From: Bdellovibrionota bacterium
Lineage (GTDB): Bacteria; Bdellovibrionota_G; JALEGL01; DATDPG01
Direction: 5' to 3'
Length of the DNA: 53,426 nt
Assembly: GCA_035292885.1 (NCBI GenBank)
Contig: DATDPG010000085.1
Coordinates: forward strand, 1 to 53,426
The notes below the pieces were generated by a model. The model was given only the letters and a program-made list of their open reading frames with translations, searched no databases and was not told the origin of the DNA. This document shows, in pieces, positions 1-53,426 of this stretch (its first letter is position 1; each line of letters begins with the position of its first letter). A program made the translations under genes and the position numbers.

Positions 1-2
1 TC

Positions 3-263
3 GTCGGTTATCGATTCTATTCGGATCGTCCCACGGTCGGCTTCTACACGACGGATCGAGCGCTGCAGGCCCATCTTCGTGTGGAAGAGTTTCAGAAATT
101 CGTTTTTCCCGTTTCGGGCGTGGATATTCCGAACGTCATACGAGATCGATGCGGGGACATTGCGATCTTGCCGTCCGGCCTGGCCTCCCGCTTCCAACAC
201 CTGACGGTCGTGGCGAAAGTCGAACCGCTCGTTCTGGTTTCTTCAAAAGTTCAATCGAATTAG
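3..263 (+). CDS. C-terminal end of a probable membrane glycosyltransferase (partial)
   Basis: The frame is open from the left edge to a TAG stop, giving the last 86 residues of a protein whose start lies outside the window. No membrane helix is visible. The stretch reads as a soluble tail, with a tyrosine-rich beginning (GYRFYSDRP) and a segment like GDIAILPSG. Such tails occur after the membrane region of ArnT/GT39-type glycosyltransferases, and the neighbours are glycosyltransferases, but this is inference from a short fragment. The stop overlaps the last 4 bases of the convergent gene. Confidence 0.4.
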   Translation, partial: VGYRFYSDRPTVGFYTTDRALQAHLRVEEFQKFVFPVSGVDIPNVIRDRCGDIAILPSGLASRFQHLTVVAKVEPLVLVSSKVQSN

Positions 264-1456
264 TTCGAGTCATTTGCCGCGCGGATGTCTTTAAGAATCC
301 GCATCACGACGCCCGTAATCATCATCTGGAGCCCCACGATGATAAAACCTGCCGCAAAAAGCAGCCAAACCCAATGCATTTCCAGGCCGCCGCCGAAGAG
401 ATATTTCCAAAAATAAAGTCCGTTGATCACTACCCCGACTCCGAAAACTCCGAGACCGTACCACCCCATCGTGTCGTACACTCGGAGCGTTCGGTTGAGT
501 TTGTGAATCAAATGGCCGGTTTCATGCCGGCGAAAAAAAATCGAAACGATGAACCGCGCCAAAATTCCAAAGAGCATGATCTGAACGCCGGCTGTGAAGA
601 AATACATACCCCCGATCGACCGGTAGATGTAGTCCGAAAAACGGACATGTTCTTCGGTCAATAGAGCGTATAAGGGGGTCGAAATCAGTAACCCCGCCCC
701 CAGTTCAAGGAGAAGTCCGACCAATAAGAATACTTTGAAGGGGTTGTACATCAGAACGGTCCCTACAATGGTTTTGAGAAATCGGATTCCATCCGACGTC
801 ATGCGGAGTTTCGAGTCGCCGCTTCGCTCCGAATAGGAAATTGGAACTTCCACCACCTTAAGTTTCTCATGCACCGCTTTGGACGACATCGCGGGGGTGA
901 AGTGAAGTCCGTCGGGCAACGGCGAAAGCTGCGGAAGAATATCCCGTCGGAAAAGCCGAATCCCGCTGGCGGTGTCGCGAACCTTCTCTCCGGACAAGAA
1001 GGACAAAAGCCCCGCAAAGAAACGGTTCCCGAGCTTCCGGAGGAAAGGCATCTTCGAGCCTTTGATTCCAAATCGAGTCCCGACCACCATGTCCGCACGC
1101 GAACTTCGCAGTGTCTTGTACATCACGATAAGCGAATCGGGCGCCAAAGTTCCGTCGGCGTCCATGAACGACAAGTGTGTGCCGGAAGCGCGCTGAAAAC
1201 CTGTTTTTAGCGCGGCACCGTAGCCGCAATTCATTTCGTGCGTGACCACCTGGAGATGACCCTTCGAGGCCTTAGCGAGAGTCTCCAATTTCTCGCCGGT
1301 GCCATCGGTGGAGCCGTCGTCTACAATGATCACTTCTACGTCTGAAAGCTGAGCGTCTTTTCGAATCTGATCCCGGGCGGATAGAAGAGAGAGCACGACA
1401 CGATCGATATGTTCGACCTCGTTGTACGCCGGAACGACAATCGATAATTTATCCAT
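260..1456 (-). CDS. Family 2 glycosyltransferase with C-terminal membrane domain
   Basis: This 398-residue GT-A glycosyltransferase resembles polyprenyl-phosphate sugar transferases such as DPM1 and ArnC. The first ~215 residues carry the nucleotide-sugar fold, with VVPAYNE at the N-terminus, VDDGSTDGT, and the metal-binding motif in SFMDADGTL. About four hydrophobic segments follow from residue ~230, which anchor it to the cytoplasmic membrane. It probably moves a sugar from a nucleotide donor to a lipid carrier; the substrate cannot be read. It is the last gene of the gmd operon and overlaps the preceding gene by 8 bases with an ATG start. Confidence 0.85.
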   Translation of the reverse strand: MDKLSIVVPAYNEVEHIDRVVLSLLSARDQIRKDAQLSDVEVIIVDDGSTDGTGEKLETLAKASKGHLQVVTHEMNCGYGAALKTGFQRASGTHLSFMDADGTLAPDSLIVMYKTLRSSRADMVVGTRFGIKGSKMPFLRKLGNRFFAGLLSFLSGEKVRDTASGIRLFRRDILPQLSPLPDGLHFTPAMSSKAVHEKLKVVEVPISYSERSGDSKLRMTSDGIRFLKTIVGTVLMYNPFKVFLLVGLLLELGAGLLISTPLYALLTEEHVRFSDYIYRSIGGMYFFTAGVQIMLFGILARFIVSIFFRRHETGHLIHKLNRTLRVYDTMGWYGLGVFGVGVVINGLYFWKYLFGGGLEMHWVWLLFAAGFIIVGLQMMITGVVMRILKDIRAANDSN

Positions 1457-2456
1457 GGGCGGTTGCGATCCTTCGTTGACCGAGGAGGCCGGGATAGAAC
1501 CCGATCAGCCAGCAGACTATACTCACGGACAAGAGAGCTGTGAATAGCGCCCCCGGGATCCAACCCTTGGAACGGAAAGCAAGTACGGCCCAACCGGAAA
1601 AAATACTTACCCCCGTCGCGGCGACGAGCCATATCGGCTTATGCCACAAGATAAAGAGAAGAATCGCACCGAGCGGAAACAGGAGTGGCAGGAGGTGAAT
1701 CTTCTGACAGAACCCATGTTTCTTCACGAGTTGGGCATGGGCGAATCCGTATCGCTTCATCATCCGAAAAAAGGATCTGAATGTGGCCGGTCTTCGATGT
1801 TCCACCACTGCTGCCGGAGTGAAGAGCGCCGTGAAACCTTTTCGCTCCAGGCGCAGGTCCAGATCGAGATCTTCGCAGGGCCAGAGCGACTCATCGAATC
1901 CCCCCACGCTTTCGATCGCCGACCGGCGGTATAAGACATTACACGTCGGATTGTGCCGAACCGTACGCAGGTTTTCCGATGAATGGATGTAATCGGATAT
2001 AAAACCAATGGACAAGAAAAATCTCCCAAATATTCGCTCCATTGATGGAGCATGTCGAGAAATAACTTGAACTCCGCCCACGGACGATACCGTATGAGTA
2101 AAGTATATCGTCAGCGCCCGTAACTGTTCGAGCCAATCGGGGTGAACTTGAGCATCCGCGTCCGTAAACGCAATCCATCCCCGATCCGTCGACTGAAGGG
2201 CGAGGTTCCGAGCATGCCCCGGTCCCTTCCCCCCGCCGTCCAAAACCCGGATCTTCTTTTTGTATTGAGCCAAGATCGAGCGGCTGTCATCCGTGGATCC
2301 GTCGTCCACGACGATAATTTCAGCCTCCCGTCTTGCCGCCCTTAAGAGGGAGTCGATGCATTCTTTAAGATGCGCCGCCTCGTTTTTCGCGGCGACTACT
2401 ATGGCGATATCGAACAAACGAGCCGGAAGAACTTCAGTTCGATTTGAATTCGTCAC
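1449..2456 (-). CDS. Family 2 glycosyltransferase with C-terminal membrane segments
   Basis: A GT-A fold glycosyltransferase with IVVAAKNEAAHL near the N-terminus, IIVVDDGSTDDS, the metal-binding AFTDADAQ, and an acidic motif in PCEDLDLDLRLE. Two to three hydrophobic segments occupy the last ~90 residues. The frame extends upstream to 2612, but that part lies wholly inside fcl and is not glycosyltransferase-like. The GTG at 2456 puts the start just before the fold and overlaps the end of fcl by 23 bases, so I chose it. It may add a sugar to the fucose-containing repeat unit. Confidence 0.82.
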   Translation of the reverse strand: MTNSNRTEVLPARLFDIAIVVAAKNEAAHLKECIDSLLRAARREAEIIVVDDGSTDDSRSILAQYKKKIRVLDGGGKGPGHARNLALQSTDRGWIAFTDADAQVHPDWLEQLRALTIYFTHTVSSVGGVQVISRHAPSMERIFGRFFLSIGFISDYIHSSENLRTVRHNPTCNVLYRRSAIESVGGFDESLWPCEDLDLDLRLERKGFTALFTPAAVVEHRRPATFRSFFRMMKRYGFAHAQLVKKHGFCQKIHLLPLLFPLGAILLFILWHKPIWLVAATGVSIFSGWAVLAFRSKGWIPGALFTALLSVSIVCWLIGFYPGLLGQRRIATAHG

Positions 2457-3381
2457 GATACCAACGAATGGTTTCTTCGATTCCGTCTTCCAAGGAGTAT
2501 TTCGTTCGAAAGCCGAGGACTTTTCGGGCGGCGGCACTCGATACGTATCGCCTGGGTTGACCGTCCGGTTTCGAGGAATCCCAGGCGAAAGTCCCCTTAA
2601 AACCGGTCGCATCGGCGACTACCCGAGCCAAGTCCCGAATTTTGATTTCCCTTTCCAAGCTCAGATTAAAGAATTGCCCTTCCGCTTCGGGACAATCGGC
2701 TGCGAGTAAAAGACCGGTTACGGCGTCCTTGACATAGAGGAAGTCCCGACTCGGATCTCCCGTGCCCCATAATTGCACCGTGGGTTCGTTGCGGCGGCGC
2801 GCCTCTTCACACTTCCGGATCAAAGCCGGAATTACGTGCGACGTTTCGAGGTCGAAATCGTCCCTCGGTCCGTAGAGATTCGTCGGAAAGATCGCCGTGT
2901 ACCGCAGGCCGTATTGTTGGCGATAACCTTCCGCAGCCACGAGAAGAGATCGTTTCGCAACACCGTAGGGCGCGTTTGTCTCCTCCGGATAGCCGTCCCA
3001 AAGCGAACTCTCGGCAAATGGAACCGGTGCGAACTTCGGATACGCGCATATTGTGCCCAACAGAACAAAACGGCCCACGCCGGCTTTTGTCGCCGCGTCG
3101 ATCGTATGAATCCCCATGAGCATGTTGTCCCGGAAGAAGTCCGCTGGGTGGGCCCGGTTTGCTCCTATTCCACCGACGGAAGCCGCCAAATGAAATACGA
3201 GGTCATAATCGGATCGAAAGAGTGTTCGGACGGAAGGTTCGTCGCGGAGATCGCATTCGGCTCGCGCGGGGGCGAAAATCTTCGTACATCCTTTGGCTCT
3301 CAAGCTCTCCAGTAAATGCGAGCCCAGAAAGCCGTGACCTCCGGTGACGAGAATCTTGGCTGTGGACCAGTTCAAACTCAC
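2434..3381 (-). CDS. fcl: GDP-L-fucose synthase (NAD-dependent epimerase/reductase)
   Basis: This enzyme converts GDP-4-keto-6-deoxy-mannose to GDP-L-fucose, completing the pathway begun by Gmd next to it. The extended SDR signature is clear: nucleotide motif [10 protein letters not shown] near residues 12-21 and the catalytic Tyr/Lys pair in NAPYGVAK (about Y139 and K143 from this start). The length of 315 residues is normal. The GTG at 3381 forms a GTGA overlap with the gmd stop. A longer reading to 3411 only adds residues unlike the family. A GDP-colitose or GDP-perosamine variant cannot be excluded. Confidence 0.88.
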
Positions 3382-4388
3382 TCCGGGAGTCTCTCGCCTT
3401 GCGCCTCGCAATCCGCTTTAAGCATGATCTTCACGAGTTGTCGAAAGGTCGTCTTTGGAGTCCAACCTAAGACACGTTTGGCCTTGGAAGCATCGCCGAT
3501 CAGGACATCCACTTCCGTCGGCCGAAAATATTTCGGGTCGATTTCAACGTGGTCTTCCCATTTGAGCCGGGCGGCCGAAAAAGCTTCGGTCAAGAACTCA
3601 CGGACCGAATGGGTCTCGCCCGTCGCCACCACGTAGTCGTCCGGCTTTTCTTGTTGAAGCATTTTCCAGGCGGCCTCCATGTACTCGGGCGCGTATCCCC
3701 AGTCCCGTTTTGCATCGATATTTCCAAGAAAGAGCTTCTTTTGTTTACCGGCCAAAATTCGTGCTATCGCCATCGTGATTTTACGTGTGACGAACGTCGG
3801 GCCGCGCCTCGGCGATTCGTGGTTGAACAAAACTCCGTTCGTGGCGTGAATTCCGTAAGCCTCCCGGTAATTCCGTGTGATCCAGTAGGCGAAAACTTTC
3901 GCCGCAGCATACGGGCTCCGGGGCTGTAACAACGATGCTTCATTCAAAATCCCACCCGGTGTGCCGCCGTACATTTCCGAACTCGACGCTTGGTAGAAGC
4001 GTGGTTTGATCCCGACGTCCCGAATCGTTTCCAAGATTCGCAGCGGGCCCATGGCATCGATGTCCGCCGTATATTCGGGAATATCGAAACTGACTCGAAC
4101 GTGGCTCTGGGCGCCCAAATTATAGATTTCGTGGGGGTTTACCTTCGTCAGAAGCCGGGCAAGGAACGAGCCGTTCGCGAGATCTCCGTAATGTAACGAC
4201 AACCTATGCCCGGGCTCATGCGGATCCTCGTAAATGTCCCGCAGCCGCCCCGTGTTGAACGTACTCGCCTTGCGTATGATTCCATGGACTTCGTAACCCT
4301 TCGAGAGGAGAAGCTCGGCCAGATAGGAACCGTCTTGGCCGGTGATTCCCGTAATGAGGGCCCGTCTTCCTTTGAGTGTTTCATTCAC
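3378..4388 (-). CDS. gmd: GDP-mannose 4,6-dehydratase
   Basis: The first gene of a four-gene operon that makes and uses GDP-6-deoxysugars. It dehydrates GDP-D-mannose to GDP-4-keto-6-deoxy-mannose. The family hallmarks are all visible: [14 protein letters not shown] around residues 12-25, [16 protein letters not shown] at 135-141, and catalytic Y160/K164 in [17 protein letters not shown] and [12 protein letters not shown], typical of Gmd, follow. It is 336 residues long with an ATG start. Its stop overlaps the start of fcl. Confidence 0.95.
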
Positions 4389-4404
4389 GTTAAGTATCCA
4401 ATTC

Positions 4405-4450
4405 TGTTAGCCGTTTCGCCATGTTAGCCATCGTTCGAGCATGGTACAAT
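4405..4450 (+). promoter_or_regulatory. Possible promoter with paired 8-base direct repeats
   Basis: The 81-base gap between the divergent gmd and glycosyltransferase genes has two copies of TGTTAGCC at 4405-4412 and 4422-4429, exactly 17 bases apart. A TACAAT hexamer lies at 4445-4450, 20 bases before the ATG at 4470. The second repeat sits where a -35 element would be, and no consensus -35 is present, which would fit an activator-dependent promoter. This is inference from spacing alone. Confidence 0.3.
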
Positions 4451-4469
4451 ATCTCTTCCCTCCGGCATT

Positions 4470-5567
4470 ATGCAAACACCTGCACTTCGATCGAACGACA
4501 CGGCAGAGCATCGTCCCAAAATACTCATGCTCAACAGCTTGGACGAACGATACGGTTCCACCTACCGGATCCGCGCATTTGAGGCCCTTCTCCGAGAATC
4601 GGGCTATGCCGTTGAATATTTGGAAGGGAAAAATTCCCCCTTGAACCGTCTCGGCAGTCTATTCAAAGCGGCCGCCAAGAATTCCTTTGATCTGCTCATA
4701 ACGCAAAAATTCAACCCGGTCACACTGCCCGCAATTTGGGTGGCCCGTCTGCGAGGTAAGCCGGTTCTCGTCGATTGGGATGACTTTGATCCGGGATTGC
4801 AAGGAAGTCGTTGGAAACGATGGCTATCCTATGTATGCGAGACGATCGGACCCTATTTCGCGACGATCATTACCACGCATAGCGAAGTCATCGCCGACCG
4901 GGCGACGCGCAAGGGACGCCGCGTCGTCAACCTACCCCAGGGGTTCGACGACCGTCTCTTTTCACCCCGCCGGGAAAAGAAACGAGAGGACCGCTTGAAA
5001 TGGGGATTTTCACCCAAGGATCTCGTGGTCGGCCACCTCTGTACGTTTACCGACGGAGGAATCCTCGACCTCCCGATGATTCTCGATTCTTGGGCTAAAT
5101 TGAAACAGCCCGAGATCCACTTTCTTTTGATTGGTGGGGGACCCAAAGAACCTCAAGTCCTCCGAATGATCGACGAACGGGATCTTCGATCCCGCATTCG
5201 ACGGACGGGATTACTCTCTCACGAGGAAGTTCCTTCCGCGCTGAACGCGATGGATGTGGGCATGGTCTTCATGCGGGACACCCCTGCGAACCATGCTAGA
5301 GTGTCGTTCAAAGTGATCGAATATTTGGCTATGAATGTTCCCGTCGTGGGACAAGCGGTGGGCGAGACAAAGCGACTCTTCGGAACCTGGATTACAGGCT
5401 CGGATGAAGCGCATCTGCCTCAAACTCTTCTTCGCGTTCTTCACGATCGTCCGGAGAACGATACGGCAAGCACCTTGCGACCGTACCGATGGTCGGCGAT
5501 TCATCGTGATCTTCTCAACGTGATATCGAACTTTTCCATGGGAGAAAAAAATGTCTCTCACGTCTAG
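4470..5567 (+). CDS. GT-B family glycosyltransferase
   Basis: A 365-residue GT4-like glycosyltransferase of the GT-B fold. The N-terminal half shows KILMLNSLDERYGSTYRIRA, and the donor-binding half has HFLLIGGGP and the loop around VSFKVIEYLAMNVPVVG, which matches the usual KxxEYLA pattern that contacts the nucleotide sugar. There is no signal peptide. It starts at an ATG after a likely promoter and its end overlaps the following radical SAM gene by 17 bases. It heads an operon that continues to about 9917. Confidence 0.82.
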   Translation: MQTPALRSNDTAEHRPKILMLNSLDERYGSTYRIRAFEALLRESGYAVEYLEGKNSPLNRLGSLFKAAAKNSFDLLITQKFNPVTLPAIWVARLRGKPVLVDWDDFDPGLQGSRWKRWLSYVCETIGPYFATIITTHSEVIADRATRKGRRVVNLPQGFDDRLFSPRREKKREDRLKWGFSPKDLVVGHLCTFTDGGILDLPMILDSWAKLKQPEIHFLLIGGGPKEPQVLRMIDERDLRSRIRRTGLLSHEEVPSALNAMDVGMVFMRDTPANHARVSFKVIEYLAMNVPVVGQAVGETKRLFGTWITGSDEAHLPQTLLRVLHDRPENDTASTLRPYRWSAIHRDLLNVISNFSMGEKNVSHV

Positions 5568-6660
5568 AGTCGATATCAACGTCGGCTATTCATGCAACGA
5601 ACGGTGCAAATTTTGTTATTACATTCAGACCGTAAAGGATCGAACCAAAGAAAAAGATCTACCCACCGACGAGGTGAAAAAGAGAATCGCCTTTATTCGG
5701 CGCCAGGGAATCGAAACCCTGGAGTTCACGGGAGGCGAGCCGACAATTCGGAACGACCTCATCGATCTGGTTCGGTACGCGAAATCTCTCGGATTCAAGA
5801 GCATCAGCATGATCAGCAATGCCGTCCGGTTGGCTCAGCCGGACTATGCGAAGGCTTGCGTGGAGGCCGGAATTGACGATTTTCTCATTTCCATTCATGG
5901 CTCCGAGGCCAAAAGTCATGACCGTGTGACCGAAATACCCGGAAGCTTCGACAAAGCCGTTCAAGCCGTCCGTCACTTAACGAAATATCCGGTCAAGGTT
6001 CGGGCGAATTGCGTCATATCAGGACTTAACTATACGGAGGCCGTTCCGACGCTGGAGCTTTACCGTTCTCTCGGTCTTCAGACGGCGAATTTCATTTTGT
6101 TCAATCCCATCGTGGAGGCCGATTGGCGTTCGGCGCCGGAGCTGAACGTCGCGTACAGCGACGCCGCTCCTTACCTCAAATCGGCGATTGACCAGTACAA
6201 AGACAAGATCCAGAAAATCACCGTCCGCTACATCCCTCTTTGCTTGATGCAGGGTTATGAGTCGTACGTCACGAACATGCCGCAGATTCAGTACGACCCG
6301 GACGAATGGGACTACCTGATACGCACGGGTATCCGGGAAGGAAAATTCATATCGACCGCCGCGCTTTGGGTCGGAATGGCGCTCCATCCTTCGAAAAGGC
6401 GCGCCTTAAAACATGGCTGGAACACGCTCAAGCATGAGGGGATCAAGTACTTTCTTCAAATCAAGAACAAGGTGTACGGATCGGAGTGCCAAAAATGCGC
6501 TTACAAAGGCGTCTGTGACGGCGTTTGGAGAAAGTACGCCGATTGGAAGGGTTTCGGCGAGCTTCGGGCGATCCCCGGCCCGCGAATCCAGGATCCGACC
6601 CATTTCATTCGCCAGAATCCTAACTTCTTCCTGAACGAAAAGCGGAGAACGGCGGCTTGA
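5551..6660 (+). CDS. Radical SAM protein (first of a tandem pair)
   Basis: A 369-residue radical SAM enzyme. The [4Fe-4S] cysteines are C15, C19 and C22 in CNERCKFC, and a GGEPT motif for SAM binding appears near residue 60. A C-terminal cysteine group (CQKCAYKGVC) suggests an auxiliary cluster or zinc site. It probably generates a 5'-deoxyadenosyl radical, but its substrate is unknown. The frame begins inside the 3' end of the glycosyltransferase and ends in a TTGA overlap with a second radical SAM gene, so the two are co-translated. Confidence 0.85.
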   Translation: MSLTSRVDINVGYSCNERCKFCYYIQTVKDRTKEKDLPTDEVKKRIAFIRRQGIETLEFTGGEPTIRNDLIDLVRYAKSLGFKSISMISNAVRLAQPDYAKACVEAGIDDFLISIHGSEAKSHDRVTEIPGSFDKAVQAVRHLTKYPVKVRANCVISGLNYTEAVPTLELYRSLGLQTANFILFNPIVEADWRSAPELNVAYSDAAPYLKSAIDQYKDKIQKITVRYIPLCLMQGYESYVTNMPQIQYDPDEWDYLIRTGIREGKFISTAALWVGMALHPSKRRALKHGWNTLKHEGIKYFLQIKNKVYGSECQKCAYKGVCDGVWRKYADWKGFGELRAIPGPRIQDPTHFIRQNPNFFLNEKRRTAA

Positions 6661-7742
6661 AGGTTGCCAACCAGCTTAAAGTCCCTCTCTTCAAAGAGGG
6701 ACTGAATGCCCTTAAAGTCTACCCCGGCTATAAGCTGGGTCAGGTCTGGAGCCGGCCGGTTTCCGTCAATTTTTTGATTACCTCCCGGTGCAATTCCAAG
6801 TGCATCACCTGTGACTCCTGGAAGCTGACGGATCACGACCGAGAACTCACCCTCGACGATTTTAAACGGTTGGCCGCGGAGATTGCGGAGCTCGACATTC
6901 CGATCGTCACGATCGGCGGGGGAGAACCGACACTGCGGAGCGATCTATGGGAGATCATCCGAGCGTTCAAAGAACAGGGCCGCGTCGTCCAGCTGACGAC
7001 CAACGCTCTTACAATGAAGGCTGAACAGAGGAAACAGGTGTACGACAGCGGCCTGGATCGTGTCACGATCTCCGTGGACAGCCATCTCCCCCGCTTGTAT
7101 CACCTAATTCGGGGAGTCGACGGCGGTCAGAAAGTTTTGGAGAATCTTCAGGCCCTTTTACGCGAACGCCCTCCGACGTTGGAAGTCGATTCCAACACCG
7201 TTCTGTGCAAGGACAACGCCGAATCATTTCTTGAAACGCTCGACTATTTGATTTCGATAGGGGTTCCGAAGGTCAACTTTTCGGCGGTCACTACCGCCGG
7301 AAATAATTATCTGATGGTTGAGCCGAAAAAGGATTTGGCCGATATTCCATCGACCCTCATTGATCGGATCATTGTGGGGCTTTTGGAGCGAAAAAAAACG
7401 AGCGATACGATTCCGGCCAGCACGACGTTCATTAAGGGACTGCGGACGTATTACGCGAATCCCACAAAAGTGGTTTTCCCTTGCTTCGCCGGCCACCTTA
7501 CGCTCGACATCTTTCAGGACGGCTCGGTCCATGGTTGCGGGAATCTCCCGGCCTTCTCAAACGTTCGTGAAGCTTCGCTTCGGGAAATCTGGTGTGGCGA
7601 CGCCGCCTCCCAAAATCGCACGGACATGGCCGAGGGGAGATGCACCAACTGTTATCTTTCGTGCAAAATCGAGCTGGCCATTGCCGCCAATCCCCGCCAT
7701 CTCCCGAGTTTTGCCCTTGAAAAGCTCGCCGGATCCTTCTGA
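6657..7742 (+). CDS. Radical SAM protein with SPASM-like C-terminus (second of a tandem pair)
   Basis: A 361-residue radical SAM protein with cluster cysteines C45, C49 and C52 in CNSKCITC, then TIGGGEPTLR. The C-terminal third carries more cysteines (VFPCFAG, HGCGN, CTNCYLSC), the pattern of SPASM/twitch domains that hold auxiliary iron-sulfur clusters. The TTG start at 6657 overlaps the previous stop as TTGA, and no better start is near. Its own TGA shares a base with the next ATG. Function is unknown; co-translation with an FAD enzyme suggests sequential redox steps on one substrate. Confidence 0.83.
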   Translation: MKVANQLKVPLFKEGLNALKVYPGYKLGQVWSRPVSVNFLITSRCNSKCITCDSWKLTDHDRELTLDDFKRLAAEIAELDIPIVTIGGGEPTLRSDLWEIIRAFKEQGRVVQLTTNALTMKAEQRKQVYDSGLDRVTISVDSHLPRLYHLIRGVDGGQKVLENLQALLRERPPTLEVDSNTVLCKDNAESFLETLDYLISIGVPKVNFSAVTTAGNNYLMVEPKKDLADIPSTLIDRIIVGLLERKKTSDTIPASTTFIKGLRTYYANPTKVVFPCFAGHLTLDIFQDGSVHGCGNLPAFSNVREASLREIWCGDAASQNRTDMAEGRCTNCYLSCKIELAIAANPRHLPSFALEKLAGSF

Positions 7743-9106
7743 TGGCCAAGAAAATCGCGATTTTTGGCGCCGGCATGACAGGTCTGGCGGCCGGTCGAAT
7801 GCTTGTTCAAGCGGGTCATGAGGTGGATGTCTACGAAGCCTCGGATCAGATCGGAGGACTGGCCAAAACCTATCGCGATTCGGACGGGTTCGTATACGAC
7901 AACGGCCCGCGATTCATCTTCTCGACGCTGGCCGAGAAAATCGGGATCGCCCATCTCTGCCAACCGGTCAAATATTACGAAGATCTGTATGTCGGGGGCC
8001 GATATTATTTGTTTCCGTTTGGGTTTATCCGAAACCCGGTTTACTGCGCTTCCGCCGGGCTCGCCACGCTGACCCGGCTATTCCATCGGAAACCTCAAAA
8101 TCTGGGGGAATTTCTCCAGACCTACTACGGGCGTATTTTCTCGAGCGATGTTCTAAAGCCCCTTATTTCCAAATGGGCTGGAATTCCAACGGAGGAGGTC
8201 TCGATTGATTTTGCCTCCCGTCTCCTCCCGACGAATATCGGCTATGTCATTCACTCCCTGGTCAAGAAGCTCCGCGGCGGGGTCACGGAGGATTACTACA
8301 AAGCCGGGCGGTACATCGTCTACCCAAGAGGAAGTAATGCGGTGATTTTCGAATCGCTCGCAAGCACTCCCGGGTTGCGCGTTCATTTGCGTTCTCCGCT
8401 CGAGAAACTCAAGACGAGCGGCGATCGAATTCAGGGTGCCGTGGTCGACCAGACTCCCATTGAGGCCGATTATTATCTCAGTACGATCCCCATCAACACC
8501 CTTCCCCGCCTTCTGGACCGACCCAACTCGATCGCCCATTGGAGTCAATTCCATTATCGGGCCATTATGATTCTCTTCATTAAACTCCGGCGGGAACGCG
8601 TACTGAATCACCTGTGGACCTGGTTTCCCGAGCCCAAGTATCGGTTCTACCGAATCTCAGAGTTCAAGAACGCTCTCAAAGACCTCTCTCCGGCCGACAA
8701 AACATTGATCGCCGTCGAGTTCGCCTGCGAACACGACGACCCTCTATGGGCCGCCGATGCCCGAAAGGCCTACCGAGAGATCGAGATGGACCTTCATGAC
8801 TTATATGGGATTGGAAATGGCGATGTTTTGGGATTGGATCTCCGAAAGAGCGGTTATGCGTACCCCGTCCTTCGAAAGTCGACCGAATTGGAACAGCGGG
8901 CAATTACACATCAGACCCCGTTTGTGAACTTGTTTGTCGCGGGACGAACAGGAATGTTTCAGTACCGGATGTTGGAGGGATGCTTTGAGAGCGCCATGAC
9001 CTGCGTGGCGAGGATCCACGCAACGGTTGAGGGGCAAACTGAGTTGAGCCTCCCTGAGCTCATTCGGAGGGACGCGTTCGGCCGGCCGACGATTGTGCCC
9101 GAATAA
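7742..9106 (+). CDS. FAD-dependent oxidoreductase, UDP-galactopyranose mutase/amine-oxidase-like
   Basis: A 454-residue flavoprotein. The Rossmann motif IFGAGMTGLAAG begins at residue 7, followed by an acidic ribose-binding end (VYEASDQIGGLA) and a second FAD-contact motif near the C-terminus (FVAGRTGMFQYRMLEG). This architecture is shared by protoporphyrinogen-oxidase-like and UDP-galactopyranose-mutase-like proteins, and relatives are frequent in polysaccharide loci. It may rearrange or oxidise an activated sugar or lipid-linked intermediate. It overlaps the upstream gene by one base (TGATG). Confidence 0.8.
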   Translation: MAKKIAIFGAGMTGLAAGRMLVQAGHEVDVYEASDQIGGLAKTYRDSDGFVYDNGPRFIFSTLAEKIGIAHLCQPVKYYEDLYVGGRYYLFPFGFIRNPVYCASAGLATLTRLFHRKPQNLGEFLQTYYGRIFSSDVLKPLISKWAGIPTEEVSIDFASRLLPTNIGYVIHSLVKKLRGGVTEDYYKAGRYIVYPRGSNAVIFESLASTPGLRVHLRSPLEKLKTSGDRIQGAVVDQTPIEADYYLSTIPINTLPRLLDRPNSIAHWSQFHYRAIMILFIKLRRERVLNHLWTWFPEPKYRFYRISEFKNALKDLSPADKTLIAVEFACEHDDPLWAADARKAYREIEMDLHDLYGIGNGDVLGLDLRKSGYAYPVLRKSTELEQRAITHQTPFVNLFVAGRTGMFQYRMLEGCFESAMTCVARIHATVEGQTELSLPELIRRDAFGRPTIVPE

Positions 9107-9119
9107 AGAAAGATCCCCA

Positions 9120-9917
9120 GTGAATCGGCAAAAGATACTTGCTCTGGAAAAAGAGATGTTTGGAAATGTTCACGACGCCTACAAGCAAAGTGTGGCTATT
9201 GCCTGGGATTCGTCCTCCTCCTATGCAAAGGCAGTCGATCGTATCCTCTCGTTACATTTGAGCCGCTTGGATTCCAGAGCCTCCATACTCGATATCGGGG
9301 GTGCTTCGCGCTGGTGGATCCGGCGGTTCGGTCGAGAAACCCAGGCGATTGTCTTGGATCTCTCCAGCACTTTTTTGCATTCCGTCGCCGCCGAGAATCG
9401 ATGGAAAATGCTGCTCGGAGCCAATTGCGAGGCTCTCCCCCTTGATTCTGCCTCATTTGATTTGGTTTTGATCCAAGGTGTCCTCCACCATGTGCCTGAC
9501 CAACGTCTGGCACTGGCCGAGGCTGGAAGAATCCTGAGACCCGGCGGTACCTTGATCGTCATCGAACCCGCGAAGTGGAGTGTGGCCTTGGTGTACTACC
9601 TGATCAAGCGTCTCGTATATATCTTCTTTGGGACGTGGGGCCTTCGACGAATTTTGCGTTACTACGGCAGTCCCCATGAATCCTTCGTATCGCCCGCGAT
9701 CATTCGTTGTATTCTTGGTCCACCGAGGTTCAGCGTCTACCTGACGAAGACCACGCCTTTCCGTTTTCCCTACATCGGTAAAGCCACGTCCACCCGAGTG
9801 TATCGTGCGTTGGAGAACGCGCTCAATCGAACCGTTTTCGCGCGTTGGTTTGGCAGTTACTTGTTTGCGGAGATCTCCCGCTCCTTTGTCGCACAAACCG
9901 TCAGCAAGAGAGACTGA
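9120..9917 (+). CDS. SAM-dependent methyltransferase
   Basis: A class I methyltransferase of about 265 residues. Motif I is ILDIGGASRWW, a tryptophan-rich variant of the usual DxGxGxG. The post-motif pattern FDLVLIQGVLHHVPD and RPGGTLIVIEP follows the Methyltransf_11 family. The GTG at 9120 is chosen because it follows an A/G-rich stretch after the previous stop; an in-frame GTG at 9093 is also possible. It is last in its operon and overlaps the convergent methyltransferase by 61 bases. It probably methylates a sugar in the glycan. Confidence 0.78.
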   Translation: MNRQKILALEKEMFGNVHDAYKQSVAIAWDSSSSYAKAVDRILSLHLSRLDSRASILDIGGASRWWIRRFGRETQAIVLDLSSTFLHSVAAENRWKMLLGANCEALPLDSASFDLVLIQGVLHHVPDQRLALAEAGRILRPGGTLIVIEPAKWSVALVYYLIKRLVYIFFGTWGLRRILRYYGSPHESFVSPAIIRCILGPPRFSVYLTKTTPFRFPYIGKATSTRVYRALENALNRTVFARWFGSYLFAEISRSFVAQTVSKRD

Positions 9918-10777
9918 CCCAACCAGTCCAACGGTCGCAGAAGCAGAGCCTCTGACTGAAAAAGGATCTCCGACCACGCCTTTCCCGAAAGACCGATCTT
10001 GCGCAATTGCTCCTCACCGAAAACACTCGGCACCGACCGAACGCCACGAAAGCCGGCGTTCTCAAGATAAGCTGCCAACGTTTTGCGTGTGAAATAGTTG
10101 AGATGCCCGCTCTGAATCACCGAATATGAAAACCCAGGCCCGATGACCGACAAAAACACCTTTTCGAAATAGACCGACAGGAGCGAATAGTTGGGGACGA
10201 TGGCCAAGAAAAGCCCCCCCTGGCGCAGCAGGGCGTGGAGGTGGCCAAGTGCCTCCCGGAGGTGAAGGACATGCTCGAGCGTATGGGCCGAATAGATCAC
10301 ATCAAAGTAACCGTCGCCATAATGTTTACGAATCGCGTCGAATGACGCGTACATCGGGACGCCCTCCCGCGTTCGAATCTGGTGGCACGCGTTCTCGTCT
10401 TTGTCCATGCCGACGATCTCGCCAAAGCCGAACTCCTTCGCTCTTGAAATGCAAAACCCCGTGCCGCTTCCAAATTCCAGGAAACGTAGTTCCTTCGGCG
10501 CAAGCACTGTGATGTGCGTCGCCCGATACGAACAAAACAACCGTTTCAGCTCGAAGTCGTGCATGTGGGCAGGTCTCCCCCAATGCTCGGTGAACCCGGG
10601 GTCACTGGCGTATCCGAGACTCTCCTCATCGATTTGGAACTTCGACTCCAGGTACGACATTCCGCATGCCGTACAATCGATGACGTTCAACCGACGTTCC
10701 GGATTGTAGTGATCCGAAGCAGAGCGGACCGTTTTGCGCAAACCGGTGAGATCGTTGCCACAGAGTTCGCAGGTCAT
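9857..10777 (-). CDS. SAM-dependent methyltransferase with N-terminal zinc-binding cysteines
   Basis: A 306-residue methyltransferase. Two CxxC pairs at the start (CELCGN and CTACGM) resemble the small zinc-binding domain found on many sugar C- and O-methyltransferases in glycan loci. Motif I is FLEFGSGTGFC, followed by IVGMDKDENA, and HTLEHVLHL matches the Methyltransf_23 type. The C-terminus has a hydrophobic patch. It begins with an ATGA overlap with the radical SAM gene upstream. It likely methylates a nucleotide sugar or growing polysaccharide; the substrate is unknown. Confidence 0.83.
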   Translation of the reverse strand: MTCELCGNDLTGLRKTVRSASDHYNPERRLNVIDCTACGMSYLESKFQIDEESLGYASDPGFTEHWGRPAHMHDFELKRLFCSYRATHITVLAPKELRFLEFGSGTGFCISRAKEFGFGEIVGMDKDENACHQIRTREGVPMYASFDAIRKHYGDGYFDVIYSAHTLEHVLHLREALGHLHALLRQGGLFLAIVPNYSLLSVYFEKVFLSVIGPGFSYSVIQSGHLNYFTRKTLAAYLENAGFRGVRSVPSVFGEEQLRKIGLSGKAWSEILFQSEALLLRPLDWLGQSLLLTVCATKEREISANK

Positions 10778-11856
10778 GCCAGACGAATCATTTTACGATC
10801 GTACATCGGACATTTCTCGCAAAAGGCCGGAGGAACGGAATTTTTCATTTCCTGACGAAAAGCCCTATAGTCTTGACTGTCCCAAATATCGGCGAACGGT
10901 CGATCCCGGGTCGAACCAAAATTGAATTTACCGTCCCATCCGTGCCAATTGCACGGGGTGGCTAGACCGTCCGCCGTGATATAGCTGAAGAACCACGGGA
11001 GCTGGCAACGCCGCTTCCCATCCCCGGCCGAAATCTGCGCTTCCAAGTTCACGCCAAGCCTCTTGGCCGCCAGGCGGGCCTCCTCGTAGAACTGATTCCG
11101 CCTCGTCCGCTCCAAATCGATCGTCTTCGACTCGAAAGCCTTTTCAATGCCTTGGCTTCCCCAAAACATGATGTCCTGGACGACCAGCTTCGAAACCCCG
11201 AGGTCGGCCGTGAGCTGCACAAGGGCCGGCAGCTCGTGCATGTTGGCGCTCGTCAGACAATTATAAATAGTCACTTGCAGGAGACTTTTACGTTCCCGAA
11301 TCAACGCTGTCAGAGCTTTCACGTTGGCAATGACTTTCTCGAAGTTAGCTCCCGCCCGCTGAACCTCGAATGACTCTTTGGTAGGCCCGTCGATCGATAT
11401 ATTCAGATAATCTTGACCGTTCGAGAGGATCTCTTCGCGCATTCGTTCGGTAAGCAGCGTGCCGTTCGTGAAAAAACCGCAGTAAATGCCCTTGGATTTC
11501 GCATATTGCACCATTCGGAAAAGGTCCTTGAGCATTGTTGGCTCACCGATTCCGTAGAGAATCAGTTTCGCGACAAACTCAAACTGATCGATGAAAGTCT
11601 TGAACATGTCGAAGTCCATGTCTGTGCCAACGCCCAGCTTTTCGGCATGTATGCAGCTCGGGCAACGGAGATTGCACCGGGAGGTCGTCTCCATGTGAAG
11701 GATTACGGGAAGCTGGGAGGGTTTGAGCGGCTCGAAGAGTTGATTCCATTTCGCCCGAAAGATCGGTCGAAGGGCCCGGAAACCATGATTTTTCCAAGCG
11801 CTGGAAAGGATCGCTAGATTCTCGCGCAAATAAACGCGTTTAAGGACGGCGTTCAT
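10774..11856 (-). CDS. Radical SAM/SPASM protein
   Basis: A 360-residue radical SAM enzyme. The cluster motif is C61, C65, C68 in CNLRCPSC, and YGIGEPTM replaces the common GGEP. A C-terminal SPASM-type set is visible (RCQLPW, TPCNWHG, CEKCPMYD). SPASM proteins modify peptides or act on small molecules; here the glycan setting suggests a sugar or lipid substrate, but this is only inference. It lies between a glycosyltransferase and a methyltransferase on the minus strand with 4-base overlaps on both sides. Confidence 0.85.
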   Translation of the reverse strand: MNAVLKRVYLRENLAILSSAWKNHGFRALRPIFRAKWNQLFEPLKPSQLPVILHMETTSRCNLRCPSCIHAEKLGVGTDMDFDMFKTFIDQFEFVAKLILYGIGEPTMLKDLFRMVQYAKSKGIYCGFFTNGTLLTERMREEILSNGQDYLNISIDGPTKESFEVQRAGANFEKVIANVKALTALIRERKSLLQVTIYNCLTSANMHELPALVQLTADLGVSKLVVQDIMFWGSQGIEKAFESKTIDLERTRRNQFYEEARLAAKRLGVNLEAQISAGDGKRRCQLPWFFSYITADGLATPCNWHGWDGKFNFGSTRDRPFADIWDSQDYRAFRQEMKNSVPPAFCEKCPMYDRKMIRLA

Positions 11857-13127
11857 GGTTCAGGGAAAAGGGGGCTCACGTATTGTTTTACGATATCGTC
11901 CCAATCGTGACGCTCTTCGACCCTCCGGCGAGCGCTGATTCCCATCGTCACGCGCTTTGATTCGTCATCGAGCAAAAGCTTGAGCTTCTCGGCGAGGTCG
12001 TCGGCATTCCCTGGGGCGAAATGGTAACCTTCGATACCATCTTCGAAGATGTCCGCCAAACCTCCGATCCGGCTCGCTACGACGGGCAAGCCTGCCGCCA
12101 TCGCCTCAAGAGTCACCATGCCGAACGGTTCCGGCCAAAGAGAGGGAATGACAACAATATCGCATTGACTGTAGAGGTCCGGCATTTCGGAGTGGGACCT
12201 CCAGGGGATTGAACGAATTCCCGGCGCCCCTTTGAAATGGGAATCGGTCGTCCATATTTCAAAGTCCGATCGCGAGCGACGCAAGCATTCCGCCGCCGCG
12301 ACCGCGACGGCGAAGCCCTTCCTCTTTTCCTCCGTTCTTCCTGGCACCAAAATCACCTTTTTCCCTTCGAAACCGCCATTTGTGCTATGGCGCGGCGTAA
12401 ACCGACGGACGTCCACGCCCCCCGGCACGATCCTCACTTCCCTCGCGAAAGGCGAAACCCGATCCGCCGTGGATCGGTTATAAACCAGAACCACCCGGCT
12501 TGCATGCAGACTTTCGATGACCCGTTCGCGATAACTCGGAAGAAAAGCCCGCGCGGCAAAAAATTCGTGCAGCCACGTCGGACTCGGGTAGGAAACATAA
12601 AAGCCGAGCGTACAAACGTCACAGCGCAAATGCGTAAGAGCACCGTCCCGGAGGTAGTCTTTCTCGCATGCCTTTCCCCATCGATAAAGGAAGCCGTCGG
12701 CTTTGATGCATAGCATCTCATGGGCGTAGATGCGAACGACGGGTTTGAAGTCCTTGAGAGCTAGGGCGAGATAGGGCTTCAAGTACCAGGACTGCGTGAT
12801 CCAGACATGGTCCGGTTTCCAGGCTTCGATCGCCGATTTAAATCGCGGTCCGATCCCCTTCGCGGAGAAAGAAAGCGGCCCGAACGGCACCAGCTCGATT
12901 TCCACCCCTACCGGTTCCCGAATCCTGCCCTTCCAGAAAAAACGGGTCCGATCGAGCGGCCAGCGAAACCTTTTGGAACCCACTCGGAGCCAGTCTTCCA
13001 TGGTAGCTGCGAAGATCTTGACGTTATTATCCCTCGCCAGGCGAACGGCACATTCTCGAACATCCGTCTGAGCCCCCCCATCGGGCGGCCAATTGAAACA
13101 ACTGTCCACGATCGCGATCCGCGCCAC
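11853..13127 (-). CDS. Family 4 glycosyltransferase (GT-B)
   Basis: A 424-residue GT4 glycosyltransferase. The N-terminal domain has PPDGGAQTDVRE, close to the GG loop of family members. The C-terminal domain has VILVPGRTEEKRKG and the retaining-enzyme motif PSLWPEPFGMVTLEAMAAGLP, which includes the EPFG...E nucleotide-sugar site. Translation starts at a GTG, only a few bases from the divergent B12-radical-SAM gene. It is first in a three-gene minus-strand operon. Confidence 0.87.
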   Translation of the reverse strand: MARIAIVDSCFNWPPDGGAQTDVRECAVRLARDNNVKIFAATMEDWLRVGSKRFRWPLDRTRFFWKGRIREPVGVEIELVPFGPLSFSAKGIGPRFKSAIEAWKPDHVWITQSWYLKPYLALALKDFKPVVRIYAHEMLCIKADGFLYRWGKACEKDYLRDGALTHLRCDVCTLGFYVSYPSPTWLHEFFAARAFLPSYRERVIESLHASRVVLVYNRSTADRVSPFAREVRIVPGGVDVRRFTPRHSTNGGFEGKKVILVPGRTEEKRKGFAVAVAAAECLRRSRSDFEIWTTDSHFKGAPGIRSIPWRSHSEMPDLYSQCDIVVIPSLWPEPFGMVTLEAMAAGLPVVASRIGGLADIFEDGIEGYHFAPGNADDLAEKLKLLLDDESKRVTMGISARRRVEERHDWDDIVKQYVSPLFPEP

Positions 13128-13159
13128 GCTTTATGATAACATGCCGCCCCCGGACGCGA

Positions 13160-14551
13160 ATGGCGGTTCTTCTTTTAAACCCTCCCAACCCAAAAGGGTT
13201 CCAGGCCAACCGCGACTTCATGGGAAACTACGGGATGCTCAACACGCGCCCCGGCATCGTGTTGCCTCCGCTTCATCTCATACAGATGGGCGGAACCGTA
13301 CCCGCCGAAGAGGTTTTTTTTCTGGACGCGGCCGCCGAAGGCCTCTCGCTGGATGAGACACGGGAACGGATACGAAATCGACCTCCAGATATTTCGATCG
13401 TTTTGACGTCGACCCCGACCTTCGACGAAGACTGCCAAATGGCCCGTTGGCTTAAGTCGATATCGCTGAAGCCGGTTTATTTGTACGGCCCCCATCCCGC
13501 CCATGTGCAGGACGAAGCCTTTGAAAAAAGCGACGCAGACGGCATCGTCGTCGGCTACACTCCCAAGACCCTTCCCGCGCTTCTGGCGGGACCCAAACCA
13601 GCCCTGGAAGAGATCATCTATCCGGGGCACCGAAAGGATCCCCCGCCCGTCGCCCCCGCTTTCAACTTGGACGACCTCCCCTATGGTTGCTGGGAGAAGG
13701 CGCCGCTTTATCGATATCGATTCAACCTCCACGAACCGATCCCCTTTGCTACCATGCGCACCTCTCTCGGCTGTGTTTATACATGCGCCTATTGCCCGTA
13801 TGTCGTCGCTGAGGGAAACCGGTTTCTGGCGATGTCGTCCGATCGGATTTACTCCGAAATGGAGTACCTCTCATCGAAGTTTGGCGTTCGCTATATTCTG
13901 TTTCGCGATCTTCTCTTCACAGCCCAAAAAAAAAGAATCGAGCTCCTCTGCCAAAGACTGATCGAGCATCCCCTGCCGCTGAAGTGGCGGTGCGAAACAT
14001 CAACACAGCACTTGACTTCCAACCTCGTAAGTTTGCTCGCACGTGCCGGTTGCACCGGAATCAACCTCGGGGTGGAGACTATCGATGACCTCTCCGCCTC
14101 CGAAATGGACCTGATCTCAAAACGAAGGGACCTCGACCATCTACAGGCCATGTTTCGTTCCTGCCGCGAGCACGGCATCAAGGCGAATGCGCTTTTCGTG
14201 TTCGGCTTTCCTGCGGATCAGCGGAGCGGCATTCTCAAAACGATCGCCTTCGCGAAAAATCTCGACGCCGATACGGTGCAGTTCTGTGCAGCTGTGCCCT
14301 ACCCCGGGACGCAACTATTTCGCCTGGCAACGCAGGAGGGTCTGATTGAAACGTCGAAATGGGAGGATTACTCTTCGCTGCGACCCGTCATGCACACCCG
14401 ACACCTTGCAAAAAAGGACGTCCAAGAACTCATTCGCTCCGGTCTTCGATCTTTTTATTTGAAGCCGACCCGAATTAAACGCCTTGCCGGACACCCTGCG
14501 GATTTGTTGCGTCGAACCAAGGCGTTCGTAAATTTCTATTTACGACGTTGA
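13160..14551 (+). CDS. B12-binding-domain radical SAM protein (BchE-like)
   Basis: About 463 residues. The first ~150 form a cobalamin-binding-like domain (ISIVLTSTP, YLYGPHPAHV). The radical SAM core follows with C205, C209, C212 in CVYTCAYC, and the C-terminal half has NLGVETID and VFGFPAD, typical of BchE-type enzymes. These catalyse difficult cyclisations or methylations at unactivated carbon; the substrate here is unknown. The ATG at 13160 starts just before the fold; an ATG at 13133 is in frame but overlaps a TATGAT sequence. It shares its family with the gene at 30987. Confidence 0.82.
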   Translation: MAVLLLNPPNPKGFQANRDFMGNYGMLNTRPGIVLPPLHLIQMGGTVPAEEVFFLDAAAEGLSLDETRERIRNRPPDISIVLTSTPTFDEDCQMARWLKSISLKPVYLYGPHPAHVQDEAFEKSDADGIVVGYTPKTLPALLAGPKPALEEIIYPGHRKDPPPVAPAFNLDDLPYGCWEKAPLYRYRFNLHEPIPFATMRTSLGCVYTCAYCPYVVAEGNRFLAMSSDRIYSEMEYLSSKFGVRYILFRDLLFTAQKKRIELLCQRLIEHPLPLKWRCETSTQHLTSNLVSLLARAGCTGINLGVETIDDLSASEMDLISKRRDLDHLQAMFRSCREHGIKANALFVFGFPADQRSGILKTIAFAKNLDADTVQFCAAVPYPGTQLFRLATQEGLIETSKWEDYSSLRPVMHTRHLAKKDVQELIRSGLRSFYLKPTRIKRLAGHPADLLRRTKAFVNFYLRR

Positions 14552-14579
14552 TACAACTTCGCGCGGAATTGACCCTATC

Positions 14580-15551
14580 ATGAAATATCTCATTACAGGG
14601 GCGAGCGGGTTGATCGGTGGGGCGCTCCTCCGGGAACTTGTTGCGAATCAGCACGACGTGGTAGCCGTCAGCCGACACCCGCCGGTGGGCGCTCAAGACG
14701 TTGTTTGGCATAAAGGCGACATCACCAAGCCGGAATCTCTGGCTCCTGCTTTCAGCGAGAGCTACGACGTACTGATTCACCTTGCCGGGCTCGTGTCTGC
14801 GGACGGCCGAAACAGAGAGGAGCTTTTTGCGGTAAATGGCCAGGGCACTCGCAATGTTTTTGAGTGGGCGCTCAAAGCGAAGATCCGCCGATGTCTGCAA
14901 GTCAGTTCAACGGCGGCGATCGGACCTGCTCCATATGGACGCATCGCCGACGAGACCACGCCCTTCAGCTGGTCGCCGGATAAATTTGCGTATCATGCGT
15001 CGAAGCACGAAGGAGAAAAAATCGCACTTGAGTATGTGCTGAAAGGACTGGATGTGGTCGTTGTGAATCCGGCATTCGTTTACAGCGAGAAGGACGATCA
15101 CACGCCTGCGAGGGACTTGTTACGAAAGATTCGCGACCGCAGGCTACCCCTTTATCCACCCGGGGGAATGTGCAACGTCTGGGTTGGCGACGTCGTCAAA
15201 GGCATGACACGAGCTGTGGAACGCGGTCGCACGGGAGAAAGGTATATTTTGGGAGGTGAGAACCTACTCCATCGAGATTCATATGGCATCATGGCCGAGG
15301 CTCTTGGGGCCGTAATTCCCCGAATCCCAGTGGGTGTGGCAGCGCTCTATGTGTACGCCCTTACTTCCGAGATCGGGGCGCGACTTATGCGCCAGAAGCC
15401 TCGCTTCTGCCTATCCTGGGCCCGCGCCTCAAACCACACCTACTTCTACTCTTCCGAGAAGGCCGCCCGTGAACTCGCATATGCTCCTCTTGACTTCCGC
15501 AGCACGATTCAGCGCGTCGTTCCCGCCATGTTAAATGCTCGGCTCCTATGA
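14580..15551 (+). CDS. NAD-dependent epimerase/dehydratase (extended SDR)
   Basis: A 323-residue extended SDR. The nucleotide motif TGASGLIGGALL lies at residues 6-17, and the catalytic pair appears as YHASK in KFAYHASKHEGE. HLAGLVSADG and VVNPAFVYS are also typical. It resembles dihydroflavonol-reductase-like sugar or lipid reductases. It heads a long operon to 22022 and is coupled by ATGA to a glycosyltransferase. A truncated second copy of this gene lies at 16687, beside a paralogue of the same glycosyltransferase. Confidence 0.83.
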   Translation: MKYLITGASGLIGGALLRELVANQHDVVAVSRHPPVGAQDVVWHKGDITKPESLAPAFSESYDVLIHLAGLVSADGRNREELFAVNGQGTRNVFEWALKAKIRRCLQVSSTAAIGPAPYGRIADETTPFSWSPDKFAYHASKHEGEKIALEYVLKGLDVVVVNPAFVYSEKDDHTPARDLLRKIRDRRLPLYPPGGMCNVWVGDVVKGMTRAVERGRTGERYILGGENLLHRDSYGIMAEALGAVIPRIPVGVAALYVYALTSEIGARLMRQKPRFCLSWARASNHTYFYSSEKAARELAYAPLDFRSTIQRVVPAMLNARLL

Positions 15552-16474
15552 CCCCTCCGAATATCACGGTCGCCATCTGCACTCGAAACCGTGCAAGGAT
15601 GCTGGATGGCGCAATAGAGAGTCTTTTGCGTCAGTCCATCAGCCCAAACGCATACGAGATCCTCATCGTCGACAATAATTCTATCGACCAAACCGAACAA
15701 ATCTCGGCACAGTGGATGACTCGAACCAGCGGGCTTGTCCGATATACCCAACAGCCGGTCCCCGGGTTGAGCGCATCCCGAAATCATGCCATTGAGCGCG
15801 CATACGGCTCCATCCTCGCATTTATAGATGACGATGCCCGGCCTGTGCCCGATTGGCTCACTCACATCAAGAACTGTTTTGAGCAAGACGCTAAGTGCGT
15901 AGGTGTTGGCGGATCGATCGTACTGAGTTGGCTAAGCAGCCGCCCGTCTTGGTTGCGGAAGCAGGAAGAGTACTTCTACGCCGCACACGATTTGGGATCG
16001 GAAGCTCGATTGATGCGATTCCCCGAATTTGCAATGGGTACGAACATGGCTTTTCAAACCTCCGCCCTAAAGCATATAGGAGGGTTTCCGACGAATTTCG
16101 GATACAATTCGGCCGCCGGTACGATCTTGCCCAATGAGGAGCTCTTCGTCTCTTACTCCCTCCACCAAACTGGAAGTCACATGTGGTATCTGCCCCAAGC
16201 GCGAGTCCAGCATTTGATTGACAACGAGAGAGCGTCGGTCGATTGGTTCCTCCGGCGAGCGGGCGCGCAGGGGACCGCCGATGCAAGACTCGTCAAGAGC
16301 TTTCGTCGCTACGGGGTATTGCGACTGAATTTAACGTTATGGTTACGCCGCGTCGCCCTCGAACGCGCTCGTCTTCGGCTGCGCCTCTGTCGTCAAACCG
16401 GCGACACTCCGACCAAAGTGCTCTTCAATGTGAAGCTCCGTTACAATCAAGGCTTTTTGGACGAATGGCGCTGA
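15548..16474 (+). CDS. Family 2 glycosyltransferase
   Basis: A 308-residue GT-A glycosyltransferase with VAICTRNRARML at the start, ILIVDNNSIDQT, GLSASRNHAIE, and the metal motif FIDDDARPVPDW. The C-terminal half (GGFPTNFGY, NEELFVSY) also follows the family. No membrane helix is clear. It is a paralogue of the product at 17007, sharing motifs and length end to end. It overlaps the upstream epimerase by 4 bases, so the two form a module. Confidence 0.86.
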   Translation: MTPPNITVAICTRNRARMLDGAIESLLRQSISPNAYEILIVDNNSIDQTEQISAQWMTRTSGLVRYTQQPVPGLSASRNHAIERAYGSILAFIDDDARPVPDWLTHIKNCFEQDAKCVGVGGSIVLSWLSSRPSWLRKQEEYFYAAHDLGSEARLMRFPEFAMGTNMAFQTSALKHIGGFPTNFGYNSAAGTILPNEELFVSYSLHQTGSHMWYLPQARVQHLIDNERASVDWFLRRAGAQGTADARLVKSFRRYGVLRLNLTLWLRRVALERARLRLRLCRQTGDTPTKVLFNVKLRYNQGFLDEWR

Positions 16475-16686
16475 CTCCGATCAGGGTACGACGCAAAAGC
16501 GAATATGTTGGTTCCTTTACGAAGACAATCCGAAAGGATGCGAAGCGCTGGAGAATGCGCCTTTCCAGCCGGGGCCGAAACTCCACGATAGTTCGTCAGC
16601 ACGCAGGGCAAGAACCCGTTGCTCTATGTTACTAACGTCTGGAATCTTCTCGGCGTGCGAAGATTTCACGCAGCGATTTTGCTGAG

Positions 16687-17010
16687 TTGATTGGCGTCCG
16701 CGTTCCGAGCGGCGATGAGCGCGGAAATAATTCGTCGTCCTTTATCCGTGAGCTGATAGCGGTGGGTGGAATGAAACCGGTCGCTCAAGTTCCTATGTGG
16801 ATCATGTATCTGTATGCGATTGCGGGAGAGTGCGAAGGGAGGCTCTTCGGACGATTGCCTCGCTTTTCGTTACTATGGGCGCGATCCGCAAACCATTTTC
16901 ATTTTTACAGTTCGGACAAGGCTAGGCGGGAACTTGACTACAATCCGATTGATTTCCGCGCAATGATCCAGCGAACGGCAGATGCGTTAACACGGGATAA
17001 AATGTTGTGA
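16687..17010 (+). pseudogene. Truncated NAD-dependent epimerase (C-terminal remnant)
   Basis: The last ~90 residues match the C-terminus of the intact epimerase at 14580: PRFSLLWARSANHFHFYSS here against PRFCLSWARASNHTYFYSS there, followed in both by a REL-Y-P-DFR-IQR pattern. The Rossmann domain and catalytic Tyr/Lys are missing, so it cannot be an active epimerase. Homology begins near 16735; the preceding bases back to 16475 match neither the epimerase nor anything I recognise. The remnant is still in frame up to a GTGA overlap with the next glycosyltransferase, so it may survive for translational coupling. Confidence 0.72.
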
Positions 17011-17933
17011 CACGGATGTTTCTGACGGTTGCCATCTGTACCTTCAATCGTGCAAAGGAATTAAGCCGAGCTGTGGAGAGTGTCCTTCAACAAGATTTTC
17101 CCAAAGATAGTTACGAAATCCTCATCGTAGATAACCATTCCACCGATCAGACCGCGGAACTTGGCCAGGGGTTGGAAGGAGCGCATCGGGGTCTGGTACG
17201 CTATTTTTATCAACCGGTGCCAGGACTCTCCGTCAGCCGGAATGCGGCCGCTCAGAACGCAAAAGGCGATATCGTTATCTATTTAGACGACGACGCGGTA
17301 CCGCACCCGGAGTGGCTTCTGACATACCAGAACATTTTTTCTGCGCATCCAAATTGTTTCGGAGCTGGCGGTACGATCCGTCTGATATGGGAAAATGAAA
17401 GGCCCCTTTGGCTTCGTAACGAGGACGAAGCGCTTTATACCGCGTACGATTTAGGGAGAATCGAGCGCCGGATGTCCCCTCCGGAGTTTCCAAGGGGCGC
17501 GAATATGGCATGGCGAAAGAATATCCTGCTGAAGCTCGGCGGATTTCATCCGGACACGGGTTACGACGCCTCAAAGAACGCGCTCGTATCCAACGAAGAA
17601 AAATACATGGCCTACCTTGTCTATAACCGCGGAGGGGAGATTTGGTTTGCACCGAGTGCGACCGTGGATCACCGGATCGATCAGACAAGAGCAACCCCCT
17701 CCTATTTTCTTCGAAGAGTCTATTTTCAGGGTGTCGCGGACGCTCGTTTTAGTAAATTCATTTTCAGGCGTACGGCGCCGTGGAAGATACTCCGCCGTAT
17801 GATTCACAAGATGGCTTTTTGGCGCGCAACGGCCATGCTCCGCTGGATTCCTGAATCGGAGGAACACCCCGAGTACGTCCTTTACCGGGCCAAAGAAGAA
17901 TATAATCGCGGCTATCTAAGTGAACTGAATTGA
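17007..17933 (+). CDS. Family 2 glycosyltransferase (paralogue of the gene at 15548)
   Basis: A 308-residue GT-A enzyme with VAICTFNRAKEL, ILIVDNHSTDQT, GLSVSRNAAAQ and metal motif YLDDDAVPHPEW. It has the same length and layout as the protein at 15548, with many identical residues, so the two are duplicates that have diverged, perhaps to a different donor or acceptor. The start is GTG at 17007, overlapping the stop of the epimerase remnant. Confidence 0.86.
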   Translation: MTRMFLTVAICTFNRAKELSRAVESVLQQDFPKDSYEILIVDNHSTDQTAELGQGLEGAHRGLVRYFYQPVPGLSVSRNAAAQNAKGDIVIYLDDDAVPHPEWLLTYQNIFSAHPNCFGAGGTIRLIWENERPLWLRNEDEALYTAYDLGRIERRMSPPEFPRGANMAWRKNILLKLGGFHPDTGYDASKNALVSNEEKYMAYLVYNRGGEIWFAPSATVDHRIDQTRATPSYFLRRVYFQGVADARFSKFIFRRTAPWKILRRMIHKMAFWRATAMLRWIPESEEHPEYVLYRAKEEYNRGYLSELN

Positions 17934-18814
17934 CCGTAATGAAAGAGATCGTTCTCGAAAATCAACGGCTCCGAGTCGCCGTGCTTCCGGAGGCGGGAGG
18001 CCGGATTGAATCCTTCGTCGACAAGTGTTCCGGGCGGGACTGGATCTGGAGAAACGCCCGGCTAAAACCGCAGGCCCATCCCCTTTTCACATCGTACGAC
18101 GACGTTTGGGCGGGCGGCATCGAGGAACTCTTTCCCAACGATCTTGAACAGAAGATCGGTTCCTACCGCCTCCCGGATCATGGCGAACTTTGGTCTCAAC
18201 CCTGGCGCTTGCTGGAGACAGACGGCTCAAGATTAACACTGAGCATTCGAACGCAGGTTTACCCATGTACGGTGCAAAAGCGACTCATCTTGCAGGAATC
18301 ATGTCTGACGATTTCATATACTTTGGAGAACATCGGAAACGAGTCGTTGCCATATCTCTTTAAGCTACATCCGGCTTTCGCCGTCACCTCCACGGACATT
18401 TTATGGCTTCCGGGTGGAGAGTTTTCGCGCGTGGACTCACAATTCTCGACGATGATCCGACAAGACGGATGGTTTCGATGGCCTGGAGAAGAGCAAATCG
18501 ACCAGTGCAGAGGCCCTGCGTCGCAGCTGCGTGAGTTCGTCTACGTCCGGAATTTGCCCGAAGGTCTGTGTGGCGTAAAAGACCCCACGACCGGGCGATC
18601 GGTTCGCATCCGGTTTCCGATCGATGTCCTTCCCTATTGCTGGGTCTTCATGACCTATGGCGGATGGCGCGGCCACCAGGTGGTGGTTCTGGAGCCTTGC
18701 ACGACCTATCCCAAGGATTTGAACGAAGCGATTCGGCGCCGCTCGACTCCTTTTTTGGAACCGGGAGGCGTGCGAAAGTTCGACGTGCGGTTTGACGTGG
18801 GGGCTGCGGAATGA
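17930..18814 (+). CDS. Aldose 1-epimerase/mutarotase-like protein
   Basis: A ~294-residue protein with the beta-sandwich pattern of the galactose mutarotase superfamily. The N-terminus reads LRVAVLPEAGGRIESF, with HGELWSQPW, a likely substrate-binding KLHPAF, and a C-terminal VVLEPCTTYP. The family interconverts sugar anomers or binds carbohydrates. The TTG at 17930 gives a TTGA overlap like others in this cluster; the ATG at 17939 three codons on is equally plausible. Its role may be anomer supply or glycan binding. Confidence 0.7.
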   Translation: MTVMKEIVLENQRLRVAVLPEAGGRIESFVDKCSGRDWIWRNARLKPQAHPLFTSYDDVWAGGIEELFPNDLEQKIGSYRLPDHGELWSQPWRLLETDGSRLTLSIRTQVYPCTVQKRLILQESCLTISYTLENIGNESLPYLFKLHPAFAVTSTDILWLPGGEFSRVDSQFSTMIRQDGWFRWPGEEQIDQCRGPASQLREFVYVRNLPEGLCGVKDPTTGRSVRIRFPIDVLPYCWVFMTYGGWRGHQVVVLEPCTTYPKDLNEAIRRRSTPFLEPGGVRKFDVRFDVGAAE

Positions 18815-19701
18815 AAACTCCCAAGGTTTCCGTCATCATCCGATGCTTTAACGAAGCCCATCACATCGAGAAGCTCCTTTCGGAACTGGCGCGACAAAGT
18901 TACCGACATTTTGAGATCCTCGTCGTCGACAGCGGTTCAACGGATCAAACCGTGGAGCTGGCGGGCAAATATTCTTGTCGAATCCTCCATATCGAGCGCC
19001 GGAAGTTCTCGTTCGGAGCCTCACTGAACCTGGGCTGTCGCAACGCCCAGGGCGAAATCATCTGCACGATCAGCGCCCACGCATACCCCTCGGATCGCGA
19101 ATGGCTGAAACATCTCATAGCGCCTTTTTCGGACGCTCAAATCGGCGTGGCTTACGGGAGACAGCGCGGCGCTGAATCCACGAAATTCAGCGAGCATCGG
19201 ATTTTCCGGAAATGGTTTCCGGAGGAGGCGGCCCCCTCGGCCAACGGGCCTTTTTGCAACAATGCGAATTGCGCGGTCCGCCGTTCCGTGTGGAAGGAGC
19301 TGCTCTATGATGAGAGCCTTACCGGCTTGGAGGATATTGAGTTCGCCCAGCGAGTCATTCAACGAGGTCTCAAAGTGCGATACGTCCCCTCGGCCTCGGT
19401 CGTTCACGTCCATGAGGAGGCGTGGATCCAAATATTCAATCGGTACCGCAGGGAGGCGATCGCCTTGCAGCGCATTTATCCGAACGAGCATTTCAACGTC
19501 GGGGACCTCTTCCGCTTATGGACATCCAATGTCGGGTCGGATTGTTCGGAGGCTTCTGCCCGAGGGTTATTTCCGCGCGAAGCCTGGAGTATTTTGAAGT
19601 TCCGGTCCGCGCAGTTCCTCGGCACTTTTCGTGGATTTCACCAGCGCAAGCCGGTAGATTCCGAACTCAAACGTCATCTTTTTTATCCGGACGAACCTTG
19701 A
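18811..19701 (+). CDS. Family 2 glycosyltransferase
   Basis: A 296-residue GT-A glycosyltransferase with VSVIIRCFNEAHH, ILVVDSGSTDQT and ICTISAHAYPSD. The usual Asp-x-Asp is replaced by SAHAYP, a variant seen in rhamnosyltransferase-like members. GLEDIEFAQRVIQRG provides the acceptor-side acidic motif. It starts with an ATGA overlap and ends in a TTGA overlap with the cytidylyltransferase, which suggests it may use the CMP-activated product of the genes that follow. Confidence 0.84.
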   Translation: MKTPKVSVIIRCFNEAHHIEKLLSELARQSYRHFEILVVDSGSTDQTVELAGKYSCRILHIERRKFSFGASLNLGCRNAQGEIICTISAHAYPSDREWLKHLIAPFSDAQIGVAYGRQRGAESTKFSEHRIFRKWFPEEAAPSANGPFCNNANCAVRRSVWKELLYDESLTGLEDIEFAQRVIQRGLKVRYVPSASVVHVHEEAWIQIFNRYRREAIALQRIYPNEHFNVGDLFRLWTSNVGSDCSEASARGLFPREAWSILKFRSAQFLGTFRGFHQRKPVDSELKRHLFYPDEP

Positions 19702-20366
19702 TCCAGAAACTGCCAGCCCTTTTACCCATGAAAGGGCACTCCGAGCGGGTGCCGAACAAGAACGTACGCCTCTTGGCCGGAAAGCCTCTTTGTCACCATA
19801 TCCTTGAGGCCCTGGCTTCGGCGAAATATGTCGGAGACATTTACGTCGACACCGACTCCTCCGAAATCGCCGAGACGGCCAAGACTGCCTTCAACGCTCA
19901 TATTATCGATCGCCCTCCCCGCCTGCGTGGAGATAGGATTCCGATGACCGATATCCTCGTCCATGACATCTCCTTGGTCGAGGGGGACGTTTTCCTTCAG
20001 ACGCATGCCACCAATCCGCTCCTGCGACCTGAAACCATCGATGCCGCGATCGAGGCTTTCTTCTCCGCCCCGAACGTGGATTCGCTCTTTTCCGTCACGC
20101 CGCTTCAGACACGGCTCTATTGGGAAAATGGAAGGGCCATCAATCACGATCCCGCGGTCTTGCTCCGAACCCAGGACCTGCCCCCCGTCTACGAGGAAAA
20201 CTCGAATCTCTATATCTTCACACGAACGTGCCTCGCGTCCACGGGCCGACGAATCGGGGAAAATCCGATTCTTTTCAAAATGTCCCGTGAAGAGGCGTTG
20301 GACATCGACACCGAGTACGATTTTCGGGTTGCGGAGTTATTCCATAAGGAGAAAAGAGGAACATGA
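19698..20366 (+). CDS. CMP-sugar synthetase (acylneuraminate cytidylyltransferase family)
   Basis: A 222-residue cytidylyltransferase of the CMP-NeuNAc-synthetase type. The N-terminal loop reads MKGHSERVPNKN at residues 11-22, matching the CTP-binding signature, and DIYVDTDSSEIA, FLQTHATNPLL and ALDIDTEYDF follow in family order. It activates an acid sugar with CTP. The TTG at 19698 overlaps the previous stop (TTGA); the frame is open farther upstream but those residues do not fit the family. No NeuB-type synthase is in the window, so the substrate is open. Confidence 0.82.
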   Translation: MIQKLPALLPMKGHSERVPNKNVRLLAGKPLCHHILEALASAKYVGDIYVDTDSSEIAETAKTAFNAHIIDRPPRLRGDRIPMTDILVHDISLVEGDVFLQTHATNPLLRPETIDAAIEAFFSAPNVDSLFSVTPLQTRLYWENGRAINHDPAVLLRTQDLPPVYEENSNLYIFTRTCLASTGRRIGENPILFKMSREEALDIDTEYDFRVAELFHKEKRGT

Positions 20367-21304
20367 AGAAGGCCCTGGTCAGCTGCCCCTACGCCTGGGA
20401 AAGCCTTTCCCAAGAGAAAGAACGGTTTGAAAAGGCGGGCATCGCGTTGATTCGGCCCGAGGCCGTGACCCAGCAATTAACGGAGGACGAATTATTGCGA
20501 TATGCACCGGAGATCGCCGGCATTCTTTGCGGAGACGATCCGGTGAACGATCGCGTGATTCAATCCGCGCCGAAACTCCGCGTGATCGTCAAATGGGGCG
20601 TCGGAACGGACAACATCGACATCGAGGCCGCGAAGAAACGCAGAATTCAGGTTACGAACACGCCCGGTCTGTTCTCGGACGACGTGGCCGACGTGACCAT
20701 CGCGTACATCGTTCTTCTCTTCCGCCGTCTCCACCAGATCGACGCGCGGGTTCGAAGCGGCGACTGGCATAAACCGATCGGGCGATCCCTGCAGGGGCGG
20801 GTTCTCGGAATCCTCGGCCTCGGGAACATCGGCCGCGCCGTCGCCCAGCGCGCGGTCGCAATGAAAATGGTGCCGATCGGTTACGACCCGGACTCAAAGG
20901 CGCAAGAGATCGCAAAAACCCTCGGCGTTGAAATCGTCGACCCGGACGTATTGCTTCAGAAAGCCGAGATCCTCACACTTCACTGTTCCTTGACGAAACA
21001 AACGCGCCACTTCATCGACGCCCGCTCCCTCGCCCGTTGCCGCAAAGGCGCCTTTCTCGTCAACACATCGCGCGGCGGCCTGATCGAAGAAAAGGCCCTC
21101 ATCCAAGCTCTCGGCGACGGCACGCTGGCCGCAGCCGCCCTGGACGTTTTTGAAGCCGAACCGCTGGCCGCGTCCAACGCTCTCTGCGCGCATTCCAATG
21201 TGATTCTGGGCTCGCACAACGCCTCGCACACGCTGGAGGCCATTCAGGCCGTCAACAAAGCCGCGTATGAACTTCTTTTGAACGGATTGTCCCATGCCGC
21301 CTAA
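20363..21304 (+). CDS. D-isomer-specific 2-hydroxyacid dehydrogenase
   Basis: A 313-residue NAD(P)-dependent dehydrogenase of the phosphoglycerate-dehydrogenase family. The cofactor motif is GILGLGNIGRAVAQ, the catalytic Arg lies in NTSRGG, the Glu in FEAEPL, and the His in GSHNASHT. It normally reduces a 2-keto acid or oxidises a 2-hydroxy acid. Its ATGA coupling to a cytidylyltransferase and to an SDR suggests that it builds the acid that is activated with CTP, rather than serving serine synthesis. Confidence 0.84.
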   Translation: MKKALVSCPYAWESLSQEKERFEKAGIALIRPEAVTQQLTEDELLRYAPEIAGILCGDDPVNDRVIQSAPKLRVIVKWGVGTDNIDIEAAKKRRIQVTNTPGLFSDDVADVTIAYIVLLFRRLHQIDARVRSGDWHKPIGRSLQGRVLGILGLGNIGRAVAQRAVAMKMVPIGYDPDSKAQEIAKTLGVEIVDPDVLLQKAEILTLHCSLTKQTRHFIDARSLARCRKGAFLVNTSRGGLIEEKALIQALGDGTLAAAALDVFEAEPLAASNALCAHSNVILGSHNASHTLEAIQAVNKAAYELLLNGLSHAA

Positions 21305-22022
21305 ACGGGTCTGCATCGTCACGGGAGCGTCCCGCGGCACCGGCCTAGCCATCTCCGCGAAGCTCAAGAGCCTGGGATGGCTCGTCTTTGATGTGGATAT
21401 CGACGTCCCGAAAAAAAATAACCGGCGATTCATTCGCTGCGATCTGGCGGACCCGAACTGCGGAAACATCCTTTTGAGGAATTTGAAACATCACGCCGTT
21501 CGGCGTGTCGACGGCCTGGTGAACAATGCCGCCGTATGCCCGTCACGATCCGCGATTGAATTCACCCTGGAGGAGTGGAATCGAACAATCGCCGTAAACC
21601 TTCGGGCCCCTTTCCTTCTGTCTCGAGCCCTCTGGCCTCTTCTGCGCTCCGCAAAGGGAGCCATCGTCAATGTCGCGTCCGTACACGCGCGAGCGACCCG
21701 CCCCAAGATGTCCGTCTATTCGGCGAGCAAAGGAGGTCTTGTCGCCCTGACTCAAGCGCTGGCGTTGGAGTGGGCTCCCTATGGAATCCGCGTAAACGCC
21801 GTTTTACCCGGAGCGATCAAAACGCCGATGCTCATCCAAAACCTCCGCGGGTCGGGGATTTCACTCAAGAAACTTGAAAAATCGATTCCTCTCCGCCGTG
21901 CGGGTTCCGCGCTCGAAGTAAGCGAGCTTGTAACGTTTCTCTTATCTCCCGCCTCATCGTTCGTTACCGGGCAGACATTCGTAGCCGATGGTGGAGTTCT
22001 TGCTCAACTCTCGACAACATGA
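21294..22022 (+). CDS. Short-chain dehydrogenase/reductase
   Basis: A 242-residue classical SDR with cofactor motif TGASRGTGLAIS, NNAA in GLVNNAAVCPS, catalytic Ser in NVASVHAR, and YSASKGG as the Tyr/Lys pair. A C-terminal GQTFVADGG completes the fold. It resembles PtmA-type enzymes found with cytidylyltransferases in nonulosonic acid loci, though that link is by analogy. It overlaps the preceding dehydrogenase by 11 bases and is last in the operon. Confidence 0.84.
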   Translation: MPPKRVCIVTGASRGTGLAISAKLKSLGWLVFDVDIDVPKKNNRRFIRCDLADPNCGNILLRNLKHHAVRRVDGLVNNAAVCPSRSAIEFTLEEWNRTIAVNLRAPFLLSRALWPLLRSAKGAIVNVASVHARATRPKMSVYSASKGGLVALTQALALEWAPYGIRVNAVLPGAIKTPMLIQNLRGSGISLKKLEKSIPLRRAGSALEVSELVTFLLSPASSFVTGQTFVADGGVLAQLSTT

Positions 22023-22050
22023 AGCTTATTCTTGCCATCCGCCGAGCGCC

Positions 22051-22896
22051 TTAGACCTTTTGCAACCGCTTCAAGCAGCGACGAATCGGGCCTCGGACAA
22101 AACGTTCGGCCAAGTAGTTTAGATTTCGTTCGGGGCGAATTCGTCCCTGCACACCGAATCGTTTTAGGGCGTCGTTGGCCGCTTGAATGCGCGAAAGATA
22201 GTTTTCCACGTAATGGGTCCGTGCCTCCGTGCCGTACCATTGATTGGCGCCGTGAACCCGATAAACCCCCAAGGGGTCCGATAGCGTAAGAACCTTTCCG
22301 AATATCGGCAAGGGGCGAGTCAAGACCACATCGGCACAAATTTTCCAGCTTTCGTCCAGAGGGGCAATTCGATTCAAGACCGAACGTCGAATCGTCAAAC
22401 CGCTCGTGGCCGTGAAAAAATCCGTATTTCCCGATCGAAAATAATCGCGCAAAGTGATGACCGGAGGGAGAATCTCGGGATAGATCCCCTCCCTCTGATT
22501 TTCCTTCGGGGGTTCCCGTCGAATTTCCAAATAGTGCTGAATACAAACGACGTCCTGATCATGGATTTCTCTTCTCGTCGTCTCCAATTTTCGCGGAAAC
22601 CAGTAATCATCCGCGTCGAGGAAGGCCACCCACTCACCTCGGGAACTGGCTATGCCAAGATTGAGGGCGGCGGCTTGTCCCGAGCGTTCTGTTCGAATGG
22701 CCCGCAGTATCTTCGAATGTCTATGGGTCCAGTCCTCCAATAGCTTCCAGGAGCCATCCGTCGAGCCGTCGTCTATTACGATAATTTCTATCGGCGATAG
22801 AGTCTGCTCCAGAGCGCTCTGAATGCATGGACCGAGGAAATGCCCATAGTTGTGATTCAATATCACCACTGAAAAGGAATCCGGACTCATGTTCAC
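22051..22896 (-). CDS. Family 2 glycosyltransferase
   Basis: A 281-residue GT-A glycosyltransferase with VVILNHNYGHFL, IIVIDDGSTDGS, and AFLDADDYW as the metal-binding site. The remaining sequence is consistent with a soluble inner-membrane-associated transferase. It is translated by ATGA coupling from the glycosyltransferase at 22893 and is convergent with the SDR operon. Confidence 0.85.
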   Translation of the reverse strand: MNMSPDSFSVVILNHNYGHFLGPCIQSALEQTLSPIEIIVIDDGSTDGSWKLLEDWTHRHSKILRAIRTERSGQAAALNLGIASSRGEWVAFLDADDYWFPRKLETTRREIHDQDVVCIQHYLEIRREPPKENQREGIYPEILPPVITLRDYFRSGNTDFFTATSGLTIRRSVLNRIAPLDESWKICADVVLTRPLPIFGKVLTLSDPLGVYRVHGANQWYGTEARTHYVENYLSRIQAANDALKRFGVQGRIRPERNLNYLAERFVRGPIRRCLKRLQKV

Positions 22897-23813
22897 AACG
22901 TCAGACCCAGTCGCGCCGTTGTTTCACCCCACGCCCCCGCACTCCAGAGGGCCAACCACCGAATGCGGTTTGCGATCGAACCCAATTCCTGACTACGCGT
23001 GACCCGTAAGAGGTCGTGAGGCGTGCACGTTGGGTTGAGATCTATCCCGTGCAGTCGACGGACGTTCCAATTGGAAAACTTGATGTTCTTCACGAGCCGA
23101 AGCATGTGAAAAAAGCGCATCCGTTGCTTGGCAATCAGGTGGCTTACTTTCAAGACAGGGAAATATCCTGTCTTCCATCCATGACGCAGCAAAGTATAAA
23201 TCAGATCCGCATCCTCGCCCGACACGAGCGAAGCACCTCTTCGTCCGAATCGCAAGTGAACCGGCGACGACTCGACTATTTCTACGTATTGCATCACAGC
23301 CGAGCGCCGTACCGCCAGACCCGCTCCGATCGGGCACCACGGCCCCCATTTCAATTCCGTGGACAAGATCACTTGATCGCCGAACTCCCGGCACGCCAGA
23401 TAGTTCCGCCATGGAGGTAACCAAGAGGGCTCTTCTTTTTCAAACAAGGGTAAAATCCGACCGCCGGCCGCGCCCACTTCCGGGTGCTGTTCGAAGATCT
23501 CACGCACGTTTTGGAGATAGAACCGGTCCAAAACGTTGTCATCATCCACAAAGACGAGAGTAGCTCCCTTGCTTTCGCGAATGCCGCGCAACCGCGCGTT
23601 CGTTAAGCCAAGTCGCGGCTCATTTACTTCCAAATCGGGGCGGCAAATATATAGTTTCTCGAATGCCTCGTTCGCGGACGTTGAAGCATTGTCGACTACG
23701 ATAAATTCCCACTCTTTCCGGTCCAGGCTCTGGGCCGAAATAGCCCTCAGCGTACTCTCAAAATAGTCCGCGCGTGGATTATGCGTACAGAGAATGAGGC
23801 TGATCAACGGCAC
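22893..23813 (-). CDS. Family 2 glycosyltransferase
   Basis: A 306-residue GT-A glycosyltransferase with SLILCTHNPRADYF, FIVVDNAST, GLTNARLRGI and VFVDDDNVLD. GEDADLIYTLLRHG supplies the distal acidic motif. It resembles the 15548/17007 paralogues in layout (CTxNR, DNxS, DDD). The start is GTG at 23813. It is first of a two-gene operon divergent from the methyltransferase at 23925; the 111-base gap should hold both promoters, but none is clear. Confidence 0.84.
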   Translation of the reverse strand: MPLISLILCTHNPRADYFESTLRAISAQSLDRKEWEFIVVDNASTSANEAFEKLYICRPDLEVNEPRLGLTNARLRGIRESKGATLVFVDDDNVLDRFYLQNVREIFEQHPEVGAAGGRILPLFEKEEPSWLPPWRNYLACREFGDQVILSTELKWGPWCPIGAGLAVRRSAVMQYVEIVESSPVHLRFGRRGASLVSGEDADLIYTLLRHGWKTGYFPVLKVSHLIAKQRMRFFHMLRLVKNIKFSNWNVRRLHGIDLNPTCTPHDLLRVTRSQELGSIANRIRWLALWSAGAWGETTARLGLTL

Positions 23814-23924
23814 AGAGGGAATATCATTTGCGTTTCTTCACATCAAGCGTAGGCCCGTCAACAGTTCGGCCTTGTCATAACGAATCAATTCAGATTCGAT
23901 ACGTTCTGAATGGAATGATTCGGT

Positions 23925-24791
23925 ATGGATTCCATAGAAATACCATCGGTAGCTCTTCTGGAACAGCATCATCTTCAAGTCGAGGAGATCCGCTCCATTT
24001 GCAAAGCGCTACAAATCCCGCTCGGTTGGCATTACTTGCTTGATCTCGTGTGGACCCATAACAAACTACAACCCAAATCTGGCATGGTGGTTCTGGATGC
24101 GGGAGCCGGCTATGGACCCATGCAGTGGTGGCTGGCTGCCAAAGGCGTGAGTGTCGTCAGTGTAGATCGCTCCAATCGGTCAGTCCCCCCAACGCGATTT
24201 CGCGATTGGACGATTTTAAAGGGATTACGAGAGGAAGATTTGACAAAAGCTTCCCGCTGGATCGACTGGAAAAAGAGTATGTGGAATCTTTTCGGTAAGG
24301 CCCCCTGCCGACGGAATGATGCCTCTGACCGCGGCACTGTGTCTTTCTACCACCAGGACCTGACATCCTTGCGAGACCTGCCGAGCAACTCGTTTGACGC
24401 TATTGTGTCGATCTCGGCTCTCGAACATAACGCCCCGAACCTTCTTCGGGAAATCGTGACCGAACTTCTGCGGGTTCTCCAACCGGGGCAACCCTTGCTG
24501 GCCACACTCCATGCGGCGAAAGAAAGGGATTGGTTTCACGAGCCATCGAAGGGTTGGTGTTACACGGAAGGTTCGCTCAGAAAGTTATTCCGCCTCGAGC
24601 CGGGCGCAACGTCGAATTATCATGAATATGATTTTCTGATGCAAAACCTGCGCGATTCCGCTGAACTTCGAAAGAACCTGGATCCGGTTTACTTCCAGTC
24701 GGGGCGAAGTGGAATGCCTTGGGGGGTCTGGAACCCTGAGTATCAGCCCGTGGGGATAATGAAGATTAAAGCACAAGCGAACCGCACCTAG
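23925..24791 (+). CDS. SAM-dependent methyltransferase
   Basis: A 288-residue class I methyltransferase. Motif I is VLDAGAGYGPMQWW, an acidic residue ends the second strand (VVSVDRS), and FDAIVSISALEHNAP and RVLQPGQPLLAT supply the later motifs. It stands alone on the plus strand between two minus-strand operons. It probably methylates a sugar of the local glycan, but no substrate is visible. Confidence 0.78.
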   Translation: MDSIEIPSVALLEQHHLQVEEIRSICKALQIPLGWHYLLDLVWTHNKLQPKSGMVVLDAGAGYGPMQWWLAAKGVSVVSVDRSNRSVPPTRFRDWTILKGLREEDLTKASRWIDWKKSMWNLFGKAPCRRNDASDRGTVSFYHQDLTSLRDLPSNSFDAIVSISALEHNAPNLLREIVTELLRVLQPGQPLLATLHAAKERDWFHEPSKGWCYTEGSLRKLFRLEPGATSNYHEYDFLMQNLRDSAELRKNLDPVYFQSGRSGMPWGVWNPEYQPVGIMKIKAQANRT

Positions 24792-24844
24792 TGACTCGGA
24801 ATGCCAACGGCCTGACGCTTAAATCCAATAGTATCGCTGCGATA

Positions 24845-26038
24845 TCAGACTCCGGTTGCTTCCATGCGCCCGGTGGGCAATAAGCGGGCCCACAAGAGAA
24901 ATTGCTTTGTGCGTTTCATCCCCTCGGCGACAGAGACTTTCGGTTCAAACCCAAGAACTCGCCTGGCCTTTTCGCAGGAGACGCGTGCCTGCATGGAGTA
25001 GAGCGGAAGTCTCCTCAAATCTCCGATTAAGATCGGTTTTTCAAATTCGGTGTTATCGGTCCTCTTTTCCAGCCGTCTTGTTCGAGTGAGTAAACCGCGG
25101 GCGATACGTGCCCTCCAAGAGGATGGCAAAAATCGAAAGATTTTTTCATACAATCTTGCGATGGCCGGGATACTCCCAAGCTTTTCTCGAAACACAGGAT
25201 CCATCAGCAATTTTAACATCGCCCCCATCGAAGCCGATGTCCAACTCTGACGTTCCAGTACCCGAAGGTCGTTCATGGATATCTCTACGGTTCCGGACTG
25301 GCCGAGCATCTTCTCATAAAATCCGTAAAATTCCTTCCAAGTAATGGCGTCGGGACCGGACAGAAAGATATCCAAACCCTCGGCCTTTTCCGACTCCGCC
25401 GCCAAAACCAGCCCCTGGACGACATCATCGATGTAAACGGCGTTGCAAATCCCGCTCCCTTGATTCAAGAGAGGAATGCGCCACTGTTTCATCTTTCGAA
25501 CGGGGTTCACCGTCCACGTTGTCGCATAGGGTCCAAATACAATCGACGGATAAACGACCGTGAGCCGAAGGCCCTGCTCGTGTCGGGCCCTAAGCAATAA
25601 TTGCTCTATGGCCAGTTTTGTTTGGGAATACGAGTCTCCTCTTATCGCTTTTTTGGGGGTTGACTCATCCAAGATGGCGGACCCCGTAAGGCCAAAAACG
25701 TCGATCGAACTCACGTGGACAACTCGCGCACCATTGCTTGCGGCACTTTCAGCGACATTTCGCGCACCCTTTAGATTGTTTCGTTTGATCTCCCGCCACG
25801 TACCTTTGAAGTCATAGGCGCAGTGAAATACCGTGTCGCACCCTTCCAGCGCCGATTTCACCGCATCCAAATCGGTCATATCCCCCGGTCTAAATTCCAC
25901 GGGAAACCTCGCGGCTTGGGCGGCCGTACGCCAGTCGCGAACGAGAATCCTTATCTTAATATTTCCCCTACGACAGAGGAATTCGGCGAGCCGGCTTCCG
26001 ATGAAGCCGGTCCCCCCTGTAATCAAAACTTTTTCCAT
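24845..26038 (-). CDS. NAD-dependent epimerase/dehydratase (extended SDR)
   Basis: A 397-residue extended SDR with the nucleotide motif ITGGTGFIGSRLAEF, HCAYDFKG, SSIDVFG, and the YSQTK catalytic pair. It is longer than usual; a ~70-residue C-terminal extension ends in VLGFEPKVSVAEGMKR, resembling 3-beta-hydroxysteroid-dehydrogenase-like sugar reductases. It is the last gene of a four-gene minus-strand operon and probably modifies an activated sugar. Confidence 0.82.
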   Translation of the reverse strand: MEKVLITGGTGFIGSRLAEFLCRRGNIKIRILVRDWRTAAQAARFPVEFRPGDMTDLDAVKSALEGCDTVFHCAYDFKGTWREIKRNNLKGARNVAESAASNGARVVHVSSIDVFGLTGSAILDESTPKKAIRGDSYSQTKLAIEQLLLRARHEQGLRLTVVYPSIVFGPYATTWTVNPVRKMKQWRIPLLNQGSGICNAVYIDDVVQGLVLAAESEKAEGLDIFLSGPDAITWKEFYGFYEKMLGQSGTVEISMNDLRVLERQSWTSASMGAMLKLLMDPVFREKLGSIPAIARLYEKIFRFLPSSWRARIARGLLTRTRRLEKRTDNTEFEKPILIGDLRRLPLYSMQARVSCEKARRVLGFEPKVSVAEGMKRTKQFLLWARLLPTGRMEATGV

Positions 26039-26051
26039 CGATACCGCCCGA

Positions 26052-27056
26052 TCATGAACCGATCGGTGTCTCCCAGGGATATTCCAGCGGTTGTCGCCGG
26101 TCGACGCAAGCCCGGATCAGGCGAATGACTTCGGTGGCGTCCTTACCCGTCGAGGTCGGCGTGCCTCTCCGCCCCACCGCGTTTCTAAAATCCTCCAACT
26201 GCTCCACAAAAAGATCTGAAAACCCTCGATGAATCGGGCGCCCGTGTACTGCCGTCGCGGCACCTCCCGAAAATACCGGTTGACCATCGGATCCCATCAA
26301 TTGCACGATGTTGTCTCGGAGTCCCAATACGGCAGAAGCGTTGGATCCATAAACCGTGAGGATATTGGATAAATCTCGTGTTCGACTGAGTTCGATTCTT
26401 CCCTTCACGCCCGATTTCGTTTGCAGCACAATTTCACTATTGGCTTCGACCCCTCCCAAGGCGTCATCTCGATACGAAACGACACCCAGTTCGCCGAACC
26501 AGAGTCGAAGAAGATCTAACGTGTGGGGTCCTGTGTCCATCAATACGCCGCCCGCTCGTTCGCGGCTGAATTGAAAGCCCGTCGTCACAGGCCAATTAAA
26601 TACGTTGCCCTCGCACGCCTCGAAAGACCGAAGTTCACCAAGCATTCCGCTGCGGATGATCCATTGAGCCACTTTCACGTGGGGATAAAAGCGTCGAATA
26701 TGACCGACGGCTAAAATCCGCTTGTTTCGCTCCGCTTCCTCACAAATTGCGGTGCATTCTTGAACCGTCGGTGCGAGAGGCTTTTCAACGAGAAGATCGA
26801 GCCCTTCGGAAAGAAGCTTCAAAGCCATTTCCGCATGGAGGTGGTGCGGAACCGCCACGATCGCCGCGTCCGCAATCTTGCCGATCCCGTTCGCGTCCCG
26901 CTGTATTCGACCTATTCCGTAAACGTGAGCCAAATCGCGCGCCTTCTTTTCGTCCACATCCACTAAACATGTGACTTCTAAACCTTTAGCGCGGGAAATC
27001 GCCGGGAGATGACCCATTTCCGTTACGGCCCCGCATCCTACGATACAAATACGCAA
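26052..27056 (-). CDS. Gfo/Idh/MocA family oxidoreductase
   Basis: A 334-residue NAD(P)-dependent oxidoreductase. The N-terminal Rossmann motif is IVGCGAVTEMGHLP, the conserved EKPLA that positions the catalytic Lys follows, and GGVLMDTGPHTLDLLRLWFG matches the C-terminal substrate domain. Members oxidise or reduce sugars and nucleotide sugars, often before amination. It lies 13 bases upstream of the epimerase and is followed upstream by a methyltransferase. Confidence 0.85.
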   Translation of the reverse strand: MRICIVGCGAVTEMGHLPAISRAKGLEVTCLVDVDEKKARDLAHVYGIGRIQRDANGIGKIADAAIVAVPHHLHAEMALKLLSEGLDLLVEKPLAPTVQECTAICEEAERNKRILAVGHIRRFYPHVKVAQWIIRSGMLGELRSFEACEGNVFNWPVTTGFQFSRERAGGVLMDTGPHTLDLLRLWFGELGVVSYRDDALGGVEANSEIVLQTKSGVKGRIELSRTRDLSNILTVYGSNASAVLGLRDNIVQLMGSDGQPVFSGGAATAVHGRPIHRGFSDLFVEQLEDFRNAVGRRGTPTSTGKDATEVIRLIRACVDRRQPLEYPWETPIGS

Positions 27057-27065
27057 ATCCCGCTC

Positions 27066-27878
27066 TCAGTCTTTGCTGTCCAGAGGTTTGCGGGCAATGG
27101 CATAACACAAATTCAATTGTCGCGGGTCGATTCGCCGGATGAGCAAGTCGGCGATCCTGGCCCAATGAAAACCTGCCTCATGATGGCGCGCCAAGTAAGT
27201 AACCCACTCCCAGCGCCCGCTGTCCAGAACGGGATACCATGAAGAAAGCAGCTGCAAGAGCTTTACACTGGACAACGGCTGTTCAGTATCCGATTCCGGG
27301 ATCTCGACTTCGTAGACGCGGCCTCTTTTCATTCGATTATCGAGAACCACCAATCCCATGCCCAAATAGGTAATCGCCTTTGTTAAGAACGATTCGCGAC
27401 GATCCGCGGCGGGATCGAGCACCAGAACAAAACCGCCCGGCTTCAAGATCCGGCCGACTTCATTCATCAATTTCTCCGGATTCCGCCAGAAATGATGGAC
27501 GACACTCACCAGCACAACGGCGTCTGCGATGCCGCTTCTCACCGCCGCTTCTTCGGCGTCACCCACCCAATAACTTCCCTTTCCCAAGTTTTTGGCCACT
27601 CGAGCGCCATCGGCTGAAATATCAAATCCAAAACAATTGAGACGCGGAAACGCCTCCTTTAGAAGGGTGAGGTTCACCCCAGCTCCACTTGCGAATTCAA
27701 CAACCGTCGAATCTTTGCCCGCGAGCGACTTGAGATATCTGCTAAAAGGAGCCAACGTGTGACGTCGATAAGGATGCCGTAACCACCATTCAAACATCGA
27801 TGGCGTATAGTAGTCGCGGTAAATCTGCGCCTCCAAACGCTTTTCCAACGCCGTATTTGCGAACTTGGGTTCAGCCAT
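27066..27878 (-). CDS. SAM-dependent methyltransferase
   Basis: A 270-residue class I methyltransferase. Motif I is VVEFASGAGVNLTLL, then CFGFDISADGAR, and DAVVLVSVVHHFWRNPEKL with LKPGGFVLVLDPAAD. The order and spacing fit Methyltransf_11/25 types. It is in an operon with the DUF115-like gene (overlap of 8 bases) and the Gfo/Idh/MocA oxidoreductase. A glycan-methylation role is inferred only from context. Confidence 0.8.
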   Translation of the reverse strand: MAEPKFANTALEKRLEAQIYRDYYTPSMFEWWLRHPYRRHTLAPFSRYLKSLAGKDSTVVEFASGAGVNLTLLKEAFPRLNCFGFDISADGARVAKNLGKGSYWVGDAEEAAVRSGIADAVVLVSVVHHFWRNPEKLMNEVGRILKPGGFVLVLDPAADRRESFLTKAITYLGMGLVVLDNRMKRGRVYEVEIPESDTEQPLSSVKLLQLLSSWYPVLDSGRWEWVTYLARHHEAGFHWARIADLLIRRIDPRQLNLCYAIARKPLDSKD

Positions 27879-28686
27879 TTCTATTCAATACGTCATCCAA
27901 CGACATCCGTGGAAATACTTCCAGCTTACCCCCCGCCGTAGCATTTATTATCGTTCGGCCCCGCTTTTCAAAAAGTATCTTCGCCGCGCGATACGCGAGT
28001 TCCATTCGTTCCACTTTCGGATCGTGCCACCGATATCCGGGCCCGAAATAGTCGGGATGAAAATGGTTTCGATCCTGCGACTTCGAGTGAACCACAACAC
28101 CGTCCACCTTGTCTTCAGAAGAAGGTGGCGCATACGTATGGTCGATACCCATTAAGTACACCGTTCTTGCACCAAGGTAGTAGGCCAATTGCAAATTGAG
28201 AAACGTCACGGTGCCGCCCCAAAACGCCCAGAAATCAAATCTGGATGAAAACTTTGGGAAACGCGGATACCGCCTTAGGAAATTGATGTAAATCGTATCC
28301 TCGTCCGGCGGAAGAAAACCTCGAAGATCAAACGGTATCAGTTTGGTGAAACCTCTCAATTTACGAATATCGCCCGCCCGATCCTCGGCCACGAGGCGGT
28401 CTTCTACGGTGTAGTAGGTCGGCCGGAAAGTTGTCTCCGGGAACATGAGAAATATGTTGTTGCAGGCGATGGTGATCTTGCCTGCCAGTTGTTCCAATGC
28501 GTGCCTCTTCAAGCTGGGTCCGTTCCCGATCACAAAAATATCCGAACCCAGGTGAAGATTTTTCAGGCGCCTTAAGCGATTTTCATTTTCCGACAGAGGG
28601 ATTCCGAGGGCACCCAAACCGAAACGCAGGGTGCGAACGGACGTGCGGCAGGCGCCAAGGAAGTTTGTCCCAAATGGGTGAGTCAT
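27871..28686 (-). CDS. DUF115/GT42-like putative CMP-sugar transferase
   Basis: About 271 residues. The signature IGNGPSLK (residues 53-60) followed by ACNNIF resembles the CMP-binding loop and RCNQ motif of GT42 sialyltransferases and of DUF115 motility-associated factors. YLGARTVYLMGIDHTY and HFHPDYFGPGYRW are also typical of DUF115 proteins in glycan loci. It may transfer the product of the CMP-sugar synthetase, but this is inference. In-frame starts exist at 28725 (TTG) and 28716 (ATG), but a TATAAT sits there, so I place the start at the ATG at 28686; evidence for this start is modest. Confidence 0.7.
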   Translation of the reverse strand: MTHPFGTNFLGACRTSVRTLRFGLGALGIPLSENENRLRRLKNLHLGSDIFVIGNGPSLKRHALEQLAGKITIACNNIFLMFPETTFRPTYYTVEDRLVAEDRAGDIRKLRGFTKLIPFDLRGFLPPDEDTIYINFLRRYPRFPKFSSRFDFWAFWGGTVTFLNLQLAYYLGARTVYLMGIDHTYAPPSSEDKVDGVVVHSKSQDRNHFHPDYFGPGYRWHDPKVERMELAYRAAKILFEKRGRTIINATAGGKLEVFPRMSLDDVLNRNG

Positions 28687-28714
28687 TCGAAGCGGCAGTA
28701 TTGCCGGGCAGCGC

Positions 28715-28745
28715 ATTATAGCCAATCTGACTCAAGCTGTGTTAA
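28715..28745 (-). promoter_or_regulatory. Candidate sigma-70 promoter for the DUF115-like operon
   Basis: On the minus strand TTAACA (28740-28745) and a perfect TATAAT (28715-28720) are separated by 19 bases, slightly longer than ideal. Transcription would begin near 28708, which would exclude the two upstream in-frame starts of the following gene. The same gap serves the divergent wzm gene, for which I see no clear promoter. Confidence 0.35.
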
Positions 28746-28826
28746 ATTGCGCCCAGAACACCTCGCACTCTTTCTTTACTACGTGTGGAAGCGTGTTTCG
28801 CTCCCATGAACTACGTTTCAGAGTGA

Positions 28827-29684
28827 ATGTCAGACGCCATGACGCTGGAAGAAGGCCGACCTGAAGCTCCCGTGCAACACATCACTTCTCCCCTTCGATG
28901 GGTCGGTTTCGGATTTAGAGACATCGTCGTTTTTCGGGAGCTTCTCTATTTTCTCACGTTGCGCGATATTAAGGTTCGGTACAACCAAACCGTCCTGGGC
29001 ATCGCATGGGCTCTGCTTCAACCCCTTTTTTCGATGCTCATCTTCAGCCTGATCTTTCTTCGATGGGCGGGTTTGCATTCACCGGGTCGCTTTGATTCTC
29101 TGACGATTTTGACGGCGTTGGTGCCTTGGCAGCTTTTTTCCTACGCCCTGACACAGTCCTCGAACCGACTTCTGGATGACGCCGGGTTGATTCGGAAGGT
29201 ATATTTTCCAAGGATCCTTATACCCATCTCGTCTGTATTGGCGGGGCTTCTCGATTTCGCATTCGCGCTTTTACTTTTGCTCCTTTTTCTTATCGTTTCC
29301 GGCATTACGCCCTCTTGGAGAATTATTCTTGTCCCGCTGATGGTCGCGATGACGCTGGCCTCTGCATTAGGCGTCGGTTTATGGTTGTCGGCGCTGAATG
29401 CACGGTTTCGAGACGTCAAGTACACCGTCCCTTTCCTAAATCAGGTGTGGTTCTTTCTGACCCCAATCGTTTACCCGGATTCACTCATCCCGGAGGCCTG
29501 GAAACCCATTTGGAACTTGAATCCGATGACCGGCGTCGTGAATGGCTTTAGATGGGCTTTTCTCGGGAATCCATTCGATATGACCCCATATTTTCTGACT
29601 TCAGTTTTGGTGACCGTTCTTCTTTTGCTTTCCGGCTGGTTGTTTTTTCGCGGCATGGAGCGATCTTTTTCTGATTGGTTATAA
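28827..29684 (+). CDS. wzm: O-antigen/polysaccharide ABC transporter permease
   Basis: A 285-residue ABC-2 permease with about six hydrophobic segments. The N-terminus before the first helix has LLYFLTLRDIKVRYNQTVLG, the conserved amphipathic region of Wzm/TagG proteins, and ends near SFSDWL. It exports a lipid-linked polysaccharide across the inner membrane together with the ATPase that starts 9 bases downstream. It starts with ATG and is divergent from the DUF115-like operon. Confidence 0.92.
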   Translation: MSDAMTLEEGRPEAPVQHITSPLRWVGFGFRDIVVFRELLYFLTLRDIKVRYNQTVLGIAWALLQPLFSMLIFSLIFLRWAGLHSPGRFDSLTILTALVPWQLFSYALTQSSNRLLDDAGLIRKVYFPRILIPISSVLAGLLDFAFALLLLLLFLIVSGITPSWRIILVPLMVAMTLASALGVGLWLSALNARFRDVKYTVPFLNQVWFFLTPIVYPDSLIPEAWKPIWNLNPMTGVVNGFRWAFLGNPFDMTPYFLTSVLVTVLLLLSGWLFFRGMERSFSDWL

Positions 29685-29693
29685 GCGACACCC

Positions 29694-30956
29694 ATGAAAA
29701 GACTCGCCATCGAAGCCTTCGGGTTGAGCAAAAAATACCGGGTGGGAAGCAAGAGATATCACGATTCCACGCTCAGAGAGGCCCTCGTTTCCGTGGCGCG
29801 CCGGTTAAGATCCTTGTCATCGCCAAAAAGCGAAGATCTATGGGCGTTGCGCGACGCCACTTTTGAAGTAGAGGAAGGAGAGGCCCTTGCGATCGTCGGC
29901 AGAAATCGCGCAGGGAAAAGTACGCTTCTGAAAGTTCTGGGCCGAATCACGTTCCCGACCGAAGGACGCGCACTGATTCGAGGACGGGTCGGCTCACTTT
30001 TGGAGGTCGGCATGGGCTTTCATCCCGACCTAACCGGACGGGACAATATTTTTCTAAATGGAGCGATCCTTGGAATGAAAAGAGAAGAAATCCGACGGAA
30101 GTTCGACGACATCGTCGATTTTGCCGGAATCGAACGCTTCCTGGACACCCCGGTGAAACATTATTCCAGCGGTATGTACATGCGGCTTGCATTTGCGGTT
30201 GCGGCGCATTTGGAAACAGAAATTCTGCTGATCGACGAAGTTCTCGCCGTGGGAGACGCACAATTTCAAAAAAAATGCCTGCAACGAATGAAGGACGTCA
30301 CGGGTGCGGGTCGCACGATCCTCTTCGTCAGCCATAATATGGCTGCCGTCAAACGATTGTGTCAGAGGGCGATCCTGCTTTCGGATGGCCGAATGATCGA
30401 CCAAGGTCCGACCGCCGAAATTGTCGAGCGATATTTGGCGGGCCAAACTACGCAGACAACGAGTGTCACGTATCCGGACGATGCCCTCAAAACCATGCGC
30501 ATCCGCGGCGTTGAACTGCTCGGTCCCACAGGTGAACTGGCGGAGAAGATTTACGGAAGTAGGGGTTTTCGAGTGCGGATAGCTTACGACGTCAACGAAC
30601 CCGTCCACTCGGCATTCGTCTTGTGTCGCGTTCATGTGGAAGATGGAGTGACACTATTCAGCACCACCGATACGGACCTCGATCCGGGCCGGCTCGAGAC
30701 GCGCAAAACAGGCTCTTACGTGACCGAATTTACGGTCCCGCCGAAACTATTGGCGGAAGGACAGTACTTCGTGTCGGTGAGCGTAGGAATTCCTTATCAA
30801 TTCAACTTTGATCATAGGCTCGAGGCCCTAAGTTTTATGCTGGAAGACGACGGCAGCGAAACGCGCGAATGGCTTTACCGGAGCCGGCCGGGATATTTGG
30901 CGCTTGATTTTGAATGGAGAACCACTCACTGCGACTTTGTCGGATCAAAGCGCTGA
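29694..30956 (+). CDS. wzt: Polysaccharide ABC transporter ATPase with C-terminal glycan-binding domain
   Basis: A 420-residue ATPase partner of Wzm. Walker A is GRNRAGKST at 69-77, the signature is YSSGMYMRLAFA, and Walker B is LLIDEVLAVGD, with the Wzt-type arrangement. Residues ~250-420 form a separate domain after VERYLAG, like the carbohydrate-binding domain of Wzt proteins that recognise a modified chain end. R72 replaces a glycine usual in this P-loop (GRNGAGKST); GxxxxGKST is kept. The many local methyltransferases fit a methyl-capped chain. Confidence 0.92.
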   Translation: MKRLAIEAFGLSKKYRVGSKRYHDSTLREALVSVARRLRSLSSPKSEDLWALRDATFEVEEGEALAIVGRNRAGKSTLLKVLGRITFPTEGRALIRGRVGSLLEVGMGFHPDLTGRDNIFLNGAILGMKREEIRRKFDDIVDFAGIERFLDTPVKHYSSGMYMRLAFAVAAHLETEILLIDEVLAVGDAQFQKKCLQRMKDVTGAGRTILFVSHNMAAVKRLCQRAILLSDGRMIDQGPTAEIVERYLAGQTTQTTSVTYPDDALKTMRIRGVELLGPTGELAEKIYGSRGFRVRIAYDVNEPVHSAFVLCRVHVEDGVTLFSTTDTDLDPGRLETRKTGSYVTEFTVPPKLLAEGQYFVSVSVGIPYQFNFDHRLEALSFMLEDDGSETREWLYRSRPGYLALDFEWRTTHCDFVGSKR

Positions 30957-30986
30957 TCGTTCCTCGCGACGTCCTGCCCTCTTAGG

Positions 30987-32471
30987 TTAGGTAATGGAAG
31001 GTTTCTTGGCTGAAAAGACGGCCGACTCTTTCTTGGCTTCATCCCAGAGATACGAGGCAAAATGCGTGAATCCGCGCAGTTTCCTCGTGAAGTCTTTCCA
31101 GTGGGCGTTCTTGAGGGCGAATTTCAGCAGGTACATCGGCCGGAAGTAAAAGTTCCGAAGACCTCGATCTACGCCGGCTTTGACTTGCTCCTTGGTCAAC
31201 CCCGGATAGCTCACGACGCCTGTCTGCTCGCCCTCCGGATCGAGCCACTTGTTCCAGTCTTTGGTCTGGAGATGGCCGTTTTCCTCGCAATACTCGAAAT
31301 ACTTGGTCCCGGGGAAAGGCATGGCCGCGGAAAACTGAAGCGTGTGTAGACCGAGATTCTTGGCGAAATCGACGGTTCTGTCGATCGTCTGCGGGGTCTC
31401 TCCCGGCAGGCCGATGACAAACGTCCCATGCACATCCAGACCGGCCTCTTTCGTGCGAACCATGAACTCCTCAGCCTGTTCCACCGTGGCCCGTTTCTGG
31501 ATGTTGTTGAGGATCTGCTGATCCCCCGACTCAAATCCTACGAGAAGCTCGCGACAGCCCGCTTTCTTGAGCATCTTCATCATATGAACGTCCGCCGTAT
31601 CGACGCGGGCGTTGACGGAAAACGTGACTTTGAGATTTCGGCGGAGAATCTCCTCGCAGATCCCTAAAGCCGTCGGCTTATGAAGTGTGAAGGTGTCATC
31701 TTCGAAAAAGAACTCGCCGCCCTTCACCACTTCCGGACAGATTTTGATGTCGTACTCCATTTCGTCGACCACCCGTTCCGGTTTTCGGACACGAAGCTTG
31801 TGGCCGTGCATGACCTGCGGCCAGAGACAAAACGTGCATTTGTGGGGGCAACCGCGGCCCGAAAAAATGTCGATGTAAGGATGAAGCTTCGTGCCGTCGA
31901 AGTACTTCAAAAGATCGAGCTGATGCCAAGAAGGATAAGGAAGCTCGTCCAAATCTTCGATCAATGGCCTGGGCGGATTCTTTTGAATGTCCCCGTCGTT
32001 CCAATAGACAAGGCCGAGGACTCCCTTGAGGTCGGGATAATTCAAAATCGCGTCGCGCACGGTGAAGTCGTATTCACCGACCGCAACCATATCGACCGCG
32101 CCTTCAGCCCGGCGGAGCGTCTGCTCGGGAAGCGAAGAGGCGTGCGGCCCGACCATGATTACAATCGAGTGGGCCGCCTTAGCTTTGACAAGACGGGCAC
32201 ACTCGATGTCGGATTGTATCGATGGAGTTGTGGAGTCCAGTACGACAAAGTCCGGTTGTTCCTTGGCAATTAGAGTTTCAAATTCCGGACGCCCCCAATC
32301 TCGGGCCGGAAAATCATAAATATGGGCATCCACACCCGCCTTTTCGAGAACTGCGGTGGCGTACGCGAGCCAATCGGGGGCCCGTAAGACCCGGCCACGA
32401 GTCTTGGCCGCCCAACGTTGGGTCCGGCAAAAATCCTTCACAAAAGGCTCGTTAATGACCAATGTTTTCAT
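30987..32471 (-). CDS. B12-binding-domain radical SAM protein (BchE-like)
   Basis: A 494-residue protein with an N-terminal cobalamin-binding-like domain (VVLDSTTPSIQSDIE and VGPHAS at ~107-112) and a radical SAM core with C208, C212, C215 in CPHKCTFC. LLVGFESGDQQIL and GTFVIGLPGET are typical of the family. It shares its family with the gene at 13160. A strong AAAGGA lies 8 bases before the ATG. It is convergent with wzt and may belong to the glycan locus or act alone. Confidence 0.84.
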   Translation of the reverse strand: MKTLVINEPFVKDFCRTQRWAAKTRGRVLRAPDWLAYATAVLEKAGVDAHIYDFPARDWGRPEFETLIAKEQPDFVVLDSTTPSIQSDIECARLVKAKAAHSIVIMVGPHASSLPEQTLRRAEGAVDMVAVGEYDFTVRDAILNYPDLKGVLGLVYWNDGDIQKNPPRPLIEDLDELPYPSWHQLDLLKYFDGTKLHPYIDIFSGRGCPHKCTFCLWPQVMHGHKLRVRKPERVVDEMEYDIKICPEVVKGGEFFFEDDTFTLHKPTALGICEEILRRNLKVTFSVNARVDTADVHMMKMLKKAGCRELLVGFESGDQQILNNIQKRATVEQAEEFMVRTKEAGLDVHGTFVIGLPGETPQTIDRTVDFAKNLGLHTLQFSAAMPFPGTKYFEYCEENGHLQTKDWNKWLDPEGEQTGVVSYPGLTKEQVKAGVDRGLRNFYFRPMYLLKFALKNAHWKDFTRKLRGFTHFASYLWDEAKKESAVFSAKKPSIT

Positions 32472-32655
32472 TCAGCCTGTCCTTTCGATGTCGAGTCGGT
32501 TTCCTCGCGACGGAAGCGTTAAGACTATACTGTTCTTTCGAGGGGTTAAATATTTTACCACAACCGATGGTTACGGGAGAAACGCGGCAACATCCCGCAA
32601 TGCTTAGGATTTATGCCCTTGTACCTCGTCGGTTGAATTGCCTGGTGGAGACGGG

Positions 32656-32895
32656 TTACGCCGCCGAAGCAGTTGATTCTTTCTTGAGCTGACTCAGGTT
32701 GAGGATTTGGACCTCGATAATTCGGCCCTTCTTGTCTTCACAGAATGCAAACCCCTCTTTCACATATGAGCGGGCCTCTACGCCGGGCAAAAGTTTAATA
32801 GACGCATAGTCGGATTCTCGATCAACGTAGATCCGTGGAAACGTGACCCGCTTCACGTTCTTTCGAACCGAACCATAACGGTGATGACGACCCAT
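32656..32895 (-). CDS. DUF2283 family protein (putative antitoxin)
   Basis: A 79-residue protein whose core (IYVDRESDYASIKLLPG, then a KKGRIIEVQILN end) matches the short DUF2283 family, whose members are frequent partners of DUF4258 proteins. It overlaps the upstream DUF4258 gene by 43 bases. A perfect AAAGGAG lies 8 bases ahead of the ATG at 32895, supporting that start over a GTG at 32856. Antitoxin function is inferred from the pair. Confidence 0.68.
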   Translation of the reverse strand: MGRHHRYGSVRKNVKRVTFPRIYVDRESDYASIKLLPGVEARSYVKEGFAFCEDKKGRIIEVQILNLSQLKKESTASAA

Positions 32896-33125
32896 AGTGC
32901 CTGCTCCTTTCGTTCCAAAATGACCGCAGCAACGTCATTACCTCGTCGACCCTTCAATCTCTTGCCGAAGATCCATTTCGGCCCCTGCGGAATTCGATAA
33001 TCCGGCGTCTCAATGATGCCGCGTATCTCGTCCACGGTGATGCGTCGCTCCATCATTCGAGTTGCAGCATGCGGCGACAAAACCCATTTTATCAGTTTCT
33101 TCCGGCGAATTCTGCTGGACGGCAT
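32853..33125 (-). CDS. DUF4258 family protein (putative toxin)
   Basis: A 90-residue basic protein with LSPHAATRMMERRITVDEIRG and a C-terminal LWVVITVMVR. This matches DUF4258, a small family with similarity to RelE/BrnT-type RNase toxins (HAxxRMxER motif). With the overlapping DUF2283 gene it probably forms a toxin-antitoxin-like operon at the junction between the glycan locus and housekeeping genes. Toxicity is not shown by the sequence. Confidence 0.68.
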   Translation of the reverse strand: MPSSRIRRKKLIKWVLSPHAATRMMERRITVDEIRGIIETPDYRIPQGPKWIFGKRLKGRRGNDVAAVILERKEQALWVVITVMVRFERT

Positions 33126-33213
33126 TAAGGATTCTTCTCATTCGTAGGCTAAAAAGTTCATAAATGCGATATAAATTTTAGTCCTTCATAATCTGCGACA
33201 AGATCGAAACAAT

Positions 33214-33867
33214 ATGCCTCAACTCTTGGAATTTGAGTCCGTTTCAAAGCGTTTCCCGTCCCGGGAACTGTTTACGGATCTTTCCTGGGGCATGGCCGCT
33301 GGCGAACGGGTTCTTCTTAGAGGGGCTAACGGATCCGGGAAGACGACGCTTCTCAAACTGATTGCGACGTTGATACGCCCCACTTCCGGAACGATTCGAA
33401 TCCACGGCCGGTCGATCTGGACCCATCCGCTGGAGACCCGGAAATGCTTTGCTTATCTCTCTCCGGACGAGCGTTCGTTTTATTGGAAGTTGACCGGTAC
33501 GCAAAATCTTCGTTTTTTTGGAAGGCTTCAATATCTGTCTTCAAAAGAGCTTGCCGAACGAAGTGAAAGACTCGCATCCGCATTCCAGCTCGACAAAGAT
33601 CTAGACCGCCCTTTTCAGGAATACTCTTCCGGGATGCGGCAGAAGCTCTCCCTGATACGAGCACTCATGCTCAATCGCTCCCTTTATCTCTTGGACGAAC
33701 CGGACCGCCATTTGGATGCCGAAGGGTTGGCGGCGCTCGAAACGATTCTTGGAGAAAAGATTTCCTCGGGCGCGGCGGTCTTGGTAGTGACGGCCGCCCC
33801 TTCTACGGCGCTCGGTGGCAAGAGCTACGTTCTGGCGGATGGCCGAATCCGTGAGAATCACACATGA
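33214..33867 (+). CDS. ABC transporter ATP-binding protein
   Basis: A 217-residue ATPase. Walker A is GANGSGKTT, the signature is YSSGMRQKLSL, and LYLLDEPDRHLD is Walker B plus D-loop. It has a short C-terminus and resembles CcmA and drug/lipid exporter ATPases. It is followed, through an ATGA overlap, by a permease. The substrate is unknown; heme export is one family option, but no other cytochrome maturation gene is present here. Confidence 0.86.
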   Translation: MPQLLEFESVSKRFPSRELFTDLSWGMAAGERVLLRGANGSGKTTLLKLIATLIRPTSGTIRIHGRSIWTHPLETRKCFAYLSPDERSFYWKLTGTQNLRFFGRLQYLSSKELAERSERLASAFQLDKDLDRPFQEYSSGMRQKLSLIRALMLNRSLYLLDEPDRHLDAEGLAALETILGEKISSGAAVLVVTAAPSTALGGKSYVLADGRIRENHT

Positions 33868-34670
33868 TCCGCGCACTGCTCGCGTTTCCCGCGAAAGAAT
33901 GGCGGCTTTACCGCAGCTACCGCCTCGCCCTCATCCTCAATCTGACGAGTGTTGCTTTCGGCGTCTTTACGTTTTTCTTCGTGGGCCGGATGTTCGCGGA
34001 CAGTTCCAATCCCTATTTGGCGAGATTCGGGGGAAACTATTTTCCTTACGTTCTTGTGGGGATCGCCTCGAGCAATCTTTTGGTCTCCATGCTCAACGGC
34101 CTCGCCATGAATTTACAGCGGGAGCAGGACACCGGAACATTGGAAGCGATCTTAGTTTGCCCCATCCCGGAAGCCGTCGCGCTCCTCGGCTTGGTCCTCT
34201 GGAATCTCTTCCTCTCCCTTCTGACCGGCGTGGGTTACCTCGCAGGCGGCTACCTCTTGGCCATGCTCCCGCTGGCAATCATGCCTATTCTGAAGGCACT
34301 CATTGTTTTTGTTCTTTCCGCGGGGACTTTTCTTGGCCTCGGCGGCACGGCCGCCGCCTTCATCCTTTACTTCAAACGTGGGAATCCAATCAGCTGGATC
34401 TTTTCGAGTCTCTCCATTCTCCTTGGCAGCGTGTATTTTCCCCTCGAAATCCTTCCTCGGGCGGTCCAGCACTTGGGGCGCCTTCTCCCTCTTGTTCATG
34501 CAACGGAAGGCATGCGGATGGCTCTTCTGGAAAACGCGCCGCTGGCGGTATTAGGTCCCAAGCTTCTGATATTGTTTCTTTTTTCAGTTATCTTTGCCCC
34601 CCTGGCCATCATTTCTTTGAAGTATGCGCTCTGGCGGGTTCGTGAGGCTGGGACCCTGAGCCATCAGTAA
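33864..34670 (+). CDS. ABC-2 type transporter permease
   Basis: A 268-residue membrane protein with about six hydrophobic segments, beginning near SYRLALILNLTSVAFG and ending near the C-terminus. LQREQDTGTLEAILVCP is the conserved ABC-2 permease motif after the second helix. It forms a two-gene exporter with the ATPase upstream; the cargo cannot be read from the sequence. Confidence 0.84.
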   Translation: MIRALLAFPAKEWRLYRSYRLALILNLTSVAFGVFTFFFVGRMFADSSNPYLARFGGNYFPYVLVGIASSNLLVSMLNGLAMNLQREQDTGTLEAILVCPIPEAVALLGLVLWNLFLSLLTGVGYLAGGYLLAMLPLAIMPILKALIVFVLSAGTFLGLGGTAAAFILYFKRGNPISWIFSSLSILLGSVYFPLEILPRAVQHLGRLLPLVHATEGMRMALLENAPLAVLGPKLLILFLFSVIFAPLAIISLKYALWRVREAGTLSHQ

Positions 34671-34679
34671 CTTGAGGCG

Positions 34680-34709
34680 TTGACCCGCGCGGATCTCGGC
34701 TGTTATGAT
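34680..34709 (+). promoter_or_regulatory. Sigma-70 promoter with extended -10
   Basis: TTGACC (34680-34685), an 18-base spacer, and TATGAT (34704-34709) preceded by TG one base upstream, giving an extended -10. Transcription should start near 34716, giving a leader of about 16 bases to the ATG at 34732. An in-frame ATG at 34705 lies inside the -10 and so cannot be used from this promoter. Confidence 0.55.
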
Positions 34710-34731
34710 TCTGCCGTCGAGTAGGCTTTCG

Positions 34732-35670
34732 ATGTCAGCCTCCCCCCGCGACGATAAAACGATCAAGCATCCGATCCAGGATCTTTTAAACGCCGTGGCC
34801 GGCGTGAAAGCGAATTTCGTCGTTTTGGCCGGTCAAGACATCGGGCGAAAGTACGAAATCAAAAAGGCGGAGCTCGGCATCGGACGATCCGAGCAAAGCG
34901 ATATCTTCATCGATGACCCCGATGTCTCCCGCAACCACGCAAAGATCGAAGTCTTAAACGACTCGATTATTGTGCAGGATTTGGGAAGCACCAACGGAAC
35001 CCTCGTGAACGGAAAGGCGATTACCCGGCATCAACTGATGGACGGCGACCGCGTTCAGGTCGGGAATCTCACGATTCTCAAATTCAACTTCCTCGACAAC
35101 ATCGAAGATACGTTCAACGAGCAACTCTACAACCAGGCCAACAAGGATTTTCTGACCCAAATCTACAACAGAAAATACTTTCTGGACCGGTTGAAAATGG
35201 AATTCAGCTACTCCCGCCGCCACGAAGTCCCCCTTTCGCTCATCATGTTCGACATCGATCATTTCAAGAAAATCAACGATACGCACGGACATACCGCCGG
35301 AGACCTCGTGCTTCGGGAGTTGGCCGCGCAAATTTACGCCGTGAAGCGGCAAGAAGACTTATTCGCCCGGTTCGGCGGAGAGGAGTTCGTTCTGTTGCTG
35401 CGGGACACTCCCAAAGAAAACGCGATCCAAACGGCTGATAAGCTGCGAAGCCGCATCGAGGAGACGCAGTTCACGTTCGAAGACCAAAAGATCCCCATCA
35501 CGATCAGCATCGGCGTGGCGACGTTCTTCAGCAATAACTATAAGAACTACGAAACGTTTTTCCGTGCGGCGGACAATTACCTCTATCGGGCCAAAAAAGA
35601 GGGTCGGAACTGCGTTCAATTCGCCAAAGACGGTATTTCGGTGAAAACTGAAATCCGGACGTCGCACTGA
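34732..35670 (+). CDS. FHA domain-GGDEF diguanylate cyclase
   Basis: A 312-residue two-domain signalling protein. Residues ~42-110 form an FHA domain (IGRSEQSDIFIDD, VSRNHAKIE, LGSTNGT), which binds phosphothreonine peptides. Residues ~140-300 form a GGDEF domain with active-site GGEEF at 215-219 and the RQED inhibitory c-di-GMP site at 206-209, so it should make c-di-GMP and be product-inhibited. The FHA domain links it to Ser/Thr kinase signalling. The start is set by the promoter just upstream. Confidence 0.9.
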   Translation: MSASPRDDKTIKHPIQDLLNAVAGVKANFVVLAGQDIGRKYEIKKAELGIGRSEQSDIFIDDPDVSRNHAKIEVLNDSIIVQDLGSTNGTLVNGKAITRHQLMDGDRVQVGNLTILKFNFLDNIEDTFNEQLYNQANKDFLTQIYNRKYFLDRLKMEFSYSRRHEVPLSLIMFDIDHFKKINDTHGHTAGDLVLRELAAQIYAVKRQEDLFARFGGEEFVLLLRDTPKENAIQTADKLRSRIEETQFTFEDQKIPITISIGVATFFSNNYKNYETFFRAADNYLYRAKKEGRNCVQFAKDGISVKTEIRTSH

Positions 35671-35679
35671 GGCGCGCTG

Positions 35680-36594
35680 TTGCCCCCTTCCTTGACCTGG
35701 GATCGAGCGCACGAACTTTTCCTGGAATCTCTGAGGACCTCTCGCGGTCTCTCCCCTCACACCGTGGATGGCTATGCGCGCGACATTCTCTCTTTCGCTG
35801 AGATCTCTCAAAAAGACGCCTGCGGTTCTCCCGCCGACGCGACCCGCTCGAATATCGACTCCTTTCTTTCGCACAAAGCGCGAGAAGGTTACTCCAATCG
35901 ATCGGTGTTGCGTGCCATTTCGGCGATTCGCTCGTTCTATCGATTTCTCCAGCAAGAAAATCTTGTCCCCTCCACACCCGCCGAAGATCTTCGTCTCCCT
36001 CGATTGGGTCGGCCGCTGCCCAAAGTTCTCTCAGCCGACCAAATCCGCCGCATATTAGAGGCGCCCGACCTCACGAAACCGCGCGGTCTCCGCGACCGCG
36101 CCCTCTTGGAGCTCTTCTACGCCTCCGGACTTCGGGTTTCCGAGCTAACGGCGATTACGTACGAAAATTTCCAGTTGGAAATGGGACTCGTGCGCGTTTT
36201 AGGTAAGGGATCGCGCGAACGAATCGTCCCGGTCGGGGACGAAGCCCGGCACTGGATCGAGAGATATCTGCAGGAAGGACGAAATCGGATGGATCGGGGA
36301 AAACTTCAGAAATGGCTTTTCCTGAGCAACCGCGGCCGGAGAATGACGAGGCAGACGGTCTGGCATCTGTTGCGGAAATATGCCCGACAGGTGGGTGTAA
36401 CGGCGAAACTCTCTCCTCACACGCTTCGGCATTCGTTCGCCACACATCTCTTAGAAGGCGGAGCCGATCTGCGCTCGGTCCAACAGATGTTGGGACACGC
36501 GAGTCTTTCCACAACGCAGATCTACACGCACCTTTCCCGAAAACATGTCCGAGACGTCTATCGCGACCACCACCCTCGCGCCCAAAAGCGATAG
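35680..36594 (+). CDS. xerD: Tyrosine recombinase XerD-like
   Basis: A 304-residue tyrosine recombinase. The catalytic set is R152 (SGLRVSEL), H247 and R250 (LSPHTLRHSF), H273 (LGHASLSTTQ) and Y282 (IYTHL), with an N-terminal SAM-like core-binding domain. The terminal DHHPRA resembles XerD. It resolves chromosome dimers at dif. The start is TTG at 35680, 9 bases after the upstream stop. The neighbours are housekeeping genes, so this is probably chromosomal XerD and not an integron or phage integrase. Confidence 0.87.
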   Translation: MPPSLTWDRAHELFLESLRTSRGLSPHTVDGYARDILSFAEISQKDACGSPADATRSNIDSFLSHKAREGYSNRSVLRAISAIRSFYRFLQQENLVPSTPAEDLRLPRLGRPLPKVLSADQIRRILEAPDLTKPRGLRDRALLELFYASGLRVSELTAITYENFQLEMGLVRVLGKGSRERIVPVGDEARHWIERYLQEGRNRMDRGKLQKWLFLSNRGRRMTRQTVWHLLRKYARQVGVTAKLSPHTLRHSFATHLLEGGADLRSVQQMLGHASLSTTQIYTHLSRKHVRDVYRDHHPRAQKR

Positions 36595-36598
36595 CGCG

Positions 36599-36627
36599 TT
36601 GACACCCTTTAGGGCCTTCTGTAGAGG
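36599..36627 (+). promoter_or_regulatory. Candidate promoter for the site-2 protease gene
   Basis: A perfect TTGACA at 36599-36604 is followed after 17 bases by TAGAGG (36622-36627), a weak -10. Initiation about 7 bases on would fall at the ATG at 36634, so the message would be leaderless or nearly so. The -10 mismatch keeps confidence low. Confidence 0.33.
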
Positions 36628-36633
36628 CCATGC

Positions 36634-37290
36634 ATGGATAAGCTGGGAGTTCTGCTCCTCTACTTTGTTCCGTTCATTTTCTCGCTCTCGTTTCACGAAG
36701 CGGCTCACGCTTGGATGGCGAATCGAAAGGGAGATCCCACGGCGCGGTTGATGGGAAGGCTCACGCTCAATCCCGCCGCTCACATCGACCCGATCGGGAC
36801 CGTCCTTTTTCCGCTTATTTCATTTTTCACGGGCGCCCCGCTCATCGGCTGGGCCCGGCCGGTGCCGGTCAACGAACTCAATTTGAAACGATGGCGAGTC
36901 GATTCCATGTGGGTTGCGGCGGCCGGCCCTTTGTCGAACCTGATTCTGGCTCTCGGCTTCACCGGGATTGTCTATTTACTGAACCGCGTTCCTGCGTCCG
37001 GTGCCGAGCTTAACGCCGGATTCAGGATCGCCGAACCTCTCGCCGTCATGGCCACCGTCGGCATTCGTTTTAACTTGATCCTGGCGTTTTTCAATTTGCT
37101 GCCGTTCCCGCCGCTTGATGGAGGGCGCGTTGCGGCCGGCCTCTTCCCGCAACTTGGAAGCCAGCTCGCCGTTTTGGAGCGATACGGATTCATCGTGCTC
37201 TACCTACTGTTTTTTACGCGCGTTCTGGATTACGTGGTGTTTATGCCCGCCCAGATCTTGTTCCATCTTCTTATTTCGCTCACCGCGTAA
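36634..37290 (+). CDS. Site-2 protease family membrane metalloprotease (M50)
   Basis: A 218-residue multi-pass membrane protease. The zinc motif HEAAH is at residues 21-25 in the first helix, and the third ligand region is FPPLDGGRV near the C-terminus. About five hydrophobic segments are present. It cleaves substrates within the membrane; small M50 proteins in this gene order (near trpS/scpA) are common, but the substrate is unknown. Confidence 0.88.
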   Translation: MDKLGVLLLYFVPFIFSLSFHEAAHAWMANRKGDPTARLMGRLTLNPAAHIDPIGTVLFPLISFFTGAPLIGWARPVPVNELNLKRWRVDSMWVAAAGPLSNLILALGFTGIVYLLNRVPASGAELNAGFRIAEPLAVMATVGIRFNLILAFFNLLPFPPLDGGRVAAGLFPQLGSQLAVLERYGFIVLYLLFFTRVLDYVVFMPAQILFHLLISLTA

Positions 37291-37411
37291 GCCGCTCATT
37301 GTCACCCGAAAAATTATATTGCACCTGTGATAACGTTTTTGCGTCTTGTCTTGATTAGGCGTGACTTATATGTTACCTCAGGTTCATCTCGATAACGCCT
37401 CGAGGGCGAAA

Positions 37412-37711
37412 ATGAAAGCACGAAAGAAATCTTCGACGATTCCGTGGAGCACGGTCCGGAACCGGGTTCTTCAGGATCCAGAGACGGCCAGTGAATACCT
37501 TCGCTTGAGCGTGGACGATGAAGAGGATTTCATTGCGGCTTTACGTCACGTAGCGGAGGCTCAAGGAATCGGAAAAGTTGCTGCACGTGCTAAACTCCCA
37601 CGTGAGAGCGTCTCTCGAATGCTTTCGCGCAAGGGGAATCCTAGATTGGGCAGTTTGATGGCACTTCTTCGTGGGATGAAACTCAGCCTTCGAATCGAAG
37701 AGGGCCACTAA
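37412..37711 (+). CDS. HigA-type addiction module antidote protein (orphan)
   Basis: A 99-residue helix-turn-helix protein. HVAEAQGIGKVAARAKLPR and VSRMLSRKGNPRLGSL form the DNA-binding region typical of HigA-type addiction antidotes. GAGGG lies 5 bases ahead of the ATG at 37412, so I prefer it over in-frame starts at 37361 and 37370. HigB toxins usually lie directly upstream; none is found in the 121-base gap, so this is an orphan antitoxin or a repurposed regulator. Confidence 0.72.
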   Translation: MKARKKSSTIPWSTVRNRVLQDPETASEYLRLSVDDEEDFIAALRHVAEAQGIGKVAARAKLPRESVSRMLSRKGNPRLGSLMALLRGMKLSLRIEEGH

Positions 37712-37724
37712 GTAAGGAATAATC

Positions 37725-38708
37725 ATGCGAATTTTCAGTGGAATGCGGCCGACGGGGAAACTTCATTTGGGGCACCTGTTCGGAGTGTTGAACAACTGGA
37801 TCGACCTTCAGAACAAGGGAAACGATTGTTTCTTTTGTATCGCGGACTGGCATGCCCTCACCACGGAATTTCAAGATACGAAATCGATCGAACCGAACAT
37901 CCGGGAAATGTTAATCGATTGGCTGGCGGCGGGGCTCGACCCGAAGAAATCGACGATCTTTTTGCAGTCGCAGGTCAAGGAACATTCCGAACTCTATTTA
38001 TTGTTGGGCATGATCACACCGCTCGGCCGGTTGGAACGAAATCCAACGTACAAGGAGCTGAAACAGGAGATCACGGACCGCGATCTCTCCAATTTCGGTT
38101 TTTTGGGTTATCCCGTCCTGCAGGCGGCGGATATTCTTCTCTACAAGGGAGAAGCCGTTCCGGTCGGCCAGGATCAACTTCCCCATCTCGAACTGACGCG
38201 CGAGATCGTCCGGCGATTCAATAACGTCTACGGCAAGACTTTCCCCGAACCCAGAGCGCTGTTGACGCAATCACCGAAGGTCAACGGCGTAGACGGCCGA
38301 AAAATGTCGAAGTCGTACGGCAATGCCATTCTCCTTTCCGATTCGGAGGAGCAGGTCCGGGCCAAGATTCGTGAAATGGTCACCGATCCCAAGCGGGCCC
38401 GGCGGCAAGATCCGGGCGACCCCGACACATGCAATCTCTATCCCCTGCATGAGATCCTTTCGACCCAGAAAACGATTGGAGACGTCCGAAAAGGGTGCAC
38501 GACCGCCGGGATCGGATGCGTAGATTGCAAGGGCCTTCTCCTCCCCTCTCTCCTCGCACCCCTCAAACAAATCCGCGAAAGGAGAGAAGAAATCGCCAGT
38601 TCCCCAAAGACACTGGATCGTGTATTGGAGGAGGGTGCGGAGCGAGCCCATAAGATCGCTGCAGAAACCATGAAGGAAGTACGCAAAGCCGTTAAGTTAC
38701 ATGGATGA
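37725..38708 (+). CDS. trpS: Tryptophanyl-tRNA synthetase
   Basis: A 327-residue class I tRNA synthetase. The ATP motif HLGH is at residues 14-17, and KMSKS at 193-197. FSGMRPTGKLHLGH at the start, QAADILLYKG in the middle, and normal length identify TrpS. It charges tRNA-Trp. Its stop overlaps the start of scpA by 8 bases. Confidence 0.95.
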   Translation: MRIFSGMRPTGKLHLGHLFGVLNNWIDLQNKGNDCFFCIADWHALTTEFQDTKSIEPNIREMLIDWLAAGLDPKKSTIFLQSQVKEHSELYLLLGMITPLGRLERNPTYKELKQEITDRDLSNFGFLGYPVLQAADILLYKGEAVPVGQDQLPHLELTREIVRRFNNVYGKTFPEPRALLTQSPKVNGVDGRKMSKSYGNAILLSDSEEQVRAKIREMVTDPKRARRQDPGDPDTCNLYPLHEILSTQKTIGDVRKGCTTAGIGCVDCKGLLLPSLLAPLKQIRERREEIASSPKTLDRVLEEGAERAHKIAAETMKEVRKAVKLHG

Positions 38709-39519
38709 AGCCGTAGCCAATCGAACTCCCGAAAACCCTTACCATATCCATTTGGATGTCTTCGAGGGTCCCCTCGATCTCCTGCTCCACCTGATCAAGG
38801 AACAGCAGGTCGATATTTACAACATTCCCGTCGCAAAGATCACCGAGCAGTACATTCAAACCATCGACCTGATGAAGGTGCTTAACCTCGATATCGCCGG
38901 TGAGTTTCTTCTGATGGCGGCTACGCTCGCGCATATTAAGTCGCAAATGCTCTTGCCGCGGGATGAAGCGGCGCAGGAGGGCGATGAGGAGGGCGTGGAC
39001 CCCCGAGAAGAGCTGGTGCGGCGGCTCTTGGAGTACCAAAAATTCAAAGATGTCGCCGAGCGGTTGCTTAGCCGCCCGCTCCTTTTCCGAGACGTTTTCA
39101 AACGTGAAAAACCGGACCGCCCCCCCGTCGGCGAAATGCAGACGCCGTCGGAGCTGGTGGAAGTCAGCGTCTTCAAATTGGTCGAGGCGTTTCACCGTCT
39201 TTTGGACCGATTGCGTCTTGAAAAGCCGCATGAAGTACAGACGGACAATATTTCGATCGGTGAAAAGGTTCTTCTGATCGTCGATGCCGTGCGCAATAGC
39301 GCGGAAGGAGCCCTCCGCTTCGACGATCTGTTTGCCCGGGACAAAACGACCCCACAAGTGGTCGTGACGTTTCTCGCTCTCTTGGAGATGCTTAAGCGCG
39401 GGCTGCTTCGCGTCTTCCAAGCTGAAGCGTTTGCCGAAATTCAATTGATGGGTACCCCTAGCCTGTATGGAGACTGGAGTTATGAACATTTCTTCGGAAC
39501 GACTGAAATCCATTCTTGA
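38701..39519 (+). CDS. scpA: Segregation and condensation protein A
   Basis: A 272-residue kleisin. The N-terminal FEGPLDLLLHLIKEQQVDIY is the SMC-binding helix region of ScpA, followed by ITEQYIQTIDLM and the DEREE-like linker ending in ELVRRLLEY. The C-terminal winged-helix region ends in FLALLEMLKRGLLRV. It links SMC heads for chromosome condensation. It overlaps trpS and scpB. Confidence 0.94.
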   Translation: MDEAVANRTPENPYHIHLDVFEGPLDLLLHLIKEQQVDIYNIPVAKITEQYIQTIDLMKVLNLDIAGEFLLMAATLAHIKSQMLLPRDEAAQEGDEEGVDPREELVRRLLEYQKFKDVAERLLSRPLLFRDVFKREKPDRPPVGEMQTPSELVEVSVFKLVEAFHRLLDRLRLEKPHEVQTDNISIGEKVLLIVDAVRNSAEGALRFDDLFARDKTTPQVVVTFLALLEMLKRGLLRVFQAEAFAEIQLMGTPSLYGDWSYEHFFGTTEIHS

Positions 39520-40135
39520 GTCGCTGCTCTTTTTGTCCGACAAGCCTCTCCACCTGACGCAACTGGCACAGACCGTCACGGATGCGAGCGAGGCGGAGAT
39601 CAAAGATGTTTTGGATCAATTGAAAGCAGATCGATCGGCGGAGAGTTCCGGCATCGACCTGGTGGAAGTGGCGGGCGGCTACCAGCTTCGCACAAAGGCG
39701 ACGAACTCTCCCTGGATCTTTCTTCTGAACAAGGCGAAAACGGTTCGTTTGAGCCGCGCGGCGCTCGAGACCTTGGCCATCGTCGCCTATCGCCAACCGG
39801 TGACCCGTCCCGAAATCGACGACGTCCGGGGGGTCGACTGCGGCCCCGTCTTGCGCCACCTTCTGGAACGAAATCTGGTTCGAATTTTAGGAAAGCGGGA
39901 AGAACCGGGGAGCCCCCTTATTTACGGAACGACCAAAGAATTCTTGGAGTTTTTCAGCCTGCGAAATCTGACCGATCTCCCGACGCTCCGGGAATACACG
40001 GAACTCGGACAAGAAAGTTTGGCGAAACTCGAAGAGCTTCTCCCCAAACCAGATGCGCAAGAAACTAACCTGGAAGGCGATCTTCCGATGACCGAAGCAA
40101 AGAGCAACGACATTGAGTTCCCCCGCAGCAGCTAA
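39482..40135 (+). CDS. scpB: Segregation and condensation protein B
   Basis: A ~217-residue ScpB protein with two winged-helix units: ILESLLFLSDKPLHL near the start, SRAALETLAIVAYRQPVTRPEID in the centre, and YGTTKEFLEFFSL near the end. ATG at 39482 is preceded by two GGAG sequences; an ATG at 39467 is possible. It joins ScpA in the condensin complex. It overlaps scpA by 38 bases. Confidence 0.92.
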   Translation: MNISSERLKSILESLLFLSDKPLHLTQLAQTVTDASEAEIKDVLDQLKADRSAESSGIDLVEVAGGYQLRTKATNSPWIFLLNKAKTVRLSRAALETLAIVAYRQPVTRPEIDDVRGVDCGPVLRHLLERNLVRILGKREEPGSPLIYGTTKEFLEFFSLRNLTDLPTLREYTELGQESLAKLEELLPKPDAQETNLEGDLPMTEAKSNDIEFPRSS

Positions 40136-40871
40136 GAAAAACGAGGGAATCCGCCTCAACCGGTTGCTCGCGCAGATGGGTGTGGCCTCCCGGCGCAAAG
40201 CCGATGCCCTGATCGCCGCCGCCCGCGTCTCCATCGACGGCAAGGTCGTTACCGCGCTCGGGACGAAAGCCGATCCCCGGAAACAGGAAATCGCCGTGGA
40301 CGGCGTGCCGCTCGACCGGCCATCGAAGAGACATACGTATTACCTTCTCAATAAACCGCGCGGCGTGGTGACCACGTTATCGGATCCCGAGGGCCGCCCC
40401 ACCGTACGGGACCTCGTTCCCGCCCGTGAACGGATCTTTCCCGTCGGGCGCCTCGATTACGACAGCGAAGGCGCCCTGCTTCTCACCACGGACGGAGATT
40501 TAGCCCATAGGCTGATGCATCCCCGCTACCAAGTCCAAAAGACCTACCTCGTAAAGGTAAAAGGGAAACCGACGCACGAAACGTTGAAACGAATCCGAAA
40601 CGGAATCCGTCTGCCCGACGGTTTTGCAAAACCGGTTGAACTTGTGGCGGAGCGGGAAACGAAGGAGCACAGTTGGTTTCGAGTCACCGTGGCGGAGGGA
40701 AGAAATCATTTGATTAAGCGGCTGTGGCTCGTTGTCCACCACCCGGTGATAAAACTGATCCGTACGAATTTCGCCGGTCTTACCGTATCCGAACTCCGAA
40801 TCGGAGAATCTCGAATGCTCCGACCCGCGGAAGTTCAACGACTCTATAAACAGTGTGAAGAAAGTCGTTAG
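40113..40871 (+). CDS. rluB: 23S rRNA pseudouridine synthase, RsuA/RluB family
   Basis: A 252-residue enzyme with an N-terminal S4 RNA-binding domain (RLNRLLAQMGVASRRKAD) and a synthase domain with the catalytic aspartate in VGRLDYDSEGALLLTTDGD. YYLLNKPRGVVTT and HLIKRL complete the family pattern. It isomerises uridine in 23S rRNA. It starts at a TTG overlapping scpB by 23 bases. Its TAG stop lies inside the Shine-Dalgarno sequence of hflX. Confidence 0.9.
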   Translation: MSSPAAAKKNEGIRLNRLLAQMGVASRRKADALIAAARVSIDGKVVTALGTKADPRKQEIAVDGVPLDRPSKRHTYYLLNKPRGVVTTLSDPEGRPTVRDLVPARERIFPVGRLDYDSEGALLLTTDGDLAHRLMHPRYQVQKTYLVKVKGKPTHETLKRIRNGIRLPDGFAKPVELVAERETKEHSWFRVTVAEGRNHLIKRLWLVVHHPVIKLIRTNFAGLTVSELRIGESRMLRPAEVQRLYKQCEESR

Positions 40872-40886
40872 GGAGGCCCGGGTATT
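40870..40886 (+). promoter_or_regulatory. Strong Shine-Dalgarno leading to an AUU start
   Basis: AGGGAGG at 40870-40876 precedes an ATT at 40884-40886 by 7 bases, an ideal distance. No ATG, GTG or TTG lies at the matching position. The purine run overlaps the rluB stop. Because the reading after ATT encodes a conserved HflX motif, I treat this as the hflX ribosome binding site. Confidence 0.6.
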
Positions 40887-42545
40887 TCGGCACTCTTTGG
40901 AAATACGACAGGCTTGAAACCAACCCACGTTCGGCAACTGGGTCACCTCTACCGCCGGCGCTCATCGGGCGACGAGATGGCAAACTGGGATCTGGTAAAA
41001 GTGACGGCCCGCCTGTCACGTGAAATCCGCCGGCAGGTCGCGGTTGTCATCGATCGAAAAGGAGACGTCACGCACGTCGTCGTCGGCGATCACCGATCCG
41101 TTCAACTCCCACCGCTTTCCATCCGGACCGGGCCCTCGCGACTCTCCGGATACCGTTGGATTCATACGCATCTTTCGGAGGAGGGGTTGAACCGGCGAGA
41201 TCTGACATCGCTCTTGTCACAACGTCTCGACCTGGTGGCGTCCGTCGCGGCAGATCTCAAGGGATTCCCCGGCTTGGTACACGTGGCCCACCTGGCGCCG
41301 CAACAAGATGCGACCTCGATCATTCGAACGCTAGAACCGGTTTCGTACCCTAAACTGAATCTTGAATTCGACTCGTTCGTGGCGGCTCTGGAGGAAGAAT
41401 TTCAGCAGAAAGCGGGTCGCGTTCAGGTCGTCCGGCGGGAGAATCGCGCGATTCTCTGCGCCATCGCCCTCTCGTCCGACAAAACGTTGGAAGAAGATTT
41501 GGAGGAAACCAAGGAGCTCGCCCGAACGGTCGGTCTTGAAATCGCCGACGTCGTCGTCCAAGGACGCGACAAACCGGATCCTAAGTATCTTGTCGGACGG
41601 GGCAAGCTCGATGAAATCCTATTGCATGCCTCACAACACCAAGCGGATCTGTTGCTCTTTCAACAAAATCTTTCTTCCAACCAATCCCGGCACCTAAACG
41701 ACGCCACACCGCTTCGCGTGATCGATCGAACGCAATTAATCCTCGATATCTTCGCCCAGCGCGCGAACAGTCACGATGGAAAGCTTCAAGTGGAACTCGC
41801 GCAACTTCGATACACCCTGCCCCGTCTTCGTGAATTCGGCACGCAGCTGTCTCGTTTGGTCGGAGGCATCGGTGGACGGGGCCCGGGCGAAACCAAATTG
41901 GAAATTCACCGCCGGCGGGCACATGACCGAATGAATCGCCTGGAACGTGAAATCAATCAGATCGCCCAAAAACGAGCGGCCAAACGGGCCCTTCGAAGAC
42001 GAAAGAACGTCCCCGTCGTGTCGATCGTCGGTTACACCAACGCCGGGAAATCGACGTTGCTCAATTCACTCACGTACGCCACGGCCTTGGTGGAGGACAA
42101 ACCGTTCGCCACGCTGGATCCCTTTTCCAAACGGCTTCGCTTTCCACAGGACCGCGAACTGATTCTGACCGACACCGTCGGATTTATCCGGAATCTCCCT
42201 CCGGACCTCATCGCGGCGTTTCGGGCCACGCTGGAGGAAATCGGCGAAGCGGATTTACTTCTTCATGTCCTCGACATTTCAGGCGTTGATTATTCAGCGC
42301 GCGTGAGTGTCGTGGACGGAATTCTCCGCGATCTCGGATTTGAAAAGATCCCTCAGATTTTGGTCTGCAATAAAGCCGATCGCCTGGAGGCGAAAGTGGC
42401 CGAGCGCATCGCCTATTCGCTTGGAGGGGTCGCGGTTTCCGCTCTAAAGGCGGAAACCTGCAAACCTCTTCTCGACCTCATGGAGGCCAAACTCTGGCAG
42501 AAACGGAACCCCGGAATCGTGGCCGAAGAAGCGGTTTCTTACTGA
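40884..42545 (+). CDS. hflX: GTPase HflX with N-terminal extension
   Basis: A ~553-residue ribosome-associated GTPase. After an N-terminal extension with LFGNTTGLKP and LYRRRSSGDE comes the HflX domain with GRGKLDEIL and GIGGRGPGETKLE, then the G domain: G1 GYTNAGKST at ~383, DTVGF for G3, and CNKAD for G4. HflX splits stalled ribosomes. The motif LFGNTTG lies upstream of the first conventional start (TTG at 40914), so I start at the ATT at 40884. A TTG start is the alternative. Confidence 0.88.
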   Translation: MSALFGNTTGLKPTHVRQLGHLYRRRSSGDEMANWDLVKVTARLSREIRRQVAVVIDRKGDVTHVVVGDHRSVQLPPLSIRTGPSRLSGYRWIHTHLSEEGLNRRDLTSLLSQRLDLVASVAADLKGFPGLVHVAHLAPQQDATSIIRTLEPVSYPKLNLEFDSFVAALEEEFQQKAGRVQVVRRENRAILCAIALSSDKTLEEDLEETKELARTVGLEIADVVVQGRDKPDPKYLVGRGKLDEILLHASQHQADLLLFQQNLSSNQSRHLNDATPLRVIDRTQLILDIFAQRANSHDGKLQVELAQLRYTLPRLREFGTQLSRLVGGIGGRGPGETKLEIHRRRAHDRMNRLEREINQIAQKRAAKRALRRRKNVPVVSIVGYTNAGKSTLLNSLTYATALVEDKPFATLDPFSKRLRFPQDRELILTDTVGFIRNLPPDLIAAFRATLEEIGEADLLLHVLDISGVDYSARVSVVDGILRDLGFEKIPQILVCNKADRLEAKVAERIAYSLGGVAVSALKAETCKPLLDLMEAKLWQKRNPGIVAEEAVSY

Positions 42546-42548
42546 ACG
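42523..42548 (+). repeat. 26-base direct repeat, copy 1 (hflX 3' end)
   Basis: This stretch covers the last codons and TGA of hflX. It reappears at 42830-42855 with one mismatch in 26 (a T for C in the Val codon before the final Ser-Tyr-stop). Both copies also carry the CTTACTGAACG core that resembles the convergent dnaK stop at 43592-43602. Confidence 0.8.
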
Positions 42549-42562
42549 GGCCGGCGCCCGTT
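42545..42562 (+). terminator. GC-rich hairpin after hflX
   Basis: AACGGGC and GCCCGTT form a 7-base-pair stem around a CGGC loop immediately after the hflX stop. No run of T follows (ATATCG), so it is not a classic intrinsic terminator; it could stabilise the hflX message 3' end. Confidence 0.3.
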
Positions 42563-42701
42563 ATATCGCCCGAAGAGGGAATCGCCATGACTTGCCCCCC
42601 GCCTTCGCCCCTTTCGGGCCTCAATCGGCTGAACCGTGACCTTTCTTTCATCAATTATCTCTATATTGGTCGAGGTTTCGGTTGCAGACAAGGAGGGCCG
42701 C

Positions 42702-42806
42702 ATGGTCACTGGAAGCCTGCATGCCGTCCCCGCGTGCGTAGAAGCGATTCCCACGTGCCTCTGTATTTGTCGGCAGGGCTATAGCCTGGGACAGACGTGC
42801 AGTTAA
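42702..42806 (+). CDS. Possible 34-residue cysteine-rich peptide
   Basis: An ATG preceded by AAGGAGGG opens a 34-codon frame ending in TAA. The peptide has five cysteines (positions 12, 19, 21, 23 and 33) and a CLCIC cluster. It is not recognised. The Shine-Dalgarno sequence is stronger than that of most genes here, but the frame is short and sits in a rearranged segment, so it could be chance. Confidence 0.3.
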   Translation: MVTGSLHAVPACVEAIPTCLCICRQGYSLGQTCS

Positions 42807-42812
42807 GGGAAG

Positions 42813-42881
42813 AATCGTACTGTCGTCCTCCGAAGAAGCGGTCTCTTACTGAACGCCTTTGTATTCGATCTCGACGGCACC
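42813..42881 (+). pseudogene. Relic of the hflX/dnaK convergent junction
   Basis: On the plus strand the end of a second hflX-like frame is legible, EEAVSY then stop at 42850-42852. On the minus strand from 42846 a second dnaK-like tail reads EYKGVQ then stop, against EYKDVQ in dnaK. Both ends overlap at the same CTTACTGAACG as in the real genes. The region 42549-42812 between copies matches no known gene except a possible small peptide frame. The relic is diverged from the real copies, so it is not a fresh duplication. Confidence 0.6.
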
Positions 42882-42950
42882 AACCTCGACACGAGAGTGC
42901 ATTGCTACGATGCCGCATGCATTGTAGTATTCCCGGCGGAGCAACGAACC

Positions 42951-43112
42951 GTGGACCGAGTGGTGGAAGCATACAAGAAAGACATCGACCGCACCCTCCT
43001 TCGCGAGAATCTGAAACTGACGCCGGAGGAGCGGATTGAAAAATTGATGGAACTTCAGCGATTTGCCGAGGAGCTACGACGCGCTGGACACCAGCAGCGT
43101 GAAAAGAAATGA
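42951..43112 (+). CDS. Small helical protein paired with a nucleotidyltransferase
   Basis: A 53-residue charged helical protein with AYKKDIDRTLLRENLKLTPE and ELQRFAEELRRAG. I recall such short proteins directly upstream of small nucleotidyltransferases. A GTG at 42951 has GGAG 9 bases before it; an in-frame GTG at 42897 would add residues not typical of the family. It overlaps the next gene as ATGA. It may be the partner of a toxin-antitoxin-like pair. Confidence 0.6.
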   Translation: MDRVVEAYKKDIDRTLLRENLKLTPEERIEKLMELQRFAEELRRAGHQQREKK

Positions 43113-43588
43113 CCGATTTTAAAGGTCTCCTCCGATGCCTGAGTGAACGCAGAGTCGAGTTTATTATCGTGGGGGGCGTGGCGGCTACCGCGCACGGATC
43201 TTCGCAGCTAACCGTAGATCTGGATATTGTGTACCGGCGAACATCAGAGAACATTCAACGTCTCGTCGATTCGTTACAACCCCAGGCTCCTTATCTGCGA
43301 GGCGCGCCCCCGGGCCTGCCTTTCCAATGGGACTCGGAGACGATTCGCCACGGTCTTAACTTTACATTAACGACAAAGCTGGGAGACATCGATCTCCTGG
43401 GCGAGATCGTGGGCGGCGGCAAGTACGAGGATCTCGCTCCTCACTCGATTTCACTAAACCTGTATGGAGTTTCCCACCGCTGTCTGAATCTGGAAAAACT
43501 GATCGAAGTCAAACGCGCCGCGGGCCGACCCAAGGATCTAGAGAGACTGGCTGAACTCGAGGCCCTTCTCGAAGAGCGCAAGAAATGA
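43109..43588 (+). CDS. Nucleotidyltransferase-fold protein (DUF6036/MNT-like)
   Basis: A 159-residue protein with the polymerase-beta-like pattern FIIVGGVAATAHGSSQLTVDLDIV, in which GGxAA and the DLD pair are the metal and nucleotide site, and KLGDIDLLGEI supplies the third acidic residue. CLNLEKLIEVKRAAGRPKDLE is a common C-terminal end. Such proteins occur in AbiE-like and MNT-type toxin-antitoxin modules. With the gene upstream it forms a two-gene cassette inserted between hflX and dnaK. Confidence 0.72.
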   Translation: MTDFKGLLRCLSERRVEFIIVGGVAATAHGSSQLTVDLDIVYRRTSENIQRLVDSLQPQAPYLRGAPPGLPFQWDSETIRHGLNFTLTTKLGDIDLLGEIVGGGKYEDLAPHSISLNLYGVSHRCLNLEKLIEVKRAAGRPKDLERLAELEALLEERKK

Positions 43589-43592
43589 TGAC

Positions 43593-45494
43593 TTACTGAA
43601 CGTCTTTATATTCGGCGTCGATGACGTCGCCCTTCTCACCCGATCCGTTCGTGGGACCCTTTTTGGGCTCTTGAGTCGGGCCGCCCGGCTGGCCGGCGGT
43701 GGTTTTGTACATGACCTCGGCAAGTTTATGGGAAGCCTGCGTGAGGTTGTCCAATTCCTTTTTCATGGCGTCGTACTGGTTCGTCTCCAGCGCCTTTTTA
43801 GCGGCCGCCACGGCATCCTCGATCGCCTTGAGCGAATCCGCAGGAACCTTTTCCTTGTTCTCCCGAAGCAGCTTTTCGGTGTTAAAGATCATCGAATCGA
43901 GATGGTTTCGCGTCTGAATCTCTTCATGACGTTTCTTGTCTTCGGCCGAATGAGATTCGGCGTCCCGGACCATCCGATCGACTTCATCTTTCGCAATTCC
44001 CGAGGAAGCGGTGATCGTGATCTTTTGTTCCTTCCCGGTCGCCCTGTCTTTGGCAGCGGCGTTCACGATTCCGTTCGCATCGATATCAAACGTCACCTCG
44101 ATCTGCGGAACGCCGCGCGGAGCCGCCGGGATCCCTTCCAGATGGAATCGGCCCAGCGTTCGGTTATAGGTCGCCATTTCGCGTTCGCCCTGAAGGACAT
44201 GAATCTCCACCGATGTCTGGTTATCGGCCGCCGTCGAAAACACTTCCGACTTGCGGACGGGGATCGTCGTGTTTCGTTCGATCAGGCGGGTCATGACACC
44301 GCCCAGCGTTTCGATTCCGAGAGAGAGCGGAGTCACGTCCAGCAGCAGAACGTCCTTCACGTCGCCGGCTAATACGCCGCCCTGAACCGCGGCGCCCACC
44401 GCCACGACCTCGTCGGGATTGACGGTCTTGGATCCTTCTTTCCCGAAGAGTTCCTTCACAAGCCGCTGTACGTAAGGAATTCGGATCGATCCGCCGACCA
44501 GAATGACCTCATCGATGTCAGCCGGCTTGACGCCCGCATCTTCCATGCATTGGAGGCACGGACCTTTGGAACGTTCCATGATCGATCCGGCCAATTTCTC
44601 GAACTGCGCCCGGGAGAGCCTTACGTTCATGTGCTTGGGTCCCGAGGCATCGGCCGTCAAGAACGGAAGATTGATTTCGGTTTCCATCACCGTCGAAAGC
44701 TCAATCTTGGCCTTTTCCGACGCTTCCTTGAGCCTCTGCACGACCATCTTGTCGCCCGAGACATCGATCCCCTGATCTTTCTTAAATTCGGCCACGAGCC
44801 AATTGATGATCACCTGGTCGATGTCGTCGCCGCCCAAATGGGTGTCGCCGTTTGTCGCTTTGACTTCCACGACCTTATCGCCGACCTCCAGAATCGAAAT
44901 ATCGAAGGTTCCTCCGCCGAAATCGTAAACGGCGATGAGCTGGTCTTTCTTCTTATCCATGCCGTAGGCCAGTGCCGCAGCCGTCGGTTCGTTGATGATT
45001 CGCTTCACTTCGAGTCCGGCGATCTTTCCCGCATCTTTGGTCGCCTGCCGTTGAGCGTCGTTGAAATATGCCGGGACCGTGATTACGGCGTCTTTCACCG
45101 GCTGGCCGAGATAATCCTCCGCCGCCTTCTTAAGTTTCATTAGAATCAGCGCCGAGATCTCGGGCGGGGCGAAACTCTTGCCTTGGATTTCCACGACGGC
45201 GTTGCCGCTGCCGTCCCGGGCGACTTTGTACGGGACCGTCTTCATTTCGCTTCCGACTTCCTCATAACGTCGTCCCATGAACCGTTTGATCGAAAAGACC
45301 GTATTTTCGGGGTTTGTGATCGCCTGCCGCTTAGCCACCTGCCCGACCGCGCGGGTTCCGTCTTTTAGAAACCCAACGACCGACGGCGTCGTACGGCCGC
45401 CCTCTTCGTTGGCGATGACCTTGGCCTCGCCCCCCTCCATCACGGCTACGACCGAGTTGGTGGTTCCTAAATCAATTCCGATAATTTTCGACAT
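43593..45494 (-). CDS. dnaK: Molecular chaperone DnaK (Hsp70)
   Basis: A 633-residue Hsp70. [18 protein letters not shown] opens the ATPase domain, [11 protein letters not shown] and [12 protein letters not shown] follow, and the substrate domain has [20 protein letters not shown]. The C-terminus ends in EYKDVQ, the usual acidic tail. Two positions are unusual: VGGSIRIP instead of VGGSTRxP, and SKGPC in place of the TLxPC-like region. No dnaJ or grpE is adjacent. The ATG start is preceded by GGGAG. Confidence 0.96.
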
Positions 45495-45536
45495 GCGTGC
45501 TCCCTTTATGTGAATTTCTCAGTGACAACGCTTGCT

Positions 45537-45564
45537 TACATAAGCACCAAACGATTCATGTCAA
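45537..45564 (-). promoter_or_regulatory. Candidate dnaK promoter with a palindrome over the -10
   Basis: On the minus strand a perfect TTGACA (45559-45564) is separated by 16 bases from TATGTA (45537-45542). On the plus strand GCTTACATAAGC forms a 5-base inverted repeat around a 2-base centre and covers the -10, which would fit an operator. No CIRCE element is present. Confidence 0.4.
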
Positions 45565-45606
45565 GAGCGGGCGGAAAAGAGATCGGTCGACAACTTATTG
45601 AACCTA

Positions 45607-45634
45607 TTGAGTTTTCTCCCGCCCCTCCTACAAT
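45607..45634 (+). promoter_or_regulatory. Candidate promoter of the HEAT/HD-GYP operon
   Basis: TTGAGT (45607-45612), a 16-base spacer and TACAAT (45629-45634) lie just before the GTG at 45644. Transcription would start within about 3 bases of the start codon, implying a leaderless or almost leaderless message. Confidence 0.45.
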
Positions 45635-45643
45635 GGGTTTGGC

Positions 45644-47383
45644 GTGGCCAAACCACAGGAAGAACCCGAACTCCAGGTGCAAATCGATGCCGTCTCGGAC
45701 ATCCTGCAGACTTTTGAGAAAGTCTTGCGCGCCTACCGGATGTACGCCGCCGACCATGTCACGGTCGACCAGTTTGAAACGAAGGCTTTTGAAAAGATCT
45801 CCGCTTTTTTGCAAAACGATTCCGAGTTAACGCTCGTCGTTAAGCCGTATGAATTCCACTTCGGTGAAAAACCGGTCTACCACAATACGAACAAGCAGGA
45901 GAATTTCTCGTTCAAGTTTCATCAGGACGGCATTCGGCAACTGAGCTTTATTCAGGGGATTACGAAGGAAGAACTGAAAGCGTTTTTTCAGATTCTTCGC
46001 ACGGACTACGAGTCGTACGAGTTCTGTGACGAGGATACCGTCACGCTCCTTTGGAAAAACGCGTTCGAACATATTTCTTACGTCGTGGTTGAAACGTTCG
46101 CCGAAGCGGGACAAGAGGCGCAGGACCTCGAAACGACGCTTGCCCAGATGGCCAAAGATGCCTTGCGGGATGAGTCCCAAGCCTCCATCTCCTCCCTGCT
46201 TTCCGGGGCGGTTCCCACCGCTCGCCGACGTTTGAAACGCGCGGACGCCGAAGAAATCATGAATCTCCCCGATCTCGATGTTGCCCGCGTGTCCCAGGAG
46301 GGCATGGATCAGGCTCGCTCCCAAGTCGGCGGCGACGACGATGTCATCGTTCAGCGAATGATTCTCGTTCTGTTGCGTGTTTTGATTACCGAAGAACGCG
46401 AGAAAGAATTCCGGGCGATTTCAACCGTGGTCCGGCGGATGATCGAGTCGATGAGTCGGCTGGGCAATTTCGGATTAGCGGCGAAGATCTACACCAAACT
46501 CAAAGAACTGGCCGATTCCTCTCGGAATCCATCCGCTGCCAATACGGCCCTCATGAAATCGTTCTACGACGAAATGAACGATCGTTCGGTGATCGAGCCC
46601 GCGACCAAAGCCGCCTCGGGCCATGAATTTTCAAAATTCGACGATTTTGGACAGTTTGTCGCCGCCCTCTCCGTCAAATCAGCGCCGGTCATTTTTGAGC
46701 TTTTCAAATCCACGGACAAACCGGACTTCCGATCGAAGCTCGTCGTTCCGCTGGCCTCCATTGGAACCGAGCACGCCGATCTTTTCGCTTCGACTTTTCA
46801 AACTCCAAATTCAAATCTCGCCCTTGCCACGCTCGACCTACTCTCTTCGATCGGTCTTTCCAAGACGGCCCCTCAAATCAAACGAGCGTTTCACCACAAA
46901 GATCCCCACGTACGCTCCAAGTCACTCGATATCCTGGCGCAAGAGGGAGCGGAGCATGCGAAAGGTCTCTGTTTAAACGCTCTGAAAGACGCTCATGCTA
47001 TCGTCCGCATGAAAGCTCTCAAACTTCTCGTGGATACGGGCGACAAGAAGCTTGCAAAACCGATTTTTGAACTGACCCGCGGCGCGGAATTTGATGCACG
47101 CGATCTCGAGGAGAAAAAACAGGTTTACACCGGACTGGGCCGCCTGGGCGGCGCCGCGCTTTTGCCCATCTTCCGGGACGAACTGAAGGGGGGTATGTTG
47201 GACCGAACCGAGAAAGCGATTGAACGACGGATCGCCGCCGCTTGGGGTTTACTCACCGTGGGCGGCGATGTGGCCCGAGCGACCGTGGTGAAAGAGAAAG
47301 ATCGAAAGTTGGTGCCCAATCAACTTAAAGCAGCATGCGAACAAGCGCTGCTTAAGTGGCCGAAAGAAAAGGCCCATGCCTGA
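45644..47383 (+). CDS. HEAT-repeat-like protein
   Basis: A 579-residue soluble protein with no signal peptide. The N-terminal ~180 residues are mixed; the C-terminal half has helical repeats typical of HEAT/PBS lyase folds (VPLASIGTEHADLF, HHKDPHVRSKSLDILAQEG, MKALKLLVDTGDKKLAK). Such proteins act as scaffolds. It starts at GTG, just after a promoter, and its end overlaps the HD-GYP-like gene by 8 bases, so the two probably form a complex or signalling pair. The function is unknown. Confidence 0.72.
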   Translation: MAKPQEEPELQVQIDAVSDILQTFEKVLRAYRMYAADHVTVDQFETKAFEKISAFLQNDSELTLVVKPYEFHFGEKPVYHNTNKQENFSFKFHQDGIRQLSFIQGITKEELKAFFQILRTDYESYEFCDEDTVTLLWKNAFEHISYVVVETFAEAGQEAQDLETTLAQMAKDALRDESQASISSLLSGAVPTARRRLKRADAEEIMNLPDLDVARVSQEGMDQARSQVGGDDDVIVQRMILVLLRVLITEEREKEFRAISTVVRRMIESMSRLGNFGLAAKIYTKLKELADSSRNPSAANTALMKSFYDEMNDRSVIEPATKAASGHEFSKFDDFGQFVAALSVKSAPVIFELFKSTDKPDFRSKLVVPLASIGTEHADLFASTFQTPNSNLALATLDLLSSIGLSKTAPQIKRAFHHKDPHVRSKSLDILAQEGAEHAKGLCLNALKDAHAIVRMKALKLLVDTGDKKLAKPIFELTRGAEFDARDLEEKKQVYTGLGRLGGAALLPIFRDELKGGMLDRTEKAIERRIAAAWGLLTVGGDVARATVVKEKDRKLVPNQLKAACEQALLKWPKEKAHA

Positions 47384-48839
47384 CGACAAGGAACACCAGT
47401 CGCTTCTCCAGGAAGTTTACGAGGCCGGGCGGGAAGAAGATGGAGAAAACCAGCTCCAGCGCATCGGTAAAGAGCTGGTGGACCGTCTCTTCATGCTTTA
47501 TCGAACCGGCCGCGTCCATGACATACAAAACGAAGCGACCAACCAGGCGATTCAGAATCTGCAGAAAGTCCTCGATGAACTTTCGACGTTCGGTGAAAGC
47601 GTTTCGATTACGGCCGTCGGCGAGGGGTTTTATCTCAACAAAGTTCTTCTTAAAGTGGAATTCAGCGGCTTTGAAAACTTCCGTTTCCTCTCTCAGCTGC
47701 TGCGCCAGTTCAAGATCGCGGGCTTCACGTTCACGGGCGCACCGGCCACGGAAGAGCTTCGCTCCTTCTTAAGCGCGCTCCTAAAAAGCGGTCCGGACGA
47801 AAACTCCAAGGAATGGATCGGCCACACCTCGTATACCGCCATTCGAATCATACCGGCCGGACAGATGTCCGAGGTTGAAGCCCGGAACATCACGGCCGAA
47901 ATGCTGTCCGATCCAAGCTATCTCCTTCGCCTCTATTTGAAGACCGTGATCTTCCTTCAGGAGTTCATTAAATTGGCGGAGGCGGGCGAACTCACGTCGC
48001 TCAGCCGCCTGCAACGAACGATCCACGAATTTATCGACGCGATGGGAGAGGATCGGCGGACGCTTCTGGCGCTGACCAATATTCACACCTCAGAAAGCCA
48101 GCTCGCCTATCATTCGGTCAACGTCATGCTTTTTTCGCTCTTGATGGGCCGCGAGCTGGGCATGAGCAAGCGGCACCTCTCCGACCTTGGAATGGCGGCG
48201 ATGTTGCACGATATCGGCAAAATTCAGATCCCCGCCGAGATTCTTGAAAAGCGGCTTCAGCTCGGCCCGAATGATTGGAAGGAACTTCAAAAGAGCAACA
48301 CGTACTCCCTTCTTCAACTCATCCGGTTGAAGGGTTTTAATGAATCCGCTCTCCGAAGAATGTTGGTTGCCTATGAGCACACGCTCAGTCTTCAAGAGGG
48401 CAAGGGACGGCGGCCGATCCTCTTCTCCCGAATTGTCGCGATCGGACACTGTTACGACGCCATGATAACGCCTCACAGTTACCGCGATGCACTCTTGCCA
48501 AACGAGGCGTTGAAACTGATGACCAAAGAAGAAGAAAAAAAGTTCGACGGCGTCCTCCTGCATCTATTCACGAAGTTGATGACGCTTTATCCGCCCGGCT
48601 CGCTCGTCCTTCTCAATACGAAGGACATGGCTCTGGTGATCGACGGCCCGGAATCACGGAGCGATCCGGCCAAGCCGCGAGTTAAGTTTCTATACGGTCC
48701 GGAGGGAAACCGTCTGCCGCCGAAAGAAATCGATCTCTCCAGCGACCGTTCCGGCAGATCGATCGTCAAATCACTGGATCCGTCGAAATACCGCATCAAT
48801 CCGCTGGCGCATCTCTTCGCCGAAGTTCAAGTAGCTTAG
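47376..48839 (+). CDS. HD-GYP-like metal-dependent phosphohydrolase, degenerate
   Basis: A 487-residue protein. The C-terminal HD domain has YHSVNV (H246) and LHDIGK (H278, D279), which keep the metal ligands of HD-GYP phosphodiesterases. The usual HHExxDGxGYP is replaced by AYEHTLSLQEGKGRRP, and the later DxYDA reads GHCYDAM. The N-terminal ~200 residues are a separate domain shared in style with its partner. It may degrade c-di-GMP poorly, act on another nucleotide, or only bind. It is coupled to the HEAT protein. Confidence 0.75.
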   Translation: MPDDKEHQSLLQEVYEAGREEDGENQLQRIGKELVDRLFMLYRTGRVHDIQNEATNQAIQNLQKVLDELSTFGESVSITAVGEGFYLNKVLLKVEFSGFENFRFLSQLLRQFKIAGFTFTGAPATEELRSFLSALLKSGPDENSKEWIGHTSYTAIRIIPAGQMSEVEARNITAEMLSDPSYLLRLYLKTVIFLQEFIKLAEAGELTSLSRLQRTIHEFIDAMGEDRRTLLALTNIHTSESQLAYHSVNVMLFSLLMGRELGMSKRHLSDLGMAAMLHDIGKIQIPAEILEKRLQLGPNDWKELQKSNTYSLLQLIRLKGFNESALRRMLVAYEHTLSLQEGKGRRPILFSRIVAIGHCYDAMITPHSYRDALLPNEALKLMTKEEEKKFDGVLLHLFTKLMTLYPPGSLVLLNTKDMALVIDGPESRSDPAKPRVKFLYGPEGNRLPPKEIDLSSDRSGRSIVKSLDPSKYRINPLAHLFAEVQVA

Positions 48840-50104
48840 CTTCGAAACCGGCGAACGCTTCGCTTGACTACAGCCGTATAAAACAGAGCGGCCGAGACAA
48901 TCAGCAGCGGGTAGAAAAGGACACCCGATGCGAAGGGGACCATTAAAGCGCAAACGGCTGTCGAGAAATACGCCGCGGTTACGGCCAACGGCCGGCCTCG
49001 CAAGAGTCTGGCCACCGATAGACAACCCAGCGTGTATAGAAAGAGAAAGGCGACATTTGGAATCAAAAAGAACAGTCGCATCGGCACATGAAAGAATCTT
49101 TGAATTAGAAGAGCCGCGCTGATTAAGAAAAAAAGAAAGAGAACGCTGTTTTTCGGCGTTGCCGTACGGGCATCCAGGTGACCCAACCCCTTCGGCAGGT
49201 CGCCATCGCGAGCCATGGCGTAGCCGAGGCGTGAAACGCCCGCCGTATAGGCATTCATCGTCCCCAGGCAAATCACGGCGGCGATCACACCCGTGAGAAT
49301 TCGCCCCGGCCTGCCGGCGAAACTCCCGGCGAGCGCCACCAAGGGTGCGCTCGCGCCGCCTTCGTTCGAAAACACACCCACGCCGATGAGAACAAAGGCC
49401 ACCGCCATATAGAAAAAACCGACGATGACGCCGGCCGTGACCGCTGAACGAAGCATGTCGCGCCGCGGATCTCGAAATTCCTCGGCGAGATGAGCGATGG
49501 CCTCCCATCCCAAGAACGACCAAAAGATCAATACGGCGGACCTCCCAATACCGATAATTCCAAACGGAGCAAACGGACTAAAGTGATCTAGTCTTACGGA
49601 CGGCAGGCCGACGATCACAAAAATCGAGAGAACAAGGACTAGGAGCCCGCTGAGCGCAAGTTGAACGTTGGCACTCACGCGAATCCCTAAATAATTGGCG
49701 ACCGTGACCGCCATCCAACTTACCCAAGCAATCCAGAACGAGTACTCGCCCGGCAGGGGAAACGCTGCCACCAGATGGTCCGCCAATATGTGTGCCGCCG
49801 CGACGGCTCCCGCGGGAACGGAAAAGAAAATGAGCCAGCGGCTGAGCATGCCAGCCGTCCGCCCAAATACACGCTCGATCATCGTTTGGATCCCGCCCGC
49901 GTCGGGGAACTCGGCTCCCGCAGTCGCAAATGTCCAGGCCAGAGCAAGACCCAGGATTCCCAAAATCGCCCAGGCAATCAGCGACGCCGGTCCTCCTTCG
50001 CGCCAGGCGAGGAGGGGGATGACCAAAATTCCGGTTCCAAGAACAGCCGCCAGGTAGAGAGCTAGTCCTTGAGCGAAGCCCAGATTTTTTCGGAGGGCCG
50101 ACAA
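48836..50104 (-). CDS. APC family amino acid permease
   Basis: A 422-residue membrane protein with about 12 hydrophobic segments. The N-terminus has VLGTGILVIPLLAWREGGP, the substrate-binding helix of APC transporters, and YLGIRVSANVQL and FWSFLGWEAIAHLAEEFRDP, which are also typical. It imports or exchanges amino acids or amines; the specificity is unknown. The start is TTG at 50104. Its stop overlaps the HD-GYP gene by 4 bases. Confidence 0.85.
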   Translation of the reverse strand: MSALRKNLGFAQGLALYLAAVLGTGILVIPLLAWREGGPASLIAWAILGILGLALAWTFATAGAEFPDAGGIQTMIERVFGRTAGMLSRWLIFFSVPAGAVAAAHILADHLVAAFPLPGEYSFWIAWVSWMAVTVANYLGIRVSANVQLALSGLLVLVLSIFVIVGLPSVRLDHFSPFAPFGIIGIGRSAVLIFWSFLGWEAIAHLAEEFRDPRRDMLRSAVTAGVIVGFFYMAVAFVLIGVGVFSNEGGASAPLVALAGSFAGRPGRILTGVIAAVICLGTMNAYTAGVSRLGYAMARDGDLPKGLGHLDARTATPKNSVLFLFFLISAALLIQRFFHVPMRLFFLIPNVAFLFLYTLGCLSVARLLRGRPLAVTAAYFSTAVCALMVPFASGVLFYPLLIVSAALFYTAVVKRSVRRFRS

Positions 50105-50167
50105 AGTTGAATTCGTTTACAGAGCGAGACGAGGGCCGTCCAGAATTAAAGAACGAATAAAGCGATA

Positions 50168-50728
50168 TCAGGAAACAGCGGCGCGCGCCGACGCATGAGC
50201 GGCGGCTTCAAATCCCTGATCAAACAGCTGAAGATTAATCGCGAGCAAATCTTTCTTACCGCCCAGTTTGTGCTCCACGGCTTCGCGTATCAGCTTCGGT
50301 TCGATAGCACCGTTGCGAGCCGCGAACGCTCCCAAGATCGGCATGTTGGCCGCCTTGGCGTTCCCCGCCTTCACCGCCAGATCGTTCGCCGGAATGTACA
50401 CTTGATCGATGTCGGCTCGGTCGCTTCGAATGTCGATCAAACTGGAATTCACGATAAGCAGGCCGTTCGGTTTGATATGGGGGACGAATTTGTCAAAAGA
50501 CGGCCGGTTCATTACAGCGACGCAGCTCGGCTGACTGATGATCGGACTTCCGATCGGGTGATCGGCGATTACGACGGAACAATAAGCGGTTCCGCCGCGC
50601 ATTTCAGGGCCGTAAGACGGGAGCCAGATCACATGTTTTCCGTCTTCCATGCCGGCCAGAGCGAGAATTTGTCCGATCGCCAGAACTCCCTGTCCTCCGA
50701 ATCCGGCGAACGTGACTTCAATTTGCAT
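50168..50728 (-). CDS. 2-oxoacid:ferredoxin oxidoreductase, gamma subunit
   Basis: A 186-residue catalytic gamma subunit with FAGFGGQGVLAIGQILA at the start, and PSYGPEMRGGTAYCSVVI and MNRPSFDKF, conserved in KorC/PorC-type proteins. It completes the delta-alpha-beta-gamma oxidoreductase that joins oxidative decarboxylation of a 2-oxoacid to ferredoxin reduction. It overlaps the beta subunit gene by 11 bases and is the last of the operon. Confidence 0.9.
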   Translation of the reverse strand: MQIEVTFAGFGGQGVLAIGQILALAGMEDGKHVIWLPSYGPEMRGGTAYCSVVIADHPIGSPIISQPSCVAVMNRPSFDKFVPHIKPNGLLIVNSSLIDIRSDRADIDQVYIPANDLAVKAGNAKAANMPILGAFAARNGAIEPKLIREAVEHKLGGKKDLLAINLQLFDQGFEAAAHASARAAVS

Positions 50729-51485
50729 GGGGAGGTTCCTTGAGTTCGCCCAACGGGTAGACGGGAATCATTTTGTCGCGCACCCAATGCCCCGCTTCCG
50801 CCGGCGTCATCCCCCAATTCGTGGGACAGGTGGACAACACCTCGACGAAACTGAAACAGACATTGTCCACTTGATATTGAAAGGCCCGTTTGATCGCCTT
50901 CTTCGCTCGGATGATGTGCGCCGGATCGTGAGCCGACACACGGCAGATATACGCGGGAGTCAAAAGCGTCGAGAGAAGTTCGGCGACCCTCAATGGATAT
51001 CCACTCTTTTGGACGTCTCGTCCCATTTGGGTCGTGGTCGTCTTCTGTCCCGGAAGCGTTGTGGGAGCCATCTGTCCGCCGGTCATGCCGTACACGGCGT
51101 TGTTGACGAAGATCGTCGTGAATTTTTCCCCTCGATTCGCCGCGTGCAGGATTTCGTTGGTCCCGATCGACGCCAAATCCCCGTCTCCCTGATACGTGAA
51201 GACAAACAGATCCGGCCTCACTCGTTTGAGCCCGGTGGCCAGCGCTGGCGCGCGTCCGTGGGGAGCTTCAAGAAAATCGGTATTGATGTAGTTGTACATC
51301 AGTACCGAGCAGCCGACGGGGGCTACGCCGACGGTCCGCTCCCGGACTCCCAATTCATCCAAACATTCGGCGACGAGGCGGTGGATCGTGCCGTGGGTGC
51401 ATCCGGGGCAATAATGCGTCGGAACGTCATACATACTCAATGGACGAGTGAAGATCAGCGATTCGGACGAGGGCTTCTCGCTCAT
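50718..51485 (-). CDS. 2-oxoacid:ferredoxin oxidoreductase, beta subunit (TPP-binding)
   Basis: A 255-residue thiamine-diphosphate-binding subunit. HYCPGCTHGTIHRL is the N-terminal motif, and YQGDGDLASIG followed by FVNNAVYGMTGGQ forms the GDGx(n)NN cofactor site. It pairs with the alpha subunit in oxidative decarboxylation. The gene begins with an ATGA overlap with the alpha gene. Confidence 0.92.
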   Translation of the reverse strand: MSEKPSSESLIFTRPLSMYDVPTHYCPGCTHGTIHRLVAECLDELGVRERTVGVAPVGCSVLMYNYINTDFLEAPHGRAPALATGLKRVRPDLFVFTYQGDGDLASIGTNEILHAANRGEKFTTIFVNNAVYGMTGGQMAPTTLPGQKTTTTQMGRDVQKSGYPLRVAELLSTLLTPAYICRVSAHDPAHIIRAKKAIKRAFQYQVDNVCFSFVEVLSTCPTNWGMTPAEAGHWVRDKMIPVYPLGELKEPPHAN

Positions 51486-52564
51486 GGCCGTTTCCTTTCC
51501 GAAGTCTTCAGCCGATCACGAATTTGCCTCTTGACCTCTTCCGGCGTGGGAACGATTCCACCGCAGCGACCGAAAAAGTCGACCGGTTTTCTTCCCAAAA
51601 CAGCCCGATGAACGTCTTCCACCATCTGGCCCATACTCATTTCCACCGTCAAAAAACATTTAACAGAAGGTCGCGCCGCCCAATTCCCGATCTGAGCTAA
51701 AGGAAACGGAAAGAGGGTGATCGGACGGAAGAGTCCGGCCCGCACTCCTTCTTCTTTCAAATCATCCACGGCCGTTTTGCAAATCCGAGCCATCGTGCCA
51801 TAGGCAACAACCACAAGCTCCGTCCGATCGTCGAGAACGTATTCTTCGTAACGGATTTCTTCTTTTTCCATCCGCGCGTATTTGTCGGCCAATTTCTGGT
51901 TATTTTTCTCCAGCAAGTTCGGATCGAGGTACAAACTTTTGATGATCCGTGAACTGCGAGCTTTCGCTCCGTCGGTAATCCACTCTTTGGCCGCCGGCAC
52001 ACCCTCTTCCGCGGTTTCGGGGAACTCCACCGGTTCCATCATCTGGCCGATCATTCCATCCGCCAAGATCATCACCGGGCAGCGATATTTTTGAGCGATA
52101 CGGAATGCGAGCTGCACGAGATCGACGGCTTCTTGAATGGAAGCGGGCGCGAACACGGGGAGACGATAGTCGCCATGCCCTCCCCCTTTCGTGCTTTGAA
52201 AATAATCGGATTGAGCCGGAAGAATTCCGCCCAGCCCCGGGCCGCCCCGGACGATATTGACGATCACTCCGGGAAGATGTGCGCCGGCCATATAACTGAT
52301 CGCCTCTTGCATCAGGCTGATACCGGGACTCGAGGAGGTCGTAAAAACCGGCAGGCCGCTCGCCGCGGCTCCGAAAAGCATGTTGCTTGCGGCGATTTCG
52401 CTTTCCGCCTGCACGAAGACACCGTCGACCTCGGGAAGGCGTTTGGAAAGATATTCCGCCACTTCGTTTTGCGGAGTGATGGGATAACCGAAATAATATT
52501 TCGCGCCGACCCTCACGGCCGCTTCGGCGATCGCTTCATTCCCTTTCATCAGCTGGCGGCTCAT
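51482..52564 (-). CDS. vorB: 2-oxoacid:ferredoxin oxidoreductase, alpha subunit (VorB-type)
   Basis: A 360-residue alpha subunit. QLMKGNEAIAEAAVRVG at the start, FGYPITPQNEVAEYL, and VRGGPGLGGILPAQSDYF match subunits annotated VorB, a branched-chain or broad 2-oxoacid type. Substrate (2-oxoglutarate or 2-oxoisovalerate) cannot be fixed from sequence alone. The ATG at 52564 overlaps the ferredoxin stop (ATGA) and has a GGGGGGAT upstream; a longer frame to 52645 overlaps the ferredoxin gene. Confidence 0.9.
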   Translation of the reverse strand: MSRQLMKGNEAIAEAAVRVGAKYYFGYPITPQNEVAEYLSKRLPEVDGVFVQAESEIAASNMLFGAAASGLPVFTTSSSPGISLMQEAISYMAGAHLPGVIVNIVRGGPGLGGILPAQSDYFQSTKGGGHGDYRLPVFAPASIQEAVDLVQLAFRIAQKYRCPVMILADGMIGQMMEPVEFPETAEEGVPAAKEWITDGAKARSSRIIKSLYLDPNLLEKNNQKLADKYARMEKEEIRYEEYVLDDRTELVVVAYGTMARICKTAVDDLKEEGVRAGLFRPITLFPFPLAQIGNWAARPSVKCFLTVEMSMGQMVEDVHRAVLGRKPVDFFGRCGGIVPTPEEVKRQIRDRLKTSERKRP

Positions 52565-52785
52565 TTCGGATCCCCCCTCTTTCTTCCATAGACGTCGATG
52601 CCGACGTCGGGACACGCTACGGCGCACAACTTGCAGCCCGTGCACTCCGATTCGTTCACCACATCGGCGTAAAAATAGCCCTGTTGATTAATCTTCCTCG
52701 ACATTTGAATCACATGCTTGGGACACGCATCCACGCAAAGACCGCATCCTTTGCATCTCTCATGGCGAATTTGAGGGTGGGGCAT
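52561..52785 (-). CDS. 2-oxoacid:ferredoxin oxidoreductase, ferredoxin (delta) subunit
   Basis: A 74-residue ferredoxin with two [4Fe-4S] motifs: CKGCGLCVDACP and CTGCKLCAVACP. It carries electrons from the catalytic subunits. The ATG at 52785 shares a base with the stop of the upstream ATPase (TAATG). A longer open frame exists but gives no ferredoxin sequence before this start. Confidence 0.92.
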   Translation of the reverse strand: MPHPQIRHERCKGCGLCVDACPKHVIQMSRKINQQGYFYADVVNESECTGCKLCAVACPDVGIDVYGRKRGDPK

Positions 52786-53426
52786 TAATTCTTCTCCCAC
52801 GGCCGGTGCATCGTCAGGCGCATCGTCAAAAGCGGTGTCTCGCCGACGGCCGTCTTTAGTTGGTCGAACAGCGACTCCCGCGCGGCGACGAACTTGAGAC
52901 GCAAGCCCGATTCGGCGGCCGTCCTTCGAGCGACTTCGAGGCCATTTAGAACAACATCCACCGTCGTCTCGTGAAGAAGATGCGTATTCGATACCAAACC
53001 CGTAACCCGAAGACCGCACGCCCTCTCGAGATCGCGGATCATCCGAAGCGAACCCTGGACGGTTTGGGTAAACGGCCGGCGGGCGTTGAGCACCACCCAA
53101 AGACCGAACCGCCGATCCGGAACGGCATCCCGCAACGAGGCCAAAATCGAAGCTCCCACTTCGTCGCCGCCCACGTCGAGAACCACGCTCTCTTCCGAAG
53201 CCGCCAATAGCCGCCGCACTTCCGGAAGGATGATCGGCAAATCCGAATAGAATTGTTCACCCTTCGGAGCGATCACCGAGATTCCCTCGGAACGCAGAAT
53301 GTCGATCGCTTCCCGCGACCGGAAATAGGGATTCACCAAATCGAGATCGATCAGCGACACGGGCCGATCGTCCTCTCGCCGGATTCGCCGGCTATAATTA
53401 ATGGCGACTTCCGTTTTGCCGCTCCC
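52785..53426 (-). CDS. P-loop ATPase (partial, 5' end outside window)
   Basis: The frame is open to the right edge. The first visible residues, GSGKTEVAINYS, are the P-loop; LIDLDLVNPYFRSR follows at the switch position, then VVLDVGGDEVGA as a Walker-B-like strand. This resembles MinD/ParA-type ATPases; some such genes lie just upstream of 2-oxoacid oxidoreductases. It may help assemble the iron-sulfur complex, which is inference. It overlaps the ferredoxin start by one base. Confidence 0.78.
   Translation of the reverse strand, partial: GSGKTEVAINYSRRIRREDDRPVSLIDLDLVNPYFRSREAIDILRSEGISVIAPKGEQFYSDLPIILPEVRRLLAASEESVVLDVGGDEVGASILASLRDAVPDRRFGLWVVLNARRPFTQTVQGSLRMIRDLERACGLRVTGLVSNTHLLHETTVDVVLNGLEVARRTAAESGLRLKFVAARESLFDQLKTAVGETPLLTMRLTMHRPWEKN

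Follow-up and report, generated by a model that had tools for sequence, protein, structure and literature searches.

A conserved gene cassette that probably directs a NeuB-independent route to a CMP-activated ulosonic acid

A trio of overlapping genes, encoding a cytidylyltransferase, a D-2-hydroxyacid dehydrogenase (2-HADH) and a short-chain dehydrogenase (SDR), probably forms the core of a route that makes a CMP-activated ulosonic acid (a 2-keto sugar acid) without NeuB. The genes lie in a 53,426-nucleotide stretch of DNA from a member of the Bdellovibrionota, which is referred to here as the window. To our knowledge, all CMP-activated sugar acids (sialic, pseudaminic, legionaminic and Kdo) come from phosphoenolpyruvate (PEP)-dependent synthases of the NeuB/KdsA type or are modified products of these. 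The gene set described here is conserved, its catalytic residues are intact, and NeuB and KdsA-type synthases are absent from the draft genome. The central claim, that a CMP-ulosonate is made without NeuB, is likely to be correct; the exact oxidative order, in which an aldose passes through aldonate and 2-keto-aldonate to become a CMP-ulosonate, is put forward more tentatively.

The cytidylyltransferase gene (positions 19698–20366, forward strand) begins at a TTG codon, in agreement with the conserved N terminus of its family, and its product matches Pfam CTP_transf_3 at 90.9 bits (cut-off of 22.6). It overlaps the 2-HADH gene (20363–21304, forward strand; Pfam 2-Hacid_dh_C, 186.6 bits, and 2-Hacid_dh, 78.9 bits) by 4 bases, and the 2-HADH gene overlaps the SDR gene (21294–22022, forward strand; Pfam adh_short_C2, 182.4 bits) by 11 bases. 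A first-pass annotation of the window had described the trio as a unit coupled by 4- to 11-base overlaps; its genes, coordinates and coupling hold, but its extent does not. Overlaps of 4 bases continue upstream through a GT2 glycosyltransferase gene (17007–17933), a gene for an aldose 1-epimerase (mutarotase)-like protein (17930–18814, forward strand; Pfam Aldose_epim, 34.8 bits, cut-off of 27) and a second GT2 gene (18811–19701, forward strand; Pfam Glycos_transf_2), and the trio is therefore the tail of a six-gene run (17007–22022). The mutarotase-like gene had no relative in a search of related loci and is thus only a local member of this run; the second GT2 is a conserved member of the cassette. 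The annotation had missed that the unit also takes in the upstream GT2 and a gene for a DUF115/Maf-like protein (27871–28725, reverse strand), the latter being part of a glycan gene cluster in the window.

Relatives of the cytidylyltransferase number at least 579 in a genome scan, and the cassette ranges across Chloroflexota, cyanobacteria, Nitrospirota, Alphaproteobacteria and other groups. Neighbouring genes were counted using tblastn over 80 loci; clustering of open reading frames undercounts because longer shadow frames hid genes, among them the GT2 of the window. At 71 of the 80 loci a 2-HADH gene is found no more than 9 kb from the cytidylyltransferase gene, as it is at 52 of the 53 sampled loci flanked by 3 kb or more on each side, which establishes the pairing as part of a conserved cassette rather than a chance arrangement. 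The window-type SDR also recurs at cassette loci, relatives of the second GT2 occur within 9 kb at half of them (40 of 80) and relatives of the DUF115 protein at 44 of 80. Among eight distant loci on plasmids, where the cytidylyltransferase is 30–34% identical, none has a 2-HADH and six have NeuB and/or NeuC genes. A phage collection yielded one distant match only, and a link to phages is not supported.

The cytidylyltransferase belongs to the CTP_transf_3 (NeuA/KdsB) superfamily by Pfam score and by fold: its predicted structure (pLDDT of 90.5) best matches a CMP-Neu5Ac synthetase (6ifd; TM of 0.88), with 9t4z at 0.87. It shares with NeuA (CMP-N-acylneuraminate and CMP-Kdn synthetases; PF02348) a conserved K-x-x-S-x-R-x-x-x-K-N start and C-terminal D-I-D. 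However, its best solved relatives are only about 25–29% identical to it, the Q-x-T-S-P of NeuA is replaced in the cassette enzymes by Q-T-H-x-T-N-P, and its partner is 2-HADH where that of NeuA is NeuB. PseF is the best NCBIfam model, yet the score (89.4 bits) is far below the equivalog cut-off of 205.7, and the best KdsB model reaches 41.9 bits against 193. The cassette enzymes are also separate from PseF and LegF on the tree, with caveats. One row of the tree (L040_fam) was disregarded: it falls among the controls and probably represents another, second cytidylyltransferase at its locus. Judged from its sequence, the enzyme is a member of a distinct NeuA/KdsB-like subfamily, with Q-T-H-x-T-N-P as the signature.

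The 2-HADH has both Pfam domains of the D-2-hydroxyacid dehydrogenases, and its catalytic R237, E266 and H285 are invariant (30 of 30). It shares a fold family and these R/E/H residues with D-3-phosphoglycerate dehydrogenase (PGDH), which it resembles, and with 2-ketogluconate reductase, which is among its solved relatives. By its length it has no ACT domain, and the R-S loop of PGDH, which we take to bind phosphate, is replaced by an acidic G-D-D. The protein scores 235 bits against the PGDH equivalog cut-off of 454 and is below every NCBIfam cut-off; it would more plausibly make the keto acid. The SDR has the N-S-Y-K residues of classical SDRs (N102, S129, Y142 and K146), which do not vary in 23 of 23. 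When its profile is compared with solved structures, three of the eight best matches carry the label glucose 1-dehydrogenase or a related one, it reaches 167 bits with the NCBIfam glucose 1-dehydrogenase model (cut-off of 215), and we regard it as a candidate aldose 1-dehydrogenase. The substrates of the two dehydrogenases are not readable from sequence, and the roles and the direction (oxidation or reduction) given to them here are putative.

The genome of the window is a draft (96.68% complete, 214 contigs), in which a gap could hide a gene. Searches of this whole genome found no match to NeuB, to a KdsA-type synthase (PF00793) or to WaaA (PF04413), no HpcH/HpaI aldolase and no PF04199 hydrolase, and the enzyme of the trio is its only CTP_transf_3 protein above the Pfam cut-off. 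The lack of a NeuB-type synthase, reported at first for the window, therefore extends to the genome, and the possibility that a NeuB had been overlooked by viewing the window only is ruled out. Nor does this genome contain a nonulosonic acid pathway, without a cytidylyltransferase of its own, that the enzyme of the trio would serve. Because NeuB, the KdsA-type synthase, WaaA and HpcH are all absent and the genome has this one cytidylyltransferase above the cut-off, the earlier suggestion that a different acid is activated gains support. The cassette enzyme is likewise the sole CTP_transf_3 protein in three other carriers among the 32 scanned (G038, G043, which is Anabaena sp. FACHB-1237, and G049), and these have no NeuB match better than 1e-9.

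The DUF115 (MptE-like) protein (Pfam MptE-like, 37.4 bits) is a candidate transferase for the CMP-activated acid. Its profile matches the sialyltransferases Cst-I and Cst-II, and its predicted structure aligns with the flagellin glycosyltransferase Maf (5mu5; Z of 15.0, r.m.s.d. of 3.8 over 208 residues) and with Cst-I (2p2v; Z of 11.8). It has the GT42/Maf fold, at a sequence identity of just 12–18% to these enzymes; by Foldseek alone, the pterin kinase 8sd5 ranks above the sialyltransferases. The GT2 protein may instead be the transferase, although the DUF115 model fits this role better. From a reading of the translations only, an ABC-2 type permease and an ATPase with a C-terminal extension (28827–30956, forward strand) are probably a glycan exporter.

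In the pathway that we propose, the SDR would oxidize C1 of an aldose to a lactone, aided here by the mutarotase-like protein acting on the free sugar. In many relatives a hydrolase (PF04199, a UlaG-like metallo-β-lactamase-type (MBL) protein or SMP-30) would open the lactone, which in the window would open spontaneously or through an unlinked enzyme. The 2-HADH would then oxidize C2 of the aldonate to give the 2-keto acid, the cytidylyltransferase would join CMP to the anomeric C2, and the DUF115/Maf-like protein (or the paired GT2) would transfer the acid to a glycan for export by the ABC transporter. We favour the oxidative model because lactonase-type hydrolases of three unrelated types recur beside the cassette: a PF04199 hydrolase at 20 of 80 loci, a UlaG-like MBL protein immediately upstream at two (L067 and L100), and an SMP-30 lactonase, together with an SDR nearest to D-xylose 1-dehydrogenase, at Roseobacter loci (L004 and L005). 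Amides are also substrates of PF04199 and MBL proteins, and no lactonase lies beside the trio in the window. The Roseobacter loci resemble oxidative sugar-acid pathways of the Weimberg/Dahms type; however, those use a dehydratase and lead to catabolism, whereas the cassette has 2-HADH and CMP activation instead. Our full proposal, which we hold tentatively, is that neither a PEP-condensing synthase (NeuB/KdsA) nor an aldolase takes part, and that oxidation of an aldose, first at C1 and next at C2, would give a non-deoxy 2-ulosonic acid, which would be activated with CMP and transferred by a Maf/GT42-like enzyme.

It is unlikely that the acid arises by an aldol route, in which a small keto acid (for example, hydroxypyruvate), provided or regenerated by the 2-HADH, is joined to an aldehyde by an aldolase and the resulting ulosonate is activated with CMP, with the window a derived case whose aldolase is elsewhere. 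An HpcH/HpaI aldolase, nearest to the GarL/HpaI families, is indeed found at 20 of the 80 loci, along with a HAD hydrolase (15 loci) and an epimerase (15), and a NanQ/YhcH-type anomerase adjoins several family members. But the genome of the window lacks such an aldolase, the aldolase and the conserved GT2 occur together at none of the 80 loci, and the window-type SDR is present at just 3 of the 20 aldolase loci. At the 20 loci of this aldolase-containing sister cassette the keto acid could be aldol-derived, and the role of the 2-HADH there would need another reading. An ordinary nonulosonic pathway, with a NeuA, PseF or LegF enzyme and a NeuB hidden by a gap in the draft assembly, is rather less probable still. 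The NeuA fold and the incomplete assembly are consistent with it, and a strong NeuB match (E ≤ 1e-40) somewhere in 38 of the 50 carrier genomes tested indicates that the cassette and nonulosonic pathways tend to be found together in one genome. Against it stand the low PseF score, the replaced Q-x-T-S-P motif, the absence of NeuB from the genome itself and the lack of a strong NeuB in 12 of the 50 carriers; where NeuB clusters lie near the cassette (G024, G030, G032 and G033), there are two NeuB genes, and each is accompanied within about 5 kb by a separate cytidylyltransferase of its own.

That a 2-hydroxy acid is itself joined to CMP, as the first-pass annotation proposed, seems to us quite improbable, even though the 2-HADH is the constant partner. 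In CTP_transf_3 enzymes of known structure, the hydroxyl group that is activated is the one on the anomeric C2 of a 2-keto (ulosonic) acid, the nearest structures (NeuA and CMP-Kdn synthetase) act on 2-keto acids and anomerase-type genes neighbour some family members, all of which make a plain hydroxy acid less likely than an ulosonic acid; a Maf/GT42-like transferase would have no glycosyl donor in a CMP ester formed at a non-anomeric hydroxyl. We give very little weight to a phosphonate route, in which the 2-HADH would reduce phosphonopyruvate and the cytidylyltransferase would form a CMP-phosphonate. Phosphonate pathways include enzymes of both types, but the PEP mutase that had been noted as missing from the window is missing above the family cut-off genome-wide (one partial PEP_mutase match reaches 27.5 bits, below the cut-off of 31.5), the recurring neighbours examined showed no PEP mutase cluster, and the enzyme is a CTP_transf_3 protein with a NeuA fold. 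Replacement of KdsB in Kdo activation has the least chance of all: its position as the only such protein above the cut-off in its genome would suit that role, but the missing KdsA-type synthase and WaaA in effect rule it out, and in three carriers (G005, G026 and G053) the cassette enzyme coexists with a separate, much stronger CTP_transf_3 match (192–213 bits, KdsB-like by score).

The capsule of Klebsiella K38 holds a 3-deoxypentulosonic acid. Passages of one paper held nothing on the idea that this capsule carries the cassette genes. Ulosonic residues other than 3-deoxy forms exist, as the Escherichia coli K3 capsule holds a 4-deoxy-2-hexulosonic acid, according to a reference title in PMC10433991. 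Among CC-licensed PMC papers, a set outside which most subscription journals lie, we found no published description of the gene combination or of the expected residues, the title on the K3 capsule being the single lead. The oxidative route to a CMP-ulosonate offers a directly testable gene set of three enzymes and CTP and, if true, would provide a function for many genes annotated as acylneuraminate cytidylyltransferase, phosphoglycerate dehydrogenase and 6-hydroxymethylpterin diphosphokinase MptE-like. Should experiments confirm it, this would be a previously unknown route, leading to glycan building blocks of a new class, acidic sugars of the cell surface. A synthase-free cassette with its own cytidylyltransferase and transferase predicts an unrecognized donor and glycan residue in very many environmental bacteria.

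The cytidylyltransferase (19698–20366; Pfam CTP_transf_3, 90.9 bits), 2-hydroxyacid dehydrogenase (2-HADH; 20363–21304, both Pfam 2-hydroxyacid dehydrogenase domains matched) and classical short-chain dehydrogenase (SDR by Pfam; 21294–22022), all on the + strand, overlap by 4 and 11 bases; the first-pass annotation, which described them as a coupled trio, was correct and understated. The coupled run begins upstream with a GT2 gene (17007–17933), a mutarotase-like gene (Pfam Aldose_epim-like; 17930–18814, +) and another GT2 gene (18811–19701, +), each overlapping by 4 bases. Among the matches listed, none of the trio proteins reaches a curated NCBIfam equivalog cut-off: the cytidylyltransferase scores 89 bits against PseF (cut-off 206), the 2-HADH 235 against PGDH (454) and the SDR 167 against glucose 1-dehydrogenase (215). 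Elsewhere in the window (13133–15551), a radical SAM protein nearest to AprD4-type diol dehydratase (168 bits, cut-off 500) and HpnJ is followed by an HpnA-like NAD epimerase, by similarity a possible sugar-deoxygenating pair of the same glycan cluster; a second radical SAM-type protein (30987–32471), assigned from translation alone, adjoins an ABC exporter.

Five Alphaproteobacteria relatives of the cytidylyltransferase (45–48% identical) were found in a plasmid protein search, all five with a 2-HADH gene directly downstream; an Acuticoccus member has an HpcH/HpaI aldolase and a HAD hydrolase beside the cytidylyltransferase. A scan of genome contigs with a six-row alignment confirmed at least 579 relatives, from which we sampled 80 loci (50–56% identical) and counted neighbours by tblastn within 9 kb of the cytidylyltransferase. 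The 2-HADH was detected in 71 of the 80 loci, the window-type SDR in 51, the DUF115 protein in 44, the 18811-type GT2 in 40, aldolase and PF04199 genes in 20 each, epimerase and HAD genes in 15 each, NeuB in 13 and YhcH in 6. Where at least 3 kb lay on either side, 52 of 53 loci contain the 2-HADH (L040 is the exception); it is on the cytidylyltransferase strand in 70 of 71 loci and immediately downstream in 29 of the 71. When 16 window genes were run as tblastn queries, only five (cytidylyltransferase, 2-HADH, SDR, DUF115 and GT2) gave widely recurring close matches; the mutarotase-like gene recurred in none of the other loci. As controls we hand-picked eight distant plasmid relatives (30–34% identical) from the listed matches: no 2-HADH is annotated in the inspected stretch of any of them, and NeuB and/or NeuC genes occur in six.

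The cassette occurs in two forms. Form B (GT2, cytidylyltransferase, 2-HADH, SDR and often DUF115) is found in the window, cyanobacteria, one Nitrospirota member and most Chloroflexota loci; loci from outside Chloroflexota frequently have an inserted PF04199 gene (L011, L012, L032, L057, L066 and L078). Form A (cytidylyltransferase, aldolase, 2-HADH, epimerase and HAD) is carried by Bacteroidota, Thermodesulfobacteriota, Deferribacterota and others. GT2 and aldolase never co-occur in the 80 loci, and aldolase and window-type SDR do so in three. In the phylogenetic tree the window is the basal member of the form-B clade (92/91) and most controls are separated from the family, but the tree is only supportive because the controls form long branches and one of them, the NeuA locus L008, attaches next to the family. 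Variant loci (L039, L040, L044, L061 and L085) have an extra SIS sugar isomerase, Gfo/Idh oxidoreductase and/or dehydroquinate-synthase-like cyclase, and at least four of them a different SDR subfamily. On a Leisingera plasmid (L097), a phosphoglycerate-dehydrogenase-like gene adjoins a divergent NTP transferase, SIS, inositol monophosphatase and Gfo/Idh genes, with an SMP-30 fragment at the end of the record, which may be another version of the cassette's logic; on a Streptomyces sp. NBC_00564 plasmid (H39), an aldolase/citrate lyase family gene abuts a phosphoglycerate-dehydrogenase-like gene.

The absence of a NeuB-type synthase, reported for the window, extends to the whole draft genome (3.1 Mb in 214 contigs, the window being contig 85; 96.68% complete, 2.12% contaminated), in which we also found no KdsA/DAHP-I-type synthase, WaaA, HpcH/HpaI aldolase or PF04199 cyclase; a PEP_mutase search gave a single partial match, below threshold. 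No CTP_transf_3 other than the window's enzyme exceeds the cut-off, a second match (20.8 bits) being, judged by eye, a MobA/MocA-type protein. Thus, the missing 3% aside, the genome holds no nonulosonic acid pathway awaiting this cytidylyltransferase. Could the cassette nevertheless generally serve a NeuB product? Among 50 of the 80 carrier genomes, a NeuB match at E ≤ 1e-40 is present in 38, the chief finding that speaks against a simple reading; six have only weaker matches (1.6e-12 to 3.2e-7), probably DAHP synthases, and six have none of any strength. In four Anaerolineales genomes analysed closely (G024, G030, G032 and G033), each of two NeuB genes has its own cytidylyltransferase nearby and the cassette enzyme is a third; in another carrier, G007, the contig with the NeuB genes also has other cytidylyltransferases, and the cassette is on a different contig. 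Because the NeuB genes of the four Anaerolineales have their own enzymes, and the cassette enzyme is the only CTP_transf_3 in 3 of 32 genomes scanned (G038, G049 and Anabaena sp. FACHB-1237, G043), a NeuB product is hardly a general requirement, with the proviso that all but one or two of these genomes are drafts. A NeuB-free CMP-ulosonate core is probable. In the glycan clusters of the four Anaerolineales (L101–L107), one NeuB is accompanied by a NeuA–HAD domain fusion and the other lies near a further cytidylyltransferase; together with the cassette, these are apparently three CMP-sugar modules within a single neighbourhood.

In the known CTP_transf_3 enzymes, activation takes place at the anomeric carbon of 2-keto sugar acids. 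In alignments, cytidylyltransferase residues H103, T105, N106 and P107, which occupy the position of the NeuA Q-x-T-S-P segment, are invariant, as are D202 and D204. R237, E266 and H285 of the 2-HADH, the residues required by an active dehydrogenase, are invariant in 30 of 30 sequences, and the SDR catalytic residues in 23 of 23. Solved relatives of the 2-HADH by sequence include PGDH, glyoxylate reductase and a 2-ketogluconate reductase; replacement of the PGDH phosphate-loop R-S by G-D-D or G-V-E argues against a phosphorylated small molecule as its substrate. For the SDR, a profile search ranks dihydroanticapsin 7-dehydrogenase best among solved relatives, then a glucose 1-dehydrogenase. 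Some family members adjoin a YhcH/DUF386 gene, as would suit a substrate that is a cyclic keto acid: a protein of this type has been demonstrated to be a Neu5Ac anomerase (PMC8141875). The earlier suggestion of a different acid stands in that the pathway is not the normal nonulosonic one; a ulosonic acid is more likely than the hydroxy acid it tentatively named.

Three unrelated hydrolase types able to open lactones accompany the cassette by lineage: PF04199; MBL proteins, which lie just upstream of it in L067 and L100 and share 28% identity; and SMP-30, found in a pair of Roseobacter loci whose accompanying SDR most resembles D-xylose 1-dehydrogenase (280, cut-off 400). L100 belongs to G004, the one other carrier among five genomes of the window's phylum; no lactonase was found beside the trio in the window. 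Recurrent substitution of this kind would be expected of a lactone-opening step and argues for an oxidative route, in which the SDR would oxidise an aldose to a lactone, a hydrolase would in many relatives open this to the aldonate, and the 2-HADH would yield a 2-keto-aldonate for CMP activation; we propose this exact order, with its putative substrate, direction and product, only tentatively. Judging by form A, aldol addition may be the source of the keto acid in at least some members.

The DUF115 protein (27871–28725; Pfam MptE-like) is a candidate transferase. Its family profile best matches the Cst-I/Cst-II sialyltransferases, weakly (1e-4), and its model (pLDDT 85.1) compares with the Maf glycosyltransferase 5mu5 at Z 15.0, the pterin kinase 8sd5, the first Foldseek match, at 12.1 and Cst-I at Z 11.8. 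Maf enzymes are described in PMC11339370 as transferring nonulosonic acids to flagellin. CMP activation of sugar acids is already known; the biosynthetic logic of this cassette may be new.
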